Positions 1 to 64,000 of a stretch of 64,000 nt of DNA are shown one piece after another (position 1 is the first letter of the stretch; every line of letters begins with the position of its first letter). Location of the stretch: the NCBI RefSeq assembly GCF_000174415.1, contig NZ_ACJM01000006.1:1-64000 (forward strand). Direction: 5' to 3'. The notes beneath the pieces are model-generated. The model saw only the letters and a program-made list of their open reading frames with translations, was not told the DNA's origin and ran no database searches. The translations under genes and the position numbers were made by a program. Origin of the DNA: Dethiobacter alkaliphilus AHT 1 (GTDB lineage: Bacteria; Bacillota; Dethiobacteria; Dethiobacterales; Dethiobacteraceae).

Positions 1-442
1 AGAAAATTCCTGCAGTTCGGTGGGGGGAAATACCGCCCTTTTGCCCTTCTCCCCCCCACATTGACCAGAATCAGAGCCCTTGACCACCGTTTTCCTGCTC
101 CCTGGGACCTGTTTTTTGCAAAGCCTGAACCAGCCGCCAGCCGTTCCACCGAATGAACCAGGGCAAAGTGCCCCCACCCCTTTCTTGGGCCTTTATTGGT
201 TTTGCAGCCTTCCCGATAAAAAGCCCACTGGGCTCCGGGAAAAAGCGGCAACTTTGGGGCAGAGCCTCCTGAACGCGGTTTTTCACCGAATGTGTTCAGG
301 CCCAACTCCAGAGCCTGGCCCGCCACCTCTGGGAGACCGTTTTTGTCACCGCAATGAGCCTGACATCGCTGCGGCCGGCCTTTGCTGAAGCCTGCTTCAG
401 CCTGTTTTGGACTTTTATAATTCGTTGTTGCAAATTACTCAT
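1..442 (-). pseudogene. yggS: YggS/YlmE-type PLP homeostasis protein, 5' part, frame broken
   Basis: The ATG at 442 overlaps the TGA of the HlyD-like gene (ATGA), and the first 36 codons read as a YggS N-terminus, ending in AVTKTV, the strand that carries the PLP-binding lysine. The frame then breaks. Family motifs continue in other frames: LELGLNTFGE, NRVQEALP, FIGK followed by a QTNK-like stretch, and VHSV. At least six apparent one-base length changes lie in short homopolymer runs. No single frame gives an intact protein, and the gene runs off the left edge. The protein normally binds pyridoxal phosphate and precedes sepF in Firmicutes. Homopolymer sequencing error near a contig end is as likely as true decay. 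Confidence 0.75.
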
Positions 443-1398
443 AAGCGCTGTCCTTCCCTGACCAGGCCGGGATTGGTGATAATGGGAAAACCGGGGCGGA
501 GCCCGTCTACCACCACCTGGTCTCCCGCCACATCCAAGACATCCACACTGCGATAGCGGACAACGGACTTCTCCACAACATAGACGCCCGTTTCATCACC
601 ACGCAAAAGCAACGCCGAAGACGGCAGCACGATGCCGCTTGTTCCCCGCATAATGACGTCGGCCTCGGCAAAACGCTCGGTAAAACCGCCGTCAATATCC
701 TGCTGCAGCGTAAACGCCACCGTTACCGTTTCATCGGTTTCACTGAGCTTAGCACTCTGAGAGCGCACCTCTTCCTTTGGAGCAAAACTGAAACGGAGGC
801 GGGCTGACGCGGAGAATTCCCTGAAATCATTATACTCCTGGCGGGACATCCCGGCAACAAAGTACCAGGTATAATTATCCACCAGTTTAAAAATTATGGA
901 TCCCTGCTGCACATCCTCACCGGATTCGGCCTGCTGCGGTTTAACATCGTTTATTTTCTCCGGTCTGATATCCGCCAGCGCCTTGGGCTGCAATTCTCCT
1001 TCCAGCCCGTCTAACTGCTTAATCAGCATGCCTGGGACCGGCGCAGTCACCTTTTGCTGGATTCCGCCGGCGGTGGTGATGGTGGCAACCGTTGCTCCCA
1101 GGGGAACCCGCTCGCCCTGGGGCACCAGCCAGTGCAGTGTGCCCGTCAGCGGCGCCGCCACCACATGTTCATCACGAACCAGCACACCACTGGCGCTTAC
1201 AGTATGCTCCAACACACTGTTTTCACTGGTTACGGTATCCACAAACAGGGAGGCAAATACACTGCGGCCCAGGGAGTAAGTAACCTGCAATACCAACAGG
1301 CCTAAAGCCAACATCAGCAGTATGTAGACGATTTTTTCCCCGGAACTCTTTTTTTTCTGCTTACCGGAAATTACTGCAAAGGGCCTTCTTTTACGCAT
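439..1398 (-). CDS. HlyD-like membrane-anchored periplasmic adaptor protein
   Basis: A 319-residue protein with a basic N-terminus, one membrane segment (about residues 22-43) and an extracellular part with a lipoyl/barrel-sandwich pattern (TLHWLVPQGERVPLGATVATI, split here as TLHWLVPQGE and GATVATI) and a C-terminal beta-barrel region ending in VVVDGLRPGFPI. Proteins of this type occur next to ylmE and sepF in many Clostridia; their partner and substrate are unknown. The gene follows pgeF with an 8-base gap and overlaps yggS by four bases, so it belongs to the same minus-strand transcription unit. No ABC ATPase or outer partner lies next to it, so a drug-efflux role should not be assumed. 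Confidence 0.7.
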   Translation of the reverse strand: MRKRRPFAVISGKQKKKSSGEKIVYILLMLALGLLVLQVTYSLGRSVFASLFVDTVTSENSVLEHTVSASGVLVRDEHVVAAPLTGTLHWLVPQGERVPLGATVATITTAGGIQQKVTAPVPGMLIKQLDGLEGELQPKALADIRPEKINDVKPQQAESGEDVQQGSIIFKLVDNYTWYFVAGMSRQEYNDFREFSASARLRFSFAPKEEVRSQSAKLSETDETVTVAFTLQQDIDGGFTERFAEADVIMRGTSGIVLPSSALLLRGDETGVYVVEKSVVRYRSVDVLDVAGDQVVVDGLRPGFPIITNPGLVREGQRL

Positions 1399-1406
1399 TA
1401 GCTCAC

Positions 1407-2213
1407 CTACTCCACAATGGACATCACACCGGCCATGCGGCCGGTTTTCCCCCCGGACGCCCGGTAGGAGAAAAATATGTTTGAATTACAATTGGTACAG
1501 TATTCACTTTGTATCAGATTATGCTCACTGATGCCTGCCCCAACAAGCTGCCGTGCCTGCAGGCCCGGCAAATCAAAATAAAGCTCGCCTTCACGCTTTG
1601 TCAGCACATGAGGGCGCATGCCGGGTTCAATTTCTTCTGCCACGTTATCGCCCACGCGGTAACAACAGGGCCTGATGCAGGGTGAAAGGGCGGCGCGGAT
1701 ATTTTCCCTCCGGCAGCCCGCCTCTTCCATGGCCTCCACCATTACAGGCCCCATACCCGCCACCGCACCGCGCCAGCCGGCATGGGCCAGGCCGATGCAG
1801 CGGGCCTTGGGGTCGTAGAAAAAAAGCAGTGTACAGTCGGCACAATGGGACATTAAAACGATGTTGGGTTCGGTGCAGAGCAGTCCGTCGGTCCGGGGAA
1901 AAGCATCTTCATAACTTAGACTTCCCCGCCCGGATAGCTTTGGCGTAACCCGGACAACATTGGTGGTGTGCACCTGCTGGGCCGTTGTGACCATTTCATT
2001 TTTATATCCCAGGGCTGCGGCCAGACGCCTGCGGTTTTCCAGGACAGCGGCAGGGGGGTCCCCTACGTGCAGTCCCATGTTCAGTGTATCGAAGGGCTGA
2101 GGGCTAACACCGCCGCTGCGCAGGGTAAAACCGTGCAGCACTCCGCTTTCTGTCAGATTATTAAAGACAAGATAGCGGATGCCGCCGGTTTCCCGAATCT
2201 CTTCACTAAGCAT
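1407..2213 (-). CDS. pgeF: Polyphenol oxidase / purine nucleoside phosphorylase family (YlmD)
   Basis: A 268-residue YfiH/YlmD-family protein. It shows the metal-site motifs HCADC and HAGWRG and a C-terminal CIRPCC segment, the zinc-binding His/Cys set of this family. Characterised members act on purine nucleosides as phosphorylase/deaminase; laccase activity has also been reported for the family. I place the start at the ATG at 2213, with AGGAG seven bases upstream, rather than the GTG at 2231. This start lies inside the end of nrdG (8-base overlap), which suggests coupled translation. The position before hlyD-like, yggS and (outside the window) sepF is the usual Firmicutes order. Confidence 0.85.
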   Translation of the reverse strand: MLSEEIRETGGIRYLVFNNLTESGVLHGFTLRSGGVSPQPFDTLNMGLHVGDPPAAVLENRRRLAAALGYKNEMVTTAQQVHTTNVVRVTPKLSGRGSLSYEDAFPRTDGLLCTEPNIVLMSHCADCTLLFFYDPKARCIGLAHAGWRGAVAGMGPVMVEAMEEAGCRRENIRAALSPCIRPCCYRVGDNVAEEIEPGMRPHVLTKREGELYFDLPGLQARQLVGAGISEHNLIQSEYCTNCNSNIFFSYRASGGKTGRMAGVMSIVE

Positions 2214-2739
2214 AGGCCTGCTCCTGGCCACGGAAATGAAGGGGAGAGAGAATCACACGCCCCTCTTCCAATGTAGCCTGCACATCAATGATACGTTGAT
2301 TGTGCGAGCCGCGGTACAGCAGGGATAAGTCGCGCTGTGCCAGTATAAACGGTCCGTCAATGAGCAAATCGGTGAGGGACAACAAAGCTGCCACCGCCGA
2401 ATCGCTTATGGCTTTTCTTTGCAGTTCTTCAAAGGTATATCCGCTATAAACCATAATGTGCATCTTTCTGGTCTTCAGACCCGCCGCCAACTGCGCCAAA
2501 GCCCGGGCCTGGGCAAAGGGTTCTCCGCCGGAAAAGGTGACGCCGCGCACACCGGTATCGGCACAAATGTCTGCCATCAGGTCAGACACATCCTCCCACC
2601 GGCCGCCGGCAGGATCCAGCGTCTGGGGGTTGTGACAGCCCGGGCAGTGATGGGGGCACCCCTGAGTAAAGATAACTGTACGCAGACCGGGACCGTCCAC
2701 CACACTGTTATTTTGTACACCTGCCAGTTTCAGCTTCAC
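2206..2739 (-). CDS. nrdG: Anaerobic ribonucleotide reductase activating protein
   Basis: A radical SAM activase of about 177 residues that installs the glycyl radical on NrdD. The CxxxCxxC iron-sulfur motif is visible as GCPHHCPGCH near the N-terminus, followed by the SGGEPF motif that contacts SAM. I prefer the GTG at 2739 (GGGGG seven bases upstream) because VKLKLAGVQNNSVVDGPG aligns with NrdG N-termini; an upstream ATG at 2778 would add 13 unusual residues. It lies directly after nrdD and is very likely co-transcribed with nrdR and nrdD from the NrdR-controlled promoter near 5400. Confidence 0.92.
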   Translation of the reverse strand: MKLKLAGVQNNSVVDGPGLRTVIFTQGCPHHCPGCHNPQTLDPAGGRWEDVSDLMADICADTGVRGVTFSGGEPFAQARALAQLAAGLKTRKMHIMVYSGYTFEELQRKAISDSAVAALLSLTDLLIDGPFILAQRDLSLLYRGSHNQRIIDVQATLEEGRVILSPLHFRGQEQAYA

Positions 2740-2789
2740 ACCGTCACCCCCTGAATCATTATATTCACCATGCTGCATACCGCAACCGC

Positions 2790-4811
2790 CTAGCAGTGCG
2801 GTTTGCGGTCACGCAGCTCCGCCTGTTTGGCGCCGTTGAACCGTTCTTCGGTGGAAAGATAACCGGTAATCCGGCGGATACGGCGCACATCAACTCCTCC
2901 GCATCCGGGGCAGCAGTCGTGCATAATGCCGCTGTACCCGCAGCTGCGGCACTCATCGATGGGATAATTGATGCCGCCATAGCCCACATCGGAGTCAGAC
3001 ATAATACGCACGATTTCCTCCACCGCCTCAAAGTTTTCCCCCGGCGGTGATTCCAGTTCCACATAGGCAATATGCCCGGCGTTACAGTATTTATGGTATT
3101 CACCTTCCACTGCCAGCTTTTCTGCCAGCGACATGCGGTAATTTACCGGCACATGGACGGAATTTGTGTAATATTCCTTATCGGTCACATTGGGAATGGC
3201 TCCGTAAATATCACGGTCCATGCGGATAAAGCGGCCGGAGAGGCCTTCTGCCGGCGTGGCCACCAGGGTAAAGTTCAGGTCGAACTCATCGGAAAACTGC
3301 TCCATACGTTTGGCCATATGGGAAACAATTTTCAGTCCCAGCTCCTGAGCTTCCCGGTCCTCGCCATGATGTTTACCAATCAGAGTTTGCAGCGTTTCCG
3401 CCAGCCCGATAAAGCCCACCGTCAGCGTGCCGTTTTTGATGGCCTCCTTAATGGTATCATCGGGAGCCAGCTCCGCCGAACCCATATAGAGCTTCTGTCC
3501 CATTAAGAACGGCAAATCACGCACGCGCAGGTTGCCTAAAATTTCAAAGCGGTGCAAAAGCTGCCGGGCAGACAGACGCAGCAGCCTGTCCAGCTCCACA
3601 AAAAACAGGTTCACATCCCGGGTCTGCAAAGCAAGCCGCGGTAAGTTCAGGGAAACAGGGGCGATATTGCCGCGTCCCACCGAAACCTCCTCGCCGTGGC
3701 GGTTGGCAATAACCCGGGTCCGGCAGCCCATATAAGCCACTTCATCGCCGAACTTACTGTTAAAGGTGGTATCCATGAAGCTGAAGGTGGGGTTGAGCCT
3801 TTTGGCTGCCACTTTCAGCGCATGCTGGAACAAATCGTAGTTGGGATCACCGGGCTCCAGGTTAACACCTTTTTTAGTTCTAAACACCAGGTTGGGGAAA
3901 ATGGGGCTCTCACCGTTACCCAGACCCCGTTCAAAGGCCCGCAGAATGGAACGGGTCACAGCCCGGCCCATCTTTGAAGTATCGGTGCCCACATTAAGAG
4001 AGGAGAAAGGAACCTGGGCACCGGCACGGGAATGCATGGTATTTAAGTTATAAACCAAACCTTCCATGGCCTGAAACACTTCTTCTTCCGAAGGTTCGGA
4101 GGGCATGGTGGCGATTATATCCGACATAGAGCGGTCAAAATGGGGAAAGCTCTGGCCGCCAAACATATCGTTTTGGTTACTCTGCAAAATAATGGCCGCC
4201 TGTGCCGCAGCAGACGCTACCCGCTTGGGTGGACGGATAAAACCGTACCCTGTATTAAACCCTTCCGTTAACATGCGGGTTAAGTCAATTTGCAGACAGT
4301 TTAGCGTTTTGCCGTAATAATCCAGGTCGTGAATGTGAAAAGCACCGCTTGTATGCGCCTGAGCAAAATCTTCGGGCAGTAAATTGGTCAGATAGTAGCG
4401 CTTACTGGCGGCACTGGCAATCTGCAGCATCTTGGCGGACGGGGAATTGGAAACATTGGCATTCTCCCGGCTGGTTTCCACCAGAATGTCTTTAACCGAA
4501 TCCATCAGATCGGATTTGCCTTCACGGATACGGCTGCGTCTGTGTCGATAAAGTATGTATGCTTTGGCAGTGCGGGCATGTCCGTTTTCAATCAGAACTT
4601 TTTCCACCGTATCCTGCACATCTTCAACAGCAGGGATAATACCGTTGTAACCCATCTTGGTCAACTCGGAAACTACCTGATTTGTCAGGCTCACGGCAAT
4701 CTTTTTGTTCTCCCCGCCCACAGCCTTGGCAGCCTTTAAAATAGCATCGGTAATTTTTTCTGCATCAAACGGCACAACCCGTCCGTCACGCTTTTTAATC
4801 TCGATAAACAT
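2790..4811 (-). CDS. nrdD: Anaerobic (class III) ribonucleoside-triphosphate reductase
   Basis: A 673-residue enzyme that makes deoxyribonucleotides without oxygen. Domains in order: an N-terminal ATP-cone (KKRDGRVVPFDAEKI, allosteric site), the ten-stranded barrel core, a zinc site with two CxxC pairs (CRSCGY and CPGCGG, about residues 624-640), and the glycyl-radical loop RRITGYL near residue 650. Length and motifs are normal for the family. The gene follows nrdR and precedes nrdG on the same strand. Only the oxygen-independent class is seen here, which fits an anaerobe, although other classes could lie outside the window. Confidence 0.96.
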   Translation of the reverse strand: MFIEIKKRDGRVVPFDAEKITDAILKAAKAVGGENKKIAVSLTNQVVSELTKMGYNGIIPAVEDVQDTVEKVLIENGHARTAKAYILYRHRRSRIREGKSDLMDSVKDILVETSRENANVSNSPSAKMLQIASAASKRYYLTNLLPEDFAQAHTSGAFHIHDLDYYGKTLNCLQIDLTRMLTEGFNTGYGFIRPPKRVASAAAQAAIILQSNQNDMFGGQSFPHFDRSMSDIIATMPSEPSEEEVFQAMEGLVYNLNTMHSRAGAQVPFSSLNVGTDTSKMGRAVTRSILRAFERGLGNGESPIFPNLVFRTKKGVNLEPGDPNYDLFQHALKVAAKRLNPTFSFMDTTFNSKFGDEVAYMGCRTRVIANRHGEEVSVGRGNIAPVSLNLPRLALQTRDVNLFFVELDRLLRLSARQLLHRFEILGNLRVRDLPFLMGQKLYMGSAELAPDDTIKEAIKNGTLTVGFIGLAETLQTLIGKHHGEDREAQELGLKIVSHMAKRMEQFSDEFDLNFTLVATPAEGLSGRFIRMDRDIYGAIPNVTDKEYYTNSVHVPVNYRMSLAEKLAVEGEYHKYCNAGHIAYVELESPPGENFEAVEEIVRIMSDSDVGYGGINYPIDECRSCGYSGIMHDCCPGCGGVDVRRIRRITGYLSTEERFNGAKQAELRDRKPHC

Positions 4812-4890
4812 GTTTTGCTTTCCCTCCGGTTCTTAGGTCACTTAATTCTGCTTGGTCCATTCAATGGAAAACTGAGCCCTTTTGTCTTTA

Positions 4891-5337
4891 TCAGGGCATC
4901 TCCGCCAAGGCTTTTCTGAAATCATCAATATCTCTGAACTTGTAGTACACCGACGCAAAGCGCACATAAGCCACCTCGTCTATGTCGCGAAGCTTGGCCA
5001 ATACACGCTGCCCCACTTCATCCGAGGAAACTTCATGATTGTTGGCACTGCGCAACTCCCTTTCCAAATCATCCACCAGATTCTCAAAAACTTCCAACGG
5101 GATTTTGCGCTTGCCACCGGCATAAATCAGGCCGTTTAAAATTTTGGTCCTGTCAAACATCTGTCTGCTGCCGTCACGTTTCACCACAATCACCGGGGTC
5201 TCGTCCACTTTTTCGTACGTGGTAAACCGTTTTTCACACACCGTACATTCGCGGCGCCTGCGAATTGCGCCCCCCTCATCGGTGGAACGGGAATCGATAA
5301 CCCGGCTTTCCACACAGCCGCAGTAAGGGCATTTCAT
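4891..5337 (-). CDS. nrdR: Transcriptional repressor of ribonucleotide reductase genes
   Basis: A 148-residue NrdR. It has an N-terminal zinc ribbon (CPYCGC and CTVCEKRF) and an ATP-cone domain (VVKRDGSRQMFDRTKI). NrdR binds ATP/dATP and represses nrd promoters through paired 16-bp boxes. I start at the ATG at 5337 (MKCPYCG), the usual NrdR start; a TTG three codons upstream is possible. Two NrdR boxes overlap the promoter just upstream (5362-5408), so the gene is likely autoregulated and leads an nrdR-nrdD-nrdG operon. Confidence 0.95.
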   Translation of the reverse strand: MKCPYCGCVESRVIDSRSTDEGGAIRRRRECTVCEKRFTTYEKVDETPVIVVKRDGSRQMFDRTKILNGLIYAGGKRKIPLEVFENLVDDLERELRSANNHEVSSDEVGQRVLAKLRDIDEVAYVRFASVYYKFRDIDDFRKALAEMP

Positions 5338-5361
5338 TAAAAACAACCCCCTTTCAAATGA

Positions 5362-5413
5362 ACACCATATCTAGTGTTGGTATAATTATACAACACCAGA
5401 TATGGTATGTCAA
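5362..5413 (-). promoter_or_regulatory. nrdR-nrdDG promoter with tandem NrdR boxes
   Basis: On the minus strand a consensus sigma-A promoter is visible: TTGACA (5413-5408), 17-bp spacer, TATAAT (5390-5385). Two NrdR-type boxes flank the -10: ACACCATATCTAGTGT at 5362-5377 and ACACCAGATATGGTAT at 5393-5408 (plus-strand reading). They start 31 bp apart, three helical turns, the spacing known for cooperative NrdR binding. The upstream box fills the promoter spacer. Confidence 0.85.
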
Positions 5414-5417
5414 AGGG

Positions 5418-5672
5418 TTATCGGCTGCGATATGACGGGACGGCCAGCTCCACCAAAATGGTATCAACACCGATTTTTATTATGTTTTCCCAGGGGATCA
5501 CGTAGTCCTGCCCCCCACTAAAAAAGCTAAAAAATTTTGAACCTCCGGGAACAATAATGGCGCAGATCCGTCCCTGTTCCAGATCCAGATCCAAATCACA
5601 GATTACGCCCAGCCGTTTTCCGTCTACCACATTTACCACATCTCTGTTCCTCAGATCGGAAATTTTAATCAT
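5418..5672 (-). CDS. ymxH: YlmC/YmxH family sporulation-associated PRC-barrel protein
   Basis: An 84-residue protein starting MIKISDLRNRDVVN, typical of the YlmC/YmxH family with a single PRC-barrel fold (VVDGKRLGVICDLDLDLEQG). A longer start at 5735 would add 21 residues unlike the family. Members are found downstream of sigG in spore formers, as here, and some are under sporulation sigma control. The molecular role is not known. It sits between the sigG block and the nrd promoter. Confidence 0.85.
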   Translation of the reverse strand: MIKISDLRNRDVVNVVDGKRLGVICDLDLDLEQGRICAIIVPGGSKFFSFFSGGQDYVIPWENIIKIGVDTILVELAVPSYRSR

Positions 5673-5741
5673 GCTGCACCTCGCTCTTTTCCCTTTTCCT
5701 ACAGTATATGATAAACAGTTTGTCCGGCAGGACAAAAACAG

Positions 5742-5775
5742 GCAAAAAAAAAGACAGCCTTCGCTGCCTTTCTTG
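5742..5775 (-). terminator. Intrinsic terminator downstream of the sigG block
   Basis: On the minus strand AGGCAGC-GAAG-GCTGTCT forms a tight hairpin followed by nine T residues. It follows the small secreted-protein gene at 5878-6075 and would end the spoIIGA-sigE-sigG transcript before ymxH. It is also part of the composite hairpin repeat listed at 5742-5870. Confidence 0.75.
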
Positions 5776-5870
5776 TACTGCCAGAATTATAACGCTTCGC
5801 AGATAGCGAAGCTGCTAATGTATACTGAAAAGCGCGCGCTGAGGAAACCGAAAGAGCGCGCTTTTCTTGT
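5742..5870 (-). repeat. Composite hairpin repeat, copy 1
   Basis: Read on the minus strand, this block contains hairpin A (GAAAAGCGCGC/GCGCGCTTTTC, 5827-5866), a short linker CAGTAT, hairpin B (GCTTCGC-loop-GCGAAGC, 5794-5812), then CTGGCAGTACAAGAAAGGC leading into a final hairpin. The same order of parts and the same linker words occur at 34954-35196 on the plus strand. No coding frame is evident. Confidence 0.65.
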
Positions 5871-5877
5871 CTTAGCT

Positions 5878-6075
5878 TTAAGGATGAAAATCGTATACCG
5901 GAGCAACCCGCCTAAACAGGAATTCGCCGTCCACTTCATGTACTTCCGCTACCCGAATCAGGTTGGTTTTGTTAAACGCCTGGACTGTTTCACCGGCGGG
6001 AGACAGGAACACGGTTAACAGTGCAAGCATCATCAACAGGCCGGCCCCTGAGGTGATTATTCTTTTCTTGTGCAC
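5878..6075 (-). CDS. Small secreted protein of unknown function downstream of sigG
   Basis: A 65-residue product starting at a GTG with a strong AAGGAGG eight bases upstream. The N-terminus is basic (VHKKRI) followed by a hydrophobic stretch (GLLMMLALLTVFLSPAG) and an Ala-containing cleavage-like site (VQA), which looks like a signal peptide. The mature part is about 35 residues (FNKTNLIRVAEVHEVDGEF). The ATG at 6099 is in frame but lies upstream of the ribosome site. The gene starts inside the 3' side of the sporulation block, so sporulation-linked expression is possible. I do not recognise the family. Confidence 0.6.
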   Translation of the reverse strand: MHKKRIITSGAGLLMMLALLTVFLSPAGETVQAFNKTNLIRVAEVHEVDGEFLFRRVAPVYDFHP

Positions 6076-6088
6076 CTTCCCCACCTCC

Positions 6089-6862
6089 TTACTGTACATG
6101 TTTGCGTAAATGACTTAGCGCCGCTTTTTCCAGGCGGGAAACCTGGGCCTGTGAAATGCCGATCTCATCGGCCACTTCCATCTGTGTCTTGCCACGGTAA
6201 AACCGAAGCGTTAGAATCAGTTTTTCCCGTTCATTTAATTTATGCAGGGCCTCGTTTATAGCCAGTACTTCCAACCACTTATTATCATGGTTTTTATCAT
6301 CGGAAATCTGATCCATGACAAAGATGGGATCTCCACCATCATGGTAGATGGGCTCAAAGAGCGACACCGGCTCCTGGATGGCATCTAAGGCAAAGACGAT
6401 ATCTTCCCGCTTGAGATTTAGCTCTTTGGCAATCTCGCTGATGGTTGGCTCACGGGCAAAACGGTTGGCTAAAGAATCCCGCACCTGCAGAACCTTGTAG
6501 GCAATGTCCCGCAAAGAACGGGATACCCGGATGGGATTATTGTCCCGCAGGTAACGCCGGATTTCACCGATAATCATTGGCACGGCGTAAGTTGAAAATT
6601 TAACATTCTGACCCAAATCAAAATTATCAATAGCTTTAATCAGCCCGATGCACCCTACCTGAAAGAGATCATCAACATATTCTCCCCGGTTATTAAAACG
6701 CTGAATCACACTGAGTACAAGACGCAGGTTTCCATTGACCAGCTTTTCCCGGGCAGATTCATCTCCCTCACGAAGTCGGGCAAACAGGCGACGCATTTCA
6801 TCGTTTTTTAAGACCGGCAATTTGGCAGTGTTGACACCACAAATTTCTACTTTGTTAATCAC
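6089..6862 (-). CDS. sigG: RNA polymerase forespore sigma factor SigG
   Basis: A 257-residue sigma-70 family factor. The N-terminus VINKVEICGVNTAKLPVLKND is the SigG signature (the segment that contacts anti-sigma factors), read here from the GTG at 6862 with GGGAGG seven bases upstream; the frame is open further upstream, but that part is not SigG-like. Region 2 (DLFQVGCIGLIKAIDNFD), region 3 and region 4 HTH (TQMEVADEIGISQAQVSRLE) are intact. It directs late forespore transcription. Its place right after sigE is the standard spore-former arrangement. Confidence 0.95.
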   Translation of the reverse strand: MINKVEICGVNTAKLPVLKNDEMRRLFARLREGDESAREKLVNGNLRLVLSVIQRFNNRGEYVDDLFQVGCIGLIKAIDNFDLGQNVKFSTYAVPMIIGEIRRYLRDNNPIRVSRSLRDIAYKVLQVRDSLANRFAREPTISEIAKELNLKREDIVFALDAIQEPVSLFEPIYHDGGDPIFVMDQISDDKNHDNKWLEVLAINEALHKLNEREKLILTLRFYRGKTQMEVADEIGISQAQVSRLEKAALSHLRKHVQ

Positions 6863-6982
6863 GCCGTCCCCTCCCAGATCATAATGCAAGGAACAAAATT
6901 CCGCGTCCCCTATATTCTGCATTATTTCCTGAGCCGGGGTTTTTATACAGCTAATGATTGTCCGCCCTGCCAACTGTTGCAT

Positions 6983-7714
6983 TTACTCCAGCTTGCGGAT
7001 TTCCTTTTGTAACCTTTTAATAATCCGTTTTTCCAGGCGGGAAATGTAGGACTGTGAGATGCCAAGCATCACCGCCACTTCTTTTTGCGTTTTCTCCTCC
7101 TGGCCCAACAGCCCGAAGCGCAATTCCATAATCCTTTTTTCCCGACGGTTTAGTTTTTCAATGGCGTTGTATAAAAGTTTGCGCTCCACTTCCGCTTCAA
7201 TACCTTTAATAACCAGGTCATTTTCCGTACCCAGCACATCGGAGAGCAGCAGCTCATTACCGTCCCAATCCACATTCAGCGGCTCATCAAAGGAAACTTC
7301 CGCCTTTACTTTATTATTCCTGCGTAAAAACATTAATATTTCATTTTCAATACATTTGGAAGCATAAGTGGCCAGCTTAATATTCTTGTGCGGGTCAAAT
7401 GTATTCACCGCTTTAATAAGTCCGATGGTTCCGATAGAAACCAGATCATCAATAAGAATACCGGTATTTTCAAACTTTCTGGCAATATAAACCACCAGGC
7501 GAAGATTGCGCTCAATCAAAACCGCCTTAACGGCATAATCCCCTGTTTTCAGTTTTTCCAGCAAAAACCCTTCCTCGTCCTGCGACAGCGGGGGAGGCAG
7601 TGTTTCCGAACTGCCAACATAATAGACTTCCGGCAGAAACTCTATCCCCAAACGCCGCATGGACCGGATGATAAGTAAACGCAGCCTCAACCTCCAGTGG
7701 GACAGTACCTTCAA
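6983..7714 (-). CDS. sigE: RNA polymerase mother-cell sigma factor SigE (pro-form)
   Basis: A 243-residue sigma factor with an amphipathic pro-sequence ([16 protein letters not shown]) that is removed by SpoIIGA to activate it. Region 2 ([19 protein letters not shown]) and the region 4 HTH ([20 protein letters not shown]) are clear. Translation begins at a TTG at 7714 that overlaps the TGA of spoIIGA, with GGAGG nine bases upstream, so protease and substrate are translationally coupled as in other spore formers. Confidence 0.95.
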
Positions 7715-8607
7715 ACACCCACACCTCCTATATTTTCTAAAACAGATGGATGAAGCAAAATTTCCGCGTCATTGTCCAAAGACAGCCCTTTGGCAGTGAT
7801 GGCAAAGGCCAACCCGGAAAGCTCGCCACATGTGGCTCCCTCCTCCACAGTCACCGCGTCGGGGCGAAAGGTAACCAGCATTCCCGAATTCTCCAGAGAG
7901 CGAAAAGGCACAACGCCAAACCTTTCCGCCTCATCGCCGGACAATTCACCTAAGGCACAGACCGGGTCTTCTCCTGCCAGATATGCCTCCTGCAAAGCCT
8001 GTGGCAAGAGGTCACGGATGGCACGGAAACTGGCCACATTGAGGGGACGGCCGGAAACCGGATCGCGCAATTGGTTTCCCGTATCCACCAGCGCCCGGGC
8101 GGTGGCCCGGCGGTTCCCGCTGCGAAGCGTCAGGCGGTAACGCAAACCTTTGTTACGCCGCTGCCGTTCACTGAAGTGCCAGACACCTACCATCAGGATA
8201 AATGCGATTAGTACACCGGTAAAGAGCATGCCGGGACGGGGCGGTGTGATATAAAACACTCCGCCCTGTACCACTGCCGGTGTACTGCCAAAAAAGTATA
8301 GTGCAAATACAGTTCCAGCCAAAAAAAATGATGCCAGAAAAAATGCTCCGCACAGCCTGAGCAGCTCCATGATTCGCCCGGGGCGGAAAGTAAAGGCCAC
8401 AATCAGCACACTGGCCACAACTTTTCCAACCCAGGAAAAGACAAAATAAGCCACCGGTAAAAATATTACCAGACTGTACAACGCCGCCAAAAACCCTCCC
8501 GACGCCAGTCGGAACATTTTCAGCTCCCTGCCTGTAAGACGTGCTGTCAGATAAAGCAGGGCTGTGTTCATCATAAAATTTAAGGCCAGGAGGTCTTCAA
8601 TATACAT
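7711..8607 (-). CDS. spoIIGA: Sigma-E processing peptidase SpoIIGA
   Basis: A 298-residue membrane protease. The N-terminal half has about five hydrophobic segments; the C-terminal half carries the aspartic-protease motif ALVDTGNQL (catalytic Asp of DTGN). It is activated across the septum by the forespore signal SpoIIR and cleaves pro-SigE. It overlaps sigE by four bases. The upstream region holds a perfect Spo0A box and a TATAAT -10 element. Confidence 0.95.
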
Positions 8608-8675
8608 CTTCTCACCTGCCCGGCAATTTGGACAAACCGCTAAATTATATGCAGGCCCATATGCATCTATGACTG

Positions 8676-8722
8676 ATTATACTAAACTACTCCTGTAAAA
8701 TTTGTCACAACCTTGTGTCGAA
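8676..8722 (-). promoter_or_regulatory. Spo0A-type promoter of spoIIGA-sigE
   Basis: On the minus strand the -10 TATAAT lies at 8681-8676. No good -35 is found at 17 bp; a TTGTGA is found about 23 bp upstream instead, and a perfect Spo0A box (TTCGACA, 8722-8716) lies just beyond. B. subtilis spoIIG has a similarly over-long spacer and is activated by Spo0A-P. One 7-mer can occur by chance, but its place and the spacing make it believable. Confidence 0.6.
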
Positions 8723-8752
8723 TCAAGATTTTCTGAAGGGGGGGGGAGACCC

Positions 8753-8782
8753 GTGGACAGAGGGACAGGTTTATTTGTCCAC
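8753..8782 (+). repeat. REP palindrome (nik side, left)
   Basis: A 30-bp imperfect palindrome: arms GTGGACA and TGTCCAC around GAGGGACAGGTTTATT. Same family as the copies at 59613, 60444 and 61264. It lies between the nik operon and the Spo0A-controlled spoIIGA promoter. Confidence 0.85.
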
Positions 8783-8862
8783 ACTTTATGTCAACCTAAG
8801 CAGGAATCTTCAGGTGTTTGCATCTCTCACTAAAAGAAGTGGGAGTCTTCTCCACTGGAATG

Positions 8863-8900
8863 AAAAAAGCGATGTCCGCTACTGACAGCAGACATCGCTT
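8863..8900 (-). terminator. Terminator of the nik operon, overlapping the nikE stop codon
   Basis: On the minus strand AGCGATGTC and GACATCGCT form a nine-base-pair stem followed by TTTTTT. The left arm encodes the last residues (SDV) of NikE and the stop codon is in the loop, so the hairpin and the coding end share bases. Confidence 0.85.
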
Positions 8901-9529
8901 GGATGGTGGTGTTTTGTTGAATGATCACGAAAAGCCTCCAGGTCGATAACCCGGCTGCATAAACGTTCCAGCAGGGTCTGTTCGTGGCTGACCACCAAAA
9001 CCCCCAGGTTTTGCTCTTTAACGGCGTCCAGCACCACATGCCAGATCTGCGCCTGGGTTATGGCATCAAGCATGGTGGTCATCTCATCGGCGATAAGAAA
9101 ACGGGTCTGGGGTCCAAGAGCCCGGGCCACGCAAAAGCGCTGCAGTTCACCGCCGGAGAGCTCTTTGGGCCAGCGGGTCAGCCAGTCCGGCTCAATCCCC
9201 AAAGGGGTGAGTACCTTTTGTTGGTACCACCTGTTTTCCCGCAGGGTGTATTCCATGCGCCACCGGTCATTTACCGCTTTCTCCGGATGCTGAAAGACCA
9301 GCTGCACCGGATTGTAGCCTTTTTTAGGCAGCGGTTTACCGTCAAGGGTCACACTGCCTTCCAATGGCGGCTCATACCCGGCCAGAACACGGGCCAGGGT
9401 GGTCTTTCCGCAGCCGCTGTGGCCGGATAAGCCCACCACTTCCCCTGGTTTTAGGGAGAGGGAGACACCCCGCAGGACCCAGGGGCCCTCGCCGTAGCGA
9501 AAGCCGATGTTTTTGGCTTCAAGTAGCAT
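8879..9529 (-). CDS. nikE: Nickel/peptide ABC importer ATP-binding protein, second subunit
   Basis: A 216-residue ATPase of the Opp/Dpp/Nik class. Walker A GHSGCGKTT, signature LSGGELQRF and Walker B FLIADEM are present. It lacks the C-terminal Cys-containing oligopeptide/dipeptide extension and instead ends in a short His/Cys-rich tail (STKHHHPSDVCCQ) that could bind metal. It overlaps nikD by 11 bases and is the last gene of the operon. Nickel as substrate is inferred from the NikR-type operators upstream of nikA, not from the ATPase itself. Confidence 0.8.
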   Translation of the reverse strand: MLLEAKNIGFRYGEGPWVLRGVSLSLKPGEVVGLSGHSGCGKTTLARVLAGYEPPLEGSVTLDGKPLPKKGYNPVQLVFQHPEKAVNDRWRMEYTLRENRWYQQKVLTPLGIEPDWLTRWPKELSGGELQRFCVARALGPQTRFLIADEMTTMLDAITQAQIWHVVLDAVKEQNLGVLVVSHEQTLLERLCSRVIDLEAFRDHSTKHHHPSDVCCQ

Positions 9530-10538
9530 GGATACACCTCACATTCCCACCGCGCAGGAGACGTGCCGGAGGACGCTCTGCTTCACACTCCGGTGTTTTA
9601 TGTTCGCAGCGGGGAGCAAACAAACATCCTGAAGGCAGGTTGCCCGGAGTGGGTTGGAAACCGGCAATGGGTTTGAAATCATTTTGCGGCAGTGCCTGCC
9701 ACAGTGCTTTACTGTAAGGGTGGCGCAGCGCCTGGCCTTTACCGTAAAAGTCAACAGACGGTGCTGTCTCCACCGTACTGCCGGCATAAAAAACGGCAAT
9801 ACGGTCAGCCATCTGCAAAGCAGAGGTGATGTCATGGGTAATAAGCATCACCGCACAACCCTCGTCTGCTAATTGACGCAAATGCCCCAAAGCTTCAGCC
9901 ACCACCGCCGGATGCAGGCCCGGGGTGGGCTCATCAGCTATTACCAGTCGGGCACCGCTGACCACGGCGGTGGAAACCAGCACACGGCGTGCCATACCTC
10001 CGGAGAGTTGGAAGGGATACAAATCCTCTACTTTTTTCTCCAGGCCATAGCGGGCAAATACCTGGCGTACAATTGCATTTTTATCGCCGTTGTGCACAGA
10101 GATACCCACCTGCGGGCCTACCCGCATTAAGGGATCAAGGTAGTTTACAGACTGCGGGATGATGGCTATTTCCCGGCCGCGCAGCTTGGCCTGGCGCCTG
10201 GGAGTTAAAGCTTCACCTCCGTAGTGCATGGTGCCGCTTACTTTGGCGTTTTTGGGCAGGATACCAAGGATGGCATGGGCCAGCAGGCTCTTGCCCGAAC
10301 CGCTGGAGCCTACCACTGCCAGCACCTCTCCCTTTTTTATGGACACATCCAGTCCGCTGATTACTTTCAGGTTTGTCTGGCGCAGGCCCCCGGCATACTG
10401 CACAAATGATACGGAAAGGTCCTTTACCTCCAGGACCGGTTTATCCCCGGCGGTGGAGGCGCCAGCAAAAACCTCTTCCTTGTCAGCAAATTCCGGCGCT
10501 CTTTTTTTCAGGGGTAAGGCGGGGCTCATCTGATGCAC
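9519..10538 (-). CDS. nikD: Nickel/peptide ABC importer ATP-binding protein, first subunit
   Basis: A 339-residue DppD/OppD-like ATPase. It has Walker A GSSGSGKSLL, signature LSGGMARR and Walker B LVIADEPTPG, then the C-terminal oligopeptide-transport extension with CLFAPRCEHKTPEC, a Cys motif common in this class that binds an iron-sulfur cluster in some members. The first 25 residues (PALPLKKRAPEFADKEE) are an unusual extension. Together with nikE it would form a heterodimeric motor for the NikBC pore. Confidence 0.8.
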   Translation of the reverse strand: MHQMSPALPLKKRAPEFADKEEVFAGASTAGDKPVLEVKDLSVSFVQYAGGLRQTNLKVISGLDVSIKKGEVLAVVGSSGSGKSLLAHAILGILPKNAKVSGTMHYGGEALTPRRQAKLRGREIAIIPQSVNYLDPLMRVGPQVGISVHNGDKNAIVRQVFARYGLEKKVEDLYPFQLSGGMARRVLVSTAVVSGARLVIADEPTPGLHPAVVAEALGHLRQLADEGCAVMLITHDITSALQMADRIAVFYAGSTVETAPSVDFYGKGQALRHPYSKALWQALPQNDFKPIAGFQPTPGNLPSGCLFAPRCEHKTPECEAERPPARLLRGGNVRCIHAT

Positions 10539-10550
10539 TCCCTTCTTGCT

Positions 10551-11417
10551 TTATTCATGCGCACTGTGCGGATCAACCAGCATCCGCAAATTGTCGCCTA
10601 AAATATCAAAGATACGCACCATTATCAACAGGGCAAGCCCTGGGAAAAAAGCCAACCACCACATACCGGTGGATAAATAACGCATGGATTCTGAGAGAAT
10701 CACGCCAATGGCCGGCTGATGCGGTGAGAGGCCAAAGCCCAAAAAAGTAACGGCGGCCTCATGAAGCACGGCGTGGGGAAACAGTAAAATCATCCCCACA
10801 AAGAACTGGGGTACTAAATGGGGAAGAATATGGCGGGTGGCTATCCACCAACGGGAACGCCCCAAGCTGCCGGATACCTGCACAAATTCAGCAGAGCGGA
10901 TCTGCATCACCTCGGCCCGGATTACCCTGGTTAAGCTGGGCCAGTGTGTTAGCGCCACCCCGATAATAACTCCCCGGGCCCCTCCTCCCAAAGCAAAGGA
11001 AATGAGAATGAGAGCCACCAGATGGGGGACGCCGAGAAACAGGTCCACAAGCCAGGTAACAGCAGCATCCACCACTTTACCCAGCGTAGCCGAAGCCATA
11101 CCCAACACCAGGGCGATTAAAACACTGACCGATGTGGCCAGCATTCCTACCCCCATGCTAAGCATCAGCCCTTTAATGGTGCGGGTAAACATATCCCGCC
11201 CCATCCAGTCTGTACCGAACGGGTGGCTAAGGGAAGGGGCTAAATTACGGGCATCAAAGTTTGTGGCCAGGCCCACATCACTTATAAGAAAGCCTCCGGC
11301 CACAATGGCCAGCAAAAAGGAGGCGGCAAAGCCGGTCACCAAAAGAGTGCGCTGCCGACGGTTCATACTGGGCCTTACCCGTTTTATGTTTGTTCTCAGC
11401 ACATGTATGGCACTCAT
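10551..11417 (-). CDS. nikC: Nickel/peptide ABC importer permease C
   Basis: A 288-residue DppC/NikC-type permease. The N-terminal membrane segment is followed by the family motif HPFGTDWMGRDMFTR and the EAA loop (EVMQIRSAEFVQVSGSLGRS), which contacts the ATPases. About six membrane segments are seen. The gene overlaps nikB by four bases, as expected for a stoichiometric pore pair. Confidence 0.82.
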   Translation of the reverse strand: MSAIHVLRTNIKRVRPSMNRRQRTLLVTGFAASFLLAIVAGGFLISDVGLATNFDARNLAPSLSHPFGTDWMGRDMFTRTIKGLMLSMGVGMLATSVSVLIALVLGMASATLGKVVDAAVTWLVDLFLGVPHLVALILISFALGGGARGVIIGVALTHWPSLTRVIRAEVMQIRSAEFVQVSGSLGRSRWWIATRHILPHLVPQFFVGMILLFPHAVLHEAAVTFLGFGLSPHQPAIGVILSESMRYLSTGMWWLAFFPGLALLIMVRIFDILGDNLRMLVDPHSAHE

Positions 11418-12409
11418 GCAGACCCTCCTCTTAGCCGGATTCGCGGATCAACCACCTGATAGAGCAAATCGGCCACTAAATTACCGGTGAAGACAAACAA
11501 GGCGGAGAAGATCACAATACCTAACAGCAGCGGCACATCTCCACGCAAACCTGCTTCCACCGTGGCCTGCCCCAGTCCGGGATAAGAAAATACCTGCTCT
11601 GCTAAAACAGAGCCGCCAAACAGCTCACTAAAAACTGCAAATTGCAGTGTAATTGCCGGCAAAGCCACATTCCTCAAACCGTGCCGCCATAAAAGGCCCA
11701 TGCTGCCCTCTCCCCGGGCCCGGGCAAAAAGCACATAGTCACTGGAGAGAACATCCACCATTTTCTGTCTGGTATGCAGCGCCAGATTGGCCACGCCAAA
11801 GAGACTTAAGGTCAGTGCAGGCAAGATCAAATGATACAGCCTGTTTGCCAGGGTGACCTGTTCTGCCAGCACCCCGGCGGGCACACCCAGGCCCACCGGA
11901 AACCAGCCCAAGTTAACAGCAAAAATTATCAGAAACAAAAGCCCAAGCCAAAATGTGGGCGTGGAGGCCAGTGTGAGACAGTACCACTTGATAATTTTAT
12001 CTATCCAGGTACCCTGTTTCATGGCAGCCCAAATTCCCAAGGCAAAGCCCAGTATACCCGAGAGGATCCAGGCCACACCCATTAACATCATGGAGGCAAA
12101 GAACCTCTCCCGGATCACATCCACCACCGGGCGGCGAAAAATCATGGAGGTGCCCAGATCACCCCGCATCACAGCCTGGGCCCAGCGGCCAAACTGAACC
12201 AGGGGCGGTTGATCCAGTCCCCAGTATTCCACAATTTGCGCCTGCTGCTCCGGCCCGACCCGCATCATATCGGCACCCACATAGGCGCGGACCGGATCAA
12301 CCGGCGAATAGTGAACAAGCAGAAACGATAGTACGCACAGAGCGGTAAGAAGTGTGAGAAACTTTATTCCTTTGTAGGCAAAAAACTTAAGCAGTTTTTT
12401 AGTACGCAA
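11414..12409 (-). CDS. nikB: Nickel/peptide ABC importer permease B
   Basis: A 331-residue DppB/NikB-type permease with an N-terminal membrane segment, the family motif DPVRAYVGADMM after it, and the EAA loop (SSDYVLFARARGEG) in the C-terminal part. It follows the binding-protein gene by 18 bases. Length and topology are normal for the family. Confidence 0.82.
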   Translation of the reverse strand: MRTKKLLKFFAYKGIKFLTLLTALCVLSFLLVHYSPVDPVRAYVGADMMRVGPEQQAQIVEYWGLDQPPLVQFGRWAQAVMRGDLGTSMIFRRPVVDVIRERFFASMMLMGVAWILSGILGFALGIWAAMKQGTWIDKIIKWYCLTLASTPTFWLGLLFLIIFAVNLGWFPVGLGVPAGVLAEQVTLANRLYHLILPALTLSLFGVANLALHTRQKMVDVLSSDYVLFARARGEGSMGLLWRHGLRNVALPAITLQFAVFSELFGGSVLAEQVFSYPGLGQATVEAGLRGDVPLLLGIVIFSALFVFTGNLVADLLYQVVDPRIRLRGGSA

Positions 12410-12427
12410 TTGTATTGCCCCTTTGAC

Positions 12428-14029
12428 TTAGTCGTCCCAGCGCCAGTCCACAATATTGTCGGTTACAGGCCAGCCGTGCCCGTGAGGGTGAATACGCTGC
12501 CGGCCGATATTTAGGCCCTCGCGGACCAAGTAGGTATGCTGCAGGTTAACAAGCCAGGCCCAGGGAGCATCGCCTAAGGCGCTTAAGCCGGTTTCCCCGT
12601 CCCACTGTGCCAACTGCCAGTAATTCATAGCTTCTTCCACAGTGGTGGCAGCCAGAGCCAACTCCATATACTCATCAACCTTTTCGTTACTGTAATAACC
12701 GGTGTTATACCAGCCAATCCCTGCGGTTTGGCTGCTGTAGAGATTGTAAAGCTCCTGCGGGTCATGGCTGCCCCAGCCAAACATTACCGCATTGGAGTAC
12801 ATATTGGCCTGAATCTCATCCCAACTTTTACCTTCCACTATAATATTGATGCCCAAAGGCTTTAACATATCGGCCACAGCAATGGCAAGAGACTGGCGAA
12901 CCTGGTCAGAGGCGGGATAATACAGGCTAAACTCAGCTGTCAGTTCCCCTTTTTGCCAGATTCCGTCCACTTCAGTCCAGCCGCCCTCTTCCAGGATGTC
13001 CCGCGCCGCGTCAAAATCTCCGTCGGCAAACACAGTGTCCGGATTCCACCAGGGCATACCGTCACTGGCCGAATAGGCCGGTGTGCCAAAACCGTTTAAT
13101 ACGCCATCCACCAAAGCCTGCCGGTCCACCGCCACATTGATGGCCTGGCGCAGGGCTAAATCCGCAGTCACATCATTGCCCACAGGATACCCGTCATCGG
13201 TCTGGCCGCCCGCTTCCACAAAGGGAAACATGATGCCACGGTTATCAATACTTTCGATGGCCTTCAGGCTCATACCTGTCACATTCTGCTGTGCTAAGGC
13301 AGCGGGAACAGCAACCAGGTCCAAATCGCCCGCATTGGCGGCAGCAAAAGCGCCATCTTCAGACAAAAACAGGAATGTAATCTTTTGGAAATAAGGCTTT
13401 TGTCCATAATACTCCGGGTTGGCCTCCACAATCAGCTGCTGCCCGCGGTCCCACTGCACAAATTTATAGGGCCCGGACCCCACCGGGTCTTCAGCATATC
13501 CGGCACCGTGTGCGTGCGCCGGCACAATTCCTGTGGTAATCAGGTTATTAATAAAGGTAGACTGGGGGCGCGTCAAAGTAAATTCCACCGTTGTCTCATC
13601 AAGCGCCACCGCATCTGAAAGGACATTTAAGTCCACCACCGAGCCGCTCTCTTTGGCGGTCAGGAAGGTATAAACCACATCATCGGCAGTTAGCGGCTCC
13701 CCATCGGAGAACACCACATCATCCCGAATACTTACAGTCCACACCAGCCCATCCTCACTAACTTCATAATCTGTTGCCAGGTCGTTTTCCACGTTTAAAT
13801 CATCATCACGACGCAAAAGGGTGCTTTGAAACAGCGGGGAGCCGTAACGCCCCCACCCAATAGTGGGATCAAAACCATCATCCGGTTCACCGCCAATAGC
13901 TAACACCAACTGGTCACTCTGCTCAAATTCAGCATCGGCGCCATTATTCTGCGGCTGCCCACACCCGGATGCCACCAAAGCAACCAAAACAACCAACAAC
14001 ACCAGTACAAACCCTCGTCTTTTCAACAT
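12428..14029 (-). CDS. nikA: Nickel/peptide ABC importer substrate-binding lipoprotein
   Basis: A 533-residue SBP_bac_5 (cluster C) binding protein. It has a signal peptide ending in a lipobox (VASGC, lipidated Cys23), an acidic mature N-terminus, and typical family segments such as GEPLTADDVVYTF, VGSGPYKFVQWD and LRQAINVAVDRQALV. Family members bind oligopeptides, nickel-chelate or other ligands and sequence alone does not decide. The two NikR-type palindromes upstream argue for nickel. The closing DNIVDWRWDD and preceding HPHGH run are His/Asp-rich. Confidence 0.8.
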   Translation of the reverse strand: MLKRRGFVLVLLVVLVALVASGCGQPQNNGADAEFEQSDQLVLAIGGEPDDGFDPTIGWGRYGSPLFQSTLLRRDDDLNVENDLATDYEVSEDGLVWTVSIRDDVVFSDGEPLTADDVVYTFLTAKESGSVVDLNVLSDAVALDETTVEFTLTRPQSTFINNLITTGIVPAHAHGAGYAEDPVGSGPYKFVQWDRGQQLIVEANPEYYGQKPYFQKITFLFLSEDGAFAAANAGDLDLVAVPAALAQQNVTGMSLKAIESIDNRGIMFPFVEAGGQTDDGYPVGNDVTADLALRQAINVAVDRQALVDGVLNGFGTPAYSASDGMPWWNPDTVFADGDFDAARDILEEGGWTEVDGIWQKGELTAEFSLYYPASDQVRQSLAIAVADMLKPLGINIIVEGKSWDEIQANMYSNAVMFGWGSHDPQELYNLYSSQTAGIGWYNTGYYSNEKVDEYMELALAATTVEEAMNYWQLAQWDGETGLSALGDAPWAWLVNLQHTYLVREGLNIGRQRIHPHGHGWPVTDNIVDWRWDD

Positions 14030-14051
14030 GTTGTCCCTCTCCTCCGCCCAA

Positions 14052-14078
14052 GTGTTACTATTTATCTATTAGTAACAC
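14052..14078 (-). promoter_or_regulatory. NikR-type operator 1 upstream of nikA
   Basis: GTGTTAC-N13-GTAACAC, a perfect inverted repeat; counting the adjacent TA the arms extend to nine bases. It starts 23 bp upstream of the nikA ATG. The pattern matches the GTGTTAC-N13/14-GTAACAC form I recall for NikR sites in Desulfovibrio. It overlaps a possible promoter (TTGCCA, 17 bp, GATAAA, minus strand), where a repressor would block initiation. Confidence 0.8.
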
Positions 14079-14098
14079 AGCAATGGCAAAAATAAATC

Positions 14099-14125
14099 GT
14101 ATTACCAATATTTTTTCGGTAACAC
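14099..14125 (-). promoter_or_regulatory. NikR-type operator 2 upstream of nikA
   Basis: GTATTAC-N13-GTAACAC, one mismatch from operator 1 and with the same 13-bp spacer. The two palindrome centres are 47 bp apart. Having a second copy with identical geometry makes a chance origin unlikely. Confidence 0.75.
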
Positions 14126-14234
14126 TACCAGTTCTATAATTATTCGCTAACAGCCCCAAATATCCTTTTTAAAACTAAAAGTTTTACAATTTATTCGGTA
14201 CCGGGAAAATGGCATACTGAACTTACATTTTATG

Positions 14235-14283
14235 TATGGACAAATAAACCTGCCTGTCCTCGCAGAGGGTCCCTCTGTCCATA
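14235..14283 (-). repeat. REP palindrome (nik side, right), variant with insertion
   Basis: Arms TATGGACA and TGTCCATA. The inside reads AATAAACCTGCCTGTCC, then a 17-mer GTCCTCGCAGAGGGTCC, then CTC; the 17-mer recurs on the opposite strand at 31491-31507. The orientation is opposite to the copy at 8753, so the pair encloses the nik operon as inverted repeats. Confidence 0.75.
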
Positions 14284-14320
14284 AAAAAACCAGACAAAGG
14301 GTTCCTTTGTCTGGTTTTGG
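14284..14320 (-). terminator. Terminator of the dcw cluster after ftsZ
   Basis: ACCAGACAAAGG-GTT-CCTTTGTCTGGT forms a 12-base-pair stem with a T-run on the minus strand, ending 16 bases after the ftsZ stop codon. It directly abuts the REP copy at 14235-14283. Confidence 0.9.
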
Positions 14321-14335
14321 TTAATTTTGCTTAGC

Positions 14336-15388
14336 TTAGCTCCGTTTGCGGCGGAGAAAAGCGGGTATATCAAGGTCGTCGGAGGAGAAAGACTTTTGGG
14401 TGAGTTCTTCGATCATTTGCTTGCGCTCGGAGACCTGATGGTCGAAACCGGTGGCAATTACGGTGACGCGCACTTCATCCTGCAGAGCTTCGTCGATGAC
14501 CGCACCGAAGATGATATTGGCATCGGGGTCCGCCGCTTCGGCCACAATGTCGGCTGCTTCGTTTACCTCAAAGAGGCCCAGGTCGGATCCGCCGGTGATA
14601 TTTAAGAGCACGCCGCGGGCGCCGTCAATGGATGTTTCAAGAAGCGGGCTGGCAATGGCCGCTTTAGCCGCTTCCACGGTACGGTTGTCGCCGTTGCCCA
14701 CGCCAATTCCCATCAGCGCCGCACCGGTTTCCTTCATAATGGTCTTCACATCGGCAAAGTCCAGGTTAATAAGGCCCGGTACCGCAATCAAATCGGAAAT
14801 ACCCTGCACGCCCTGCCGGAGAACGTCATCGGCAATGCGAAACGCCTCCAGAATGGGAGTACGCTTTTCCACCACCTGCAGCAGGCGGTCATTGGGAATG
14901 GTAATTAAGGTATCCACTTTATCTTTTAGCTCAATAATGCCCTTGTCGGCAGAAGAGGAACGGCGCCGACCCTCAAAGGTGAACGGCTTGGTAACCACCC
15001 CCACGGTCAGGGCTCCCAGTTCCCGGGCAACTTCGGCAATAACCGGAGCGGCCCCGGTTCCCGTTCCGCCGCCCATGCCGGCGGTGACAAATACCATATC
15101 GGCGCCTTTTAGCGCCTGCATTATTTCGTCTCTGCTTTCTTCTGCTGCCTGATGTCCGATTTCCGGATTAGCACCGGCTCCCAGGCCTTTGGTCAGCTTT
15201 TCGCCGATTTGCAGCTTACATTCGGAGTCGGCCAAGTACAGGGCCTGTGCATCTGTATTTACGGATATAAATTCCACACCGCGCAGACCGGCGGCAATCA
15301 TGCGGTTAACGGCGTTACTGCCACCCCCGCCCACACCAATGACTTTTATCTGGGCAAATTGCTCCATCTCAATATCAAACTCGATCAC
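14336..15388 (-). CDS. ftsZ: Cell division tubulin FtsZ
   Basis: A 350-residue GTPase that forms the division ring. The tubulin signature [19 protein letters not shown], the N-terminal [13 protein letters not shown], and the conserved C-terminal peptide [12 protein letters not shown] that binds FtsA/SepF/ZapA partners are all visible. The variable linker is short, about 20 residues. It follows ftsA by 26 bases and is the last gene of the dcw cluster. Confidence 0.98.
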
Positions 15389-15414
15389 CGAAAAGTCTCC
15401 CCTTCCTCATACAA

Positions 15415-16638
15415 TTAGTCAAACATTTCCACAAACCAGGATTTAACTTTGTTAAAGATTCCCGGCAGCGCAACGCGTCCTCCCCGGTACTCCTTAGGTG
15501 TAAACATATGCGCATGCTGCACATAATGAATAATTCCCACCGCAGTAGAATAGATGGGGCTTTTTACACCCACATAGGCCGGCTGGGCAATCCGCACCGA
15601 AGAGTCAAATATCTGTTCGGCCAAATCCACCAGGCCCGGCATCATGGACACGCCTCCGGTAAGCACCACACCTGCCGGCAGAGGCTCACGGAAACCCATT
15701 TTATTCAGTTCCTGCGCCGCCAACTGCAGCATTTCCACCAAACGGGGTTCAATAATCATGGCTAATTCCTGAGCCTTTATGGTTTGGGGTTCCTTGCCGG
15801 CCAGCATAGGCAGATTGATGGAGTCCCCTTCAGCAGCCATTGAGGGAAGCGCCACACCATGTTCCCGTTTTAACTTTTCTGCAGTTTCTATAGATGTTCT
15901 CAGCCCTACGGCTATATCGTTGGTTATGTAATCTCCGCCCACCGGAAGAACGGCAATATCTTTGATGTGTCCGTTTTGAAAAACAGAGACTTCCGTGGTA
16001 CCGCCGCCGATATCAATGAGCACCGTGCCCAGTTCCTTTTCATCCCGGGAAAGTGCTATTTCCGAATTGGCCAGGGAATTGAGTACCATGCCGTCAATCT
16101 CCAGTCCGGCACGTTCCACACAGCGGACCAAATTACGAATAGAGGTGACCATGCCGGTGATAATCATGGCGTCCACCTCCAGGCGAACTCCCACCATGCC
16201 CACCGGGTCACGGATACCATCATATCCATCCACGATAAATTCCCGTGGAATAACATCAATTATTTCCCGATCCGGAGGCAGGGCAATGACCCGCGCCGCC
16301 TGCAGCACCCGTTCCACATCATCTTCGGTGATTTCCTTATCTTCTGCGGAAACAGCCACCACACCACGGTTATTTACCAGGCCTACCTGAGAGCCCACAA
16401 TGCCCAGAAAAGCAGAGGGAATGGTAGTCCCCACCATTCGTTCCGCTTCTTCCACAGCCTGCGTAATTGCATCCACCGTTTTGTCCAGATCAACAATTAC
16501 ACCCTTCTTCAGGCCGTCCGACGGGCTTGTCCCTACTCCGATAATATTTATTGTGCCATCATTATTTATTTCTCCGACAATGGAACGGACGTGTGACGTG
16601 CCGATATCCATGCCGCAGACCAGATTCCTTTTTACCAC
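15415..16638 (-). CDS. ftsA: Cell division actin-like protein FtsA
   Basis: A 407-residue actin/Hsp70-fold ATPase that tethers FtsZ to the membrane. Phosphate motif 1 (CGMDIGTSHV), SHS2 domain 1C, phosphate motif 2 (GTVLIDIGGGTTEVSVF) and adenosine motif (GVVLTGGVSMMPG) are present. The C-terminus KVKSWFVEMFD is an amphipathic helix of the membrane-targeting type. The start is a GTG at 16638 preceded by GAGGGGG. Confidence 0.97.
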   Translation of the reverse strand: MVKRNLVCGMDIGTSHVRSIVGEINNDGTINIIGVGTSPSDGLKKGVIVDLDKTVDAITQAVEEAERMVGTTIPSAFLGIVGSQVGLVNNRGVVAVSAEDKEITEDDVERVLQAARVIALPPDREIIDVIPREFIVDGYDGIRDPVGMVGVRLEVDAMIITGMVTSIRNLVRCVERAGLEIDGMVLNSLANSEIALSRDEKELGTVLIDIGGGTTEVSVFQNGHIKDIAVLPVGGDYITNDIAVGLRTSIETAEKLKREHGVALPSMAAEGDSINLPMLAGKEPQTIKAQELAMIIEPRLVEMLQLAAQELNKMGFREPLPAGVVLTGGVSMMPGLVDLAEQIFDSSVRIAQPAYVGVKSPIYSTAVGIIHYVQHAHMFTPKEYRGGRVALPGIFNKVKSWFVEMFD

Positions 16639-16712
16639 GACTGCACCCCCTCGCCCGTGTTGTTCACATTATTTCTTAATTCAACGTATCTTACCATTTC
16701 CCTTTTTTTACT

Positions 16713-17510
16713 CTAATTGTTTTTTTGTGTTTTGTCATCATCCAAAACATGGAAGTTTGGGGCCCGTGTCACTCGCAAGTCCAGATATCCTTCCGCCGGA
16801 TCAACAGGCAATTGTCCCATTATTTCTTTGAGCAGGCTGGCCTTTTGTGAAAATTCACCGCGGCCCAGCCAAACGGTCATGCCGTCCAGCGTAACCACCA
16901 CAACGTTTTCCTCATCACCCAGATTCACTTCGGAGAGGGCAATTGCTTCCTCTTCCATGGACCTCATCACTTCCGCCGTTGCTTCCAGCTTAGAGTCCGA
17001 CAATAACTCATTTCCCACAGCAAGCTCCACCGGGCCCAACCCGGTTAGAAGCGGGCGCCCGTAATCTTTGGGATCCTGTGTGGTGCCCAGCACCATGCCG
17101 TCATAGCCGATTTCCAGCAGATAATCCCGATAGGGGACAAGGGCCATGGCTTCCTTTTCCAGGATGTCCACCTCCAGACCGCGGGGCAGCCTGCGGGAGA
17201 CCTCAGCTTCGGCAATACGGGGGATGGCCGCCACCTTTTCCTGCAGCCGGGCAGGATTAAGCTGCCAGATATTGATCCCTTCGGCCACAACCAGAGCATC
17301 CCGGATTTCCGACTCAGTGGTATGGGTGTTGCCGGAAATAATAATCTCCTCCAGCTGAAAAAAATCGGAGCGCACAAAACCTAAAATTAACCAGATCATC
17401 ATTAATAAGAGCAAAAAACCAAGGAGGCGGCGTCTGACTTTTTTCACCTTTTCCGGCGAGACGGCCTGTTTTGCATTAAAAGTCCGTCTCTTGCGCAGCT
17501 GCTTGTCCAT
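16713..17510 (-). CDS. ftsQ: Cell division protein FtsQ/DivIB
   Basis: A 265-residue bitopic protein: basic cytoplasmic N-terminus (KQLRKRR), one membrane segment (LGFLLLLMMIWLILGFV), a POTRA domain (FFQLEEIIISGNTHTTESEI) and a beta domain. It links the FtsL/FtsB complex to the septal synthases. I start at MDKQLRKR (ATG at 17510), ten bases after GGAGG; a GTG at 17534 would place that ribosome site inside the gene. It lies between murA and ftsA. Confidence 0.92.
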   Translation of the reverse strand: MDKQLRKRRTFNAKQAVSPEKVKKVRRRLLGFLLLLMMIWLILGFVRSDFFQLEEIIISGNTHTTESEIRDALVVAEGINIWQLNPARLQEKVAAIPRIAEAEVSRRLPRGLEVDILEKEAMALVPYRDYLLEIGYDGMVLGTTQDPKDYGRPLLTGLGPVELAVGNELLSDSKLEATAEVMRSMEEEAIALSEVNLGDEENVVVVTLDGMTVWLGRGEFSQKASLLKEIMGQLPVDPAEGYLDLRVTRAPNFHVLDDDKTQKNN

Positions 17511-17563
17511 TACAATACGTCCTCCAAGTAACACGGAGTTGAAGCGGGCATAAGTGGCCCGCT

Positions 17564-18835
17564 TTATTCAACAATCCGTTTAATGTTTGCACCAAGTCGG
17601 ATGAGGTCGCCGTCCAGATTTTCATATCCCCGGGAAATATGCTGCAGCTCCTCAACCCGGGTCTCCCCTTCAGCGCCAAGTCCTGCCAACACCAGCGCCG
17701 CGCCGGCCCTTAAATCAGTGGCAGCTACGGTGGCTCCGGTCAGCTTTTTTACACCATGCACAATGGCGGTGCGGTTATCTGAGGTTACCACAATATTGGC
17801 ACCCATCCGCAAGAGCTCACCCACGTGCTTAAACCGTGACTCAAAGACATTTTCCACAACCATACTGCTGCCTGAGGCACAGGTCAATACCGCCATCATC
17901 TGCGCCTGTAAATCCGTGGGGAAGCCGGGGTAGGGCAAGGTACGCACCACTTCCACTGCTTTGGGACGACGGGGTGACAGAACATGAATCCGGTCATTAT
18001 CTTCTCTGATCTGAATTTCTGCCTCCCGCATTTTGGCAATGACCGCATCAAGATGGCCGGCAATAACGCCTTCCAGCGTCACATTGCCACCGGTGGCTGC
18101 CGCAGCCAGCATCATGGTACCCGCCACTATTCTGTCGGGCATCACACGATGCTCCACACTGTGCAGCTGTGTTACCCCTTCTATGCGGATCTGATCTGTC
18201 CCGGCACCGCGGATACGGGCGCCCATTTTATTGAGGAAGTTTTGTAAATCAACAATTTCCGGCTCCTTGGCGGCGTTGTTGATGGTGGTCACTCCACGTG
18301 CATACACGGCGGCCAGCATGATGTTTTCAGTGGCGCCCACGCTGGGATAGTCCAGATGGATATCGGCGCCGGTGAGACGGGAACAGCTGGCAAAGAGATA
18401 TCCTTGCTCCGTTGGCCGGATCTGAGCGCCCAATGCTTCCAGCCCTTTAAGGTGCAGCTCTATGGGGCGGTTGCCGATGGCACACCCGCCGGGGCGGGAG
18501 ATACTGACCTGGCCACAACGGCCCAACAGCGCACCCATCAAAAATACGGTGGAGCGCATTTCCCGCATAAGTTTTTCATCCACCATGTAACTATGTACAT
18601 TCTTGGTGGAAATGGCCATATCGCTGCCGCTCCAGTTAACTTCCGCTCCTAAACTGACCAGAATCTCTACCATTTTCACCACATCGTTAATGCGCGGCAC
18701 ATTGGTCAGGATCGTTTCTTCGCTGCTGTTGTTAAGCAGGACAGCGGCGAGTATAGGCAAAACCGAGTTCTTAGCTCCCCCGATACGGACATTGCCTTCC
18801 AGGCGGTTTCCTCCGCGAATTAAGTATTTCTCCAT
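17564..18835 (-). CDS. murA: UDP-N-acetylglucosamine 1-carboxyvinyltransferase
   Basis: A 423-residue MurA, the first committed step of peptidoglycan synthesis (transfer of enolpyruvate from PEP to UDP-GlcNAc). The catalytic loop reads GRCGQVSISRPGGCAIG, with Cys in the position that fosfomycin attacks. Length is standard. It lies between murB and ftsQ. Confidence 0.97.
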   Translation of the reverse strand: MEKYLIRGGNRLEGNVRIGGAKNSVLPILAAVLLNNSSEETILTNVPRINDVVKMVEILVSLGAEVNWSGSDMAISTKNVHSYMVDEKLMREMRSTVFLMGALLGRCGQVSISRPGGCAIGNRPIELHLKGLEALGAQIRPTEQGYLFASCSRLTGADIHLDYPSVGATENIMLAAVYARGVTTINNAAKEPEIVDLQNFLNKMGARIRGAGTDQIRIEGVTQLHSVEHRVMPDRIVAGTMMLAAAATGGNVTLEGVIAGHLDAVIAKMREAEIQIREDNDRIHVLSPRRPKAVEVVRTLPYPGFPTDLQAQMMAVLTCASGSSMVVENVFESRFKHVGELLRMGANIVVTSDNRTAIVHGVKKLTGATVAATDLRAGAALVLAGLGAEGETRVEELQHISRGYENLDGDLIRLGANIKRIVE

Positions 18836-18849
18836 ACTCCCACCTTCCG

Positions 18850-19746
18850 TTAGTAGCCGAGCAGCCGAACCTCCAGTTTGAGTTCCATGCCAAACTGCTC
18901 TGCCACTGCGGTTTTTGCCATGTTAATCAGAGTACACACGTCCTCCGCTGTGGCATTGCCGCAGTTGACAATGAAATTAGCATGAACTTCGGAGATCATC
19001 GCTCCACCCGCCCGGCGGCCTTTTAGCCCGGCCGCATCAATCAAACGGCCTGCTGCATCCTCCGGCGGGTTCTTAAAAATACTACCGGCATTGGGTAAGC
19101 GGGGTTGGCGTTCACGACGAACCTGCAAATTGTGGTGGCATTTGGCCAACAGTGCTTCCGATTCTCCCGGTTCCAGCTCCAGCCTCACACGGCAGACCAC
19201 CGCCCCCGGGGCTAAATTGCTTCTGCGGTAGGACAGGCCAAGATCTTTGTGCCTTAAAGTGTGAACCTTCAAGTCTGTATCCAGAATCTCAGCTTCGGCA
19301 ATCACACCACCGATTTCACAGCCGTGGGCACCGGCATTCATCATTAGCGCCCCGCCAATGGTGGCGGGGATACCGGCGGCAAACTCCAAGCCGCCAAGAC
19401 CGCGTGCACTGGCTTCCCTGGCCAGCTTTGGCAGAGAAACGGCTGCTCCTGCGTCAACTGTGGTGGGTCCATAGTCTGTGCGCAAAAATTCTCCCGCCAG
19501 ACGAATAACCGCACCCCGGTATCCGCTGTCACTGACCAAAAGATTAGAACCATTACCCATCACAAATACGGGGATACTTTGCCCGCGCAGAAATTCAAGG
19601 GACCTGATTAAATCCTCCGTTGTCTGGGGCTCCACAAACAAATCAGCAGGACCGCCGATTTTGAAAGTTGTGTGCTTAGACATTGGTTCTGCGGTTTTTA
19701 CATCCCCCGTAATTTCTGCGGCCAACCTTTGGGCAATGTCTTTCAT
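18850..19746 (-). CDS. murB: UDP-N-acetylenolpyruvoylglucosamine reductase
   Basis: A 298-residue FAD-dependent type II MurB that reduces the enolpyruvyl group to lactyl. FAD-binding segments (KHTTFKIGGPADLFVEP, GNGSNLLVSD) and the substrate region GLEFAAGIPATIGGALMMNAGA are clear. RLPNAGSIFKNP contains the serine that donates a proton to the intermediate. It begins 59 bases after murG. Confidence 0.97.
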   Translation of the reverse strand: MKDIAQRLAAEITGDVKTAEPMSKHTTFKIGGPADLFVEPQTTEDLIRSLEFLRGQSIPVFVMGNGSNLLVSDSGYRGAVIRLAGEFLRTDYGPTTVDAGAAVSLPKLAREASARGLGGLEFAAGIPATIGGALMMNAGAHGCEIGGVIAEAEILDTDLKVHTLRHKDLGLSYRRSNLAPGAVVCRVRLELEPGESEALLAKCHHNLQVRRERQPRLPNAGSIFKNPPEDAAGRLIDAAGLKGRRAGGAMISEVHANFIVNCGNATAEDVCTLINMAKTAVAEQFGMELKLEVRLLGY

Positions 19747-19805
19747 AAAACCTCCTGCGCTACCCTTTGCCGTATTTTATAGTATGCAAAGGGTGCGGTT
19801 GTGTG

Positions 19806-20906
19806 TTATTCAGAAATTATTTCACCAATCACCTTGGACATCCGTTCTGCGGCGTCAACCACGCCCAGAGAGCGGCAGGCATCCTGCATTTGCGCAAGTT
19901 TTTCTTTTTTGGTGAGCAGTGTAATTAATAATTCTGTAAGGTTCGGCTCACTAAGCTCACTTTCCCGCAGCAATACCGCAGCACCATTGTCGGACAGCGC
20001 CCGGGCATTATGCTCCTGATGGTTGTTTGTCACATTGGGAGAAGGAACAAGGACCGAAGGCACTCCCAAAGCAGTAATTTCTGCCAGCGTGGTTGCTCCA
20101 GCCCGGCTCACCATCAGATTGGTTTTGCCCATTAAAGCAGGCAGGGCCGGATGATAGGGCAATAGATGCAGCCTGTCAGGATAACTCTTTGCCACGCTCT
20201 GCAGCTTTTCTTCAATCTCAGGAAAGTAGCGCCTGCCGGTTACATAGACAATCTGCGCGTCGCAGCCGGCCAGAACCTGCTTCACACTGGCACTAAAAGC
20301 CTCATTTAGCTTCAGCGCCCCGTGACTTCCTCCCACACAGAGCAGCACCGGCACATCGGGCAAAAGCGCCACATCGTCTGCTTCCGCCCCACTGGCTGTC
20401 ACCGCTTCGGTGGCCCGGGGATTACCGGTAAGCACGGTGCGCTCCGGCCGCGGGAAATAGGACTCACTGCCGGCAAAGCTCAGGCAGACCCGGGTGGCAA
20501 ACCGGGAAAGAAGAACATTGGTTAAGCCGGGAATGGCGTTTTGTTCATGAATAACGGTGGGAATCCCGGACATGCGGGCAGCCAGAACCACCGGTCCCGC
20601 CACATAGCCACCGGTACCAACCACCACATCCGGACGAAAGTTTTTAATAATCCGTTTTGCCGCCCCCACACTGGAGGCAGCCAGGTACAAGGCTCGTCCA
20701 GTTTGCAGGGAAAGACGTCTTTGCAGCCCTACCACTGCAATCTTTTCCAGAGGGAAACCGGCGGCCGGCACTATTTCGCTTTCCATGCCGTGGGCCGTTC
20801 CCACAAACAAAATCTCCGCCCCGGCATGGCCCGAAAGATACCGTGCCAACGCAAGGGCGGGATAAATATGACCTCCGGTGCCTCCACCGGTAAACAGAAC
20901 ACGCAT
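19806..20906 (-). CDS. murG: UDP-GlcNAc : lipid I N-acetylglucosaminyltransferase
   Basis: A 366-residue GT-B glycosyltransferase that makes lipid II on the inner face of the membrane. The N-terminal GGGTGGHIYPALALA loop, the HEQNAIPGLTN segment and the donor-site SRAGATTLAEITALG are conserved. It lies 13 bases after ftsW. Confidence 0.97.
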   Translation of the reverse strand: MRVLFTGGGTGGHIYPALALARYLSGHAGAEILFVGTAHGMESEIVPAAGFPLEKIAVVGLQRRLSLQTGRALYLAASSVGAAKRIIKNFRPDVVVGTGGYVAGPVVLAARMSGIPTVIHEQNAIPGLTNVLLSRFATRVCLSFAGSESYFPRPERTVLTGNPRATEAVTASGAEADDVALLPDVPVLLCVGGSHGALKLNEAFSASVKQVLAGCDAQIVYVTGRRYFPEIEEKLQSVAKSYPDRLHLLPYHPALPALMGKTNLMVSRAGATTLAEITALGVPSVLVPSPNVTNNHQEHNARALSDNGAAVLLRESELSEPNLTELLITLLTKKEKLAQMQDACRSLGVVDAAERMSKVIGEIISE

Positions 20907-20919
20907 CTAATCCCCCCGC

Positions 20920-22038
20920 CTAAGTTTTTGTATACTTGGAAATGTTCAAAAGCACCCCAATACTGCACATGGTAAACAAAAGTGAGGAACCGCCCGCACT
21001 GATCAGGGGCAGGTTAATCCCGGTCACCGGAATAGAACCGGTGACAACCCCGATATTCATTAACGCCTGGATCCCAATCATGGCGGTAATCCCGGTGGCC
21101 AGTAAGCTACCGAATGAATCTGGCGCCATCAGGGCAATCTTAAAACCGCGCCACAAAAGCAGGGCAAAAAGGATTACCACACTGGCGGTACCTATAAAGC
21201 CCAATTCCTCACCGATGACAGCAAAAATAAAATCGCTGTGAGGCTCCGGCAGATAAAACATTTTCTGACGTCCATGGCCAAGTCCCACTCCAAAAAGACC
21301 TCCCGGCCCCAAAGCATAGAGAGACTGAATAATTTGGTAACCGGTGTCCAGCGGATCGGCCCACGGATCGCGAAAGGACAAGAGGCGCCGCAACCGGTAG
21401 GGCTCGCTGGCCATCAGATAAAAACCGGCGGGCAGAGCCACTGCGCCGATGGCGGCCATCTGCTTTAAGGGCATACCCGCCACAAAAACCACTACCATCA
21501 CCGCGGCGGCCATGGCCACCGCCGTCCCTAAATCCGGTTGTCGCAAAATCAACAGAAAAAAGAATCCGGTAATGGCCAAAACGGGAAAAGCCCCCCGGAA
21601 GAAATCTTTTATCTGAATATCCTTGCGGGACAGATAAGCGGCAGCAAACAATATCAGCGCAACTTTAGCCAAATCAGAAGGCTGAGCGGTTAGACCGCCA
21701 ACCCCGATCCAGCGGCGCGCGCCGTAAATTTCCATGCCCACTCCCGGGATAAACACGGCCAGCAGCAAAATTACGCTTAGTAGTAACGACAGATTAATCC
21801 AGCGCTTTAGCTTCCAGTAGCTGTAATTGCTAAAGAAAATCAGGCCACCCAAACCCAAAACTGCCCAGAATGCCTGGCGGCGTAAATGAAAGTATACGTC
21901 CCCCCGACTGGAGCTGACCATATACCAGCTGGCACTGAAAACCATCACCAGGCCAATGGCCAGCAAAGTCATGGTGGCAAACAACACAATGAAGTCCGCC
22001 TCATTCTTTTTCAGATTCCGGTTCCCCTTCACGGCCAA
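20920..22038 (-). CDS. ftsW: Septal peptidoglycan glycosyltransferase FtsW
   Basis: A SEDS-family polytopic protein of about 372 residues. Ten hydrophobic segments and motifs such as GARRWIGVGG, QPSDLAKVALI, RQPDLGTAV and GLGHGRQKMFYLPEPHSDFIF are seen. I start at the TTG at 22038, seven bases after GGGGAGG and one base after the murD stop; the GTG at 22032 is an alternative, and the frame open to 22173 overlaps murD. It works with the SpoVD/PBP transpeptidase encoded upstream. Assignment to FtsW rather than SpoVE or RodA rests on its dcw position. Confidence 0.92.
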   Translation of the reverse strand: MAVKGNRNLKKNEADFIVLFATMTLLAIGLVMVFSASWYMVSSSRGDVYFHLRRQAFWAVLGLGGLIFFSNYSYWKLKRWINLSLLLSVILLLAVFIPGVGMEIYGARRWIGVGGLTAQPSDLAKVALILFAAAYLSRKDIQIKDFFRGAFPVLAITGFFFLLILRQPDLGTAVAMAAAVMVVVFVAGMPLKQMAAIGAVALPAGFYLMASEPYRLRRLLSFRDPWADPLDTGYQIIQSLYALGPGGLFGVGLGHGRQKMFYLPEPHSDFIFAVIGEELGFIGTASVVILFALLLWRGFKIALMAPDSFGSLLATGITAMIGIQALMNIGVVTGSIPVTGINLPLISAGGSSLLFTMCSIGVLLNISKYTKT

Positions 22039-22039
22039 A

Positions 22040-23404
22040 CTAAGCCCTCCCCAGTTCCCAGACTGCCTCTTTGAACGTGTTGCCCCGTTGTTCGAAATCC
22101 TCAAACATATCCCAGGAGGCACATCCCGGTGACAACAGGACCACCTCACCGCTTTGTGCCGTGTCCGACGCAATTTTCACCGCATCTTCCAATGAATCTG
22201 CAGTTGAGTACGCATGATAATCCACTTCATCCAACGCCTGAGCCAGTCTGCCGGCCACTTCTCCCAACAGCACCACATAGCGCGCATGTTTCTTAATGGC
22301 CGCAGCAAAGGAAGAAAAATCTCCACCCTTGTCGTAGCCGCCGGCAATGAGTAATTTAGGCGCGGCAAACGCTTCCAGCGCTTTGATGGCCGCATCGGAA
22401 TTGGTGCCTTTGGAGTCATTTATATAAGTTACGCCGCCAAACTCGCGTACATGCTCAAGACGATGAGAAACTCCGGGAAAATTTTTGAGAGTCTTGGCAA
22501 TAACTTCCACCGCCACCCCGCCAAGCCAGGCCAAAAGAGCTGCGGCCAGAGCATTTTCCAGATTATGAGCACCGGGGATACGGATTTCATCAACCCCACA
22601 GACCGTCTCTTCATTTTCTCCGTCCCGCACCACCACATGGCCGTTGCGCACAAAGGCGCCGCGCTCCACTTGACGGCGGCGGCTAAATAAGTATACCCGG
22701 CACCGAGGGCGCCCCCGCAGAGCATAAGTCCTGGGATCATCGGCGTTTAAAACCGTCACGTCCGAGGCTTTCTGGTTAGCAAAAATCTTTTCCTTGGCTT
22801 CCACATAAGCTTCCATGGTTTTGTGGCGGTCCATATGGTCCGGTGTGAGATTCAAGATGGCCGATATTTGCGGCCGGAAATCTATGGTAGCTTCCAGCTG
22901 AAAACTGCTTAACTCCGCCACCACCGCTTCATACTTTGTATCTTCCACCGCCACCGCAGAAAGGGGCAGGCCAATGTTACCCGCCACCGCCGTTTTCTTG
23001 CCTGCGGCCTGAAAAATCTCCCCGGTCAACGCTGTGGTGGTGGTTTTTCCGTTGGTTCCGGTAATGGCCACCATGGGCACAGAAAGAAACCCGGCGGCCA
23101 CTTCCACCTCGGTTACCACCGGAATTCCCAGCTCAAGAGCCTTCTGTATGGGCTCCAGGTCCATGGGGACTCCCGGATTCTTTATGACCAGTGCCACATC
23201 CGGTGTAATCATCTCAGCAGGGTGCCCGCCGCCCACCAGGTGGGGCACCTCGATATTGTGTTTTTGTAGTTCAGCGGCCATTTCCGCCACAGGTTTGCGA
23301 TCATTTAGCAGTACGCCGGCCCCTTCCCTGGACACCAACTGTGCTGCTGCCAGGCCGCTGCGGGCCAGACCGATGATCACCACCTGTTTTCCCATCAGGT
23401 CCAT
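22040..23404 (-). CDS. murD: UDP-MurNAc-L-alanine : D-glutamate ligase
   Basis: A 454-residue Mur ligase. It has a Rossmann-like N-domain (VVIIGLARSGLAAAQL), the ATP loop ITGTNGKTTTTAL, and C-terminal YINDSKGTNSDAAIKAL with the carbamate/ligand Lys region. Length and order are standard. Confidence 0.97.
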   Translation of the reverse strand: MDLMGKQVVIIGLARSGLAAAQLVSREGAGVLLNDRKPVAEMAAELQKHNIEVPHLVGGGHPAEMITPDVALVIKNPGVPMDLEPIQKALELGIPVVTEVEVAAGFLSVPMVAITGTNGKTTTTALTGEIFQAAGKKTAVAGNIGLPLSAVAVEDTKYEAVVAELSSFQLEATIDFRPQISAILNLTPDHMDRHKTMEAYVEAKEKIFANQKASDVTVLNADDPRTYALRGRPRCRVYLFSRRRQVERGAFVRNGHVVVRDGENEETVCGVDEIRIPGAHNLENALAAALLAWLGGVAVEVIAKTLKNFPGVSHRLEHVREFGGVTYINDSKGTNSDAAIKALEAFAAPKLLIAGGYDKGGDFSSFAAAIKKHARYVVLLGEVAGRLAQALDEVDYHAYSTADSLEDAVKIASDTAQSGEVVLLSPGCASWDMFEDFEQRGNTFKEAVWELGRA

Positions 23405-23426
23405 TGAAAATATTCTCCCTTTCTTT

Positions 23427-24386
23427 CTACAAAGCGCCTAACTGCAGCAGGCCGATGACGGCAAAGAGAAAGCCCAGGCCCCAAAAGCCGGTGACTACCC
23501 GCCATTCACTGTGCCCGCCCAACTCATAATGGTGATGCAGGGGGCTCATGCGAAACACCCTGTTGCCCGTCAGTTTAAAGACAATCACCTGAATAATCAC
23601 CGACAGCGTTTCTATCACAAAGACGCCGCCAATGATGACCAGGTACAGTTCAGCTTTAGTTAATATTGCCATGGCTGCCAAAGCCCCTCCCAGGGCCAGC
23701 GAACCCACATCGCCCATAAAGACGCGCGCCGGGTGAAAATTATAAATTAAGAATGCAAAAACAGCCCCGATCATCGCTGCGCCAAACTGGGCCAGGCCGG
23801 CAAGACCCATAACGGTGGCCAGAATAGTATAAGAGAATAAGGCCAAAATTGCAGTGCCGGAGGCCAATCCGTCAATACCGTCGGTGAGGTTAACCGCATT
23901 GGTGGTGCCGATGACAAAAAAGATCAGAAAAGGCAGATACCAGGCCCCCAATTCCACGTAGAAGTCGGTGAAGGGGACGGACAAAGCGGTACTTTCCCCC
24001 AATCCCTGCCATAACAGGTAAAAAACCACCACCGTCAATAGCTGTCCCAACAGCTTACTGCGAGCCTTTAAGCCCAGGGATTGTTTACGGATTACCTTAA
24101 GATAGTCATCAATAAAACCCACCAGGCCGTTGCCCAGGGTAAGAATCAAAGCCAGATACAGAGGCATTCCCGCCGGAGCAAACAAAATCAGGGCAGGCAC
24201 AATAGCCAACAGGAAGACAACGCCGCCCATGGTGGGCGTCCCCGCTTTTTTCAGGTGCTTGCGGGGCCCGTCTTCCCGGATTTGCTGCCCCAGCTGCAAC
24301 CGGCGAAACATATTAATAAACAGCGGCCCTAAAATAATACCGGCCACAAAAGCAATTAATGCGGTTTGAAACAACGCCTGATTCAT
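23427..24386 (-). CDS. mraY: Phospho-MurNAc-pentapeptide translocase
   Basis: A 319-residue polytopic enzyme that makes lipid I. Motifs include KKAGTPTMGG, GFIDDYLKV with the catalytic Asp pair, TNAVNLTDGIDGLASG and FMGDVGSLALGG, and the C-terminal SPLHHHYELGG. It overlaps murF by four bases. Confidence 0.97.
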   Translation of the reverse strand: MNQALFQTALIAFVAGIILGPLFINMFRRLQLGQQIREDGPRKHLKKAGTPTMGGVVFLLAIVPALILFAPAGMPLYLALILTLGNGLVGFIDDYLKVIRKQSLGLKARSKLLGQLLTVVVFYLLWQGLGESTALSVPFTDFYVELGAWYLPFLIFFVIGTTNAVNLTDGIDGLASGTAILALFSYTILATVMGLAGLAQFGAAMIGAVFAFLIYNFHPARVFMGDVGSLALGGALAAMAILTKAELYLVIIGGVFVIETLSVIIQVIVFKLTGNRVFRMSPLHHHYELGGHSEWRVVTGFWGLGFLFAVIGLLQLGAL

Positions 24387-25774
24387 TTTTTCCCCTCCAA
24401 CAATACAGCCAAGACATCTTCCATGCGCATTCCCCGCGACCCTTTTAAAAGTACCCAGTCACCGGCACGGGCAATCTTTGCAATAACTTGCGCCGCCTGG
24501 GCATGGCTTTCACAACGGTACACCCTCTGCGGCGGATAACCGGCGGCCACTGCGCCGTCGGCAATCAGCTGTGCCCGCTCTCCCAGCACCAAAAGGCCGG
24601 ACAAATTATGCCGGGCCACCTGTCTGCCGGTTTGGCGGTGTCCTTCTTCCTCCCAGTCGCCCAACTCCAACATATCTCCCAAAACAGCAAAACGTGCCGC
24701 ATCTTTGGCCAATTCCGCCAATACATCAAACGCCGCCGACACCGCAGTGGGACTGGCATTGTAAGCATCGTTTATCACCTGAATACCGGCCGGTGTGGTG
24801 ACTGTCTCCAGCCGCATTCCGCTTAAGCGAACCCGGGAAAACCCTTCTGTCAATACACTGTCGTCTACTCCCAGCAGCCGGCCCACCGCCAGCGCCGCCA
24901 TCAGGTTGTAAATATTGTGGCGGCCGGGAAGCGGCGGCACCACTTCCAGCGGTGCAAATCCCTCCTGCTCAATAATGGCGCGCTTACCCGCCTCATCATT
25001 TATAATGTCTGTACAGCGCACGGTGGCATGTTCGTCAAAACCAAAGGTAATCACCCGACAACCCAGACCTTTGATATGCGGCACCAAAAGCGGCTCGTCT
25101 GCGTTAACCACCGCCACACCGTCGGCTGCAAGATGGCCAAGCAGTTCGCATTTGGCCCGGGCAATTCCTTCCCTGCTGCCCAACATTTCCAAATGGGATT
25201 CTCCGATATTGGTAATTACCGCCACAGTGGGCAGGGCCAGTTTGGCCAAGAGATCAATTTCGCCATACCCGCTCATCCCCATCTCCAGCACCGCAGCTTC
25301 ATACGTGGAATCCAGCCGGGTCAGCATCAAAGGCACACCCAGATGGTTATTGAGGTTGCCCTCTGTTTTTAACGTCTTCAGCTCAGGGGAGAGTGCTGCG
25401 GCAATCATGTCTTTGGTGGTGGTTTTGCCCACCGAACCGGTCACCGCCACCACCGGCAACTGAAATTTCCGGCGATAAAAGGCCGAGAGATCCTGTAGCG
25501 CCTGCTCCGGATCCTCCACGCTGATAACCGTCATGCCCTCTGGATGAGTAACATTCTTGGAGAAAGCGGCAAAACAGCCCGCTGCCCCTTTTTCGGCAGC
25601 AGCAGCAATAAATCTATGCCCGTCGGTGTGCTCTCCGGCCAGGGGCACAAAAAAGTCACCGGGGCCGATATCACGGGAATCAATACTTACCCTGCCTATT
25701 TTTTTATCCAGATCGCCGGCAGCGGGCAACTTACCGCCCACCGCTTCGGAAATCTCACGTAATGTCATCTCCAT
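24383..25774 (-). CDS. murF: UDP-MurNAc-tripeptide : D-Ala-D-Ala ligase
   Basis: A 463-residue Mur ligase that adds D-alanyl-D-alanine. The ATP loop AVTGSVGKTTTKDM, the central EMGMSGYGEI segment and VINDAYNASPTA are typical of MurF. Translation may begin at the ATG two codons in (MTLREIS). It overlaps the end of murE by about 20 bases. Confidence 0.97.
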   Translation of the reverse strand: MEMTLREISEAVGGKLPAAGDLDKKIGRVSIDSRDIGPGDFFVPLAGEHTDGHRFIAAAAEKGAAGCFAAFSKNVTHPEGMTVISVEDPEQALQDLSAFYRRKFQLPVVAVTGSVGKTTTKDMIAAALSPELKTLKTEGNLNNHLGVPLMLTRLDSTYEAAVLEMGMSGYGEIDLLAKLALPTVAVITNIGESHLEMLGSREGIARAKCELLGHLAADGVAVVNADEPLLVPHIKGLGCRVITFGFDEHATVRCTDIINDEAGKRAIIEQEGFAPLEVVPPLPGRHNIYNLMAALAVGRLLGVDDSVLTEGFSRVRLSGMRLETVTTPAGIQVINDAYNASPTAVSAAFDVLAELAKDAARFAVLGDMLELGDWEEEGHRQTGRQVARHNLSGLLVLGERAQLIADGAVAAGYPPQRVYRCESHAQAAQVIAKIARAGDWVLLKGSRGMRMEDVLAVLLEGKK

Positions 25775-27263
25775 CCTGCTTTAACCGCCTCCGGATCAGT
25801 TCACCGGCAATCTGCCGGTCGTCAAAGGTAATGGTATGGTCACGAAAAACCTGTGTTGTTTCATGACCTTTGCCGGTGATAATCACCACATCGTCTTTTT
25901 GCGCCAATTCCATGGCGCGCCGGATAGCAGCTTTGCGGTCCGGCTCAATTTCATAGGCCGATTTATCAATTTGGTTTTCCAACCCGGGAAGAATCTCGTC
26001 AATGATTTTTTCCGGATCCTCACTGCGCGGATTATCCGAGGTCACAATGCAATAATCGCTGTATTTTCCTGCGGCTTCACCCATCAGAGGGCGCTTGGTC
26101 CGGTCACGGTCCCCGCCACAGCCAAACACCGTCAGCACCCGGGCCGGAGCAAATTCACGGGCCGCCTGCAACACATTCTCCAGACCGTCGGGAGTATGAG
26201 CATAATCCACAATAACGGTAAAGTTCTGCCCTGCATCCACCAGCTCAAAACGTCCCGGGACCCCCGCTACACTCTCCATAACCGCCTTAATGCGGGCCAG
26301 ATCAATCCCCTCCAACAGGCCCACAGAAATTGCCGCCAGTGAATTATAGACAGAAAACAGACCGGTCATCTTAAGGGTAATTTCTGTACCACCCACAGGA
26401 GTCTCCAGCCTGAAATTAACGGCGTCCCGCTCCACTTTAACATCATTTGCCCGCACATGGCAATGGTTAGATAATCCGTAAAGCATAACTTCCCCGGGCG
26501 TCTGGTCCGCAAAGTGCTGCCAGTGCTTGTCATCACCGTTAATTACGGCCCGGCGCGGCCTTCCCCCCTTCAGAGGGAACGAACCCTGCCAGGAAAACAG
26601 CTTACTTTTGCTGGCCAGATAATGGTCAAAGGTTTGATGAAAATCCAAATGGTCTTCGGTAATATTAGTCAGCACCACCGTGTCAAAGTCACAGCCAATG
26701 GTGCGGTGCCAGGCCAGAGCATGGGAAGAAACTTCCATGGTGGTATATGTTACGCCTTCATCTTTCATACGCCGCAAAATTGCCTGCAGCTCACTGGCCT
26801 CCGGGGTGGTGGCCAAGGAAGGGAATTCTTCCCCGCGAATATGGTAGCGTACCGTGCCCAACAAGCCCGTTGCGGCACCGCTGTTCTGCAGAAGTGCGTC
26901 AATCAGGTAAGTGGTGGTGGTTTTACCGTTTGTGCCGGTAACCCCAATCATGGCCAACTCACGGGAGGGATAATCATAAAAACAGGCGGAAACAAGCGCC
27001 AGCGCCATGCGGACATCCGGCACCGTCACCACAGTGGCCGATGTCTCCAGCTCGGCCATATCACTTACCACAGCAACGGCTCCGGCGGCCACCGCTTCCT
27101 CCACATACCGCCTGCCGTGGGAACGGGTTCCCGGTAGACAGAAAAACAGGTCGCCCGGACGGACTTTTCCTGAATGGTAGGCAATGCCCGAAATTTCCAG
27201 GTCAGGGGACCCTGATATCTTCTTATGCAGCAGCACATCGGTAATTGACCCTAAAGTTTTCAT
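25755..27263 (-). CDS. murE: UDP-MurNAc-L-Ala-D-Glu : meso-diaminopimelate ligase
   Basis: A 502-residue MurE. It has the ATP loop GVTGTNGKTTTTYL, and the C-terminal motif DNPRSEDPEKI, whose DNPR form marks meso-diaminopimelate rather than lysine as substrate; the wall is therefore predicted to be of the A1-gamma type. It begins 115 bases downstream of the PBP gene, after a hairpin. Confidence 0.97.
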   Translation of the reverse strand: MKTLGSITDVLLHKKISGSPDLEISGIAYHSGKVRPGDLFFCLPGTRSHGRRYVEEAVAAGAVAVVSDMAELETSATVVTVPDVRMALALVSACFYDYPSRELAMIGVTGTNGKTTTTYLIDALLQNSGAATGLLGTVRYHIRGEEFPSLATTPEASELQAILRRMKDEGVTYTTMEVSSHALAWHRTIGCDFDTVVLTNITEDHLDFHQTFDHYLASKSKLFSWQGSFPLKGGRPRRAVINGDDKHWQHFADQTPGEVMLYGLSNHCHVRANDVKVERDAVNFRLETPVGGTEITLKMTGLFSVYNSLAAISVGLLEGIDLARIKAVMESVAGVPGRFELVDAGQNFTVIVDYAHTPDGLENVLQAAREFAPARVLTVFGCGGDRDRTKRPLMGEAAGKYSDYCIVTSDNPRSEDPEKIIDEILPGLENQIDKSAYEIEPDRKAAIRRAMELAQKDDVVIITGKGHETTQVFRDHTITFDDRQIAGELIRRRLKQDGDDIT

Positions 27264-27350
27264 TCTGCTAGTATTCCCCTTTCCATGGCCTCTACATTCT
27301 GTAAACTACTAAAAAGTTAGACAGTAATACCAAACCTGGTCTCATACGCG

Positions 27351-27378
27351 AAAAGGGGGCAGGCCACTGCCCCTTTTT
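27351..27378 (-). terminator. Hairpin after the spoVD-type gene
   Basis: AAAAGGGGGCAG-GCCA-CTGCCCCTTTTT starts right at the PBP stop codon. On the minus strand the 3' tail is only four T residues, so it may act as a weak terminator that lowers transcription into murE rather than a full stop. No clear promoter was found in the 87 bases between it and murE. Confidence 0.6.
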
Positions 27379-29496
27379 CTAGTCCGTATCTCCAGTTTCA
27401 CCGGGAGCTGCAAACTCCACATCAATAACGCTGTTGCGGGGAACATGGCTTTCGGCGGCGGGCTGTTGACCCACAGCCACCCCTGAGCCGCTACCGTTCA
27501 TGCGCAAGCCCAGCCAGCCCAGAATCTCCCCTGCTTCCCGCATAGTTTTCCCAGTTAAATCAGGAACGATAACTTCCTCATCTCCCACGTCCTGCCCACC
27601 CAGATAGGCAAGCACCTGGGTCTGCAGCGGAACCTGAGCGCCCGCCTTAGGCGTCTGGTTTAGAATTTCATTGCCGCTACCGATAAAACGCATCATTAGC
27701 CCGGAAGTATCAATTACTTCGCTGGCCTGTTCCACCGACAGTCCGGTAAGATTGGGAACCTCCACCACCTGAGGCGGTTCATGCTCCGGCATCTCGGTGG
27801 GCGGAATATTCAAGTATTTAAGCATCCTCTCCGCCATCCGCTTAAACAGCGGGGCCGAAACCTGGGAACCCCACTGAGGCACTCCCTGGGGATTATCCAC
27901 GGCAATGTAGAGGAGAATTTGCGGATCTTCGGCGGGAACAAAGCCGATAAATGACAAAATATACTCACCGGAGATATATACACCGCCGGGACCCACTTTC
28001 TGTGCCGTACCGGTTTTTCCGCCGATACGGTAGCCCTCCACATGGGCATTCATCCCGCTACCCTCGGTAACAACCAACTCCATTATGCGCCGCACTTCCT
28101 GCGATGTTTCTTCAGACACAACACGGCGCACAACCTGCGGCTCGGTTTTTCTCACCACATTCCCTTCGCTGTCGCGGATTTCATCCACCACGTAAGGGGT
28201 CATCAAATAACCGCCGTTTATCATGGCCGCCACCGCCATCAGCTGTTGGATGGGCGTTACGGATACACCCTGCCCAAAGGAGGTGGTGGCCGCTTCCACC
28301 GGGCCAAACTGCTCGGGAGTAAACATAATTCCCAGGCCCTCGCCCATCACATCAATACCGGTGCGCCGGCCAAAACCAAATGCTTCCAGGTAATGCATAT
28401 GTTTCTCGGAGCCTATCCGCTGGCCCAAAGTAATGAAACCGGGGTTGCAGGAACCTAACACCACCTCGGTAAAATTGATGGCGCCATGACCGCCGCGGCT
28501 GCGGGTCCAGCAGCCAATGGTGCTGCCGGCCACCTGCATGGAGCCGCTGCAGAAGAAACCCTCTTCCGCATGGAATTCACCCTCTTCAATGGCGGCAGCC
28601 AGGGTAACCAGCTTAAAGGTGGAGCCGGGTTCAATGGAACTGGAAACAGGTGTTAACTGCCATTGTTCCGGCGGGTAATCTGCATAATTATTGGGGTCGA
28701 AATCGGGCTTGCCGGCAATGCCCAGAATCCCACCCGTATTAGGATCAACCGCTACCGCTATAATCTCTTCAGGCTCCCAGTCCAGCATGGCCCGCTCCAT
28801 TTCCTGTTCCATGATAAACTGGATATTCTGGTCCACGGTTAAAATCAAATCATGGCCGTCTATGGGCGGATTAAAGGTTTGCACGCCCTGGGGTATCTGG
28901 CGGCCCAGGCCGTCGGTCTGAAACTCGGCCCGGCCGTCCCGGCCCTTAAGCTCCTCTTCATAGCGGTACTCCAAACCACTTAATCCTTCATCAATGCCGG
29001 AAAAACCCAAAAGCTGCGAGGCCAGCCTTTCATGGGGATAGTAGCGCTTAGGCTCCAGCGAAAAGCGAATGCCCCGTATTTCCAGCTTGCGTATCTCCAA
29101 CACATCTTCTTCATCCATTTTTCTTTTCAGATAAACCGATGAGCTCTGCCGCTGCAGACGCTCCAGCACCGCTTCTTCCTCCATGTCCAGTACCGGCGCC
29201 AGCTTCCGGGCCGCTTCTTCCTTATCCTCAATTTGGGCCGGATAAGCAAGAATAGACACCGAGCTGGCACTCCCCGCCAAAAGCTGCTCATTTCGGTCGA
29301 GAATATCGCCTCTCGGTGCCCTGACAGGATCACCCCGCGTCCACTGATCCCATGCTTTTGCCTGAAGCTCGCCTGCCACCACAATCTGCAGCCAGAACAG
29401 CCGCAGCAAAAGGGCCACAATGGCCAGCACCATACAAAAGAAAAGGAAGATTAGTCTTTTTTTCACAGTGACATTAGATACGGTATTCCTGCGCAA
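27379..29496 (-). CDS. spoVD: Penicillin-binding transpeptidase with two PASTA domains (SpoVD/PBP2-type)
   Basis: A class B PBP of about 705 residues: one N-terminal membrane segment, PBP dimer domain, transpeptidase domain with SxxK (EPGSTFK), SCN and KTG (GGKTGTAQ), then two PASTA domains (EVPNLTGLSVEQASEV and IVPDLTGKTMREAGEI). Start is read at a TTG at 29496, seven bases after GGGAGG. In Clostridia with one copy in dcw, this protein serves vegetative division as well as, or instead of, the spore-cortex role of B. subtilis SpoVD, so the symbol is positional. Confidence 0.88.
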   Translation of the reverse strand: MRRNTVSNVTVKKRLIFLFFCMVLAIVALLLRLFWLQIVVAGELQAKAWDQWTRGDPVRAPRGDILDRNEQLLAGSASSVSILAYPAQIEDKEEAARKLAPVLDMEEEAVLERLQRQSSSVYLKRKMDEEDVLEIRKLEIRGIRFSLEPKRYYPHERLASQLLGFSGIDEGLSGLEYRYEEELKGRDGRAEFQTDGLGRQIPQGVQTFNPPIDGHDLILTVDQNIQFIMEQEMERAMLDWEPEEIIAVAVDPNTGGILGIAGKPDFDPNNYADYPPEQWQLTPVSSSIEPGSTFKLVTLAAAIEEGEFHAEEGFFCSGSMQVAGSTIGCWTRSRGGHGAINFTEVVLGSCNPGFITLGQRIGSEKHMHYLEAFGFGRRTGIDVMGEGLGIMFTPEQFGPVEAATTSFGQGVSVTPIQQLMAVAAMINGGYLMTPYVVDEIRDSEGNVVRKTEPQVVRRVVSEETSQEVRRIMELVVTEGSGMNAHVEGYRIGGKTGTAQKVGPGGVYISGEYILSFIGFVPAEDPQILLYIAVDNPQGVPQWGSQVSAPLFKRMAERMLKYLNIPPTEMPEHEPPQVVEVPNLTGLSVEQASEVIDTSGLMMRFIGSGNEILNQTPKAGAQVPLQTQVLAYLGGQDVGDEEVIVPDLTGKTMREAGEILGWLGLRMNGSGSGVAVGQQPAAESHVPRNSVIDVEFAAPGETGDTD

Positions 29497-29550
29497 AAGA
29501 TAACCTCCCACACTGATGTCGCTATTTTATGTAGTCAAACATTATGTATA

Positions 29551-29931
29551 CTAGTTTCCGGAAGCACCTGCCGTAAGATATACGAACTGGTCCTCACCGG
29601 GATACTGCAACCCGATTTCCAAAGCAGCCTGCTCCAGGCGCTGCGGCGACCGCAATGAAGCTATCTCTAATTGTAAATGCTTGTTTTCATCCTGTAAAGC
29701 AGCCAATTCCTGCTTTCTGGCACTTATTTGGTGATTTACGTCAACTACGTAGGCAAAATGAGCTACAAGGACGATTGCCGTCATAGCACACAACAACACA
29801 GCCCCCATCAAAGTAAGTTTGCGGGCAGCCAAACGCCGGTTGGTCATTTTTTTGTTGGCCACCTTTTGCCTGGCACGCTGTTGGTCGTAAAAAGATTGTT
29901 GCGGAACTCTTTTTTTTGCTACTAACAACAC
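29551..29931 (-). CDS. ftsL: Cell division protein FtsL
   Basis: A 126-residue bitopic protein: basic cytoplasmic part (about 40 residues), one membrane segment (LMGAVLLCAMTAIVLVAHFA) and a periplasmic coiled coil (QISARKQELAALQDENKHLQ). It shares one base with rsmH. It would partner with DivIC/FtsB and FtsQ. The family is poorly conserved, so position and topology carry the call. Confidence 0.88.
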   Translation of the reverse strand: MLLVAKKRVPQQSFYDQQRARQKVANKKMTNRRLAARKLTLMGAVLLCAMTAIVLVAHFAYVVDVNHQISARKQELAALQDENKHLQLEIASLRSPQRLEQAALEIGLQYPGEDQFVYLTAGASGN

Positions 29932-30893
29932 TATTCACCCTCTCTCCCATTTAGAACTTTAATCACCGCCCGCAGTTTTGCGCTGCGCGCCCGCGGATTT
30001 CTCTCCAGCTCGTCCTCTTTAGCCTGAACAGGCTTTCCTGTCAGAATTTTCACATGTGCCTGATTGCCGCAAGCACATTGAGGCAACCCCGGGGGGCACT
30101 GACAACCCGCCGCCCTGTGCTGAAAGATTTTTTTCACCATGCGGTCCTCCAGAGAGTGGAACGTAATTACCGCCAACCGCCCACCTGTCTTCAGACAGTC
30201 TATACCGTCGTTTACCGCGCGCTCCAAAACACCCAATTCATCGTTTACCGCAATGCGCAGGGCCTGAAACGTGCGGCGGGCCGGATGGGGACCTCTGCGT
30301 CGGGCCCTGGCGGGGATGGCCGCTTTAATTACATCCACCAACTGTCCCGTGGTTTCAATGGGGCCATGGTTTTTTCTTCTGGCAACCATAAACTCCGCAA
30401 TGCGCCGCGCCCATAATTCCTCTCCGTAATCACGCAGAATCCTGGTCAACTCCTCCGCATCCAGTTCATTGACCAACTGCGCCGCCGTCACGCCTTTATC
30501 CCGGTTCATACGCATATCCAGCGGCGCCTCTGTATTAAAGGAGAATCCTCTCTCCCCTTCATCCAACTGATGGCTTGACACTCCGATGTCAAGGAGTATG
30601 CCGTCCACTTTCTGCACCCCTTCAGACTCCAGCACATCCTGTAGATTGGCAAAATTATTATGTACAAACGTTACATGCTCCCGCCATGGCGCCAGAGTTT
30701 CCTTAGCCGCCGCCAAAGCGTTCTTGTCCTGATCAATGGCAATCAGCCGGCCGTGGGGCGTAATTTTTTCCAGAATAGCCCTGCTGTGGCCGCCGCCACC
30801 CACCGTTCCATCCACGAAAACTTCACCCGGCCGGGGGGCCAGCGCAGACAAAGTTTCCTGCAGAAGAACCGGTTCATGGGAAAATTGCATCAT
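29931..30893 (-). CDS. rsmH: 16S rRNA (cytosine-1402-N4) methyltransferase
   Basis: A 320-residue SAM methyltransferase. The SAM loop FVDGTVGGGGHS, ILLDIGVSSHQLD and the C-terminal ITFHSLEDRMVK are signatures. It modifies C1402 in the ribosomal P site. It is second in the dcw cluster, after mraZ. Confidence 0.97.
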   Translation of the reverse strand: MMQFSHEPVLLQETLSALAPRPGEVFVDGTVGGGGHSRAILEKITPHGRLIAIDQDKNALAAAKETLAPWREHVTFVHNNFANLQDVLESEGVQKVDGILLDIGVSSHQLDEGERGFSFNTEAPLDMRMNRDKGVTAAQLVNELDAEELTRILRDYGEELWARRIAEFMVARRKNHGPIETTGQLVDVIKAAIPARARRRGPHPARRTFQALRIAVNDELGVLERAVNDGIDCLKTGGRLAVITFHSLEDRMVKKIFQHRAAGCQCPPGLPQCACGNQAHVKILTGKPVQAKEDELERNPRARSAKLRAVIKVLNGREGE

Positions 30894-30939
30894 TACACAT
30901 CCTTCAAATAAGTGTTATTTGCTATTATTCCCAACCTGC

Positions 30940-31371
30940 TTACAACTCTATATCTTCAATTTTTTCAGCGATGTTTTCAAAGGAAAGGCCGGTTTCTTCA
31001 CTGTATGAATCCCAAACTTCCTGGCTCCAGATTTCAACCCGGTTGGAAACGCCGATTACCACCGCATCTTTTAATAGCTTGGCATGATCCCGCAGGTTGT
31101 TTGGAACCAGCACCCTACCCTGCTTGTCCAGCTCGCACTCAGCGGCGCCGGAAAAGAAGAACCGCATAAAAGCCCGGGCATCTGAACGGGTAAAGGGCAG
31201 TGCCTTTAATTTTTTCTCCAGGATGGTCCACTCTTCCATGGGATAAACAAAGAGGCAGTTATCAAGCCCACGGGTCACAACAAACCGCTCACCCAGCGCT
31301 TCACGGAACTTGGCCGGCATTATAAGCCGCCCCTTTCCATCCACCGAATGTTGGTATTCACCCATGAACAT
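30940..31371 (-). CDS. mraZ: Transcriptional regulator MraZ
   Basis: A 143-residue protein with two AbrB-like half-barrels, each showing its core motif: [13 protein letters not shown] and [13 protein letters not shown]. MraZ binds repeats ahead of its own gene and tunes dcw expression. I start at MFMGEYQH (ATG at 31371); MGEYQH at 31365 is equally possible, while 31386 lies inside the ribosome-binding region. Confidence 0.95.
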
Positions 31372-31382
31372 GACATCACCCC

Positions 31383-31409
31383 CCACTTCCCACCACTTTG
31401 AACCACTTT
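31383..31409 (-). promoter_or_regulatory. MraZ operator: three direct repeats
   Basis: On the minus strand AAAGTGG, AAAGTGG and GAAGTGG repeat with exact 10-bp spacing just ahead of mraZ. This matches the AAAGTG-type repeats known as MraZ targets in Mollicutes and Firmicutes. Further upstream a SigH-like pair (GAAGGAATA, 11 bp, GCAGAATTG) could drive the cluster; this second part is weaker. Confidence 0.75.
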
Positions 31410-31479
31410 TGGTACAATTCTGCGCATTTTTCTATATTCCTTCCTATCGACAAAAAAAATTACACAATTATTACAGAAA

Positions 31480-31586
31480 GTGGGACACGGGGACCCTCTG
31501 CGAGGACGGACCATAAATTGCATTACTGCAAAAAAAGGTCCGTCCCCAAATTGCACTGCAAAAAAAGGTCCGTCCCCAAATTGCAC
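31480..31586. repeat. REP-related block with two exact 30-bp tandem repeats
   Basis: Starts with GTGGGACACGGGGACC and the 17-mer shared with the REP copy at 14235. Then a 30-bp unit (CTGCAAAAAAAGGTCCGTCC followed by CCAAATTGCA) occurs twice in tandem, 31526-31555 and 31556-31585, after the tail of a degenerate third copy. A related word is found in the hisS leader (38922-38945). It lies between mraZ and the zinc-ribbon gene. No unique spacers are present. Confidence 0.75.
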
Positions 31587-31618
31587 AAAAAAAAGACCCC
31601 ATCACGGGGTCTTCTTTT
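31587..31618 (-). terminator. Terminator of the small zinc-ribbon gene
   Basis: AAGACCCC-ATCAC-GGGGTCTT, with eight T residues on the minus strand, nine bases after the stop codon of the 59-residue gene. Confidence 0.85.
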
Positions 31619-31626
31619 TAAAAAAC

Positions 31627-31806
31627 TTATACAGTTGCTAATACCGGTTCTTTCTTCACTTCCAAATGTAGAGTCGTCATTAAATGGTCACCGCACTTCG
31701 GACACAAAACAGCACTCTCACCAACGGAATCGGGTTCAGGGTCACACATACCTTGCAGGCCACATCCCAGACAAAGGAACTCAATTTTACCATCAAGCAT
31801 CTCCAT
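31627..31806 (-). CDS. Small zinc-ribbon protein
   Basis: A 59-residue protein with start ATG at 31806 after AAGGAGG, its own terminator, and two Cys pairs: CLGCG at residues 12-16 and CPKCG at 35-39, a likely rubredoxin-knuckle zinc ribbon. The N-terminus reads MEMLDGKIEF and the tail LEVKKEPVLATV. It is a stand-alone unit between the dcw cluster and resA. I do not recognise a named family and cannot assign a role. Confidence 0.7.
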   Translation of the reverse strand: MEMLDGKIEFLCLGCGLQGMCDPEPDSVGESAVLCPKCGDHLMTTLHLEVKKEPVLATV

Positions 31807-31982
31807 GAGCCGCCTCCTTAACCGTTGTATTCTGTTATCCTACCATTCGACACACCTGTTAGACGTACCTATATTAAGTTATATTCTTTACCCGCCACAC
31901 TTTTCCTTGTGTACAAGGTAAAATTTTTCTTTATTTTTCTATATTTTTTGGCTTATAATTCCCTTCTACCTGCAGATTATTA

Positions 31983-32483
31983 CTAAAGCCACTCCTGCAC
32001 CAGGCTGCGCAGCTGATCTTCTTCCATTGCCCCCACCTGAACATGACGGACAACCCCGTCTCTGTCAATTAGCAATGATTTGGGAATAAACACCACTTCA
32101 TAGAGCTCACTTACTTCTCCGTCATCCTTTAGCACCGGAAAGGTGAAATTGTTTTCATCAATGTAGGACTTTGCCATGCCGGGGATGTCATTCACATTTA
32201 CCGCCAGAATAGTAAACCCTTCTTCGCCAAGTTCTTCATACACCCGCTGCATACGAGGCTTTTCTTCGCGGCAGGGCGGACAGGCTGCACTCCAGAAGTT
32301 TACCAGAACCACCTGCCCCCGCATATCCGTTAAAGAAATGGTTTCCTCCTCCATTAACACAGGCAGAGTAAAATCCGGTGCGGTCTTCCCTTCTGCCAGC
32401 CCTTCGGCCCGCAGCCGACTTAATACGGGTATGGAAACGCCCAACAAAACAATGGCCACAAAAACGAAAATATATTTTTTCAT
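31983..32483 (-). CDS. resA: Membrane-anchored thiol-disulfide oxidoreductase (ResA/TlpA-like)
   Basis: A 166-residue thioredoxin-fold protein with an N-terminal signal anchor (YIFVFVAIVLLGVSIPVL), the redox motif SAACPPCREEKP and the FVPKSLLID-type cis-proline region (VFIPKSLLID). It probably reduces thiols outside the membrane, such as apocytochrome c haem sites or sporulation targets. The ccdA-like gene 15 bases upstream would feed it electrons. The exact client cannot be told from the sequence. Confidence 0.85.
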   Translation of the reverse strand: MKKYIFVFVAIVLLGVSIPVLSRLRAEGLAEGKTAPDFTLPVLMEEETISLTDMRGQVVLVNFWSAACPPCREEKPRMQRVYEELGEEGFTILAVNVNDIPGMAKSYIDENNFTFPVLKDDGEVSELYEVVFIPKSLLIDRDGVVRHVQVGAMEEDQLRSLVQEWL

Positions 32484-32498
32484 AGCTCCTCCTTGATG

Positions 32499-33185
32499 TC
32501 AGTAGAGAATAATGGCAAAACGCGCCAGAATGCCGGTAAATACAGCGATGCCAAAGAGCACCAGGATAAAACCGAAAATTCGCTGTAGCTTAGGCAGATA
32601 CACGGCAAAGCGATCTACCCAGCGGCCCACCCGCTCCACCAGCAGGGCCGCCAGCAGAAAAGGCAGGGCCATACCCACTGAAAAAGCAATCAACAGCGAC
32701 ACGCCGGCACCGGTGGCGGCGGCATAAACCAAAATGGAGCCTAACACCGGACCGATACAGGGCGTCCAGCCGGCACCAAAGGCTACACCCATCAGCATGG
32801 CTGTGCCGGGCCCGGCGGTCTTAGGCATGTACTGCATTCTTTTCTCCCGCTGCAGCACAGACGGAGATAAAATGCCGGCCAGATGCAGCCCGAAAAGAAT
32901 TATCAGTACTCCCGCCACCCGCTGCAGAGTCACCTGGTGGGCGGCAAAAAAAGCGGCAAACCAGCTGGCCAAAAGGCCAAGGAAAATAAAGACCACACTA
33001 AAACCAACCACAAAGTTCAAACTGTTAACAAACGCCTTGTTTTTCTGGGGCTTTCCATCCTCATCCGTCATGGAGCCGGCCAGAAAACCCAGATAAATAG
33101 GCAGGAGCGGCAGCTGACAGGGCGAGAAAAAAGAAATAACCCCGGCAAAAAAGGCGATCATGAGAGACATGGTTCCCTGCTCCAT
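32499..33185 (-). CDS. ccdA: CcdA-type thiol/disulfide electron carrier
   Basis: A 228-residue polytopic protein with six membrane segments. The two redox cysteines lie in FFSPCQLPLLPIY and GWTPCIGPVLGS, the DsbD-beta/CcdA pattern. It would carry electrons from cytoplasmic thioredoxin to the ResA-like protein encoded immediately downstream. A second CcdA-like protein is encoded at 55051-55794. Confidence 0.88.
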   Translation of the reverse strand: MEQGTMSLMIAFFAGVISFFSPCQLPLLPIYLGFLAGSMTDEDGKPQKNKAFVNSLNFVVGFSVVFIFLGLLASWFAAFFAAHQVTLQRVAGVLIILFGLHLAGILSPSVLQREKRMQYMPKTAGPGTAMLMGVAFGAGWTPCIGPVLGSILVYAAATGAGVSLLIAFSVGMALPFLLAALLVERVGRWVDRFAVYLPKLQRIFGFILVLFGIAVFTGILARFAIILY

Positions 33186-33251
33186 CAGATACCTCCTCGG
33201 GGTATTTTGCGTCTATTCTATTATCCTCATTTTCACCACTTCTGTCAACCG

Positions 33252-34607
33252 TCAAAGATTTACGAGCTCGGGCAATAATCTGATGGCAATGGAAAAATAG
33301 ATTAAAAGCCCGGTAGCGTCTTTGATGGTGGTTACCAAAGGACCGGAGGCATAAGCAGGGTCAATCCCGAACTGACTAAACACCAGGGGAATCAGCGTGC
33401 CGATAATAGCTGCCACCGTCACCGTACCCGACATTGCTATACCCACAACCAAGCCCAACATAGGATCTCCCTGCCAGAAACTGGCGGCAACAGCCACCGT
33501 GCTTCCGCAAATGACACCCATCAAAACTCCGATTCTGATTTCCCGCATAAAATACCCCCACCGCTCTTCAACACTGATTTCCCCGGTTGCTACCCCGCGG
33601 ACAAAAACGGTGGAAGACTGGGTGGCAACGTTTCCCCCCATGTCCATAATAACTGGGATAAAAAAGACCAGCGCAGCTACGGCCTCCAGCGCTTCTTCAA
33701 ATACGGCAATCACACTACCTACAAATAAACCGCCGATAAGCGTAATAATCAGCCAGGGCAAGCGCCGCCCCAGGATACTGGGAACCGACGCCGAGACCAA
33801 ATCCACACTTTCCAGTTCCGCCGCACCAACGCGCCGGTACATGTCTTCTGTGGCCTCTTCTTCCAAAACGTCAAGAATATCGTCAACGGTGACAATACCC
33901 AGCAACCGCTGACGTTCGTCCACAACCGGTACGGCCAGCAGGTCATACTTGGAGACCAGGCGCGCCACTTCTTCCTGGTCCATATCCACCGGCACACTGA
34001 TTAGGCTTTTGCGCATAATTTCAGCAAGCTTGGTACCGTCTGCCGAGGCAATCAACTCCCGCAGCGATAATACACCGCTGACCTGCATTTCCTCGGTCAC
34101 CACATACACATAATAGACAGTTTCCGCTTCCGGGGCAATTTCCCGCAAACGGCGAATGGCTTCCTCCACCGTCATGTTTTCAGGAAAGGCTATGTATTCG
34201 GTGGTCATAATGCCGCCGGCGGTATCTTCGGGGTACTTCATCAATCCGCGCAGCTCTTCGGCATCTTCATCAATGAGAGTGAGAAGCTCCCTGGCTTCAT
34301 TTTCCGGCAGCTCAGACAAAAGGTCCGCTGCATCGTCGGAGGCCATCTCTTTTAATATAGCAGAAGCCCGTTTTTTGGTGAGCAGCTGAAACAGAACCAC
34401 CTGATCCAGCTCTTCCATTTCCTGAATAACCATGGCCGCTTCTTCATCGCTGAGCAAATCAAAAAGCTCCGCTTTCTGCTCATCGGTTAAGTCGTCCACG
34501 ATTTCCGCAAAGTCGCTGGGATGGAGATTCTGAAAAAACTCCTCCAGGTTGGTATCCCGCTCCTTGATCATCTTGATGATTTTTTGCAGTGATTTTTGGA
34601 TGGACAT
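33252..34607 (-). CDS. mgtE: Magnesium transporter MgtE
   Basis: A 451-residue protein: the N-terminal superhelical domain (LHPSDFAEIVDDL), two CBS domains that sense magnesium, a connecting helix, and five C-terminal membrane segments with GGNVATQSSTVFVRGVATG as the pore motif. No M-box riboswitch fits in the 20-base gap upstream; it follows the csoR-like gene and may share its promoter. Confidence 0.95.
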   Translation of the reverse strand: MSIQKSLQKIIKMIKERDTNLEEFFQNLHPSDFAEIVDDLTDEQKAELFDLLSDEEAAMVIQEMEELDQVVLFQLLTKKRASAILKEMASDDAADLLSELPENEARELLTLIDEDAEELRGLMKYPEDTAGGIMTTEYIAFPENMTVEEAIRRLREIAPEAETVYYVYVVTEEMQVSGVLSLRELIASADGTKLAEIMRKSLISVPVDMDQEEVARLVSKYDLLAVPVVDERQRLLGIVTVDDILDVLEEEATEDMYRRVGAAELESVDLVSASVPSILGRRLPWLIITLIGGLFVGSVIAVFEEALEAVAALVFFIPVIMDMGGNVATQSSTVFVRGVATGEISVEERWGYFMREIRIGVLMGVICGSTVAVAASFWQGDPMLGLVVGIAMSGTVTVAAIIGTLIPLVFSQFGIDPAYASGPLVTTIKDATGLLIYFSIAIRLLPELVNL

Positions 34608-34627
34608 TGGGGTACCTCCTTCAACTG

Positions 34628-34891
34628 CTAGCTAATATACTTAGAAAGCATTTTCATCACATCATCCACAAAATCCAGATCTTCCCCTTCAGCAATAGCC
34701 TTCTCCAGGCAGTCGCGGAAATGGGTTTCAAACATTACTGTGCCAACCCGGTTTACAGCAGCCTTTACCGCTGCAATCTGCATCATTACTTCCGCACAGG
34801 AATTCTCTTCTTCTATCATTTTGCGAATTCCCTTAATCTGCCCTTCAATGCGATTTAAGCGGTTAATTATATTCTGACGTTCTTCGTGCAA
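34628..34891 (-). CDS. csoR: CsoR/RcnR-family metal-sensing repressor
   Basis: An all-helical DUF156 protein of 87 residues from the TTG at 34891 (90 from a GTG at 34900). The RLNRIEGQIKGI helix is typical. Cys32, His57 and Cys61 (NSCAE, ETHFRDC) form the Cys-His-Cys triad of the copper(I)-sensing CsoR branch; CstR and FrmR lack this set. It lies directly upstream of mgtE, which is not a usual CsoR target, and no copper exporter is seen nearby. Sensing of another metal is possible. Confidence 0.85.
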   Translation of the reverse strand: MHEERQNIINRLNRIEGQIKGIRKMIEEENSCAEVMMQIAAVKAAVNRVGTVMFETHFRDCLEKAIAEGEDLDFVDDVMKMLSKYIS

Positions 34892-34924
34892 TCTAAACAC
34901 CTCTCAACAGTCATTTACCTTTCA

Positions 34925-34953
34925 ATTATACCGCTTAGGCTTTTTGAATACAA
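34925..34953 (-). promoter_or_regulatory. Promoter of csoR-mgtE
   Basis: TTGTAT (34953-34948), 17-bp spacer, TATAAT (34930-34925) on the minus strand. It stands 25-35 bases upstream of the csoR start codon and abuts the composite hairpin repeat. Confidence 0.65.
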
Positions 34954-35196
34954 CAAGAAAGGGCGCTCTAATTCAGTTCCTTTAAACGCGCCCTTTCAGT
35001 ACTGGCTACATATGCCGCTTCACATATGTGAAGCGTCTTTTTATTTTCCGGCCAGTGCAAGAAAGGCACGCACATTGGATTTCCACTGCGCGTGCCTTTC
35101 TCAATACCGATCTCCGCTGCAGCTTCGCTAACTGCGATGCGTTATTTTTTCAGACCGGTATAAAAAAGGCACTTATTCAGAGATAAGCGCCTTTTC
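34954..35196 (+). repeat. Composite hairpin repeat, copy 2 with a partial duplication
   Basis: A chain of hairpins on the plus strand: A1 (GAAAGGGCGC/GCGCCCTTTC, 34957-34997), B1 (GCTTCACATATGTGAAGC, 35017-35034) enclosed by ACTGGC/GCCAGT, A2 (GAAAGGCACGC/GCGTGCCTTTC, 35061-35100), B2 (GCTTCGC/GCGATGC, 35122-35140) enclosed by ATACCG/CGGTAT, and a last A-like stem (35164-35195). The part order and linker words match the copy at 5742-5870. No open frame explains it. Confidence 0.65.
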
Positions 35197-35218
35197 AGAG
35201 CTATTGCATATTTAGCTT

Positions 35219-35432
35219 TACAAAAATAATACCCCACCATGCCGTGAGCGACCCTCAGTTTTGAACTGCTCTCCCCACAGGTGGGTGTCCTCCTGCCTGC
35301 TTTACATGTCCTTGGATTTAAGGCATATGCGCCGCAAGCAGAGACCAGACTCCCTCTTCAAAAGTGTTAGCTCAAAACTTTATAGGGTAATACACAAACA
35401 TAGTAGGGCTCGTGTTTATTATTTGTTGTTTC
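35219..35432 (-). ncRNA. ssrS: Candidate 6S RNA
   Basis: A minus-strand transcript predicted from the promoter at 35467-35439 to a T-rich end near 35219, about 210 nt. Its mature ends can pair (UAUUACCC with GGGGUAUUA, one mismatch), and smaller paired arms line an elongated rod: CUGCUU/AAGCAG, CCUU/AAGG and CCCACC/GGUGGG. A long rod with an internal bulge and this length fits 6S RNA, the sigma-A holoenzyme decoy. In B. subtilis a 6S gene (bsrA) lies next to aspS, and aspS is the next conserved gene here. No covariance search was possible. Confidence 0.55.
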
Positions 35433-35438
35433 ACGAAC

Positions 35439-35467
35439 ATTATAGCAATTTTTTTCGACGTTAGCAA
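35439..35467 (-). promoter_or_regulatory. Promoter of the candidate 6S RNA
   Basis: TTGCTA (35467-35462), 17-bp spacer, TATAAT (35444-35439), minus strand, with no reading frame downstream before the csoR region. A strong promoter driving a non-coding stretch supports an RNA gene. Confidence 0.7.
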
Positions 35468-35539
35468 GCCAAGGTTATTCACATAAGCAGGCAATATACG
35501 CCATAAACTTAGAGTAAAACAGTAAAGGGGCGTGTATTA

Positions 35540-35833
35540 ATGACTTGGGAGGCATTAACGACCATTCTTGTACTTGCAATTATCGTCGAATTTTCCACAG
35601 AAATAATCAAGTCGGTATTTCCATCCATCCGGGGTAAGCTCAGCAAGATCGCCGCCATCCTTTTGGGGATGATTCTCTGCGTAAGTACCGGAAGCGGTAT
35701 TCTCGCTTCATTTAACATTATCCCCATCTATCCGCTGCTGGATTATTTGCTGACCGGCCTTTTGATTTCCCGCGGTTCCAACATCATTCATGATCTGGTT
35801 TCCCGGCTGGAAGTAGCCAAAGTAAACCCTTAG
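35540..35833 (+). CDS. Small membrane protein of unknown function
   Basis: A 97-residue protein with three hydrophobic stretches ([47 protein letters not shown]). The ATG is preceded by AAAGGGGCG. It is the only plus-strand gene between the dcw block and the chemoreceptor, and it converges on aspS with a four-base overlap of the stops. Size and topology recall phage-holin-like or YrvJ-type small proteins, but I recognise no family. Confidence 0.6.
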
Positions 35834-37602
35834 GCCTTAGGCGGCACATCCAGAGCAATATGCAGCTCTTTTAGCTGACGAGCATCCACCTCAGAAGGCG
35901 CCTGGGTCATCAGGCAGCTGGCACTGGCGGTTTTGGGGAAGGCAATTACATCGCGAATGGAATCTTTACCCGCCATGAGCATTACCAGGCGGTCCAGGCC
36001 AAAGGCAATGCCGCCATGGGGTGGTGTGCCATATTCAAAGGCATCCATCAGGAAACCAAACTGCTCCCGGGCACTCTCCGGGGTAAAGCCCAGCAATTTA
36101 AACATCTGTTCCTGGATTTCACGGCGGTAAATCCTAAGCGACCCGCCGCCAATTTCCACGCCGTCCAGCACCAGATCGTACGCTTTGGCCAAAACGTTTT
36201 GCGCTTCGGTCTCCAGCTTATCCAAATCCTCGTCCCGCGGCGCGGTGAAGGGGTGATGGTTGGCTACATAGCGCTTCTCGTCCTCATCCCAGAACAACAG
36301 CGGGAAATCCACGACCCACAGGAAGTTGCGCTTGCTTTTGTCGATGAGGCCGAGGCGCTCACCCAGATGCAGGCGCAGCGCACCCAAGGCATGATAAGCC
36401 ACATCTAGCTTATCCGCCACAAACAGCAGCAAATCGCCCGGTTTTCCGTCCATTGCAGAAACAATTTCACTTAACACATCTTCACTGAAGAACTTGGCAA
36501 TGGGGGACCGGACACCGCCTTCTTCCACAAACATATAAGCCAGGCCCTTGGCACCGTACTGGGCCACAAAGGCGGTAAGCTCATCCAACTCCCGGCGGCT
36601 GAAACCGCCACAGCCGGTGGCATTAATGCCTTTGACCACACCACCGGAGGAGAGCACCTGCTTAAAGACCTTAAAGTCCACATCTGAGACGAGCCCGGAG
36701 ACATCCTTTAACTCCATGCCAAAGCGGGTATCCGGCTTGTCGCTGCCATAGCGTTCCATGGCTTCCCTGTAAGAGAGACGGGGAAAAGGAGTGGGGATTT
36801 GTTCATCCAGGACACCTTCAAAAAGGTGGGCCATCAGCCCCTCCATCATGCCCAGAATCATCTCCTGGTCACAGAAGGAAAGCTCAATATCAATCTGGGT
36901 AAACTCCGGCTGTCGGTCCGCCCGCAAATCTTCGTCGCGGAAACAGCGGGCAATCTGGAAATACCGCTCAGCACCACTTACCATCATCAGCTGCTTAAAC
37001 AACTGGGGCGACTGGGGCAGTGCATAAAAACTGCCGGGGTTAACGCGGCTGGGCACCAGATAGTCCCGGGCCCCTTCCGGAGTACTGCGGGTCAGCATGG
37101 GAGTTTCCACTTCCAAAAACCCTTCCCCGTCCAGAAAATCCCGGGTCAGCTTGCTCACCTTATGGCGCATAATCATGCTCTGTTGCATCTCCGGCCGGCG
37201 CAAATCCAGATAGCGGTATTTCAGCCTCACATTCTCATCCACATCCACACCGTCCTCAATATAAAAGGGCGGTGTTTTTGCTTTATTTAAAATCTCCAGA
37301 GATTCGGCCTGTACTTCAATTTCCCCGGTGGGGAGTTTGGGATTAATGGTTTCCTCGGAACGGTTTACCACCTGTCCGCGCACTGTAAGCACAAACTCAC
37401 TTCGGATTTCTTCGGCCCGGGCAAACATCTCTTCATTTTGCTCAAAGTTAAAAACCACCTGAACCAGGCCACTGCGGTCCCGCAGGTCCAAAAATATCAG
37501 CTTACCATGGTCGCGCCGCCGCTGTACCCAGCCGTTTAGGGTTACGGTCTGGCCCACCATCTCTTTTTTTACTTCGCCACAATAAATATCACGAAACTGC
37601 AT
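35830..37602 (-). CDS. aspS: Aspartate-tRNA ligase
   Basis: A 590-residue class IIb synthetase with the N-terminal OB fold ([23 protein letters not shown]), motif 2 ([20 protein letters not shown]), the bacterial insertion domain, and motif 3 ([13 protein letters not shown]). Whether it is discriminating or also charges Asn-tRNA cannot be decided here. It follows hisS with no gap and shares its promoter. Confidence 0.97.
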
Positions 37603-38874
37603 CTATTTAGCCTCCTTAACCTGTCCGGCCAAGTACCCTACAAGATCCGCCAAAGCCACGTCCTGCTGTGACCCGTCTTTCATATCCCGTACGGTAGCCT
37701 GCCCGCGCTGCATTTCTTCGTCTCCCAGAATAACCAGGAATTTTGCTTGTTTCTTATCGGCATACTTCATTTGCGCCTTCAGGCTGCGCCCCAGATAATC
37801 CTTTTCCGCAGCAAGGCCCGCACCGCGCAAATCCATGGCCAACCTAAGGGCCACCGGAGCCGGCACAGCTCCTGCTGTGGCCACATACACATCCAGTACC
37901 CCACCGGCCTCAGGCAGTGTTCCGGCGGCCTCCAGGGCCAAAAGAACCCGCTCTATGCCAATGGCAAAACCGATACCCGGCACATCCGGGCCGCCAATGG
38001 TGGAAAGCAGCTGGTCATAACGGCCGCCGCCGCCAATGGAGCTTTGTGCTCCCAGCACCGGGGACACAATCTCAAAAGCGGTCTTGGTGTAATAATCCAG
38101 GCCGCGGACCAGGCGGGGATTAACCACATACTGCTCACCAAGGGCGTCCATGGCTTCCTGCACCGCAGTAAAATGCTCATCACATTCGCCGCAGAGCGAG
38201 CCCAGCATCAGCGGAGCATCACCGGTGATGTCCTGGCACTTATTATTCTTACAGTCCAGAATACGCAGCGGATTTTTGTCATATCTGTCGGCACAGTCGG
38301 GACAAAGTCCGTCCACCTTCTCTTTTAATTCTTCCTGCAGCTTGTCCCGATATGCACGCCGACACTGTGGACAGCCCACACTGTTAATTTCCAGGGTAAA
38401 TTCCGTCAGGCCCAGGGAGCGAAAGAATACCAGAGATAGAGCCATGACCTCTGCGTCCAGCGTCGGTTCACTTGTGCCAAACACTTCCACGCCAAACTGA
38501 TGAAACTGACGGTAACGCCCGGCCTGAGGCCGGTCATAGCGAAACATGGGTCCTATGTAATAAACCTTGATGGGCTGGGCATCTCCGTACAGCTTATGTT
38601 CCGCATACGCCCGGGCCACAGATGCGGTCCCTTCCGGGCGCAGTGTAAGGGACCTGTCCCCCCGGTCGGTGAAGGTGTACATCTCTTTGGCCACAATATC
38701 TGTAACCTCACCCACTCCACGCAGAAAAAGTTCCGTATGCTCAAAAATCGGGGTGCGAATCTCGCTGTAGCCAAACAACCGGCACAGCTCCCTGACTTTC
38801 TCTTCAAAAAACTGCCAGGTTTCTATATCTCCCGGCAGTATGTCGCGGGTTCCCCGCGGCACCTTGGTCAGCAC
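37603..38874 (-). CDS. hisS: Histidine-tRNA ligase
   Basis: A 423-residue class II synthetase from the GTG at 38874, which gives the family start [15 protein letters not shown]; the frame is open further upstream, but that part is leader. Motif 2 ([20 protein letters not shown]), the HisA motif ([13 protein letters not shown]) and a C-terminal anticodon domain are present. The middle also carries a CPQC/CPDC pair of unknown use. hisS-aspS is a common Firmicutes pair. Confidence 0.96.
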
Positions 38875-38921
38875 AATAACACTCTCCTTTACAGTACAAA
38901 AACCTGAATCTTCTACAGTGC

Positions 38922-38954
38922 AAAAAAGCTCCCGTCCCCAATGCCGGCCGGGAG
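38922..38954 (-). terminator. Terminator-like hairpin in the hisS leader
   Basis: CTCCCG-14 nt-CGGGAG followed by CTTTTTT on the minus strand, starting about 11 nt after the predicted transcript start and 48 bases before the hisS start codon. It may be an attenuator or a remnant of the repeat family at 31480-31586, whose ATTGGGGACGG...CTTTTTTTGCA word it shares. No T-box sequence was found. Confidence 0.45.
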
Positions 38955-38971
38955 TCTTATTTTCCATTTTA

Positions 38972-39000
38972 ATTCTAGCCAATACACCGGGGCTTGTCAA
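38972..39000 (-). promoter_or_regulatory. Promoter of hisS-aspS
   Basis: TTGACA (39000-38995), 17-bp spacer, TAGAAT (38977-38972) on the minus strand, about 100 bases upstream of the hisS start. Confidence 0.8.
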
Positions 39001-39160
39001 CCTGGATAAGCCCTGCATACTTGTCCACCCATCCTCTAATCCTACAGGAATTCCTAAGGAAATATTGGGGAATACAGGAGGATATTGCATATATCTGTCG
39101 AATTCAATTACAGTTTTCTTACATAGTCGTAGTTTCAAAGCCCAACAGGAGGGGAATCAA

Positions 39161-41059
39161 TTGAAAATGAGCCTTAAAATGAAGCTTCTTCTAATCATCA
39201 GCATCCTTATTATTATTACCGTATCAGTTTTGCAGTTAATGTCGGTCCGGCTTTCCGGACAGGCGCTGGAAGAACAAAAAGAAACCGAACTGCGCAGCCT
39301 GGTGGAAAAAACCGCTGGCGCCATAAATCTCAGCATTGACGGTGCCCGGCGTGCCCTAGACGCCATTACCCTTTCTCCGGAACTGCAGGCAGTATTGGGG
39401 CAAACAGCTGCCAACGGCGAAGAACCTGTGGAACCGGAGGCACTTTTGCAGTTTTTTGCGGGCTTTGAAGAGTCTCAGGAAGACATCGAAACAGTTCTAT
39501 TCCTGGACCGCCGGGGGATTGTGGTGGCCGATGATGAATACGGCAATCTTGTGGGCATGGATTTAAGCGACCGGGGCTATTTCCACGGCCTCACATTTGG
39601 TAATCAGGATTATTTCCTGGATGAGGTTATTGTATCCCGCACCACAGAAAACCGGGTTATTCCCTACGCCAAGAGGCTGACAGGGGAGACCGGCGGCTTT
39701 GCCGGGGTGGTGGCGGTGGTTCTTAATTTTGATACCTTTATTGAAGACTTTGCCGCTGAACTGGCGGTGGGCGAAACAGGTGAAGCCACCCTGATCGACC
39801 GCCGGGGAGAGATAATGTACCATTCCGACCCGGAACTGGTGGGGGAAAACCTGCTGGAGCTGGCCACCGAAGAAATGCGGGAGCAGCTGGCAGATATGAT
39901 TCGCACCGGTCAGGCTACCAACGGTTACTTCACAGAGCACGGCACTGAGCATATTTTCTTTGCCGAACCGGTTGGAAACTGGTACTTAATCTTGGAAATG
40001 GAAGAGACCGAATACCTGGCGGCCAGCATCGCCATTCGTAATTCCGGACTGCTTTTGGGCCTCCTCTTTATCCTGCTGGGCGCCCTGGCCGCATTCTTCT
40101 TTGCCAACCGCATTACCTCCCCCATCATCAGGGTCTCCAAGGTGCTCCACCGTGCCGGCAAAGGTGATTTAACCGAAAGCATTGAAGTACAGAGCCGGGA
40201 TGAAGTGGGCAGGTTGGCCGAAAGTGTTAACACCATGATTTCCGGCCAACGCAATATCCTGCAGCAGGTGCTGGCAGCATCGCAAAATGTGGCGTCCCAT
40301 TCCGAGGAACTCTCCGCTTCTGTGGAAGAGAGCAATGCCTCCATGCAGCAGGTAGCCTCCACCGTGGACCTGGAGGTGGCACAAAAGGCCCAGGAAATTG
40401 TCCACGCCTCCGCCGATGCGGTTCAGCGGGGACAAACCATGGAGCAGCAAGCCAGTGAAGGGGAAATAGCGGTACAGGACGCCGTCCGGTCCATGGAGGA
40501 AATCAGTCAGGCTACCGGAGAAGTACACAGCGTCATCCACCAGCTAAATAACGCCTCGGAACAAATCGGCTCCATTGTGGTGACCATCACAGACATTGCC
40601 GAACAGACCAACCTCCTGGCCTTAAACGCCGCCATTGAAGCGGCCCGGGCCGGTGAACAGGGGCGCGGTTTTGCAGTGGTGGCAGAAGAAGTAAGAAAAC
40701 TTGCGGAGCAAAGCAGCAGTGCCGCCGGGGAAATCGGCGAACTGATTATAAACATCCAGACAAAGACCGGTAACGCGGTAACTAAAATTGCCGATGCGGG
40801 CAAAATTGTGGAGGCCGGCACCAGCCGCGCCTCCCGCGCCGGGGAGCGCTTAGAAGAAATTCGCAGCGCCGCAGCCGAAGTAAAAGGCCAAATAGAGCGC
40901 ATTGTGGTGCAGGCGGAAGCACAATCTGCCTCAGCACAGGAAATAGCCGCCGGCACAGAAGAGCAAACCGCGGTGCTGGAGGAAATCTCCGCCACATCAA
41001 ACCAATTGGCGGCCATGGCTGAAGAACTTAACGTGATTGTCGCCAACTTTAAACTATAA
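39161..41059 (+). CDS. Methyl-accepting chemotaxis protein
   Basis: A transmembrane chemoreceptor of about 632 residues. Start is read at TTG 39161, eight bases after AGGAGG, since the longer open frame runs through the hisS leader. Layout: membrane segment 1 (residues 7-28), an extracellular double-Cache-type sensor, membrane segment 2 ([20 protein letters not shown]), a HAMP domain and a signalling domain with the tip motif [19 protein letters not shown]. Both methylation helices are present. The ligand is unknown. A bidirectional hairpin terminator follows. Confidence 0.93.
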
Positions 41060-41062
41060 CAC

Positions 41063-41096
41063 AAAGCCGCGCAAAAAAATGCGCGGCTTTGCTTTT
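41063..41096 (+). terminator. Terminator between the chemoreceptor and tatC
   Basis: AAAGCCGCGC-loop-GCGCGGCTTT followed by GCTTTT. The stem lies between two convergent genes and can serve both strands. Confidence 0.85.
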
Positions 41097-41104
41097 AACC
41101 AGGC

Positions 41105-41837
41105 TTATAACCGGCTCTCTGCCGTATTTTTCTTTCGCTGGCTTACAACCACCAGGAAAATCCCCAATTCGTACAGAACCATCAGTGGGCCGGCCAGCAT
41201 AATCTGGGAGACAATATCCGGCGGGGTCAGAAAGGCTGAGAGCAGAATAATCACCAGCAGGGCATGCTTTCTGAATTTGCGTAAAAAAGGCGCCCCCACA
41301 ATTCCCAGGCTCCCCAAAAACAAAAAATACAATGGGCAGCTGAAAAACCACGCCGAAAGCAAAAATGAAGTTGGTGGCAAAGGTGAGATAGTTGGAAATG
41401 GTAAACATAGGGGTCACCGTATCACTGGCAAAACCCATGAAAAAGCGAATAGCAAAGGGAAACACCGTAAAATAAGCAAAGGATACGCCCAGAGCAAAAA
41501 AGAATACCATGGCCAGGATGGCAGGGATAAGCAGCTTTTTTTCCTGTTTATGGAGGCCGGGCACTACAAACATCAGTAGCTGATAAAGAATTAGGGGCAT
41601 GGACAAAATGAGCCCGGCGATAAAGGCCAGCCGGATATTGGCCATCAGCGCCTCCGGCGGCGTGACAAAAATCAAGTCCAGATGCCCGGCAGGCCGAATC
41701 AGGATCCAGCGGAGCAAGTCCACCAGGGAAAAAGACATTACGGTAGCCACAAAAATGCAGACTACACAAATTATCAGCCGCTTTCTGGCCTCTTCCAGAT
41801 GTTCGGTTAACGTGACTGCCATGTCTTTACGGCTCAT
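41105..41837 (-). pseudogene. tatC: Sec-independent translocase subunit TatC, single frameshift
   Basis: The first part reads as TatC from MSRKDMAVTLTEHLEEARKRL through FVVPGLHKQEKK to IVFFVFG, then the frame is lost at a GGGG run (plus strand 41312-41315). Dropping one G restores SLGIVGAPFLRKFRKHALL and the family C-terminus with FLTPPDIVSQIMLAGPL and a stop at 41105. TatC is the receptor for twin-arginine substrates. A single homopolymer indel next to an intact tatA suggests a sequencing error as much as a real loss. Confidence 0.85.
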
Positions 41838-41860
41838 TACACTCCCTCGCTCCTAAATTG

Positions 41861-42049
41861 TTATGTCTTGTTCTCTTCTGTGTCCGCCGCGTCACTTACT
41901 GTTTGCGTCATCTCTTTGGTTGCCGCCCTGAATTCCCGGATTCCCTTGCCAAAAGACTTGCCGATTTCAGGCAGCTTGGCGGGGCCAAATATTAACAAGG
42001 CAAGACCTAAAACCAGTAAAATTTCCAACGGGCCGATTTTGGAAAACAT
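41861..42049 (-). CDS. tatA: Sec-independent translocase subunit TatA
   Basis: A 62-residue TatA: N-terminal membrane segment (ILLVLGLALLIFGP), FGPAKLPEIGKSFGKGIREF hinge and amphipathic helix, then a short charged tail. It forms the pore with TatC, encoded 23 bases downstream. The ATG follows GGAGGTGT. Confidence 0.95.
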   Translation of the reverse strand: MFSKIGPLEILLVLGLALLIFGPAKLPEIGKSFGKGIREFRAATKEMTQTVSDAADTEENKT

Positions 42050-42251
42050 TTTTACACCTCCAAAGCTTGTGAAAATTATGCCTCTCTCTTCTTTATAACT
42101 AAGGAAACAGCATTTGCCAACCCTTTACGTGCCGCCAAAAAAAAGAAGGCACAAAGGCTCTTTGCTGTAAAGCACTGTATTTAAACTGCTCTGTAGCTTT
42201 TGCGTTATAAGAAAGATGAATAACCATATGTGAAAACTATAACACCATAGC

Positions 42252-43421
42252 CTATGACATAACATAGCGCAGCAGAACCTTGCCTCCCAGCGCCGCGCCA
42301 AGCAGGACGGCAAAAAAGAATGCCCAGGCATGCAGCGACAATGAGGGAATGCCTGAAAACAAAGCCCCGATGTTGCACCCAAAGGAAAGCCTGGAACCAT
42401 AGCCCATGAGAATACCGCCGGTTAAGGCAAAATAACTGTATTTGGCCCTGCGGGGACGCCGCAGGCGAAACTCGTTGTTAAGGACAGCAGCCAGAAAACC
42501 TCCCAACACCATGGCCAGGGCAAGGCAAAGCAGGGGGTGCTGCAAAAACGATGAGTCGGCGGCCACACCGCCTGGCACCGCTGCTGAGAAAAACTGCCAG
42601 TCCAGTACCGGCAACCCCAGCTGCCACCCAGCCCAACCGGTTAAGTGTGTCAGTCCGCTGGTGATCCCCCAGGGGCGCCCCCATAGGTACAATAGCGCCA
42701 TATTGCCCACAGCCAGCAACACAGCACCTGTTCCATAGGGCCATGAGGAACCTGTCACCGCCGCAGACTTAAAAATCTGCCATGGATTTTTGCTCTGTTC
42801 AATTCTTTGGGCCAGAAGAAACAGCCCGGCCAGGAGCATAAACTGCAAAAGAAGTGCATCGGGCCAGCCCAAAGATGCCGGCAGAAAAACTGCGGGCAGG
42901 CTCATAGCCTGGGGACGCAGCCACCAGTTCAGATGCCAGGCCCCCAGCACCGAGCCCACAAGCAGCCCACCGAAGGTGCCCCACTGCATCAGATACCCTT
43001 CACCCATCCTTACCAGACACCCGGACACGCAGCTGCCGGCAATCACCATGCCAAACCCAAATAAAACGCCTCCCAGCAGAGTATGCAAGCCCAGCGGATA
43101 GATTCTGCCTCCCGCCTCCAGCAATGGATTTCCTGACAAAATACTAATAGCAGAAAAGCCTGCCGTTGCCAGCGCCAGCCCTACCAAAAGGGCCCGCGTC
43201 AGGGCGGTGTTGCCCAGGAGAAAAACATCTCTGAAGCAAGCCGCAAAGCAAAACCGGGAGCGCTGAATTACATATCCGAAAAACAGTCCGCCCATAAACG
43301 GCAAAAAGACAGGCGAATCATTCACAAATAACAACAGTGCCACGCTGCCCACAAACGCCGGCAGCAGGACCCGGGGCGCACCTTGCTGATAATATTTCAA
43401 ATCCCTTACAATTTGAGCCAT
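42252..43421 (-). CDS. YeeE/YedE-family sulfur (thiosulfate) transporter
   Basis: A polytopic protein of about 389 residues from the ATG at 43421, six bases after GGAGG; the frame open to 43601 crosses the divergent regulator. Cys-containing motifs of the family are seen three times: RSRFCFAACFRD, GSCVSGCLVRMGEG and FGCNIGALFSGI. Characterised YeeE proteins import thiosulfate through conserved cysteines. It is divergent to a LysR regulator and 1 kb from a TusA-like gene, which is a frequent partner. This protein is a fused, two-domain form. Confidence 0.88.
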   Translation of the reverse strand: MAQIVRDLKYYQQGAPRVLLPAFVGSVALLLFVNDSPVFLPFMGGLFFGYVIQRSRFCFAACFRDVFLLGNTALTRALLVGLALATAGFSAISILSGNPLLEAGGRIYPLGLHTLLGGVLFGFGMVIAGSCVSGCLVRMGEGYLMQWGTFGGLLVGSVLGAWHLNWWLRPQAMSLPAVFLPASLGWPDALLLQFMLLAGLFLLAQRIEQSKNPWQIFKSAAVTGSSWPYGTGAVLLAVGNMALLYLWGRPWGITSGLTHLTGWAGWQLGLPVLDWQFFSAAVPGGVAADSSFLQHPLLCLALAMVLGGFLAAVLNNEFRLRRPRRAKYSYFALTGGILMGYGSRLSFGCNIGALFSGIPSLSLHAWAFFFAVLLGAALGGKVLLRYVMS

Positions 43422-43514
43422 AAAAGCCCTCCTCTCTGCCGCTTTGCAGGAAAAAAACCTTTTGTCGTCAAATATAATACTAGTGAACGCAATAACAAAC
43501 AAGGAGTGGGGAAT

Positions 43515-44441
43515 ATGGACTTTAGCAGCCTGAGGGCGCTTTGTGTGGTCATAGACTGCGGCAGTATTTCCAAAGCGGCCCGAAAACTGTTTGTTTCCCA
43601 ACCTTCACTGAGTGTCAAAATCAGGGATTTGGAATCACATTTCCAGACCACCCTGCTGGAGAGGACCAATAAAGGAATCCGCCCCACCGAAGCAGGATTG
43701 ATGGTATATCAGCACGCCCAGAAAATGCTCTCCCTGGAGGAAAGTATCGAACGGAAACTGGACAAAACAAAAAGCCAGGAACAACAGCTAACGGTGGGAA
43801 CATCCACCACTCTGGGAGATTACGCCCTGCCGTGTACCGTATACAACTTCCAGGAAAAATACCCCCACTATAAAATATTGCTGGAAATCACCGACTCAGA
43901 ACAGGTGATTAACATGGTCTTGGATCAGCGCGTGGAACTGGGCTTAATCGAAGGTCCCATCTCCGCAGAAATGCGGGAAAAGCTGCGCCAGGAAGGGATT
44001 AAAACAAGAAGGGTTGCCACCAGCGAATTAATTGTGGTTGTACCCTATAATGAATACTGGCAAAACATTGACTCCATTTCTATGGAAAAAGAATTTACAT
44101 CTCTGCCGCTAGTCATCCGCAAAAAAGGCTCCGGCATCCGCACCACCCTGGAAATGGCTCTGCATAAATACGGGCTGAGCTTAGACCACTTAAACGTGGT
44201 TTTAGAGCTAAACACCACCAACGCCATGGTTGCAGCGGTGGAAGCAAACAAAGGAGTTACCCTGCTACCGGAAATGGCCATCCGCAAAGAGCTGCATTAT
44301 AAGACATTAAAGAAAATAACCATTGAAAACGTAACCTTGCGCCATCACTTTACAACCCTTTATTACCCCGGCAAATCAGAGAAGGAAGTGCACAGCATCT
44401 TTTTGAACTTCCTTCATTCCCGGGAACGGGGATTTTGCTAG
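43515..44441 (+). CDS. LysR-family transcriptional regulator
   Basis: A 308-residue LTTR: N-terminal winged helix (SISKAARKLFVSQPSLSVKI), linker helix, and an effector domain (LTVGTSTTLGDYALPCTVYNFQ). The ATG at 43515 follows AAGGAG by eight bases. It is divergent to the YeeE-type transporter with 93 bases between the start codons, the standard place for an LTTR target. It is the only sulfur-linked regulator visible in the window and therefore a candidate for the operators at 46346, 50479 and 54858, though those do not look like a T-N11-A LTTR box. Confidence 0.88.
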   Translation: MDFSSLRALCVVIDCGSISKAARKLFVSQPSLSVKIRDLESHFQTTLLERTNKGIRPTEAGLMVYQHAQKMLSLEESIERKLDKTKSQEQQLTVGTSTTLGDYALPCTVYNFQEKYPHYKILLEITDSEQVINMVLDQRVELGLIEGPISAEMREKLRQEGIKTRRVATSELIVVVPYNEYWQNIDSISMEKEFTSLPLVIRKKGSGIRTTLEMALHKYGLSLDHLNVVLELNTTNAMVAAVEANKGVTLLPEMAIRKELHYKTLKKITIENVTLRHHFTTLYYPGKSEKEVHSIFLNFLHSRERGFC

Positions 44442-44665
44442 CAAACCTTTTCGATGATAATTTCCCAGATACCATATTCCAGCTGCCGGACATTGCAGGG
44501 ATAGTTGAATTTAGAGGTAAAATGGTTGGCCACACTGCTTGAGGAGCAGCTGTGGTCAGTTTTTATAATCACACGGTCCCGATTCTGAACCTGCTTTAAC
44601 TTTAGTTCGGCGCGGATAATGGGAATCGGGCAAAACTCACCAATGGCATCAATCTCATAATCCAA
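44438..44665 (-). CDS. TusA-family sulfur carrier 1
   Basis: A 75-residue SirA/TusA-fold protein. The motif EFCPIPIIRAELKLKQ holds the sulfur-binding Cys of the canonical CPxP type. It converges with the LysR gene with a four-base overlap of the ends. TusA-like proteins next to YeeE transporters are thought to take up the imported sulfur as a persulfide. It begins at a TTG after GGGGGG. Confidence 0.85.
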   Translation of the reverse strand: MDYEIDAIGEFCPIPIIRAELKLKQVQNRDRVIIKTDHSCSSSSVANHFTSKFNYPCNVRQLEYGIWEIIIEKVC

Positions 44666-44744
44666 AACAATCCCCCCAAAAACAGTATATATTTATCATA
44701 ATAGCAAGTTCAAAAAAACACAACCGGTTTGTAAGGGGAAAAAG

Positions 44745-44784
44745 AAATGCCGTGCGTCGTTGTAAACAGTGACGCACGGCATTT
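44745..44784 (-). terminator. Terminator after the YeiH unit
   Basis: AAATGCCGTGCGTC-loop-GACGCACGGCATTT, a perfect 14-base-pair stem with a T-rich tail on the minus strand, just after the 60-residue membrane peptide gene. Confidence 0.85.
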
Positions 44785-44787
44785 AAC

Positions 44788-44970
44788 TTATTTATTTTGG
44801 GTTAAATTTTGATAGCTTTGTTCCACTTCTTCTGCATCGACCCACCAGATATCTCCGGCACCGCTGCCCTGAGAGGCGGAGGAGCCTGCATCAAAAACTG
44901 CAATCAGTACAGCTGAAAATATGGCCACGGCCAGAATCAGCCAGGTCAGGTTCTCTTTTACTTTAATCAT
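44788..44970 (-). CDS. Small single-pass membrane protein after yeiH
   Basis: A 60-residue protein: short basic start (MIKVKENL), one membrane helix (WLILAVAIFSAVLIAVF) and an acidic tail (DIWWVDAEEVEQSYQNL). It begins 11 bases after the YeiH-type gene and ends at the shared terminator, so it looks like an accessory subunit of that transporter. I recognise no family. Confidence 0.6.
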   Translation of the reverse strand: MIKVKENLTWLILAVAIFSAVLIAVFDAGSSASQGSGAGDIWWVDAEEVEQSYQNLTQNK

Positions 44971-44981
44971 ACTAGAGCCTC

Positions 44982-46304
44982 CTAAAACGGGAGTGGGAAA
45001 AAGCGGCCACTAAAGAAGATATACGCTGCCAGAAGTGTCAGTCCCAGGTTCATGGTCTGGCCAACCAGGTACAGCACCACCGGGCTGCCGCCTTTAACCA
45101 GTGCGGCCATTTTCTTAAAGTTGGACTCCAGGCCGATGCTGACAAAAGCCAGGGTAAAGAAGAAATTACGGAAACCGTTTATGGCACCGGATGCCTGAGA
45201 AACTGTGGCATCGGGGAGTACAAACGAGAACACCAGGGAAGCCAGGATAAAGCCGATAATGAATTTGGGCAACCTGTTCCAGATTTCCATGGGGCTTACC
45301 TTAGCCTTTTCTGTGGTAGCTACCCCTTTGCTGTCCACACTTACCCAGACAACGGCGATGGCAAAAGCGATTACGCCAATGAGGATATTCTGAATCATCT
45401 TAATGACGGAGGCAATTTCCACTGCCTGCTCACTGAGCATGGAGGCGGATGCCACCACAGCACCGGTGGCATCGATGGTGCCGCCTAACCAGGCACCGCC
45501 CACCACATCAGGAATGCCGGCTAAGCGGATTACAGCGGGCATGGCAACCATCATGATGATGGTAAAGATCAGGGTGACGGAAATAGCCAGGCTGATTTCC
45601 TCTTTTTTCGCCTTGGCAGCGGTTCCGGCGGCAATGGCGGCGGAAACACCGCAGACAGATGTGGCAGAAGCCACGGCAATGGCCAAACCCCGCTGTTCCT
45701 GCATCTTCAGATATTTCTGGGAGAACCAGTACATAAACACCAGAACAATGGGGGTTACCATCCAGGCCACGCCCAATCCCAGCGCTCCCAGAGCCAGCAT
45801 CCGGTTAAACAAAATGGATGTTCCCAAAAGCACCAGGCCGGTTTTAATGTATAATTCTGTGCGAACCGCCGCTTTAATCACCTGCGGTGTCTGAATGGTA
45901 TTACTGATAATCAGGCCCAACAGCAGCGCCCAGATAACGTTGTTAATCCCATAATGCCTGAGGGGTTCGTAGCCGCCTAACAGTTCTGCGGCGATTGCCA
46001 GGACAAAAACCATGGGGAAAGCCACCACAAACTGGCCCAGGCTTTTACGGCCATAGAAATAAACAGCTATGGCAAATACCACAAAAGAGACCACTCCGGT
46101 AATCAGGATGCCGGTTAACATCTCCGGGGGTATGGCAGAGAGTATTCCGTTACCGTTTTGCCCCCAGCGTCCGGGCAGCACCGGTGATGTCAGCCTGCCG
46201 GCAACCACGGCCACAATCACAATCAACCCCAGCCAGACTGCCCACCAATCCTCCAGATGTAGTAACTTCTTCCATCCATTGCGCTTCTCTTCTACTTGGC
46301 TCAT
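44982..46304 (-). CDS. YeiH-family (UPF0324) putative sulfate/sulfite exporter
   Basis: A 440-residue polytopic protein with about eleven membrane segments. Family words such as NTIQTPQVIKAAVRTELYIKTGLVLLG, split as IKAAVRTELYIK and GLVLLGTSILF, plus SATSVCGVSAAIAA and GGTIDATGAVVAS are present. YeiH proteins are annotated as sulfate or sulfite exporters or as taurine-linked, without firm biochemistry. It is preceded by a consensus promoter with the island operator, which ties it to sulfur control. Confidence 0.85.
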   Translation of the reverse strand: MSQVEEKRNGWKKLLHLEDWWAVWLGLIVIVAVVAGRLTSPVLPGRWGQNGNGILSAIPPEMLTGILITGVVSFVVFAIAVYFYGRKSLGQFVVAFPMVFVLAIAAELLGGYEPLRHYGINNVIWALLLGLIISNTIQTPQVIKAAVRTELYIKTGLVLLGTSILFNRMLALGALGLGVAWMVTPIVLVFMYWFSQKYLKMQEQRGLAIAVASATSVCGVSAAIAAGTAAKAKKEEISLAISVTLIFTIIMMVAMPAVIRLAGIPDVVGGAWLGGTIDATGAVVASASMLSEQAVEIASVIKMIQNILIGVIAFAIAVVWVSVDSKGVATTEKAKVSPMEIWNRLPKFIIGFILASLVFSFVLPDATVSQASGAINGFRNFFFTLAFVSIGLESNFKKMAALVKGGSPVVLYLVGQTMNLGLTLLAAYIFFSGRFFPLPF

Positions 46305-46345
46305 CCTGACATCCTCCTCGTTCTCTTCCTCTATGTTCGGGAAAT

Positions 46346-46376
46346 CTAATTCCTATTAATTCTATTGGATTAATAG
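46346..46376 (-). promoter_or_regulatory. Sulfur-island operator 1 (yeiH)
   Basis: CTAATTCC...TGGATTAATAG imperfect palindrome, lying one base downstream of the -10 box. It shares TTCC-N12/13-GGATTA with the operators at 50479 and 54858. Confidence 0.6.
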
Positions 46377-46377
46377 T

Positions 46378-46406
46378 ATTATACTACCCCCCCCTCCATT
46401 CGTCAA
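46378..46406 (-). promoter_or_regulatory. Promoter of the yeiH unit
   Basis: TTGACG (46406-46401), a 17-bp spacer with a run of eight G residues, TATAAT (46383-46378), minus strand. Confidence 0.8.
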
Positions 46407-46465
46407 CGGTAAATCTATAAAAAATTACATGTTTTTATTTATTTCATCACATTATTCTAGGAATA

Positions 46466-46503
46466 AAAAAAGGCCAGCCTGCGCGCTTAGTGCGCAACTA
46501 CTG
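46466..46503 (-). terminator. Terminator of the cysteine/sulfite operon
   Basis: GGTCAG...TGCGCAC-TAAG-CGCGCA...CTGGCC with a T7 tail on the minus strand, placed 18 bases after the last tusA-like gene. Confidence 0.8.
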
Positions 46504-46520
46504 ACCTAAAGCCTACTTTA

Positions 46521-46760
46521 TTATCGGGGTTTAGCCCCGTCCTTTTCCACCAGGAGCAGGTATGAGCCGTCAGGCTGCTTTTCCTTAGACAGCACAGCGT
46601 GTCCGTCACCCTTTAGGGTTTTTGGCACATTTTTTATGGGAGTGCCGTCGTCCAAAAGCACCTCCAGCTGTTCTCCGGAAGCCATATCTTCTAGCTTCAG
46701 CTTTACTTTAATAAAAGTAACGGGACAAACTTCACCGGTTATATCAAGCCGGTTAACCAC
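46521..46760 (-). CDS. TusA-like sulfur carrier 2
   Basis: A 79-residue TusA-fold protein from the GTG at 46760, eight bases after GGAGG. Its motif is GEVCPVTFIKVKLKLE: the Cys is kept but the usual CPxP is CPxT. It is a close paralogue of the gene at 49241 (shared LDITG, KNVP and LLVEK words). It is the last gene of the sulfite-to-cysteine operon, directly after cysteine synthase. Confidence 0.85.
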   Translation of the reverse strand: MVNRLDITGEVCPVTFIKVKLKLEDMASGEQLEVLLDDGTPIKNVPKTLKGDGHAVLSKEKQPDGSYLLLVEKDGAKPR

Positions 46761-46783
46761 AGCAGCCACCTCCGGTTAAAAGG

Positions 46784-47710
46784 TTATCCTTCTCGGGCAA
46801 ACAGGTTAGTGGACAGGTACCGCTCTCCTCCATCGGGGCAGACGGTCACCACCAGCTTCCCTTTATTTTCTTGCAGGGAAGCCACTCGCAGCGCTGCAGC
46901 TACCGCCGCACCGCTGGAGAAACCGCCGAGAATCCCTTCGGCCTCCGCCAGCCTGCGGGCCGAAGCCATGGCCTCTTCATTGCTCACCTTCTCAATGCGG
47001 TCAAAGATGCCCTCGTCCAATACATCGGGTACAAACCCGGCACCGATGCCCTGAATGACATGGGGGCCCGGCTTTCCGCCGGAGAGCACCGGAGAGGCCT
47101 CGGGCTCCACAGCGATAATTTCCACCGCCGGGTTCTGAGAGCGCAGAAAACGTCCCACTCCCGTTAAGGTACCGCCGGTACCCACACCAGCCACAAATAT
47201 ATCCACTTTACCGTCGGTGTCCCGCCAGATTTCCGGCCCGGTGGTTTCAAAATGAATCTGCGGGTTGGCGGGATTTTCGAACTGGCCGGGTATGACGGCC
47301 TGGCGTTCTTTGGCCAGCTCCTCGGCCAGCGTCAACGCACCATACATACCGTCTTCCCTGGGGGTCAGGCGCACCTGCGCTCCCAGGGCGCGCAGAAGCT
47401 GCACGCGCTCCGAGCTCATGTTTTCCGGCATGGTCAGCGTCAGATTATAGCCACGCACCGCACTGATATATGCCAGCGCAATCCCGGTATTGCCGCTTGT
47501 GGCTTCCACAATATCACCGCCGGGCTTTAACTTGCCCTGCTCTTCTGCGGCACGCACCATGGCCCAGGCCGTCCGGTCTTTGACACTGCCTAAGGGATTG
47601 CGGCCTTCAAGCTTTGCCGCCACCCGGGCGGCCAGCCCTGCTGCCAGACGGTCCATTGCCACCAGCGGCGTATTACCGATGGAGGCGGTGATATCAGGTA
47701 AGATATTCAT
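46784..47710 (-). CDS. cysK: Cysteine synthase (O-acetyl/O-phosphoserine sulfhydrylase family)
   Basis: A 308-residue PLP enzyme. The PLP lysine is in PLGSVKDR, the substrate loop is TSGNTG and the phosphate loop is [10 protein letters not shown]. The protein could use sulfide (CysK) or, in this context, a sulfur-carrier thiocarboxylate as CysM of Mycobacterium does with CysO. The adjacent carrier, E1-like and JAMM genes favour the second route. The ATG overlaps the stop of the carrier gene. Confidence 0.9.
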
Positions 47711-47988
47711 TACCGGCTACCGCCGGCAATGGCGGGGATCACGGAAATCTCGTCCTTTTCTCCCACAGGGGTATCCGGGCCCTGCAGATTGCGGACATTT
47801 TCGTCGTTTAGAAACACACTAAGGTACTTTTTCAGATCATCAGCTTCGTCATCCCACAGCTGTGATGCCAAATCGGGATAGTTTTCCTTTAACCCGGTAA
47901 AAACCTCACGAATGGTGCTGCCGCTTACTTCAACTTCACGGGCACCGCCGGCATGACGGCGCAGCGGTGTTGGCAGATAAATTGTCAT
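47710..47988 (-). CDS. Ubiquitin-like sulfur carrier (MoaD/ThiS family) with GGSR end
   Basis: A 92-residue beta-grasp protein from the ATG at 47988 (eight bases after GGAGG). It matches MoaD-like carriers ([32 protein letters not shown]) but ends IAGGSR, so two residues follow the Gly-Gly that must be free for adenylation. The JAMM protease encoded two genes upstream may trim it. It lies between the E1-like enzyme and cysteine synthase and is proposed to donate sulfur for cysteine. Confidence 0.88.
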
Positions 47989-48004
47989 ATCTTTCTCCTC
48001 CTCT

Positions 48005-48823
48005 TTATTCTTCATCCAGGTCCACGCTGCAGGTGGCCTGTTGGTAATTCTCTGCTAAAAGTTCGGTGATGGTGGGCTCGTCGCCGCACACCGGACATTT
48101 GACGTTACGCTTAACTTTACCCTGCATAAACTCCATGCCCAAAGCGTCCACCAATAGCAGGCGGCCAATGAGGGGATCACCCACGCCCAGAATCACTTTC
48201 AGTGCTTCGGTGGCCTGAATTACACCCAAAAGGCCGGGCAATACGCCCAAAACCCCTGCTTCCTGACAGCTGGGCACAGCCCCTGGGGGCGGCGCTTCCG
48301 GGAAAATGCAGCGGTAGCAGGGTCCTTCCGGCGGGTTAAACACCGAGGCCTGGCCGTCAAAGCGCAGGATACTGCCGTAAACGTAGGGTTTTTTATACAT
48401 CACAGCGGCATCACTTACCAGATAACGGGTGGCAAAATTGTCACAGCCGTCCACCACCACATCGTACTGCGGCAGAATCTCCGGAATATTATCCACCGTG
48501 GCAAACTCGGGGTAGGTAATAACATTTACATCCGGGTTAAGCTCTGCAATGGTTTCTTTAGCCGATTCCACCTTCAGCTTACCCACATCGGGGGTGGTAT
48601 GGATAACCTGGCGCTGCAGGTTGCTCACATCCACCGTATCCGCATCCATAATCCCCAGGGTTCCCACCCCGGCTGCGGCCAGATAAAGCGCTGCGGGAGA
48701 ACCCAGGCCGCCGGCACCGATTAACAGCACCTTGGCGTTTAACAGCTTTTCCTGACCCTTGCCGCCCATCTCAGGCAGCAGGATATGGCGGGAATAACGC
48801 AATATTTGCTCATCATTTAACAT
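48005..48823 (-). CDS. E1-like adenylyltransferase (MoeB/ThiF family)
   Basis: A 272-residue enzyme from the ATG at 48823. It has the nucleotide loop GAGGLGSPAALYLAAAG, NLQRQVIH, the DGCDNF motif, and two zinc Cys pairs (CYRC and CPVC). It has no rhodanese domain, so sulfur must come from another donor such as a TusA-like protein or sulfide. It would adenylate the C-terminus of the carrier encoded 16 bases downstream. It overlaps the JAMM gene by 11 bases. Confidence 0.9.
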   Translation of the reverse strand: MLNDEQILRYSRHILLPEMGGKGQEKLLNAKVLLIGAGGLGSPAALYLAAAGVGTLGIMDADTVDVSNLQRQVIHTTPDVGKLKVESAKETIAELNPDVNVITYPEFATVDNIPEILPQYDVVVDGCDNFATRYLVSDAAVMYKKPYVYGSILRFDGQASVFNPPEGPCYRCIFPEAPPPGAVPSCQEAGVLGVLPGLLGVIQATEALKVILGVGDPLIGRLLLVDALGMEFMQGKVKRNVKCPVCGDEPTITELLAENYQQATCSVDLDEE

Positions 48824-49244
48824 CAGCTTCGCCTGCCTTCTCCACAATTTCCACCGGGACTTCCGTCACTTCCCCTTCGTCAATGTAGAACCCTTTTAAT
48901 ACCGGCTCATCACCGGCCAGCGATAAAATCAAATACACCACCTGCATATAGGCCTGGGCAATATCCACCTTGGAGGGCCTGGACGGCGTGGCGGGATGGG
49001 AGTGGTATATGGCATTTAACTCCATATCATTCTCATCCAGCGTCTTCATCACAGACAAGACCGCCTTAGGGTCCATTTTATACGACTCGGCACAGGCATC
49101 CAGGTTTTCCAGAGGAAAAATCCGGGTACCGCTTAGGTCGTCGGCTCCGCCCAACAGGCCGCAGGCTTCCGCCGGAGCTTCCTTCTCACACTGCTTAAGC
49201 ATCTGACGGTACAGGTGGGCATCCAGCTTATATACCCCGCTCAC
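48813..49244 (-). CDS. JAMM/MPN+ metalloprotease (Mec-like)
   Basis: A 143-residue JAB1/MPN domain protein with a complete metal site: Glu26 (AEACGLL), His81 and His83 (HSHP), Ser91 and Asp94 (SRPSKVD). Related proteins Mec (Mycobacterium) and HcyD (Wolinella) free cysteine from a carrier or trim a carrier C-terminus. Both reactions are plausible for the GGSR-ending carrier next door. It overlaps the tusA-like gene by four bases. Confidence 0.9.
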   Translation of the reverse strand: MSGVYKLDAHLYRQMLKQCEKEAPAEACGLLGGADDLSGTRIFPLENLDACAESYKMDPKAVLSVMKTLDENDMELNAIYHSHPATPSRPSKVDIAQAYMQVVYLILSLAGDEPVLKGFYIDEGEVTEVPVEIVEKAGEADVK

Positions 49245-49480
49245 TGTCCGCCCTCCTTTTCCACCAACAAACGGTAAGTGCCGTCGTCCTGCTTCTCCAG
49301 GGCCACCACTTTATGCCCTTCGTTTCTTAAGCTGCGAGGCACATTCTTTACCGGCTCACCACTGTTTAAAAACACTTCCAGAAACTGGCCCGCTTCAATA
49401 CCTTCCAAAGCCAGCTTGGTTTTTACAAAAGTCATGGGGCACTGATCCCCGGTTATATCCAACGTTTTATCTGGCTGCAC
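49241..49480 (-). CDS. TusA-like sulfur carrier 3
   Basis: A 79-residue TusA-fold protein from the GTG at 49480, nine bases after GGAGG. The motif is GDQCPMTFVKTKLALE, the same CPxT variant as in the gene at 46521. It sits between sulfite reductase and the JAMM protease, so it may receive sulfide or persulfide sulfur and pass it to the E1-carrier pair. This role is inferred. Confidence 0.85.
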   Translation of the reverse strand: MQPDKTLDITGDQCPMTFVKTKLALEGIEAGQFLEVFLNSGEPVKNVPRSLRNEGHKVVALEKQDDGTYRLLVEKEGGQ

Positions 49481-50324
49481 GGTCAATCACCTCCTGGTAA
49501 CGGTCCCAGCCAATTCGTTCAATCACTCTTCCGAAACGCTCTTTGGTCTCACCATGCTCACGGTAAAACTCGATGCTGGCCTCAATTACCGCCGGGATTT
49601 TATCTAAAGACAGAAAATCAATCACTGTTTTACCCAGCTTGGGATCCTGGCCGATGCGGCCGCCGGCCAGCACCCGCACACCCCGTTCACCAACCTGCCA
49701 CGCCTCGGTGGGGCAAACCGCCACACATTCACCGCAGTGAATACATTTTTCCCGGTCAATGGCCGGGTAGCCGTCCTCCATGGTGATGGCGCCGCTGGGG
49801 CAGGTATCGGCACACAAACCGCAGCTGATGCAATCATTTTGCTTAAATTTCGGCTTAATTACCCCGATAAATCCAAAATCGTTTTCCTGCGGCTTGGCAC
49901 AACTTCTGGGACAACCGGTCACCCCGATTTTAAACTTACCCGGTGTGGGGGCAGCAAAGAACTTTTCATCAAGCTGTGCTGAGAGTTCTTTGGCATCAAT
50001 GCGGCCGTGGGGGCACATATGTGAGCCCTGGCAGGCATAAATTCCCCGCACCGTGCCGCCGCAAACACCCATTTTCACGCCGCCGGCCAGCAATTCTTCC
50101 CGCACTGCGTCCAGATTATCGAAGTGAACGAAGGGAATTTCCATCCCCTGCCGGGTGGTGATATGCACATAACCCTGGCCGTACTTTTGGGCCACTTCCT
50201 GAATGGTGGCAAGCTGCTCCAGCGTCAGGTTACCGCCGGCCACCCGCAGGCGCACGGCAAAATAGTCTTTTTGAATCTGCTTCATAAAGCCGCCTTTTTT
50301 CAGTTCGGCAATATTCATTTCCAT
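49467..50324 (-). CDS. Siroheme sulfite reductase with two 4Fe-4S clusters (AsrC/DsrA-like, short)
   Basis: A 285-residue nitrite/sulfite reductase family protein. The siroheme/4Fe-4S motif C-x5-C (CQGSHMC) and C-x3-C (CPRSC) is complete, followed by two ferredoxin sites (CISCGLCADTCP, CIHCGECVAVCP). It has the length of the small single-subunit reductases of anaerobes rather than DsrAB. It should reduce sulfite to sulfide with ferredoxin electrons. It is the first gene of the cysteine operon, behind promoter and operator 2. Confidence 0.88.
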   Translation of the reverse strand: MEMNIAELKKGGFMKQIQKDYFAVRLRVAGGNLTLEQLATIQEVAQKYGQGYVHITTRQGMEIPFVHFDNLDAVREELLAGGVKMGVCGGTVRGIYACQGSHMCPHGRIDAKELSAQLDEKFFAAPTPGKFKIGVTGCPRSCAKPQENDFGFIGVIKPKFKQNDCISCGLCADTCPSGAITMEDGYPAIDREKCIHCGECVAVCPTEAWQVGERGVRVLAGGRIGQDPKLGKTVIDFLSLDKIPAVIEASIEFYREHGETKERFGRVIERIGWDRYQEVIDRAAR

Positions 50325-50478
50325 TGGTCTTCCTCCTGTATTGTGCCCCGCAATAAAGCGGGAAATAATTATTTAGTGCGCATCGTTGTAAATTTTCGCC
50401 GAAACTCAGGCGCACCCTCCCCGGAAAATATAACGTTTCTATTAAAATGATGCCTGCCGGCAGGAGCCAAAGCAGCTT

Positions 50479-50511
50479 ATAGTAATTCCTATAAAAACAT
50501 AGGATTACTAT
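50479..50511 (-). promoter_or_regulatory. Sulfur-island operator 2 (sulfite reductase)
   Basis: ATAGTAATTCCTAT-AAAAAC-ATAGGATTACTAT, a 13-base inverted repeat with one extra T in the left arm. It lies 13 bases downstream of the -10 box. The right arm plus the next G is identical over 14 bases to operator 3 at 54875-54888. The CCTAT/ATAGG core is reminiscent of Rrf2/CymR-type sites, which is only a suggestion. Confidence 0.75.
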
Positions 50512-50524
50512 GCATTTAATTCTC

Positions 50525-50553
50525 ATTATAAAAGGGGACCTCCCCCCTGTCAA
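50525..50553 (-). promoter_or_regulatory. Promoter of the sulfite reductase-cysteine operon
   Basis: TTGACA (50553-50548), 17-bp G-rich spacer, TATAAT (50530-50525): both hexamers perfect. The start codon is about 200 bases downstream, leaving a long leader that contains the operator. Confidence 0.85.
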
Positions 50554-50689
50554 TAGAGGGGGGAGAAAAAGTGCTGAAGGCATTCTAAAGTTTGAGTTAA
50601 CTTACCTGGTAGCGCACATTCTCCTTCTCCGCCCCTTGCCGCAAGCTCCGCTTTAAACTGCTGCTAATCGGAGGTATTAAAAACCGGTT

Positions 50690-51013
50690 TCAGATAACCT
50701 TTTTTCCCGCAGTAAAAATCCTGGTCGTTTTTCCCTTCCGGTCTGTGAGTGTCCACTGCACACCGTCGGTTTTTTTCCGGGCCACAAGGGTACTTCCCCG
50801 GCCCCCTGCCTCAGTGGGCAAAAAGAGGGAAATGGCATCCCGGGGACATTCCTTGACACAGGCCGCACAGTCCCAACAATCCTCCGGCATGGCAATGGCC
50901 GCCTTACCGCTAGAATCCTTAGTCAGTAAATCCCCCGGGCAAACCCGCATGCAGGGGGCTTCTTTGGCGTGGGGACAGCCGTCACAGACTGTGCCGTCAA
51001 TCCGAACTGTCAT
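50690..51013 (-). CDS. aprB: Adenylylsulfate reductase beta-like ferredoxin
   Basis: A 107-residue protein with two 4Fe-4S sites (CDGCPHAKEAPCMRVCP and CWDCAACVKECP) and a C-terminal tail (LTDRKGKTTRIF) like that of AprB. The ATG at 51013 follows GGAGG and overlaps the end of the AprA-like gene by 17 bases, so the two are coupled. It would pass electrons to the flavin subunit. It is shorter than AprB of dissimilatory reducers (about 150-165 residues). Confidence 0.85.
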   Translation of the reverse strand: MTVRIDGTVCDGCPHAKEAPCMRVCPGDLLTKDSSGKAAIAMPEDCWDCAACVKECPRDAISLFLPTEAGGRGSTLVARKKTDGVQWTLTDRKGKTTRIFTAGKKVI

Positions 51014-52703
51014 CAAAAGCACCTCCCTCATACGGCCTCTCCATTACCACCACCGTGTCACCGGCATTGTCATAACGGGAATTAACAAATTTCAGCCACT
51101 TTTCATCGTCACGCTCCGGATAATCCAGCCGCTCTTGATAACAGGGCCAGCGACTTTCCCGCCGGTGCAAAAGATGCTCCACCACAACCCGGGCAATGAG
51201 CACCCGGTCGGCGGTTTCATGGGCCGCCGTTAAATCCCGGGGATTTTTCGCCTGCAAAAGAGCCACATCCTCTGCCAATTGCCGCAGTTTTTGCCGCGCC
51301 TGCATTAAGGACGGCTCCGCCACGCGGTAGCCCGTACTGATGCCGCCGGCATATTCATCCATCACCTTCTGCAGCCTCTTTTGCAGCGCTTTGGGAGTAA
51401 AGCCGCTGTCTTGCCCAAGGGGCAAAAGCACAGCTTCCGCCTCCGCCTCCAGGGCCTCGCGGGCCTCCCGCTCGGAAAGCGGTGCTAAGTCTTCGCCCAA
51501 ATCGGCCAGTGCGGCAAGGGCTGCCAGTTCCCCTTCGGCCATACTGCCGGTCACATATTTTTTCGGTGCCCCGCCGGCCACATCACCTGCTGCATACAAA
51601 CCCGGCAGCGTGGTGCGCCGTCCTGCATCCACCCAGAAGCCGGCCATGCCGTGGCCGCCCACAATATAGGGCTCGGAACCGCAGATTTCCACCGGCTTGT
51701 CATGGGGCTCCGCTTCCTCGTCGGCCCATTTGAGCAAAATGGAGGGCGACATATTCAGGTAAGCATCTTTTAGCATGGAGGAAGCTTCTTTATCCAGTCG
51801 CGCCGTGTCCAGGTAACAGGGGCCCCGGCCCGCCATGTTTTCTGCCAGGGTAGCCGCCAGACGCTCCGGCGTGGTGCGGGCCCCATAGCGGTGCAGATAC
51901 TCCTCCCCCAGGGCATTTACCTGCGGCACCCGCACACCCTGAGCGATGGTTCCGGTGGGGGAAATGGTATCTTTGGTGCGAAGCGCAATGAAGCGCATCT
52001 CAAAGGAGGTCATCTCTGCCCCGGCTCTTAACCCCATGGCATAGCCGGCACCGGTGTTAAACGGACAGTACCACATCTTGTGTCGTGCCGCTCCGGGATT
52101 GTTGGGCTTATAGATTCCCGCCGCACCGCCGGTGGTACAGATCACCGCCTTTGCCAGCACCAGATACATCTTCTCCTCCCGGGTACTGCAGGCAAACACT
52201 CCCCGCACCCGACCGTCCTTTACAAACAGATTTACGGCATTAACCCGGTTTAGCACCTGGGCGCCGCTTGCCCGCAGGGCCTGAGCCATGATGGGTTTAA
52301 TCCGTTCTCCGTTGGCCCGCACACTGCGTTTGCCGCGGGCCAGATACCGGCCCGCTTCATCCTTTAAAAGCGGCAGGCCCCAGTCATATAAACGGTCTGT
52401 GGCGCTGTTTAGTCCCTGGGCCATGGTCAGCACCAGATCATCGCGCACCAGCCCGTGATTTTCCTTTTTCACATAATCCAGAAAACTCATTGCTGTTTCA
52501 CCGGGATTTAGGTACGCGTTAATGGCATTAATCCCGGCGGCCAGGCAGCCGCTGCGGCTAACGTGTGCTTTTTCCAGCACCGTCACAGATAACTCCGGGT
52601 TGCCTTCCCGGGCGGTAACGGCAGCATAAATACCGGCAGCACCGCCGCCGATTACCAGCACATCGGTCTTTTTCACTTCCAACTCCCAGCGGTGTGTACT
52701 CAA
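50997..52703 (-). CDS. aprA: Adenylylsulfate reductase alpha-like flavoprotein
   Basis: A 568-residue FAD protein of the fumarate reductase/AprA superfamily. The FAD loop VLVIGGGAAGIYAA, the AprA-like GCLAAGINAINAYL, and KMWYCPFNTGAGYAMGLRAGAEM with FEMRFIALRTKD are close to AprA and unlike fumarate reductases. It is about 60-90 residues shorter than dissimilatory AprA. It would reduce APS to sulfite and AMP. Start is a TTG at 52703. No ATP sulfurylase gene is visible in the window. Confidence 0.85.
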   Translation of the reverse strand: MSTHRWELEVKKTDVLVIGGGAAGIYAAVTAREGNPELSVTVLEKAHVSRSGCLAAGINAINAYLNPGETAMSFLDYVKKENHGLVRDDLVLTMAQGLNSATDRLYDWGLPLLKDEAGRYLARGKRSVRANGERIKPIMAQALRASGAQVLNRVNAVNLFVKDGRVRGVFACSTREEKMYLVLAKAVICTTGGAAGIYKPNNPGAARHKMWYCPFNTGAGYAMGLRAGAEMTSFEMRFIALRTKDTISPTGTIAQGVRVPQVNALGEEYLHRYGARTTPERLAATLAENMAGRGPCYLDTARLDKEASSMLKDAYLNMSPSILLKWADEEAEPHDKPVEICGSEPYIVGGHGMAGFWVDAGRRTTLPGLYAAGDVAGGAPKKYVTGSMAEGELAALAALADLGEDLAPLSEREAREALEAEAEAVLLPLGQDSGFTPKALQKRLQKVMDEYAGGISTGYRVAEPSLMQARQKLRQLAEDVALLQAKNPRDLTAAHETADRVLIARVVVEHLLHRRESRWPCYQERLDYPERDDEKWLKFVNSRYDNAGDTVVVMERPYEGGAFDDSSD

Positions 52704-52777
52704 ACTAGATCATCCCCTTTTGCTCCAGCAATTTCTCCCGGTACTTTTTATCCACATTTTCTTCTTCCCTTTCCTTA

Positions 52778-54208
52778 TCACACCAGCTGCAGGCCCAGAA
52801 GCGGCCAGTAAAGTGCGGCCATCAGCACAAAAATGGCCCAGGCAGCTAAATTAAGAATAAGTCCGTAGATTGCCGATTCCCGCAATGTGTAAAACCCTGA
52901 TGAATAGGCAATGGCGTTGGCCGGAGTCCCCATGGGGAACATGAAACTAAGCCCCGAGGGAACCGCCACCATATAAGCCGACAGGCGCGGATCAAAGCCA
53001 AAAACCGCACTGTACTCCATTACAAGCGGCATAAGCATCCCTACCACCGCGGCATTGCTGATACCCTCGGTGAGGATAATGCTGGCTGCGGCCACCAACA
53101 TAAGCAAAAACAGCGGCCCCAGCTGCAAGGAAACCAAATGCGTCTCCAAAAGCCACTCCAGCACCCCGCTGCCGGTGAGCGACTTGCCCAGGGTAATGGC
53201 GCCGCCGTACATAAACACCGTTCCCCAGTTAATTTGCTGGGCCATCTCTTCCCAGGTTACAGCCCCCAGCACAAAAAACATGGCGGCGCTGATTAAGGCA
53301 ATATTGGCAATCCCCACGGTGGAACCGTGAAAAACCCACATATAAAGGGTAACTATAAGAATCACCGCTGCCTTGGCCTCGTTAAAAGAGAATTTCCCCA
53401 ACAAACTGATTTCCTGCCGCACCGCCGACAAATCCAGAGTCCGTTTCTTTAGCTTCGCTGCGCGATGGAGAAGGACAACGGCAAAAAGCATCATCCCCAG
53501 GGCAATGGGACCCACCGCCACAAACCATTGGGTAAAACCGATTTCAATACCGGTACGGCTTTGCAGCATCCCCACCGCCAAAGGATTGCGGGCACCGCCC
53601 AAAAATGTGGCCACCCCGCCGATTACCGCTCCCCAGCAGAGGGCAAAAAACATAAACTTGCCCAGCCGATCGCCTTTTTTCAAATTCAGAGCTTTAGCTA
53701 TTTCCATAAGCAGCGGATACATTAAAGCGGCCACAGCGTGGGTTGGCATAACCAGCGACATAACGGCCGCAAGAAGAAAAACATTCAACACAATGCGAAA
53801 CGGAGTCCGGCCAAAGCGCCCCAGAACCACGTAGGCCACCCGGCGGCTCAGCCCGGTGGAAGAAACGGCGGCGGTAATCATAAACGCTCCCAGAATAAAA
53901 AAGATGGCCGAATCGCCGAAAAAACTGTAGATGGTATCATTATCCAGCACCTGGTACGTGGAGAGCAATCCCATCACAAGCAGGCTGGTAATGGCCAGTG
54001 GCAGCACATTGGTCACCCACAGGATTACGCTGAGCACAAAGATGACCAACGCAAAGTACCCTTGTTGAGTCAGGCCGTCAATTGGGCTCTGCAGGGACAT
54101 CAAATGGAGAAACACCCCTCCCAGTACCAGCAGAAAAAGAAAAGCTTTATATTTTAGCAAAAACAAAACGGGTAATGGCCGGGTATCTATGTGAAAGTTT
54201 GTATCCAT
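52778..54208 (-). CDS. SLC13/DASS-family anion symporter (likely sulfate)
   Basis: A 476-residue polytopic transporter. Hairpin and substrate motifs of DASS are present: SSTGLSRRVAYVVL, GGARNPLAVGML, TEGISNAAVVGML and the C-terminal FMFPMGTPANAIAYSSG. Family members import dicarboxylates, sulfate or other oxyanions with sodium; the adjacent aprAB genes make sulfate or a related sulfur oxyanion the best guess. It follows the 203-residue protein by nine bases. Confidence 0.85.
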   Translation of the reverse strand: MDTNFHIDTRPLPVLFLLKYKAFLFLLVLGGVFLHLMSLQSPIDGLTQQGYFALVIFVLSVILWVTNVLPLAITSLLVMGLLSTYQVLDNDTIYSFFGDSAIFFILGAFMITAAVSSTGLSRRVAYVVLGRFGRTPFRIVLNVFLLAAVMSLVMPTHAVAALMYPLLMEIAKALNLKKGDRLGKFMFFALCWGAVIGGVATFLGGARNPLAVGMLQSRTGIEIGFTQWFVAVGPIALGMMLFAVVLLHRAAKLKKRTLDLSAVRQEISLLGKFSFNEAKAAVILIVTLYMWVFHGSTVGIANIALISAAMFFVLGAVTWEEMAQQINWGTVFMYGGAITLGKSLTGSGVLEWLLETHLVSLQLGPLFLLMLVAAASIILTEGISNAAVVGMLMPLVMEYSAVFGFDPRLSAYMVAVPSGLSFMFPMGTPANAIAYSSGFYTLRESAIYGLILNLAAWAIFVLMAALYWPLLGLQLV

Positions 54209-54217
54209 AACTTCTCC

Positions 54218-54829
54218 TTATAACGAGCTGGACTGATAGGACTCCTCTACCTGGCTTACACGGAGGGAATGCTTAAGATTAGCGGTCTCCAACAGGACCT
54301 TCTTAACGATTTTATCCTTCATGCCCAAACCGGCACCTTTGCGGTAAAAGCCCAGAAAATACAGCCATTTATCATCCAAACCCTGACCGGCAAGCAGCGG
54401 CTGCACCACTTTCCAGGGGGCGTCGCACAACGGAACAAGGCCGGCGGCCACCACCTGAGCCAGCTTCTCCTGGGCCACAGGGTACTCCAGAGAAAGAAAG
54501 ACGGCGCCGGAGGGAAACATCTGCGCTGCAGCCTGCGTAACCGCATTATCCAGCTTCGCCGGCAGTTTATCTGCTGCCAGAATCAAGGCATGAAACCCGG
54601 CGGAAAATGCTTTCTCCACCTGCTGCCGGGACGCATCCAGGGAGACTCTGGCCACAATCATGGCATCGCACAAACACTTTATCCGGCGTACAAGCCGGCT
54701 GTAACGGTCTGTATCCAAATCCGCCGCCAGATCAACCACCACACTTAGCAAAGCCGCCCCCCTGCGGCCCATAATCTCCCGCACCACCACATCCTCATCA
54801 CAATCCTCCGTCAAACTGACCAAATACAC
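54218..54829 (-). CDS. Unknown 203-residue protein heading the symporter-aprAB unit
   Basis: A soluble protein starting at a GTG (54829) behind GGAGGGG. The sequence alternates predicted strands and helices (AALLSVVVDLAA, DAMIVARVSLDAS, AFSAGFHALILAADK, GAVFLSLEYP, GLVPLCDAPWKVV), which could be a partial TIM-barrel. No cofactor motif is seen. It has three cysteines besides a CDEDVV start. It is the first gene after promoter and operator 3, so it is probably needed for APS/sulfate use. I do not recognise the family, and its size rules out ATP sulfurylase. Confidence 0.6.
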   Translation of the reverse strand: MYLVSLTEDCDEDVVVREIMGRRGAALLSVVVDLAADLDTDRYSRLVRRIKCLCDAMIVARVSLDASRQQVEKAFSAGFHALILAADKLPAKLDNAVTQAAAQMFPSGAVFLSLEYPVAQEKLAQVVAAGLVPLCDAPWKVVQPLLAGQGLDDKWLYFLGFYRKGAGLGMKDKIVKKVLLETANLKHSLRVSQVEESYQSSSL

Positions 54830-54857
54830 GGGCTCACCCCTCCCTTCTTGTCGCTTG

Positions 54858-54888
54858 CTATTCCCACTAATAATATAGGATTACTATG
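54858..54888 (-). promoter_or_regulatory. Sulfur-island operator 3 (symporter-aprAB unit)
   Basis: ATTCCC...ATAGGATTACTATG, an imperfect palindrome whose right arm is identical over 14 bases to operator 2. It lies ten bases downstream of the -10 box and about 30 bases before the start codon. Confidence 0.7.
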
Positions 54889-54898
54889 TATTTGTTTA

Positions 54899-54928
54899 AT
54901 TATATTCACCCACCCGCCCCTCTGTCAA
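54899..54928 (-). promoter_or_regulatory. Promoter of the symporter-aprAB unit
   Basis: TTGACA (54928-54923), 18-bp G-rich spacer, TATAAT (54904-54899), minus strand, both hexamers perfect. Confidence 0.82.
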
Positions 54929-54993
54929 CCCACAAAACACAAAAATAATACGCATATCCCACCCGCCCCTACTATACACTGTAGTAACCAAAG

Positions 54994-55022
54994 TGGGACA
55001 CGGGGACAGGTCAACTGTCCCA
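54994..55022 (+). repeat. REP-like palindrome, GGGACA variant
   Basis: Arms TGGGACA and TGTCCCA around CGGGGACAGGTCAAC. It belongs to the same family as the GTGGACA copies, with a compensated base pair change (A-T/G-C) in the arms. It lies in the leader of the CcdA-like gene, at the right seam of the sulfur island. Confidence 0.75.
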
Positions 55023-55050
55023 TTTTCCACCAAACTACAGGAGTGATCTA

Positions 55051-55794
55051 ATGGAACAACTTTTTCACAACTTGCTGGACGCCATCACGTCCAGCGCCGG
55101 AATCCACCCGCTCTTTGTGCTCTTACCGTTGGCAGCGGGCTTTATTGCTTTTTTTAACCCATGCATGCTGGGTATCGTCCCAATTCTGGCCCACCGCGCC
55201 CAACATTGGCAACAGGCAAAAAAAATAGCCCTCCTGGGCCATATCAGCGTTTTTTCCGGCGGTTTTCTGCTATCCTTAGCCGGTTGGACTGTTGTATTTA
55301 CCGCCTTTCTCCGGCTGGCCGGCCTGTGGGCCGGATTATGGCCCAAGGCTCTTGGCGTGGTATACCTGGGCCTGGCGCTCTACCTGCTGGGTTTAAGAGT
55401 GCCGCGCAAACTCCTGCCGCAGGCCGTAGGGTTTTATCAGCGACCCAAACCACTGCACCCCTATGTGGCCACAGCATTTTTAGGCGCACTTTTTGGCGCG
55501 GTCCCTTCCCCTTGCACCACCCCCTTGGTCATGGGAGTAACTACCATGGTGGTGCCCAATCTGGGCTTTTCCACCGGGCTGTTAGTGGTTTTACTCTACG
55601 GCCTGGGCCATACTATCCCACTGGTGCTCATTGCCCTGTTATCCAATAGATTTAAGATTACCACACGTTTGCGGCACGTCCACGGAGTATTTCGCACCGC
55701 AATGGCCCTGCTGCTTTTTGCCCTGGCCATTTACTTCTTCCTTTATCAGGCACCTATGCTTCCGGTGGATATACACGGGCCAACACTTCATTAG
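55051..55794 (+). CDS. CcdA-like thiol/disulfide carrier, second copy
   Basis: A 247-residue polytopic protein with about six membrane segments. Redox cysteines lie in FFNPCMLGIVPIL and AVPSPCTTPLVMG. It is only loosely similar to the copy at 32499. Its partner thioredoxin-like protein is not adjacent. It may serve sulfur chemistry outside the membrane, given the neighbouring island, but this is a guess. Its 3' end overlaps the convergent phnC gene by 41 bases. Confidence 0.82.
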   Translation: MEQLFHNLLDAITSSAGIHPLFVLLPLAAGFIAFFNPCMLGIVPILAHRAQHWQQAKKIALLGHISVFSGGFLLSLAGWTVVFTAFLRLAGLWAGLWPKALGVVYLGLALYLLGLRVPRKLLPQAVGFYQRPKPLHPYVATAFLGALFGAVPSPCTTPLVMGVTTMVVPNLGFSTGLLVVLLYGLGHTIPLVLIALLSNRFKITTRLRHVHGVFRTAMALLLFALAIYFFLYQAPMLPVDIHGPTLH

Positions 55795-56500
55795 TGAGGC
55801 CGTCGGCAGGACCGTCATAAACAATGCGACCGGCATGAATACCGACTATACGGTGGGCAAAAAACCTGGCCAGCTCCACGTTATGAAGGTTGAGCAGGAC
55901 GGCAATGCTGTCCTGCTCACTGATTTCACGCAATAAAGACAGCACTGAGCGGGCAATAACCGGATCCAGGCTGGAAACCGGTTCGTCACCCAATATCAGT
56001 CGGGGCTTTTGCATTAGCGCCCGGGCAATGCCCACCCGCTGCCGCTGACCGCCGCTGAGTCGGTCGGCACGGGCGGCAGCTTTATCCGACATCCCCACCC
56101 GTTTTAGGGCATCCAGCGCCATTGCCACCTCTTCTGCACTATAGCGGCCCAAAAGCGGGCGCCACCAGGGCTGACGGCCAAAGCTGCCTACCAACACATT
56201 GTGCAAAACATCAAGCCGATCTACCAGAGCGAAGTTCTGAAAGATCATGCCCACATCGCGTCGGTAGCGCTTTAACTGCTCCGGCTTCAAACCCAATACA
56301 TCCTGTCCGTCCCAGGCTACCCGACCGCTCTGGGGCTCCACCAGCCTGTTGATGCAGCGCACCAGAGTGGATTTGCCCGAACCGCTCTGCCCCAGCACCG
56401 CCACCCGTTCACCGGCGGTCAGGTTAAGGGCCACATTGTCCAGAGCACAGCTCTCTGCTCTGGGATAGCGCATAGTTAAATTATCTATCGTTAACAGCAT
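55754..56500 (-). CDS. phnC: Phosphonate/phosphite-type ABC importer ATPase
   Basis: A 248-residue ATPase: Walker A GQSGSGKSTL, signature LSGGQRQRVGIARAL, Walker B LILGDEPVSSLD, and the PhnC-type LNLHNVELARFFAHRIVG end, split as LNLHNVELA and HRIVGI. It is the last gene of a phnD-phnE-phnC operon. Its 3' end overlaps the convergent CcdA-like gene by 41 bases. Confidence 0.88.
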   Translation of the reverse strand: MLLTIDNLTMRYPRAESCALDNVALNLTAGERVAVLGQSGSGKSTLVRCINRLVEPQSGRVAWDGQDVLGLKPEQLKRYRRDVGMIFQNFALVDRLDVLHNVLVGSFGRQPWWRPLLGRYSAEEVAMALDALKRVGMSDKAAARADRLSGGQRQRVGIARALMQKPRLILGDEPVSSLDPVIARSVLSLLREISEQDSIAVLLNLHNVELARFFAHRIVGIHAGRIVYDGPADGLTNEVLARVYPPEA

Positions 56501-56508
56501 AGCATCAC

Positions 56509-57264
56509 CTATATTACACGGGAGCGCACAAAGGCTCCCAGATAATCAATCAAAACCACCAGTGCCATAATGGCCAGCACATCCACAAACACCTTTTCAT
56601 ACTGAAACATACGGAAGTGAATAAACAGCTGCTGGCCGATGCCGCCGGCACCCACAAAACCCAAAACCAGCACTGAACGCACACTTACCTCCATACGGTA
56701 AAAGGCATGGGACAATACATTGGGCAAAATCTGCGGTAAAATTCCGTGGGTTGCCACCAGTATCCCCGGCGCACCCGATGCCGCCACCGCCTCCTGCGGC
56801 CCGCGCTCCGCCGCTTCCACCAGCTCGGCGATAAGTTTGCCCAAAACTCCCAGATTATGCAGGGTAATGGCCAGCACACCGGCCATGGCCCCCAGACTTA
56901 CGGTGGGCACAAAAATCAGCGCAAAAACAATCTCCGGCACGGCTCTGATAAAACTTAGCACGCTGCGAACGCCGTTATAGACAACCCCGTTCGGCGCCGT
57001 ATTCCATGCCGCCAGGAAGCTCAGGGGCAGGGCCAGGATTAGCGCCAGCAAAGTACCCAGGTAGGCAATTTGCAGAGTTTCTGCAATGGCAGAAACCGCA
57101 GGTCTCAGCACCGACCAATCCGGCGGCCAGGATCGGGCCAGAAAATCCAGGGAATTGCGAAAATCCAAAAATAGCAGCAGATTAAACCCGGTTCCCACCG
57201 CACTCCACACGGCAATGATTACCGCCAGCAAAAGCAGGGCGGTATTTTTATTAAATCCGCCCAT
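56509..57264 (-). CDS. phnE: Phosphonate-type ABC importer permease
   Basis: A permease of about 251 residues from the ATG at 57264 (MGGFNKNTALLLL). Six membrane segments and the PhnE EAA-like loop (ELVEAAERGPQEAVAASGAP) are seen. It overlaps the binding-protein gene by 14 bases and precedes phnC by eight bases. A longer start at 57339 would lie deep in phnD. Confidence 0.86.
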   Translation of the reverse strand: MGGFNKNTALLLLAVIIAVWSAVGTGFNLLLFLDFRNSLDFLARSWPPDWSVLRPAVSAIAETLQIAYLGTLLALILALPLSFLAAWNTAPNGVVYNGVRSVLSFIRAVPEIVFALIFVPTVSLGAMAGVLAITLHNLGVLGKLIAELVEAAERGPQEAVAASGAPGILVATHGILPQILPNVLSHAFYRMEVSVRSVLVLGFVGAGGIGQQLFIHFRMFQYEKVFVDVLAIMALVVLIDYLGAFVRSRVI

Positions 57265-58126
57265 CGGCCTCAGCCGCTTCTCTGATGGGCAAGTAGTCGG
57301 CGTCTTCAGCAATGGTAAAACCGGAAGCAGCAAAGGCATCCAAAATTACCGGATCATCAATGCTTAAAAAGGCCTCCTGCAGCGCCGTTATCGTCTCTTG
57401 GGGAGTGCCGCTTTTTACTGCCCATGGATACTGAAACAATTCCTCCGACTGCCAGATTACCTTAATCTTATCTGCATCCGCCTTGCCGTTTCGCACCAGC
57501 ATATCATAAATCGCACTGTCAATGGCACCGGCATCCACATTCCCCTGCTCCACCGCTGCCGCAGTTACATCATGGGAGCCGGAATATTGTACATCCTTAA
57601 AGTCATGGTCATTGGGGCCACGAAAAACGCCTTTTTCTTTTAGCATTAATGCCGGCACCAAAGATCCGGAGGTGGAGTTTGGATCAGCAAAGGCAAAGGT
57701 AATATCCTGGGATTTTGCCAGCATTTCCTCAATATTGTCAAACGGCGCATCCAACGGAGCGATGATATAGGAATAATACCATGGCTCTCCATCCACCAAC
57801 TGGGTAATAATGGCCTGCGCCCCACTTTGCTTATTTACAATCACATATGTAAGCGGACCGTAATAAGCCATGTCAATCTGGCCGTAATTCATGGCCTCCA
57901 CCACACCGTTATAATCGGCGTATACACTCACATCAACCGGTCTGTCCAGTTCACGCTCCAAAACAGCAGCCAAGCGGGTAACCGCCTCCTGCATTTCGCC
58001 TTGGTTCAAAGAAGGGATAATACCAATCACAAAATCCTCTTCCCCTTCTTGGCCGCTACCGAAGCAGCCTGTCAAAAAAACCATTACAACCACAATAAAT
58101 AAAGTTAATAGTCCCCTCTTTTTCAT
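57251..58126 (-). CDS. phnD: Phosphate/phosphite/phosphonate-binding lipoprotein
   Basis: A 291-residue PhnD-family protein with a lipobox (VFLTGC, Cys21). Ligand-site words include DMAYYGPLTYV, ADPNSTSGSLVP and YSGSHD. The family binds phosphonates, phosphite or hypophosphite; some members serve other ligands. No phosphonate-breaking enzyme or phosphite dehydrogenase lies nearby, so the substrate is open. TTAACA repeats about 215 bases upstream hint at PhoP control. Confidence 0.86.
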   Translation of the reverse strand: MKKRGLLTLFIVVVMVFLTGCFGSGQEGEEDFVIGIIPSLNQGEMQEAVTRLAAVLERELDRPVDVSVYADYNGVVEAMNYGQIDMAYYGPLTYVIVNKQSGAQAIITQLVDGEPWYYSYIIAPLDAPFDNIEEMLAKSQDITFAFADPNSTSGSLVPALMLKEKGVFRGPNDHDFKDVQYSGSHDVTAAAVEQGNVDAGAIDSAIYDMLVRNGKADADKIKVIWQSEELFQYPWAVKSGTPQETITALQEAFLSIDDPVILDAFAASGFTIAEDADYLPIREAAEADGRI

Positions 58127-58338
58127 ATTGCCGGTAACCTCCCTTAAAAAACAACAGAATAAATTTATTATAAGGCTGCTTACACCTTCCCCGCCAATAG
58201 CAATCACCAATAACCCGCACTCGCCTTATTTGTAAACCCTATAGCTATACTATGCTTACAAAAAAGGAGCCTCTGCAAAAAGCCGACTCTGTCCAGACCA
58301 TAACAGGAAATTGGCAAACATTACAGCTAGAAGTAAGT

Positions 58339-58377
58339 TGTTAAGGAATGTTAAGATGTTAACATAATATCTTAACA
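58339..58377. promoter_or_regulatory. Array of TTAACA/TGTTAA hexamers between phnD and the amidase gene
   Basis: TGTTAA occurs at 58339, 58349 and 58357, and TTAACA at 58359 and 58372. The first two are direct repeats with a 4-base gap. GTTAAGAT/ATCTTAAC also forms an inverted repeat. PhoP boxes are TTAACA direct repeats, and WalR boxes are similar TGTWAH repeats (usually 5-base gap). Either the minus-strand phnDEC operon or the plus-strand wall amidase could be the target. Confidence 0.55.
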
Positions 58378-58416
58378 TGTTGCCTCTACATAGGTGACCG
58401 ACAAAGGGAGAGTATT

Positions 58417-59571
58417 ATGAAAAAACAAAGACTATTCAGACCTATTCTTTTTGTAATTATAGCTTTGTTTCTGGGGACAAGCCTGGCATTTGGAATCGCT
58501 GCCAATGGCACAAATGATGAAATAAATAATGATTTGAGCGATGTTGCTACTTATTCCGCAGAGGAAGCACCGGCAGTTTTGCAAGAGGAAAACTCCCGGG
58601 AAGATACCGACAGCAAAGGTGACGATTTAGAAGAAGAAGAAACTGAATCCCAGGAATCAGTTGATGAAGCTGAGGAAACCAGTGAAGAAGAGGAACAAGA
58701 AAAGCAGAAAGCTGAAAAAACAGTAGAAGCAAAAGAAGCAGAAAAAGCCAAAGAAACCATTGCCCCTGCTCCGGAACCGGCATCACAGGAGGTTCCCGAA
58801 TCAGAGCAGATGGCCCGTGTTACAGCCAGCGGACTAAACGTACGTCCCGATCCGTCAACTGATAATGAACGCATAGATGTCCTGGCCCAGGGCCAAACAG
58901 TGGAAGTGCTGGCCAAACAAAATGATTGGCTGCAGGTAAGCCTCCCTGACGGCCGCGCCGGCTGGATTGCCGCCGCTTATGTAACAACCTTTTCCCGCAA
59001 TGCTGCAAACGGCAATGGGTCCCTGGCTGGCAGAATAATTGCCATCGACCCGGGCCACGGAGGAACTGATCCCGGAGCTGTGGGTGTATCAGGACTACCT
59101 GAAAAAGATGTGGTACTAGACGTATCTCTGCGAGTAGCCGACAAGCTGCGTGCCGAAGGTGCCCAGGTAATTATGACCCGTGACACCGATGTATTTATTC
59201 CTTTGTCCCAACGGGTAAACATCGCCCAAAATGCGGGCGCTGAGGTCTTTGTAAGTGTTCATGCCAACGCCCATCCCAATCCCGCAACCGGGGGTACAGA
59301 AACATACTATTTCCGCAACAAAGCCTCAGCAAGTGCCTCTTTCAACCTGGCATCTTACCTGCAAAATGAATTGGTGCGAGGACTCGGGCTGCGTGATATC
59401 GGTGTAAAACACGGTAACTTCCTGGTAATACGGCAGACATCCATGCCCTCCGCCCTGGTGGAGTTGGGCTTCCTCTCCAACAGCCACGAAGAATCCCTGA
59501 TGCGCACCAGCGAATTCCGCCAAAACTCCGCCGACGCCATAGTCCGCGGCCTAAAAAACTACTTCAACTAA
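58417..59571 (+). CDS. N-acetylmuramoyl-L-alanine amidase with SH3 domain
   Basis: A 384-residue secreted wall hydrolase: signal peptide (ILFVIIALFLGTSLAFG), a Glu/Lys-rich low-complexity stretch of about 80 residues, a bacterial SH3 domain (ASGLNVRPDPSTDNERIDVL), then an Amidase_3 domain with zinc ligands in DPGHGGTDPG, SGLPEKD and SVHANAH, and the catalytic Glu in ALVELGFLSN. It should cut the amide bond between MurNAc and L-Ala. It ends at its own terminator. Confidence 0.93.
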   Translation: MKKQRLFRPILFVIIALFLGTSLAFGIAANGTNDEINNDLSDVATYSAEEAPAVLQEENSREDTDSKGDDLEEEETESQESVDEAEETSEEEEQEKQKAEKTVEAKEAEKAKETIAPAPEPASQEVPESEQMARVTASGLNVRPDPSTDNERIDVLAQGQTVEVLAKQNDWLQVSLPDGRAGWIAAAYVTTFSRNAANGNGSLAGRIIAIDPGHGGTDPGAVGVSGLPEKDVVLDVSLRVADKLRAEGAQVIMTRDTDVFIPLSQRVNIAQNAGAEVFVSVHANAHPNPATGGTETYYFRNKASASASFNLASYLQNELVRGLGLRDIGVKHGNFLVIRQTSMPSALVELGFLSNSHEESLMRTSEFRQNSADAIVRGLKNYFN

Positions 59572-59579
59572 CCAAATAT

Positions 59580-59610
59580 AAAAAAGCAGGCATCCAATTG
59601 CCTGCTTTTT
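59580..59610 (+). terminator. Terminator of the amidase gene
   Basis: AAAAAGCAGGCA-TCCAAT-TGCCTGCTTTTT on the plus strand, eight bases after the stop codon. It abuts the REP copy at 59613. Confidence 0.9.
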
Positions 59611-59612
59611 CC

Positions 59613-59650
59613 ATTTGTGGACAGAGGGACAGGTTTATCTGTCCACAAAT
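59613..59650 (+). repeat. REP palindrome flanking the RAYT gene (3' side)
   Basis: The longest copy: 11-base arms ATTTGTGGACA and TGTCCACAAAT around GAGGGACAGGTTTATC. It lies five bases from the end of the transposase gene and is inverted with respect to the copy at 60444. Confidence 0.88.
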
Positions 59651-59655
59651 GTGCT

Positions 59656-60411
59656 CTATATTTTACTTAACAAACTTTTTGAGAGTCCGGTTACTCTTGC
59701 AAGTTGCCGCAAAGGTACGTCAACTACAGCTTTGATTCTTTTAATAGTGGCATTCCTTTGGCACTTATCCATTTTTTTAATTTCACGTGCGCATACACCA
59801 ATTATCCCTTCGATGATCTCTTTTACTTCATCGTCCGAAATTGAAGGCTTATCTTCATACTCCAGACATTCATCTTCGTTAGGTGTATTTACATATTCTT
59901 TAAATGATTCAAAAGAGTTATAGCCAGACTCTGCAAACAGGTTTAACGAATAGCTTCCTGTTAAAGTAGAGGCCCTCACATATTCGTTGTAGCTACTCCA
60001 ACGGTATTCTGACACAAGTTTCACCATGCCTGCTTTTACAGGATTACGTAGGATATAGCGAAATACCGTGAGAAAATAGCGATTACTCTCTACAGGTTCG
60101 CTTCTGAATCTTTCCTGAAACAAATGCCCAATTCTCCCGTGCCTTTTGTTAAAATAGAGCACATAACTGCCACATATTCTTTTTATTATTGTTGCCAGCG
60201 GCTCGTCATTAACCTTAAGCAAAATATGGATATGGTTGTCCATGAGACAATAACAAAGAATTTCACACCCACTAACCTTCTCGATATACTTTAAAATCTT
60301 CAGAAATTGTCGCCTATCTTCATCATCAATAAATACAGCCTCACGATTTACTCCACGCAAGATGATGTGATAAAGTCCAGTTGAGCTCAATTTACGTGCT
60401 GTTCTGGGCAT
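59656..60411 (-). CDS. REP-associated tyrosine transposase (RAYT, Y1_Tnp/TnpA_REP)
   Basis: A 251-residue HUH-family single-strand transposase. The HUH pair is His60/His62 in MDNHIHILLK, and the likely nucleophile is Tyr119 in FRYILRNPVKAGM; IGHLFQERFRSEPV is a further family mark. A C-terminal HTH (VPLRQLARVTGLSKSLLSKI) is typical of Firmicutes members. RAYTs are thought to mobilise REP palindromes. This one is flanked on both sides by inverted REPs, and similar palindromes occur at several other places in the window. A LexA box lies in a promoter upstream. Confidence 0.9.
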   Translation of the reverse strand: MPRTARKLSSTGLYHIILRGVNREAVFIDDEDRRQFLKILKYIEKVSGCEILCYCLMDNHIHILLKVNDEPLATIIKRICGSYVLYFNKRHGRIGHLFQERFRSEPVESNRYFLTVFRYILRNPVKAGMVKLVSEYRWSSYNEYVRASTLTGSYSLNLFAESGYNSFESFKEYVNTPNEDECLEYEDKPSISDDEVKEIIEGIIGVCAREIKKMDKCQRNATIKRIKAVVDVPLRQLARVTGLSKSLLSKI

Positions 60412-60443
60412 TTAACCACCTCACATTTCTACCGGATTAAAAA

Positions 60444-60473
60444 GTGGACAATTAAACCTGTCCCTCTGTCCAC
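60444..60473 (-). repeat. REP palindrome flanking the RAYT gene (5' side)
   Basis: Arms GTGGACA and TGTCCAC around ATTAAACCTGTCCCTC, the reverse orientation of the 59613 copy. It stands 33 bases upstream of the RAYT start codon. Confidence 0.88.
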
Positions 60474-60518
60474 GGCAGTAATGCTATATCTTGCTGTCGT
60501 CCTACTCTTTTCAGCACC

Positions 60519-60547
60519 ACCTTAACACGAACGTGTGTTCCTGTCAA
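60519..60547 (-). promoter_or_regulatory. SOS promoter: LexA box inside the spacer, upstream of the RAYT gene
   Basis: CGAACGTGTGTTCC at 60528-60541 fits the Gram-positive LexA/DinR consensus CGAACRNRYGTTYC at every position. On the minus strand it fills the 17-bp spacer between TTGACA (60547-60542) and a weaker TAAGGT (60524-60519). Transcription would run into the RAYT gene about 100 bases downstream, through the REP copy. Confidence 0.75.
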
Positions 60548-60578
60548 GACCCAACTCTTGATTTCATTCCCATTAATA

Positions 60579-60614
60579 AAGAGTACGTTCACGTTACGGT
60601 GTGTTCGTACTCTT
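60579..60614 (-). terminator. Inverted repeat after dtd, probable terminator
   Basis: AAGAGTACG...CGTACTCTT, nine-base arms with an 18-base loop that has further pairing (AACAC/GTG). The T-run after it on the minus strand is short (CTCTTTATT). It begins 13 bases after the dtd stop codon. Confidence 0.5.
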
Positions 60615-60626
60615 CTCAAATTACCA

Positions 60627-61079
60627 TTATTTTAATCGTTGTTCGCTGTCGATGATGATAGTCACGGGACCATGGTTTGTGAGGCTGACGTCCATCATGG
60701 CGCCAAAGCGACCGGTAGCCACCGTGATGCCTCGCACACGCAATTCCTCGCAGAACTTCTCATACAACTGCTGGGCCAAATCAGGGGCAGCCGCGCCCGA
60801 GAAGCCGGGACGCCGCCCTTTGCGCGTATCAGCATAAAGAGTAAATTGGGATACTACCAGCGCTTCGCCGGCAATATCCAGCAGAGAGAGGTTCATTTTG
60901 CCTGCATCATCTTCAAAGATTCTTAAATTAACCGTCTTCTCTGCAAGATATGCGATATCATCTTCGTTGTCTTCCGGGCTCACCCCCAGCAGGATCAGAA
61001 ACCCTCTGTTGATTTTCCCGGTTATCTCACCGTCTACATCTACTCTGGCGGAAGAAACTCGCTGGATTACAACTCGCAC
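60627..61079 (-). CDS. dtd: D-aminoacyl-tRNA deacylase
   Basis: A 150-residue DTD. Both active-site motifs are present: [17 protein letters not shown] and the TNHGPVTII cis Gly-Pro motif. It removes D-amino acids (and glycine) from mischarged tRNA. The GTG start follows GGAGG by eight bases. It follows relA, as in many Firmicutes, but 217 bases and a REP block separate the two here. Confidence 0.96.
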
Positions 61080-61189
61080 TTATTTGGCCTCCTCTGGCTT
61101 CCATTGTTGCCTATAGAGCATTTGAAGCAAACAGCAATTGGATGGTGGCTAAAAAACATTTAAGGACACAAGCTATCGTGGAAACTGGG

Positions 61190-61293
61190 GGAAATGACCT
61201 CCCTCTGTCTCAAATGGCGAGAATAGATGGGACAAATTGACCTGTCCCCTTTGTCTCGAAAACGTGGACAAAAAAACCTGTCCCTCTGTCCAC
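61190..61293 (-). repeat. REP array downstream of relA
   Basis: One clean copy at 61264-61293 (arms GTGGACA/TGTCCAC) starts two bases after the relA stop codon. Next to it are a diverged GGGACA-type copy (about 61228-61257, TGGGACAAATTGACCTGTCC) and a faint third (about 61194-61211, GACCTCCCTCTGTCTC). Quality falls with distance from relA. Confidence 0.7.
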
Positions 61294-61295
61294 GG

Positions 61296-63461
61296 TTAGC
61301 CGCTGAGGCGGTGGACGCGGTAGACGTCTTTGACGCGATTGATGCGGCTGATGACGTTGTCCAGGTGGTGGCGGTCGGCAACGGTGACCGTCATGTGGAT
61401 TTGTGACATGCGGTCTTTGGTGCTGCGGCCGTTTAGGGCGGTGATGTTTACTTTACATTCGGAGACGGCGTTGACCACATCCATGAGGATCTGGGGCCGG
61501 TCCATGGCGGTGACTTCAATATCCACAGGATAAGCGCCTTCGGGCTGTTCCTCCCAGTGGGCTTCTAAGTGGTGCGGTTTGTTCTCACCCCGCACCGATA
61601 CGTTGGGACAATCGCTGCGGTGCACAGAAACGCCGCGCCCGCGGGTAACCACACCCACAATTTTATCGCCGGGCACCGGTGTACAGCATTTGGCAAAACG
61701 GATTAACAGATTATCAATGCCGGCAATGCTCACACCTTTGCCGGTTTTCTTTGCTCCGGGCTTCTGCGGTTTAAACTCCCGCACCTGCTCCGGTTCATCA
61801 CCGGTGCCGTATTTTTTCCGGTACTCATCTTTGAGCCGGCTTACCGCCTGCTGCTGCGTTATCCCGCCCAGACCGATGGCCACATAAAAATCCTCTTCAT
61901 TTTGGATGTTAAACTTTCTGGCAGCTTCCTGCAGCAAAGAGGTTTTCAGATATTGCTGTGGATCCAGTTCCTGCTTACGCAGCTCCTTTTCCAGCAGTTC
62001 TTTACCCTTGCTCAGGTTTTCATCCCGCCGCTCCTTTTTAAACCAGGTACGAATCTTGGCTCTGGCACCGGAGCTTTTCACCATCTTGAGCCAGTCCCGG
62101 CTGGGCGAGCCCTGCTTGGCGGTCATAACCTCCACTATATCGCCGGTTTTTAACTCATAATCAAGGGGTACCAACCGGCCGTTTACCCTGGCGCCGATGC
62201 AGCGGTGTCCGATGTCGGTATGAATTTTATAGGCAAAGTCCAGCGGGATGGACCCTGCCGGCAGGTCAATTACATCCCCTTTGGGGGTAAAAACAAATAC
62301 TTCATCGGCAAACAAATCCAGTTTGACGTTTTCCATAAACTCGGAAGCATCCTTGGAATCCTGCTGCAGCTCCATTATCTGGCGCAGCCAGGTGAGCTTA
62401 TTGTCGATGGAGTCATCATCCCGGATATCGCCTTCTTTGTATCGCCAGTGGGCCGCAATCCCGAATTCCGCCGTCCGGTGCATTTCCCAGGTGCGGATCT
62501 GCACTTCCAAAAGCTCATTTTTGCCCACCATCACCAGCGTGTGCAGCGACTGATACATGTTAGGTTTGGGCATGGCAATATAGTCTTTAAAGCGGCCGGG
62601 AATGGGCTTCCATAAAGTATGAACAATTCCCAGCGCACCGTAACAGTCCTTTAGTGAATCCACAATAATGCGGATAGCCGTCAGGTCATAGATTTCATGA
62701 AACTCTTTGCCCTGCTCCTTCATCTTCTGCGAAATACTGTACAAGTGTTTGGGGCGGCCGGAAATGTGCGCTTGAATCCCCACATCCTCCAGCTTGGGCT
62801 CCAGCGTGTCCATAATCTGCCCGATAAACTGCTCCCGCTCCTGGCGCTTTTTAGCCAGTTTATCCACCAGGGCATAGTAGCGATCCCGCTCCAGGAAACG
62901 AAACGCCAGGTCTTCCAGCTCCCACTTTATCTTGTAAATCCCCAACCGGTGGGCAAGCGGCGCATAGATCTCCAGGGTCTCCCGGGAGATGGCCTGCTGC
63001 TTAATGGAAGTCAGGTATTTCAGCGTCCGCATGTTATGGGTGCGGTCAGCCAGCTTAATTAAAAGTACCCGGATGTCTTTGGCCATGGCGATAAACATTT
63101 TGCGCAGGTTTTCTGCCTGATGCTCTTCCTTGGATTTATACTCCAGCTTGGACAGTTTGGTCACACCGTCCACCAGCATGGCAATCTCCTCGCCGAATTT
63201 TTCCTCAATATCTTCCAGGGTAACCTCGGTATCCTCCACCACATCATGGAGCAGTCCGGCCACAATGGTATCCATATCCATTTCCAGCTCCGCCAGAATA
63301 TGAGACACCCCTAAAGGATGGGTAATATAGAGCTCGCCGGAAAAGCGCTTCTGACCCTGATGCGCTTCAACGGCAAACTTATAGGCTTCATTTAGCCGGC
63401 TCCAGTCCGGTTCCACCGGGTAATATAATTTAATTTTTTCTTTTAATTCTGCAAGACTCAT
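61296..63461 (-). CDS. relA: Bifunctional (p)ppGpp synthetase/hydrolase
   Basis: A 721-residue RelA/SpoT homologue from the ATG at 63461. The HD hydrolase domain is intact (HPLGVSHILAEL, LLHDVVEDT), as are the synthetase (YDLTAIRIIVD, FKDYIAMPKPNMYQSLHT), TGS (VFTPKGDVIDLPAGS) and ACT domains. Both activities are predicted. The start overlaps the stop of the recJ-like gene by four bases. Confidence 0.96.
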   Translation of the reverse strand: MSLAELKEKIKLYYPVEPDWSRLNEAYKFAVEAHQGQKRFSGELYITHPLGVSHILAELEMDMDTIVAGLLHDVVEDTEVTLEDIEEKFGEEIAMLVDGVTKLSKLEYKSKEEHQAENLRKMFIAMAKDIRVLLIKLADRTHNMRTLKYLTSIKQQAISRETLEIYAPLAHRLGIYKIKWELEDLAFRFLERDRYYALVDKLAKKRQEREQFIGQIMDTLEPKLEDVGIQAHISGRPKHLYSISQKMKEQGKEFHEIYDLTAIRIIVDSLKDCYGALGIVHTLWKPIPGRFKDYIAMPKPNMYQSLHTLVMVGKNELLEVQIRTWEMHRTAEFGIAAHWRYKEGDIRDDDSIDNKLTWLRQIMELQQDSKDASEFMENVKLDLFADEVFVFTPKGDVIDLPAGSIPLDFAYKIHTDIGHRCIGARVNGRLVPLDYELKTGDIVEVMTAKQGSPSRDWLKMVKSSGARAKIRTWFKKERRDENLSKGKELLEKELRKQELDPQQYLKTSLLQEAARKFNIQNEEDFYVAIGLGGITQQQAVSRLKDEYRKKYGTGDEPEQVREFKPQKPGAKKTGKGVSIAGIDNLLIRFAKCCTPVPGDKIVGVVTRGRGVSVHRSDCPNVSVRGENKPHHLEAHWEEQPEGAYPVDIEVTAMDRPQILMDVVNAVSECKVNITALNGRSTKDRMSQIHMTVTVADRHHLDNVISRINRVKDVYRVHRLSG

Positions 63462-64000
63462 GGTAAGTTTTCCCCTTCCGGGACAATCATGTCGGTGTCT
63501 TGTGTCAGGTGTCGTGCCAGATCCTTGGCAGGCGCTTCCCACCACAGGGCCTGAAACTTTCTAAATGCCGCCAGCGCCTCACAGCACTGACAAAAGGTCT
63601 CCGATTTCTCCAGATTGGCAAGCTGCAACCTTTGTTCCTGCCGTTTTTGGCCGGCCAACTCCGCAAACACAGTACGGGCCTGATTCACTAAGTATTGGGT
63701 TACAGGAAAAGATAACTCCTTGCGGGCCAGCTCCGGTGTCAGTGGGTCCTTGCTTTGTTCCAGGCAGGCTGCCAACTGCTGCAGCGTTTTCTCACTGGGA
63801 ATGGTGGCGGCAAAAATACGCTCGTTTAAGTGCAGCTCCTCACTGCCATAACAGAGGCAGATCTCCGGTTCGCCGCTAAACTTTATTGTTCCCAAAAGCC
63901 GGCCCACCGCATTTTGGTCAAATGGCAAATGATAAAACACCAGCATATCACAGCTTACATGCTCTGCATTTCGCCCCAACTGGGTCACCTCAACCCGGCT
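63458..64000 (-). CDS. recJ: C-terminal part of a RecJ-like exonuclease (partial)
   Basis: An open frame of 180 codons entering from the right edge (SRVEVTQLGRNAEHV) and ending at 63458. The visible part has no catalytic motif; it resembles the poorly conserved C-terminal extension seen in Firmicutes RecJ (VFYHLPFDQNAVGRLL). The call rests on that resemblance and on position, since recJ usually lies upstream of relA. If correct, the DHH catalytic half lies outside the window. Confidence 0.6.
   Translation of the reverse strand, partial: SRVEVTQLGRNAEHVSCDMLVFYHLPFDQNAVGRLLGTIKFSGEPEICLCYGSEELHLNERIFAATIPSEKTLQQLAACLEQSKDPLTPELARKELSFPVTQYLVNQARTVFAELAGQKRQEQRLQLANLEKSETFCQCCEALAAFRKFQALWWEAPAKDLARHLTQDTDMIVPEGENLP

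Follow-up and report, generated by a model that had tools for sequence, protein, structure and literature searches.

In Dethiobacter alkaliphilus AHT 1, a predicted nickel-importer (nik) operon separates ftsZ from spoIIGA, and comparison with relatives gives good support to its having been inserted or relocated there in this lineage. Our preferred reading, to which we assign a probability of about 0.78, is that the operon entered a permissive gap and that the REP elements now found at its two edges colonised the site independently. The window analysed here is a 64,000-nucleotide stretch of a genome of 34 contigs (3,112,004 bases). Its minus-strand ORFs run in the order ftsZ, a five-gene ABC importer, spoIIGA and then two sigma-factor genes, and the five-gene operon that the initial annotation placed between ftsZ and spoIIGA is found at 8879-14029. 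The features of this region are as follows.

7711..8607, minus strand: spoIIGA, the left neighbour (TIGR02854, 168.6 bits, E 1.9e-49; curated cut-off of 209.6 not reached)
8716..8722, minus strand: Spo0A-like box TTCGACA, an exact 7-mer 115 bp before the spoIIGA start
8751..8788, plus strand: left REP, canonical (family sequence model, 35.1 bits)
8867..8900, minus strand: terminator-like hairpin closing the operon and extending into the final codons of its last gene
8879..9529, minus strand: ATPase subunit, yntE/nikE-like (PF00005; best NCBIfam match NikE, below cut-off)
9519..10538, minus strand: ATPase subunit, yntD/nikD-like (PF00005, PF08352)
10551..11417, minus strand: permease, yntC/nikC-like (PF00528; Opp2C 172.7 of 300 bits)
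11414..12409, minus strand: permease, yntB/nikB-like (PF00528; Opp2B 239.4 of 350 bits)
12428..14029, minus strand: predicted nickel-binding lipoprotein, yntA/nikA-like (PF00496; profile match to 4ofl, YpYntA)
14052..14078, no strand assigned: NikR-type operator GTGTTAC-N13-GTAACAC, exact
14099..14125, no strand assigned: second NikR-type operator, exact on the degenerate pattern
14235..14283, minus strand: right REP, a variant interrupted by an insert, directly beyond the ftsZ terminator
14286..14318, minus strand: ftsZ terminator-like hairpin (hairpin scan, given on the plus strand)
14336..15388, minus strand: ftsZ, the right neighbour (TIGR00065, E 1.7e-133, above cut-off)

The identity of spoIIGA is also backed by gene order, namely spoIIGA together with two sigma-factor genes. 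The 7-mer TTCGACA occurs three times in the window, which taken alone is no more than chance; an exact box lies 110-123 bp from the spoIIGA start in 9 of 14 same-family relatives. On the other side of the operon, the ftsZ hairpin is symmetric and its minus-strand copy is followed by seven T. The seams of the insert had been described as coinciding with the ftsZ terminator and the Spo0A promoter; this holds on the ftsZ side, where the right REP lies just past the terminator, but is approximate on the Spo0A side, where the box lies ~30 bp from the REP edge.

We examined the ftsZ-spoIIGA interval in 38 relatives with both genes on one contig, 14 of them from the same family and the remainder including other families, with no genome of the same genus among them. 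The gap is free of nik in all 38, which supports the initial proposal that the operon was inserted or rearranged at this point. It measures 118-557 bp in 36 of these genomes, and the native flank left in the window (145 + 52 bp) is comparable with these empty gaps. The remaining two relatives have longer gaps: in G006 (1,034 bp; G006:C22) the gap carries one flavodoxin-fold gene, and in G036 (6,322 bp; G036:C217) it carries 6.3 kb of cargo with several genes, one of which we take, from its sequence, to be alanine racemase-like. Cargo has therefore entered repeatedly between the dcw cluster and the spoIIGA-sigma-factor block (3 of 39 genomes in which one contig has both genes, that of the window included), and it visibly breaks neither side. 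Orthologues of the solute-binding protein (SBP), with 63-69% identity, occur in seven other family members, always elsewhere (the G018 copy is a fragment), and their neighbours, where the context was read, are presumably gatB-like, argH-like or toxin-antitoxin-like genes, names that we assign from sequence. The flanks of 80 nik loci gave no match to ftsZ, spoIIGA or sigE, and a search of the open-licence literature found nothing joining spoIIGA, ftsZ and nickel. One relative has two spoIIGA copies (G016:C78 and G016:C59, 68% and 64% identity), which is perhaps a sign of contamination of that assembly.

We hypothesize that the operon came, by transfer or by movement within the chromosome, into the interval that runs from the ftsZ terminator to the spoIIGA promoter. 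This gap may tolerate cargo since transcription terminates at one side and is initiated afresh at the other, an insulation that would make it permissive, and the operon would bring with it its own operators and promoter region as well as its own terminator. The REPs would have arrived separately, scattered through a RAYT-bearing genome at mostly intergenic positions, and this colonisation would have taken in both of the gaps created by the insertion.

The subunits of the operon are complete for an importer of the Ynt/Nik type, with an SBP, two permeases and two ATPases, and 78 of 81 homologous loci, mostly from Bacillota, have the same gene order as the window, the other three being incomplete. 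None of the five proteins reached the NCBIfam NikABCDE equivalog cut-offs (NikA 113.9/393, NikB 195.4/447, NikC 160.1/358.45, NikD 143.7/318.7 and NikE 124.1/332.55 bits), and these scores are so far below the cut-offs that the nickel label cannot rest on those models. We built a profile from seven family SBPs and searched it against solved structures; the first match was 3ry3, a putative solute-binding protein (572.4 bits, E 7e-171), closely followed by the nickel-binding YpYntA (4ofl; 571.9 bits, E 1e-170), and the third match scored 216.8. The YpYntA match, the two exact NikR-type operators and the presence of nikR in the genome lend support to the nickel label, and the operon is probably a NikR-controlled Ynt-type nickel importer. 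Ni-Fe hydrogenase genes are reported for AHT1 in an excerpt of PMC5609068. The imported nickel could supply this hydrogenase, and NikR loaded with nickel would shut the operon off.

GTGTTAC-N13/14-GTAACAC is given as the NikR consensus in part of PMC545781. The nikR gene of this genome scores above cut-off, so that both a NikR-type operator and a nikR gene, as expected of a NikR regulon, are present. A NikR-type operator with at most one mismatch also precedes all five of the family orthologues whose upstream sequence was examined. At the same threshold the whole genome holds a single further operator region, before a DUF4198 gene; the genome-wide count is not significant (4 found against 3 per strand in a backwards-pattern control), and the case therefore rests on the exactness, pairing and place of the operators. 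This second operator pair (G000:C1:74957-75028 and 76011-76126) precedes a gene that ends just short of an inverted REP pair, and the DUF4198 gene is likely a second nickel-regulated gene.

Whether the operon arrived by recent horizontal transfer or by movement of a resident copy is a sub-question compatible with our preferred reading. In the best trees the nik copies of the family do not form one clade (3 changes), as would be expected from transfer, but a single clade is not rejected (p-AU 0.072), and a five-protein tree, made by a quick method from 36 of 79 rows, groups the window copy with four family members and two others (support 88). Moreover, the comparison with neighbouring genes that had been suggested as a check found no difference in codon use or GC, and hence no sign of foreign origin in the operon. 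Transfer and relocation within the chromosome are thus both compatible with these trees, and recent transfer is a tentative reading, somewhat less likely than not.

The initial annotation was correct that a REP lies at each edge of the operon (8753-8782 and 14235-14283) in inverted orientation, the left on the plus and the right on the minus strand, and that this layout matches that around the RAYT gene. The right REP is a canonical REP split by a short insert, of which the sequence model sees only the tail (12.9 bits, E 0.0091 in the window), and the two edges have 16- and 13-base inverted matches in common. The 20-base core of the left REP has 36 copies in the genome at up to 2 mismatches (reversed-pattern control, 0), and the insert form is present 22 times when 3 mismatches are allowed (control, 0). 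The other REP features of the window used here are listed below.

59617-59646, plus strand, and 60444-60473, minus strand: inverted REPs flanking RAYT (sequence model)
59656..60411, minus strand: RAYT gene (Y1_Tnp, E 1e-16)
61229..61293, minus strand: two REPs between relA and dtd, an unbroken gap used as a control (sequence model)

In total, the REP-type elements of the genome number at least 99 and form 59 clusters (at least 77 by the model at E<=0.01, plus 22 insert variants), the model count being a lower bound from 150 scored among 1,778 first-look candidates. Neighbouring genes could be called for 55 of the 59 clusters, which fall into 33 co-directional, 16 convergent and 6 divergent gaps, a distribution that is usual for REPs according to an excerpt of PMC3733652. 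A 17-base REP core, allowing one mismatch, was absent from 18 of the 19 relatives searched, with one match in G003. These abundant, intergenic, imperfect palindromes and the RAYT gene between inverted copies are what is expected of a REP/RAYT system, and the RAYT gene is likely the mover of the REPs. REP orientation tended only weakly to follow the 3' end of the neighbouring gene (19 against 13 and 21 against 12, from 55 of 59 clusters after dropping uncovered or ORF-internal ones), and this rule was not used. The open-licence literature holds no paper on Dethiobacter with the term 'extragenic palindromic'. At 31525-31584 of the window, the 30-base unit ACTGCAAAAAAAGGTCCGTCCCCAAATTGC stands twice in exact tandem and perhaps represents another repeat family.

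The initial annotation went further and suggested insertion or rearrangement through the REPs, which would mean either that the segment travelled as a RAYT/REP unit or that REPs recombined with one another. In its favour, the REPs at both edges adjoin native sequence, the RAYT gene has the same layout, and close pairs are in excess: neighbouring REP pairs 0.4-5.6 kb apart number 12, against 5.4 expected for 59 random clusters (P 0.005), and 8 of the 12 face inwards (binomial 0.0028, noticed post hoc). This excess and inward bias are unaccounted for by a view of the REPs as pure colonists and count against our preferred reading, and yet the same excess means that one bracketed operon alone is unremarkable in this genome. 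We tested REP-mediated insertion in four ways, through synteny breaks, an unbroken REP gap, a second bracketed gene and repeats at nik elsewhere, and only the second bracketed gene was partly in favour. REPs are not enriched at synteny breaks: in 1.19 Mb compared with one relative of ~3.0 Mb (G002, crude ORF calls), 11 of 25 REP gaps are conserved versus 30 of 55 other gaps (Fisher P 0.47), with 4 nik and RAYT gaps included among the 14 REP breaks. The genes relA and dtd lie side by side in all 19 relative loci, despite the two REPs between them in the window. The other two cargo events in the ftsZ-spoIIGA gap have no bracketing repeats, as there is no long pair of inverted repeats around the G036 cargo and the flanks of the G006 cargo have only a 10-base inverted match. 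At nik loci elsewhere, those of five relatives showed no shared inverted repeat of 10 or more bases between their flanks (one has an 11-base direct match), and 87 nik-bearing loci gave no match to the REP core with up to 2 substitutions allowed. Finally, recombination between inverted repeats inverts a segment rather than inserting it. Taken together, these results make insertion through the REPs unlikely.

Somewhat less likely still is that inward REP pairs mark cassettes (nik, the radical SAM gene and RAYT) captured with the help of RAYT, which would make them a composite, cargo-carrying REP element. Three inward pairs with a usable comparison bracket genes that relatives lack or have in broken form (nik, RAYT and a radical SAM gene), and two bracket collinear segments (C4 and C13). 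G002 is collinear over the segment enclosed by the pair that flanks the DUF4349 and RNase H genes, and the genes around the C13 pair are likewise neighbours in that relative, so that genes can be bracketed by REPs and yet unmoved. Of 17 relative loci examined, 10 have both outer genes, and the radical SAM gene, on C3, is missing from 9 of these, a post hoc finding that also speaks for insertion through REPs. However, G002, which is without this REP core, keeps a 120-residue match at the place of the radical SAM gene, and this points to the gene having been present earlier than, or independently of, the REPs.

That the REPs came independently of the nickel operon, as our preferred reading has it, is what we infer from these comparisons, and REPs at a joint should not be read as its cause. 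A REP at the same spots in a relative without nik had been named as evidence against the initial proposal; this was seen in kind, though not to the letter, in G002, where another high-copy family of repeats (GGGGACGGTTCTCAAGTTGCAA, with 58 copies in that genome) is present three times in the ftsZ-spoIIGA gap without cargo (G002:C7:67897-68029). That nik stood between ftsZ and spoIIGA in the ancestor and was lost there in all relatives is very improbable; it would fit a single origin of the family copies, which the tree test does not reject, but no relative keeps nik there, other families included, and the orthologues lie at several different places. We give least credence to an assembly artefact joining segments at short repeats, as both joints do lie at repeats in a 34-contig draft, but these are shorter than 50 bp and AHT1 is an isolate with a three-platform assembly (PMC5609068, excerpt).

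The elements described here resemble REP/RAYT (REPtron) systems in being 30-base imperfect palindromes with many intergenic copies and a Y1 transposase gene between inverted REPs (excerpt of PMC2817692). They differ in that the REP begins with GTGG rather than GTAG, a start noted for one REP family in part of PMC3733652, and the excerpts of PMC2817692 and PMC3733652 do not describe such systems with a multi-gene cargo flanked by inverted REPs. The operon shares its subunit composition and putative NikR-type control with NikABCDE of E. coli, but its proteins all score far under the NCBIfam Nik cut-offs. It is like Yersinia YntABCDE, a distant Nik relative according to an excerpt of PMC2667541, in being a predicted five-gene ABC importer whose binding-protein profile matches 4ofl, and differs from it in lineage, in its NikR-type operators and in its position beside ftsZ.

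Follow-up and report, generated by a model that had tools for sequence, protein, structure and literature searches.

A RAYT of the TIRYT kind in Dethiobacter alkaliphilus and its probable cognate family of REP-like hairpins

RAYTs are the best-studied bacterial transposases that are kept single-copy together with a population of tiny repeats. In RAYTs of groups 2 and 3, a GTAG 5' of the hairpin is read along with loop or bulge bases (Corneloup 2021, PMC8266576). A further kind was described by Di Nocera 2013 (PMC3733652), namely RAYT-like genes located between terminal inverted repeats (TIRs) sharing GGGGWSAS, for which the names TIRYT and TIRtron were introduced. These TIRs, some of which contain self-complementary tracts or form dimers, were held to be unrelated to GTAG REPs, and the main text of that work names no Firmicutes. 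Most TIRYTs were placed in subclass 2.1, mapped in the same work to group 1 in the scheme of Bertels et al. 2017, which carries C-terminal helix-turn-helix (HTH) domains and near which automatic and manual searches gave no REP-like sequences (Quentin 2018, PMC6006769).

Here we analyze a window of 64,000 nucleotides, positions 1 to 64,000 of contig NZ_ACJM01000006.1 of D. alkaliphilus AHT 1 (genome G000; 3.11 Mb in 34 contigs), and propose that it very probably holds a TIRYT-type RAYT (subclass 2.1 / group 1) together with a cognate family of REP-like hairpins. The gene and the palindromes of the window are as follows.

59656..60411, minus strand: RAYT / TnpAREP-like HUH-Y1 transposase, 251 aa (open reading frame, Pfam, fold)
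60226..60234, minus strand: HUH motif H60-I-H62 (invariant in the 28-row and 54-row alignments)
60040..60057, minus strand: catalytic tyrosine motif Y119-ILR-NP, the class 2 signature Y---NP (Y119, N123 and P124 invariant in the same two alignments)
59662..59712, minus strand: C-terminal helix-turn-helix-like end, residues 234-250, RQLARVTGLSKSLLSKI (AlphaFold2 helices 234-241 and 245-250)
59612..59651, plus strand: REP of subfamily A, downstream flank, 14-bp stem, core toward the gene (DNA fold -13.4 kcal/mol, z -7.3)
60444..60473, minus strand: REP of subfamily A, upstream flank, core toward the gene (pattern search, sequence model, fold)
61264..61293, minus strand: REP of subfamily A near the RAYT locus (pattern search, sequence model)
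61228..61257, minus strand: REP with C-type 5' arm GAGACAAA and B-type 3' arm TGTCCCA, a likely chimaera (sequence model)
8753..8782, plus strand: solo REP of subfamily A (pattern search, sequence model)
54995..55024, plus strand: REP of subfamily B, arms TGGGACA/TGTCCCA (sequence model)
14237..14260, minus strand: shortened relative GGACAGGCAGGTTTATTTGTCC, a weak match (sequence model, E 0.1)

The earlier note had recognized a complete HUH/Tyr1 transposase here, and this is borne out. The complete reading frame matches Pfam Y1_Tnp (PF01797, E 1e-16), placing the protein in the HUH-Y1 superfamily, and NCBIfam NF047646 (REP_Tyr_transpos) aligns near full-length with 74.5 bits (E 7.8e-21), 5.5 bits short of a cut-off of 80 that is a curated annotation threshold rather than a biological feature. 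The AlphaFold2 model, built with 54 related sequences (mean pLDDT 92.5), has as its top structural match the complex of E. coli TnpAREP with a REP hairpin (4er8; Z 18.3, 162 residues aligned), which is also the sole match of a sequence-profile search of the PDB (E 7.2e-7). With both the Y---NP signature and the TnpAREP fold present, the protein is a class 2 RAYT. IS608 comes next in the fold comparison (Z 11.7). The IS200/IS605 transposases share the HUH-Y1 catalytic core and the recognition of a hairpin, here predicted; however, IS608 and ISDra2 score Z 10-12 only, the present protein is longer with an extra C-terminal domain, and no multi-copy gene-carrying unit is found. The extra helices occupy residues 193-250 of the model, and HTH_23 matches occur in 20 of the 54 aligned family members, though the 251-aa protein itself has no Pfam HTH match. 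Phage or plasmid cargo was considered and rejected, the searches giving one weak phage match and 28 plasmid records, all below 60% identity.

The two palindromes flanking the gene are oppositely oriented, with both cores toward it, as the earlier note had stated; the distances given there, 5 bases from the stop and 33 before the start, measure 4 bases from the stop codon and 32 bases ahead of the start codon. Its description of the repeat as GTGGACA/TGTCCAC arms around an asymmetric core also holds, with four perfect copies of GTGGACA-N16-TGTCCAC in the window (8753-8782 and 59617-59646 forward, 60444-60473 and 61264-61293 reversed; 0.00 in shuffles), except that the downstream palindrome extends to 40 bases, CATTTGTGGACAGA...TCTGTCCACAAATG. 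Three related palindromes that it had not listed lie at 61228-61257, 54995-55024 and 14237-14260, with the same or a shortened core and other arms. Five bases separate the chimaeric REP from the sequence-model match at 61263.

In the whole genome, GGGACAGGTNNANNTGTCC has 34 matches against 0 for the reversed-pattern control, far above chance, and a sequence model trained on 22 elements detects 78 at E<0.02, the training set included. By their arms, the elements divide into three subfamilies, A with GTGGACA/TGTCCAC, B with TGGGACA/TGTCCCA and C with GAGACA/TGTCTC, which have the core RGGGACAGGT in common; a strict rule assigns 30 to A, 20 to B and 8 to C, the remainder being variants or unassigned by the rule. 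Hybrid elements, combining the 5' arm of one subfamily with the 3' arm of another, occur at C8:131810, C13:11671 and 61228-61257, as expected if exchange or deletion takes place at the common core, suggesting, as far as the sequences tell, such events in their history. The best DNA fold of subfamily B is a different, inner hairpin that pulls part of the core into the stem, so that a single hairpin geometry for all elements is at most tentative.

Placement is predominantly extragenic. Of the 79 elements that could be read, 63 fall outside crude open reading frames and 16 inside, whereas random positions drawn from these stretches are 14% outside and 86% inside, an intergenic enrichment for which the earlier note had proposed a test. 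Half of the repeat places (25/50) are solo and half clustered, as direct tandems, often with 3-9-base gaps, or as inverted pairs. As short palindromes in many copies, mostly extragenic and clustered, the elements thus have the properties of REPs. At one place (C11:101243-101273, L226) the contig ends 7 bases past a repeat, so that the repeats may break assemblies.

The repeats tend to lie downstream of genes, 20 between convergent and 2 between divergent genes by crude gene calls, which would suit host elements such as terminators, RNA-stability hairpins or a regulator binding site, with the RAYT merely flanked by two of them, all the more as REPs of other systems have roles in the host. Convergent gaps are only modestly in excess when repeat-bearing gaps (14/39) are compared with repeat-free ones (21/108), and a known structured RNA is rejected as the identity of the repeat, an Rfam search at the repeats giving no significant family and just one sub-threshold chance match. 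Moreover, one core is common to three arm subfamilies, the copies nearly always go with a RAYT, and the asymmetric core is tightly tied to RAYT genes across related loci while the arms vary (see below), making a purely host-derived origin most improbable. A secondary host function of the repeats is compatible with the RAYT/repeat explanation.

Inverted neighbors in this genome point inward in 9 cases and outward in 1, with spacers of 33-193 bases of largely unrelated content. In eight relatives, inverted neighbors within 450 bases are inward 23 times and outward once among the places listed, giving 32:2 when pooled (p 7e-8). The inward geometry recalls REPINs, REP doublets forming a hairpin (PMC3116915); unlike these, the spacers here vary as described and many copies are solo or in direct tandem. 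As the RAYT gene itself sits in the exact inward layout of the repeat pairs, and as the published name is terminal inverted repeats, gene and repeats could alternatively constitute an IS-like unit moving together, the dispersed repeats being leftover ends or MITE-like deletion derivatives. However, the RAYT of the window is single-copy, its distant paralogues being about 32-41% identical over the aligned part, and half of the repeat places are solo. A comparison of the DNA enclosed by inward pairs gives low scores with the RAYT region and mostly low ones between pairs, on which ground deletion derivatives are rejected; an IS-like unit is accordingly regarded as improbable.

Having weighed these alternatives, we return to the RAYT with its own repeat family and to its class. 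Like the REPtrons of E. coli, Stenotrophomonas and Marinomonas (groups 2 and 3; PMC8266576), the system combines a single-copy RAYT of the same catalytic fold (4er8) with a palindromic extragenic repeat that is dispersed over the genome and flanks the gene in inverted copies. In those REPtrons, however, the GTAG guide lies 5' of the hairpin, whereas here nothing is strongly conserved outside and the constant motif lies inside. The canonical GTAG REPtron was rejected because the unpaired GT[AG]G 0-2 bases 5' of the hairpin is absent: no conserved tetranucleotide is present in the 5' flanks of the 58 classified elements, and the GTGG of subfamily A pairs within the stem and has no counterpart in B and C. 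The kinship with gammaproteobacterial REPtrons drawn in the earlier note is therefore not upheld. In the flanks, a pyrimidine is favored ahead of the 5' G and the 3' side tends to be rich in A/T, and there is no more than that, which gives no basis for assigning a cleavage site.

Judged by the inverted repeats, the RAYT instead fits the TIRYT/TIRtron class (subclass 2.1, group 1): subfamilies B and C carry GGGGACAG, matching GGGGWSAS exactly, and the gene-flanking subfamily A has AGGGACAG, one base off. Common to both are the RAYT-like HUH-Y1 gene, the inverted repeats with GGGGWSAS and moderately abundant repeat families with dimers (PMC3733652, PMC6006769); the C-terminal HTH or DnaA_C-like domain of the class has a putative counterpart here in the helices at residues 234-250. 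In contrast to the described TIRtrons, the repeats here are hairpins of REP type, in which the core stays constant and the complementary arms differ by lineage, and most cores in Firmicutes read GGGGACGG, which the published motif does not cover. We therefore regard the element as a TIRYT whose repeats resemble REPs but differ in architecture from the GTAG kind. Among the papers searched, for exact strings, none was found on these cores as bacterial repeats.

The distribution among relatives largely follows the RAYT. GGGACAGGTNNANNTGTCC occurs 12 times in one of 119 relatives (G061), where it flanks that genome's RAYT, and once each in three others. Repeats with GGGACA arms reach at least 4 copies in 15 of 76 genomes with a RAYT match and in 1 of 44 without (Fisher p 0.005), absence counts being approximate as many of these genomes are fragmented. 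The exception, G023, is 75% complete and has 4 GGGACA-arm repeats with no RAYT match. It was thus largely right that genomes without the RAYT would also lack the palindrome, and since the repeats lie much above chance and nearly all RAYT-less relatives are without them, neither chance-level occurrence nor equal abundance in such relatives speaks against a RAYT with its own repeat family, as the earlier note had proposed.

We further compared 111 RAYT loci, partly related by descent, drawn from whole genomes of relatives, the paralogues in D. alkaliphilus and 80 named loci (Firmicutes, Prevotella, Treponema, Actinobacteria and others). Core elements adjoin the RAYT gene in 104 of the 111, across several phyla. 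[AG]GGG[AT]C[AG]G lies within 300 bases of the RAYT in 96 loci, and 8 of the 15 loci without that motif show the same inverted arrangement with [AG]GGGACG[T/C]. Around the genes, 211 cores point inward and 45 outward, against an expected total of about 10. With a single element chosen at each locus and no selection for a stem, the sequence flanking the core pairs perfectly over at least 6 bp in 49 of the 96 loci, compared with a mean of 4.5 and a maximum of 9 in 300 shuffles in which 5' and 3' sides were swapped between loci; by a strict rule for stems, 26 of the 96 have no stem of at least 4 bp. Among 81 loci that had been selected for core and stem, 78 different arms occur, with core positions reaching up to 2 bits. 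The hairpins therefore keep one fixed core, and the paired arms change from lineage to lineage.

The type of core tracks the RAYT tree (18 changes versus 39.6 when shuffled). Residues E100 and S246 correlate with core type (ACAG or ACGG) through only two supported independent changes, and could be its specificity determinants; on so few changes, a core base set by residues of the HTH or catalytic domain is not adopted as a reading. Plasmid-borne members from Proteobacteria carry the core, as GGGGACAG in Pseudomonas and as GGGGTCAG in both Rhodospirillum and Skermanella; long complementary arms are rejected there, the arms being short or absent. For Legionella and Collinsella a significant inverted repeat was looked for and none found, and the arm rule is hence best supported for the Firmicutes-rich set. 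Some related loci (e.g. L132 and L114) have the core GGGGACG, the complement of which includes CGTC, by which the CGTC REPs of Di Nocera, said to be without a transposase, are tagged; a link between the two is possible from this resemblance.

The comparison of the 111 loci reveals that a transposase class described as being without such repeats has them, providing a large RAYT subclass with the REP-like repeat that had been reported missing. We propose that a 5' arm particular to the lineage, a core [A/G]GGGAC(A)G... that hardly varies and a 3' arm complementary to the first together form the element, a short imperfect palindrome. In single-stranded DNA, for example the lagging-strand template, the arms would pair, leaving the core exposed or half-exposed near the hairpin apex; the transposase would then bind the hairpin, cut using Y119 and rejoin, which would scatter elements singly, in tandem and as inward-facing pairs. 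We infer that the RAYT binds and cuts these hairpins, with the core as the recognition element, and the elements are presumably mobile and still moving. Against this last point only, the RAYT may have been domesticated for another role with the repeats as fixed fossils, as its single-copy state, shared with other class 2 RAYTs, and the presence of arm-swapped chimaeras and decayed copies would allow. Many subfamily A copies are nevertheless identical or nearly so across 30 bases and the catalytic residues are intact, leaving past mobility alone a somewhat unlikely account.

For the TIRYT class as a whole, we tentatively suggest, at a little short of an even chance, that it is a REP-generating system, in which a near-universal core GGGGAC is read by the catalytic domain and a complementary stem evolves freely. 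If so, this modular target would give each transposase a private family through its stem, and the split between 'TIR' and 'REP' would be artificial. The constant core with variable complementary arms makes the cognate repeat of a member predictable from its gene flanks.

The same genome holds four RAYTs and one IS200. The second RAYT is listed here.

C7:141447-142211: second RAYT, with its own repeat family of GGGGACGGACC elements with TGCA-type arms

Its element is GGGACGGACC, and GGGACGGACCTTTTTTNGCA of this family, in which core and arms differ from those of the window family, has 33 copies in the genome against 0 in the control. The family flanks the gene on both sides, at 141393 (+) and 143045 (-), pointing at it. 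A third, distant RAYT (L020, C8:100497-103826) is flanked by the long inverted repeat GGGGTCAGG / GGGGTCAGGTTTAAT, of which one further copy lies on C28. With repeats of their own at the second and third genes, different RAYTs in one cell adjoin different families. RAYT/repeat pairs are probably orthogonal, even two in one genome, and could be used to ask what part of a folded single-stranded target an HUH enzyme reads. The remaining RAYT (L018, C7:64527-67856) has 181 aa, no C-terminal domain and no detectable flanking repeats, overlaps a neighboring reading frame and is possibly a decayed copy. A tandem pair of the second REP family, GGGGACGGACCTTTTTTTGCA, lies within the window at 31527-31576.
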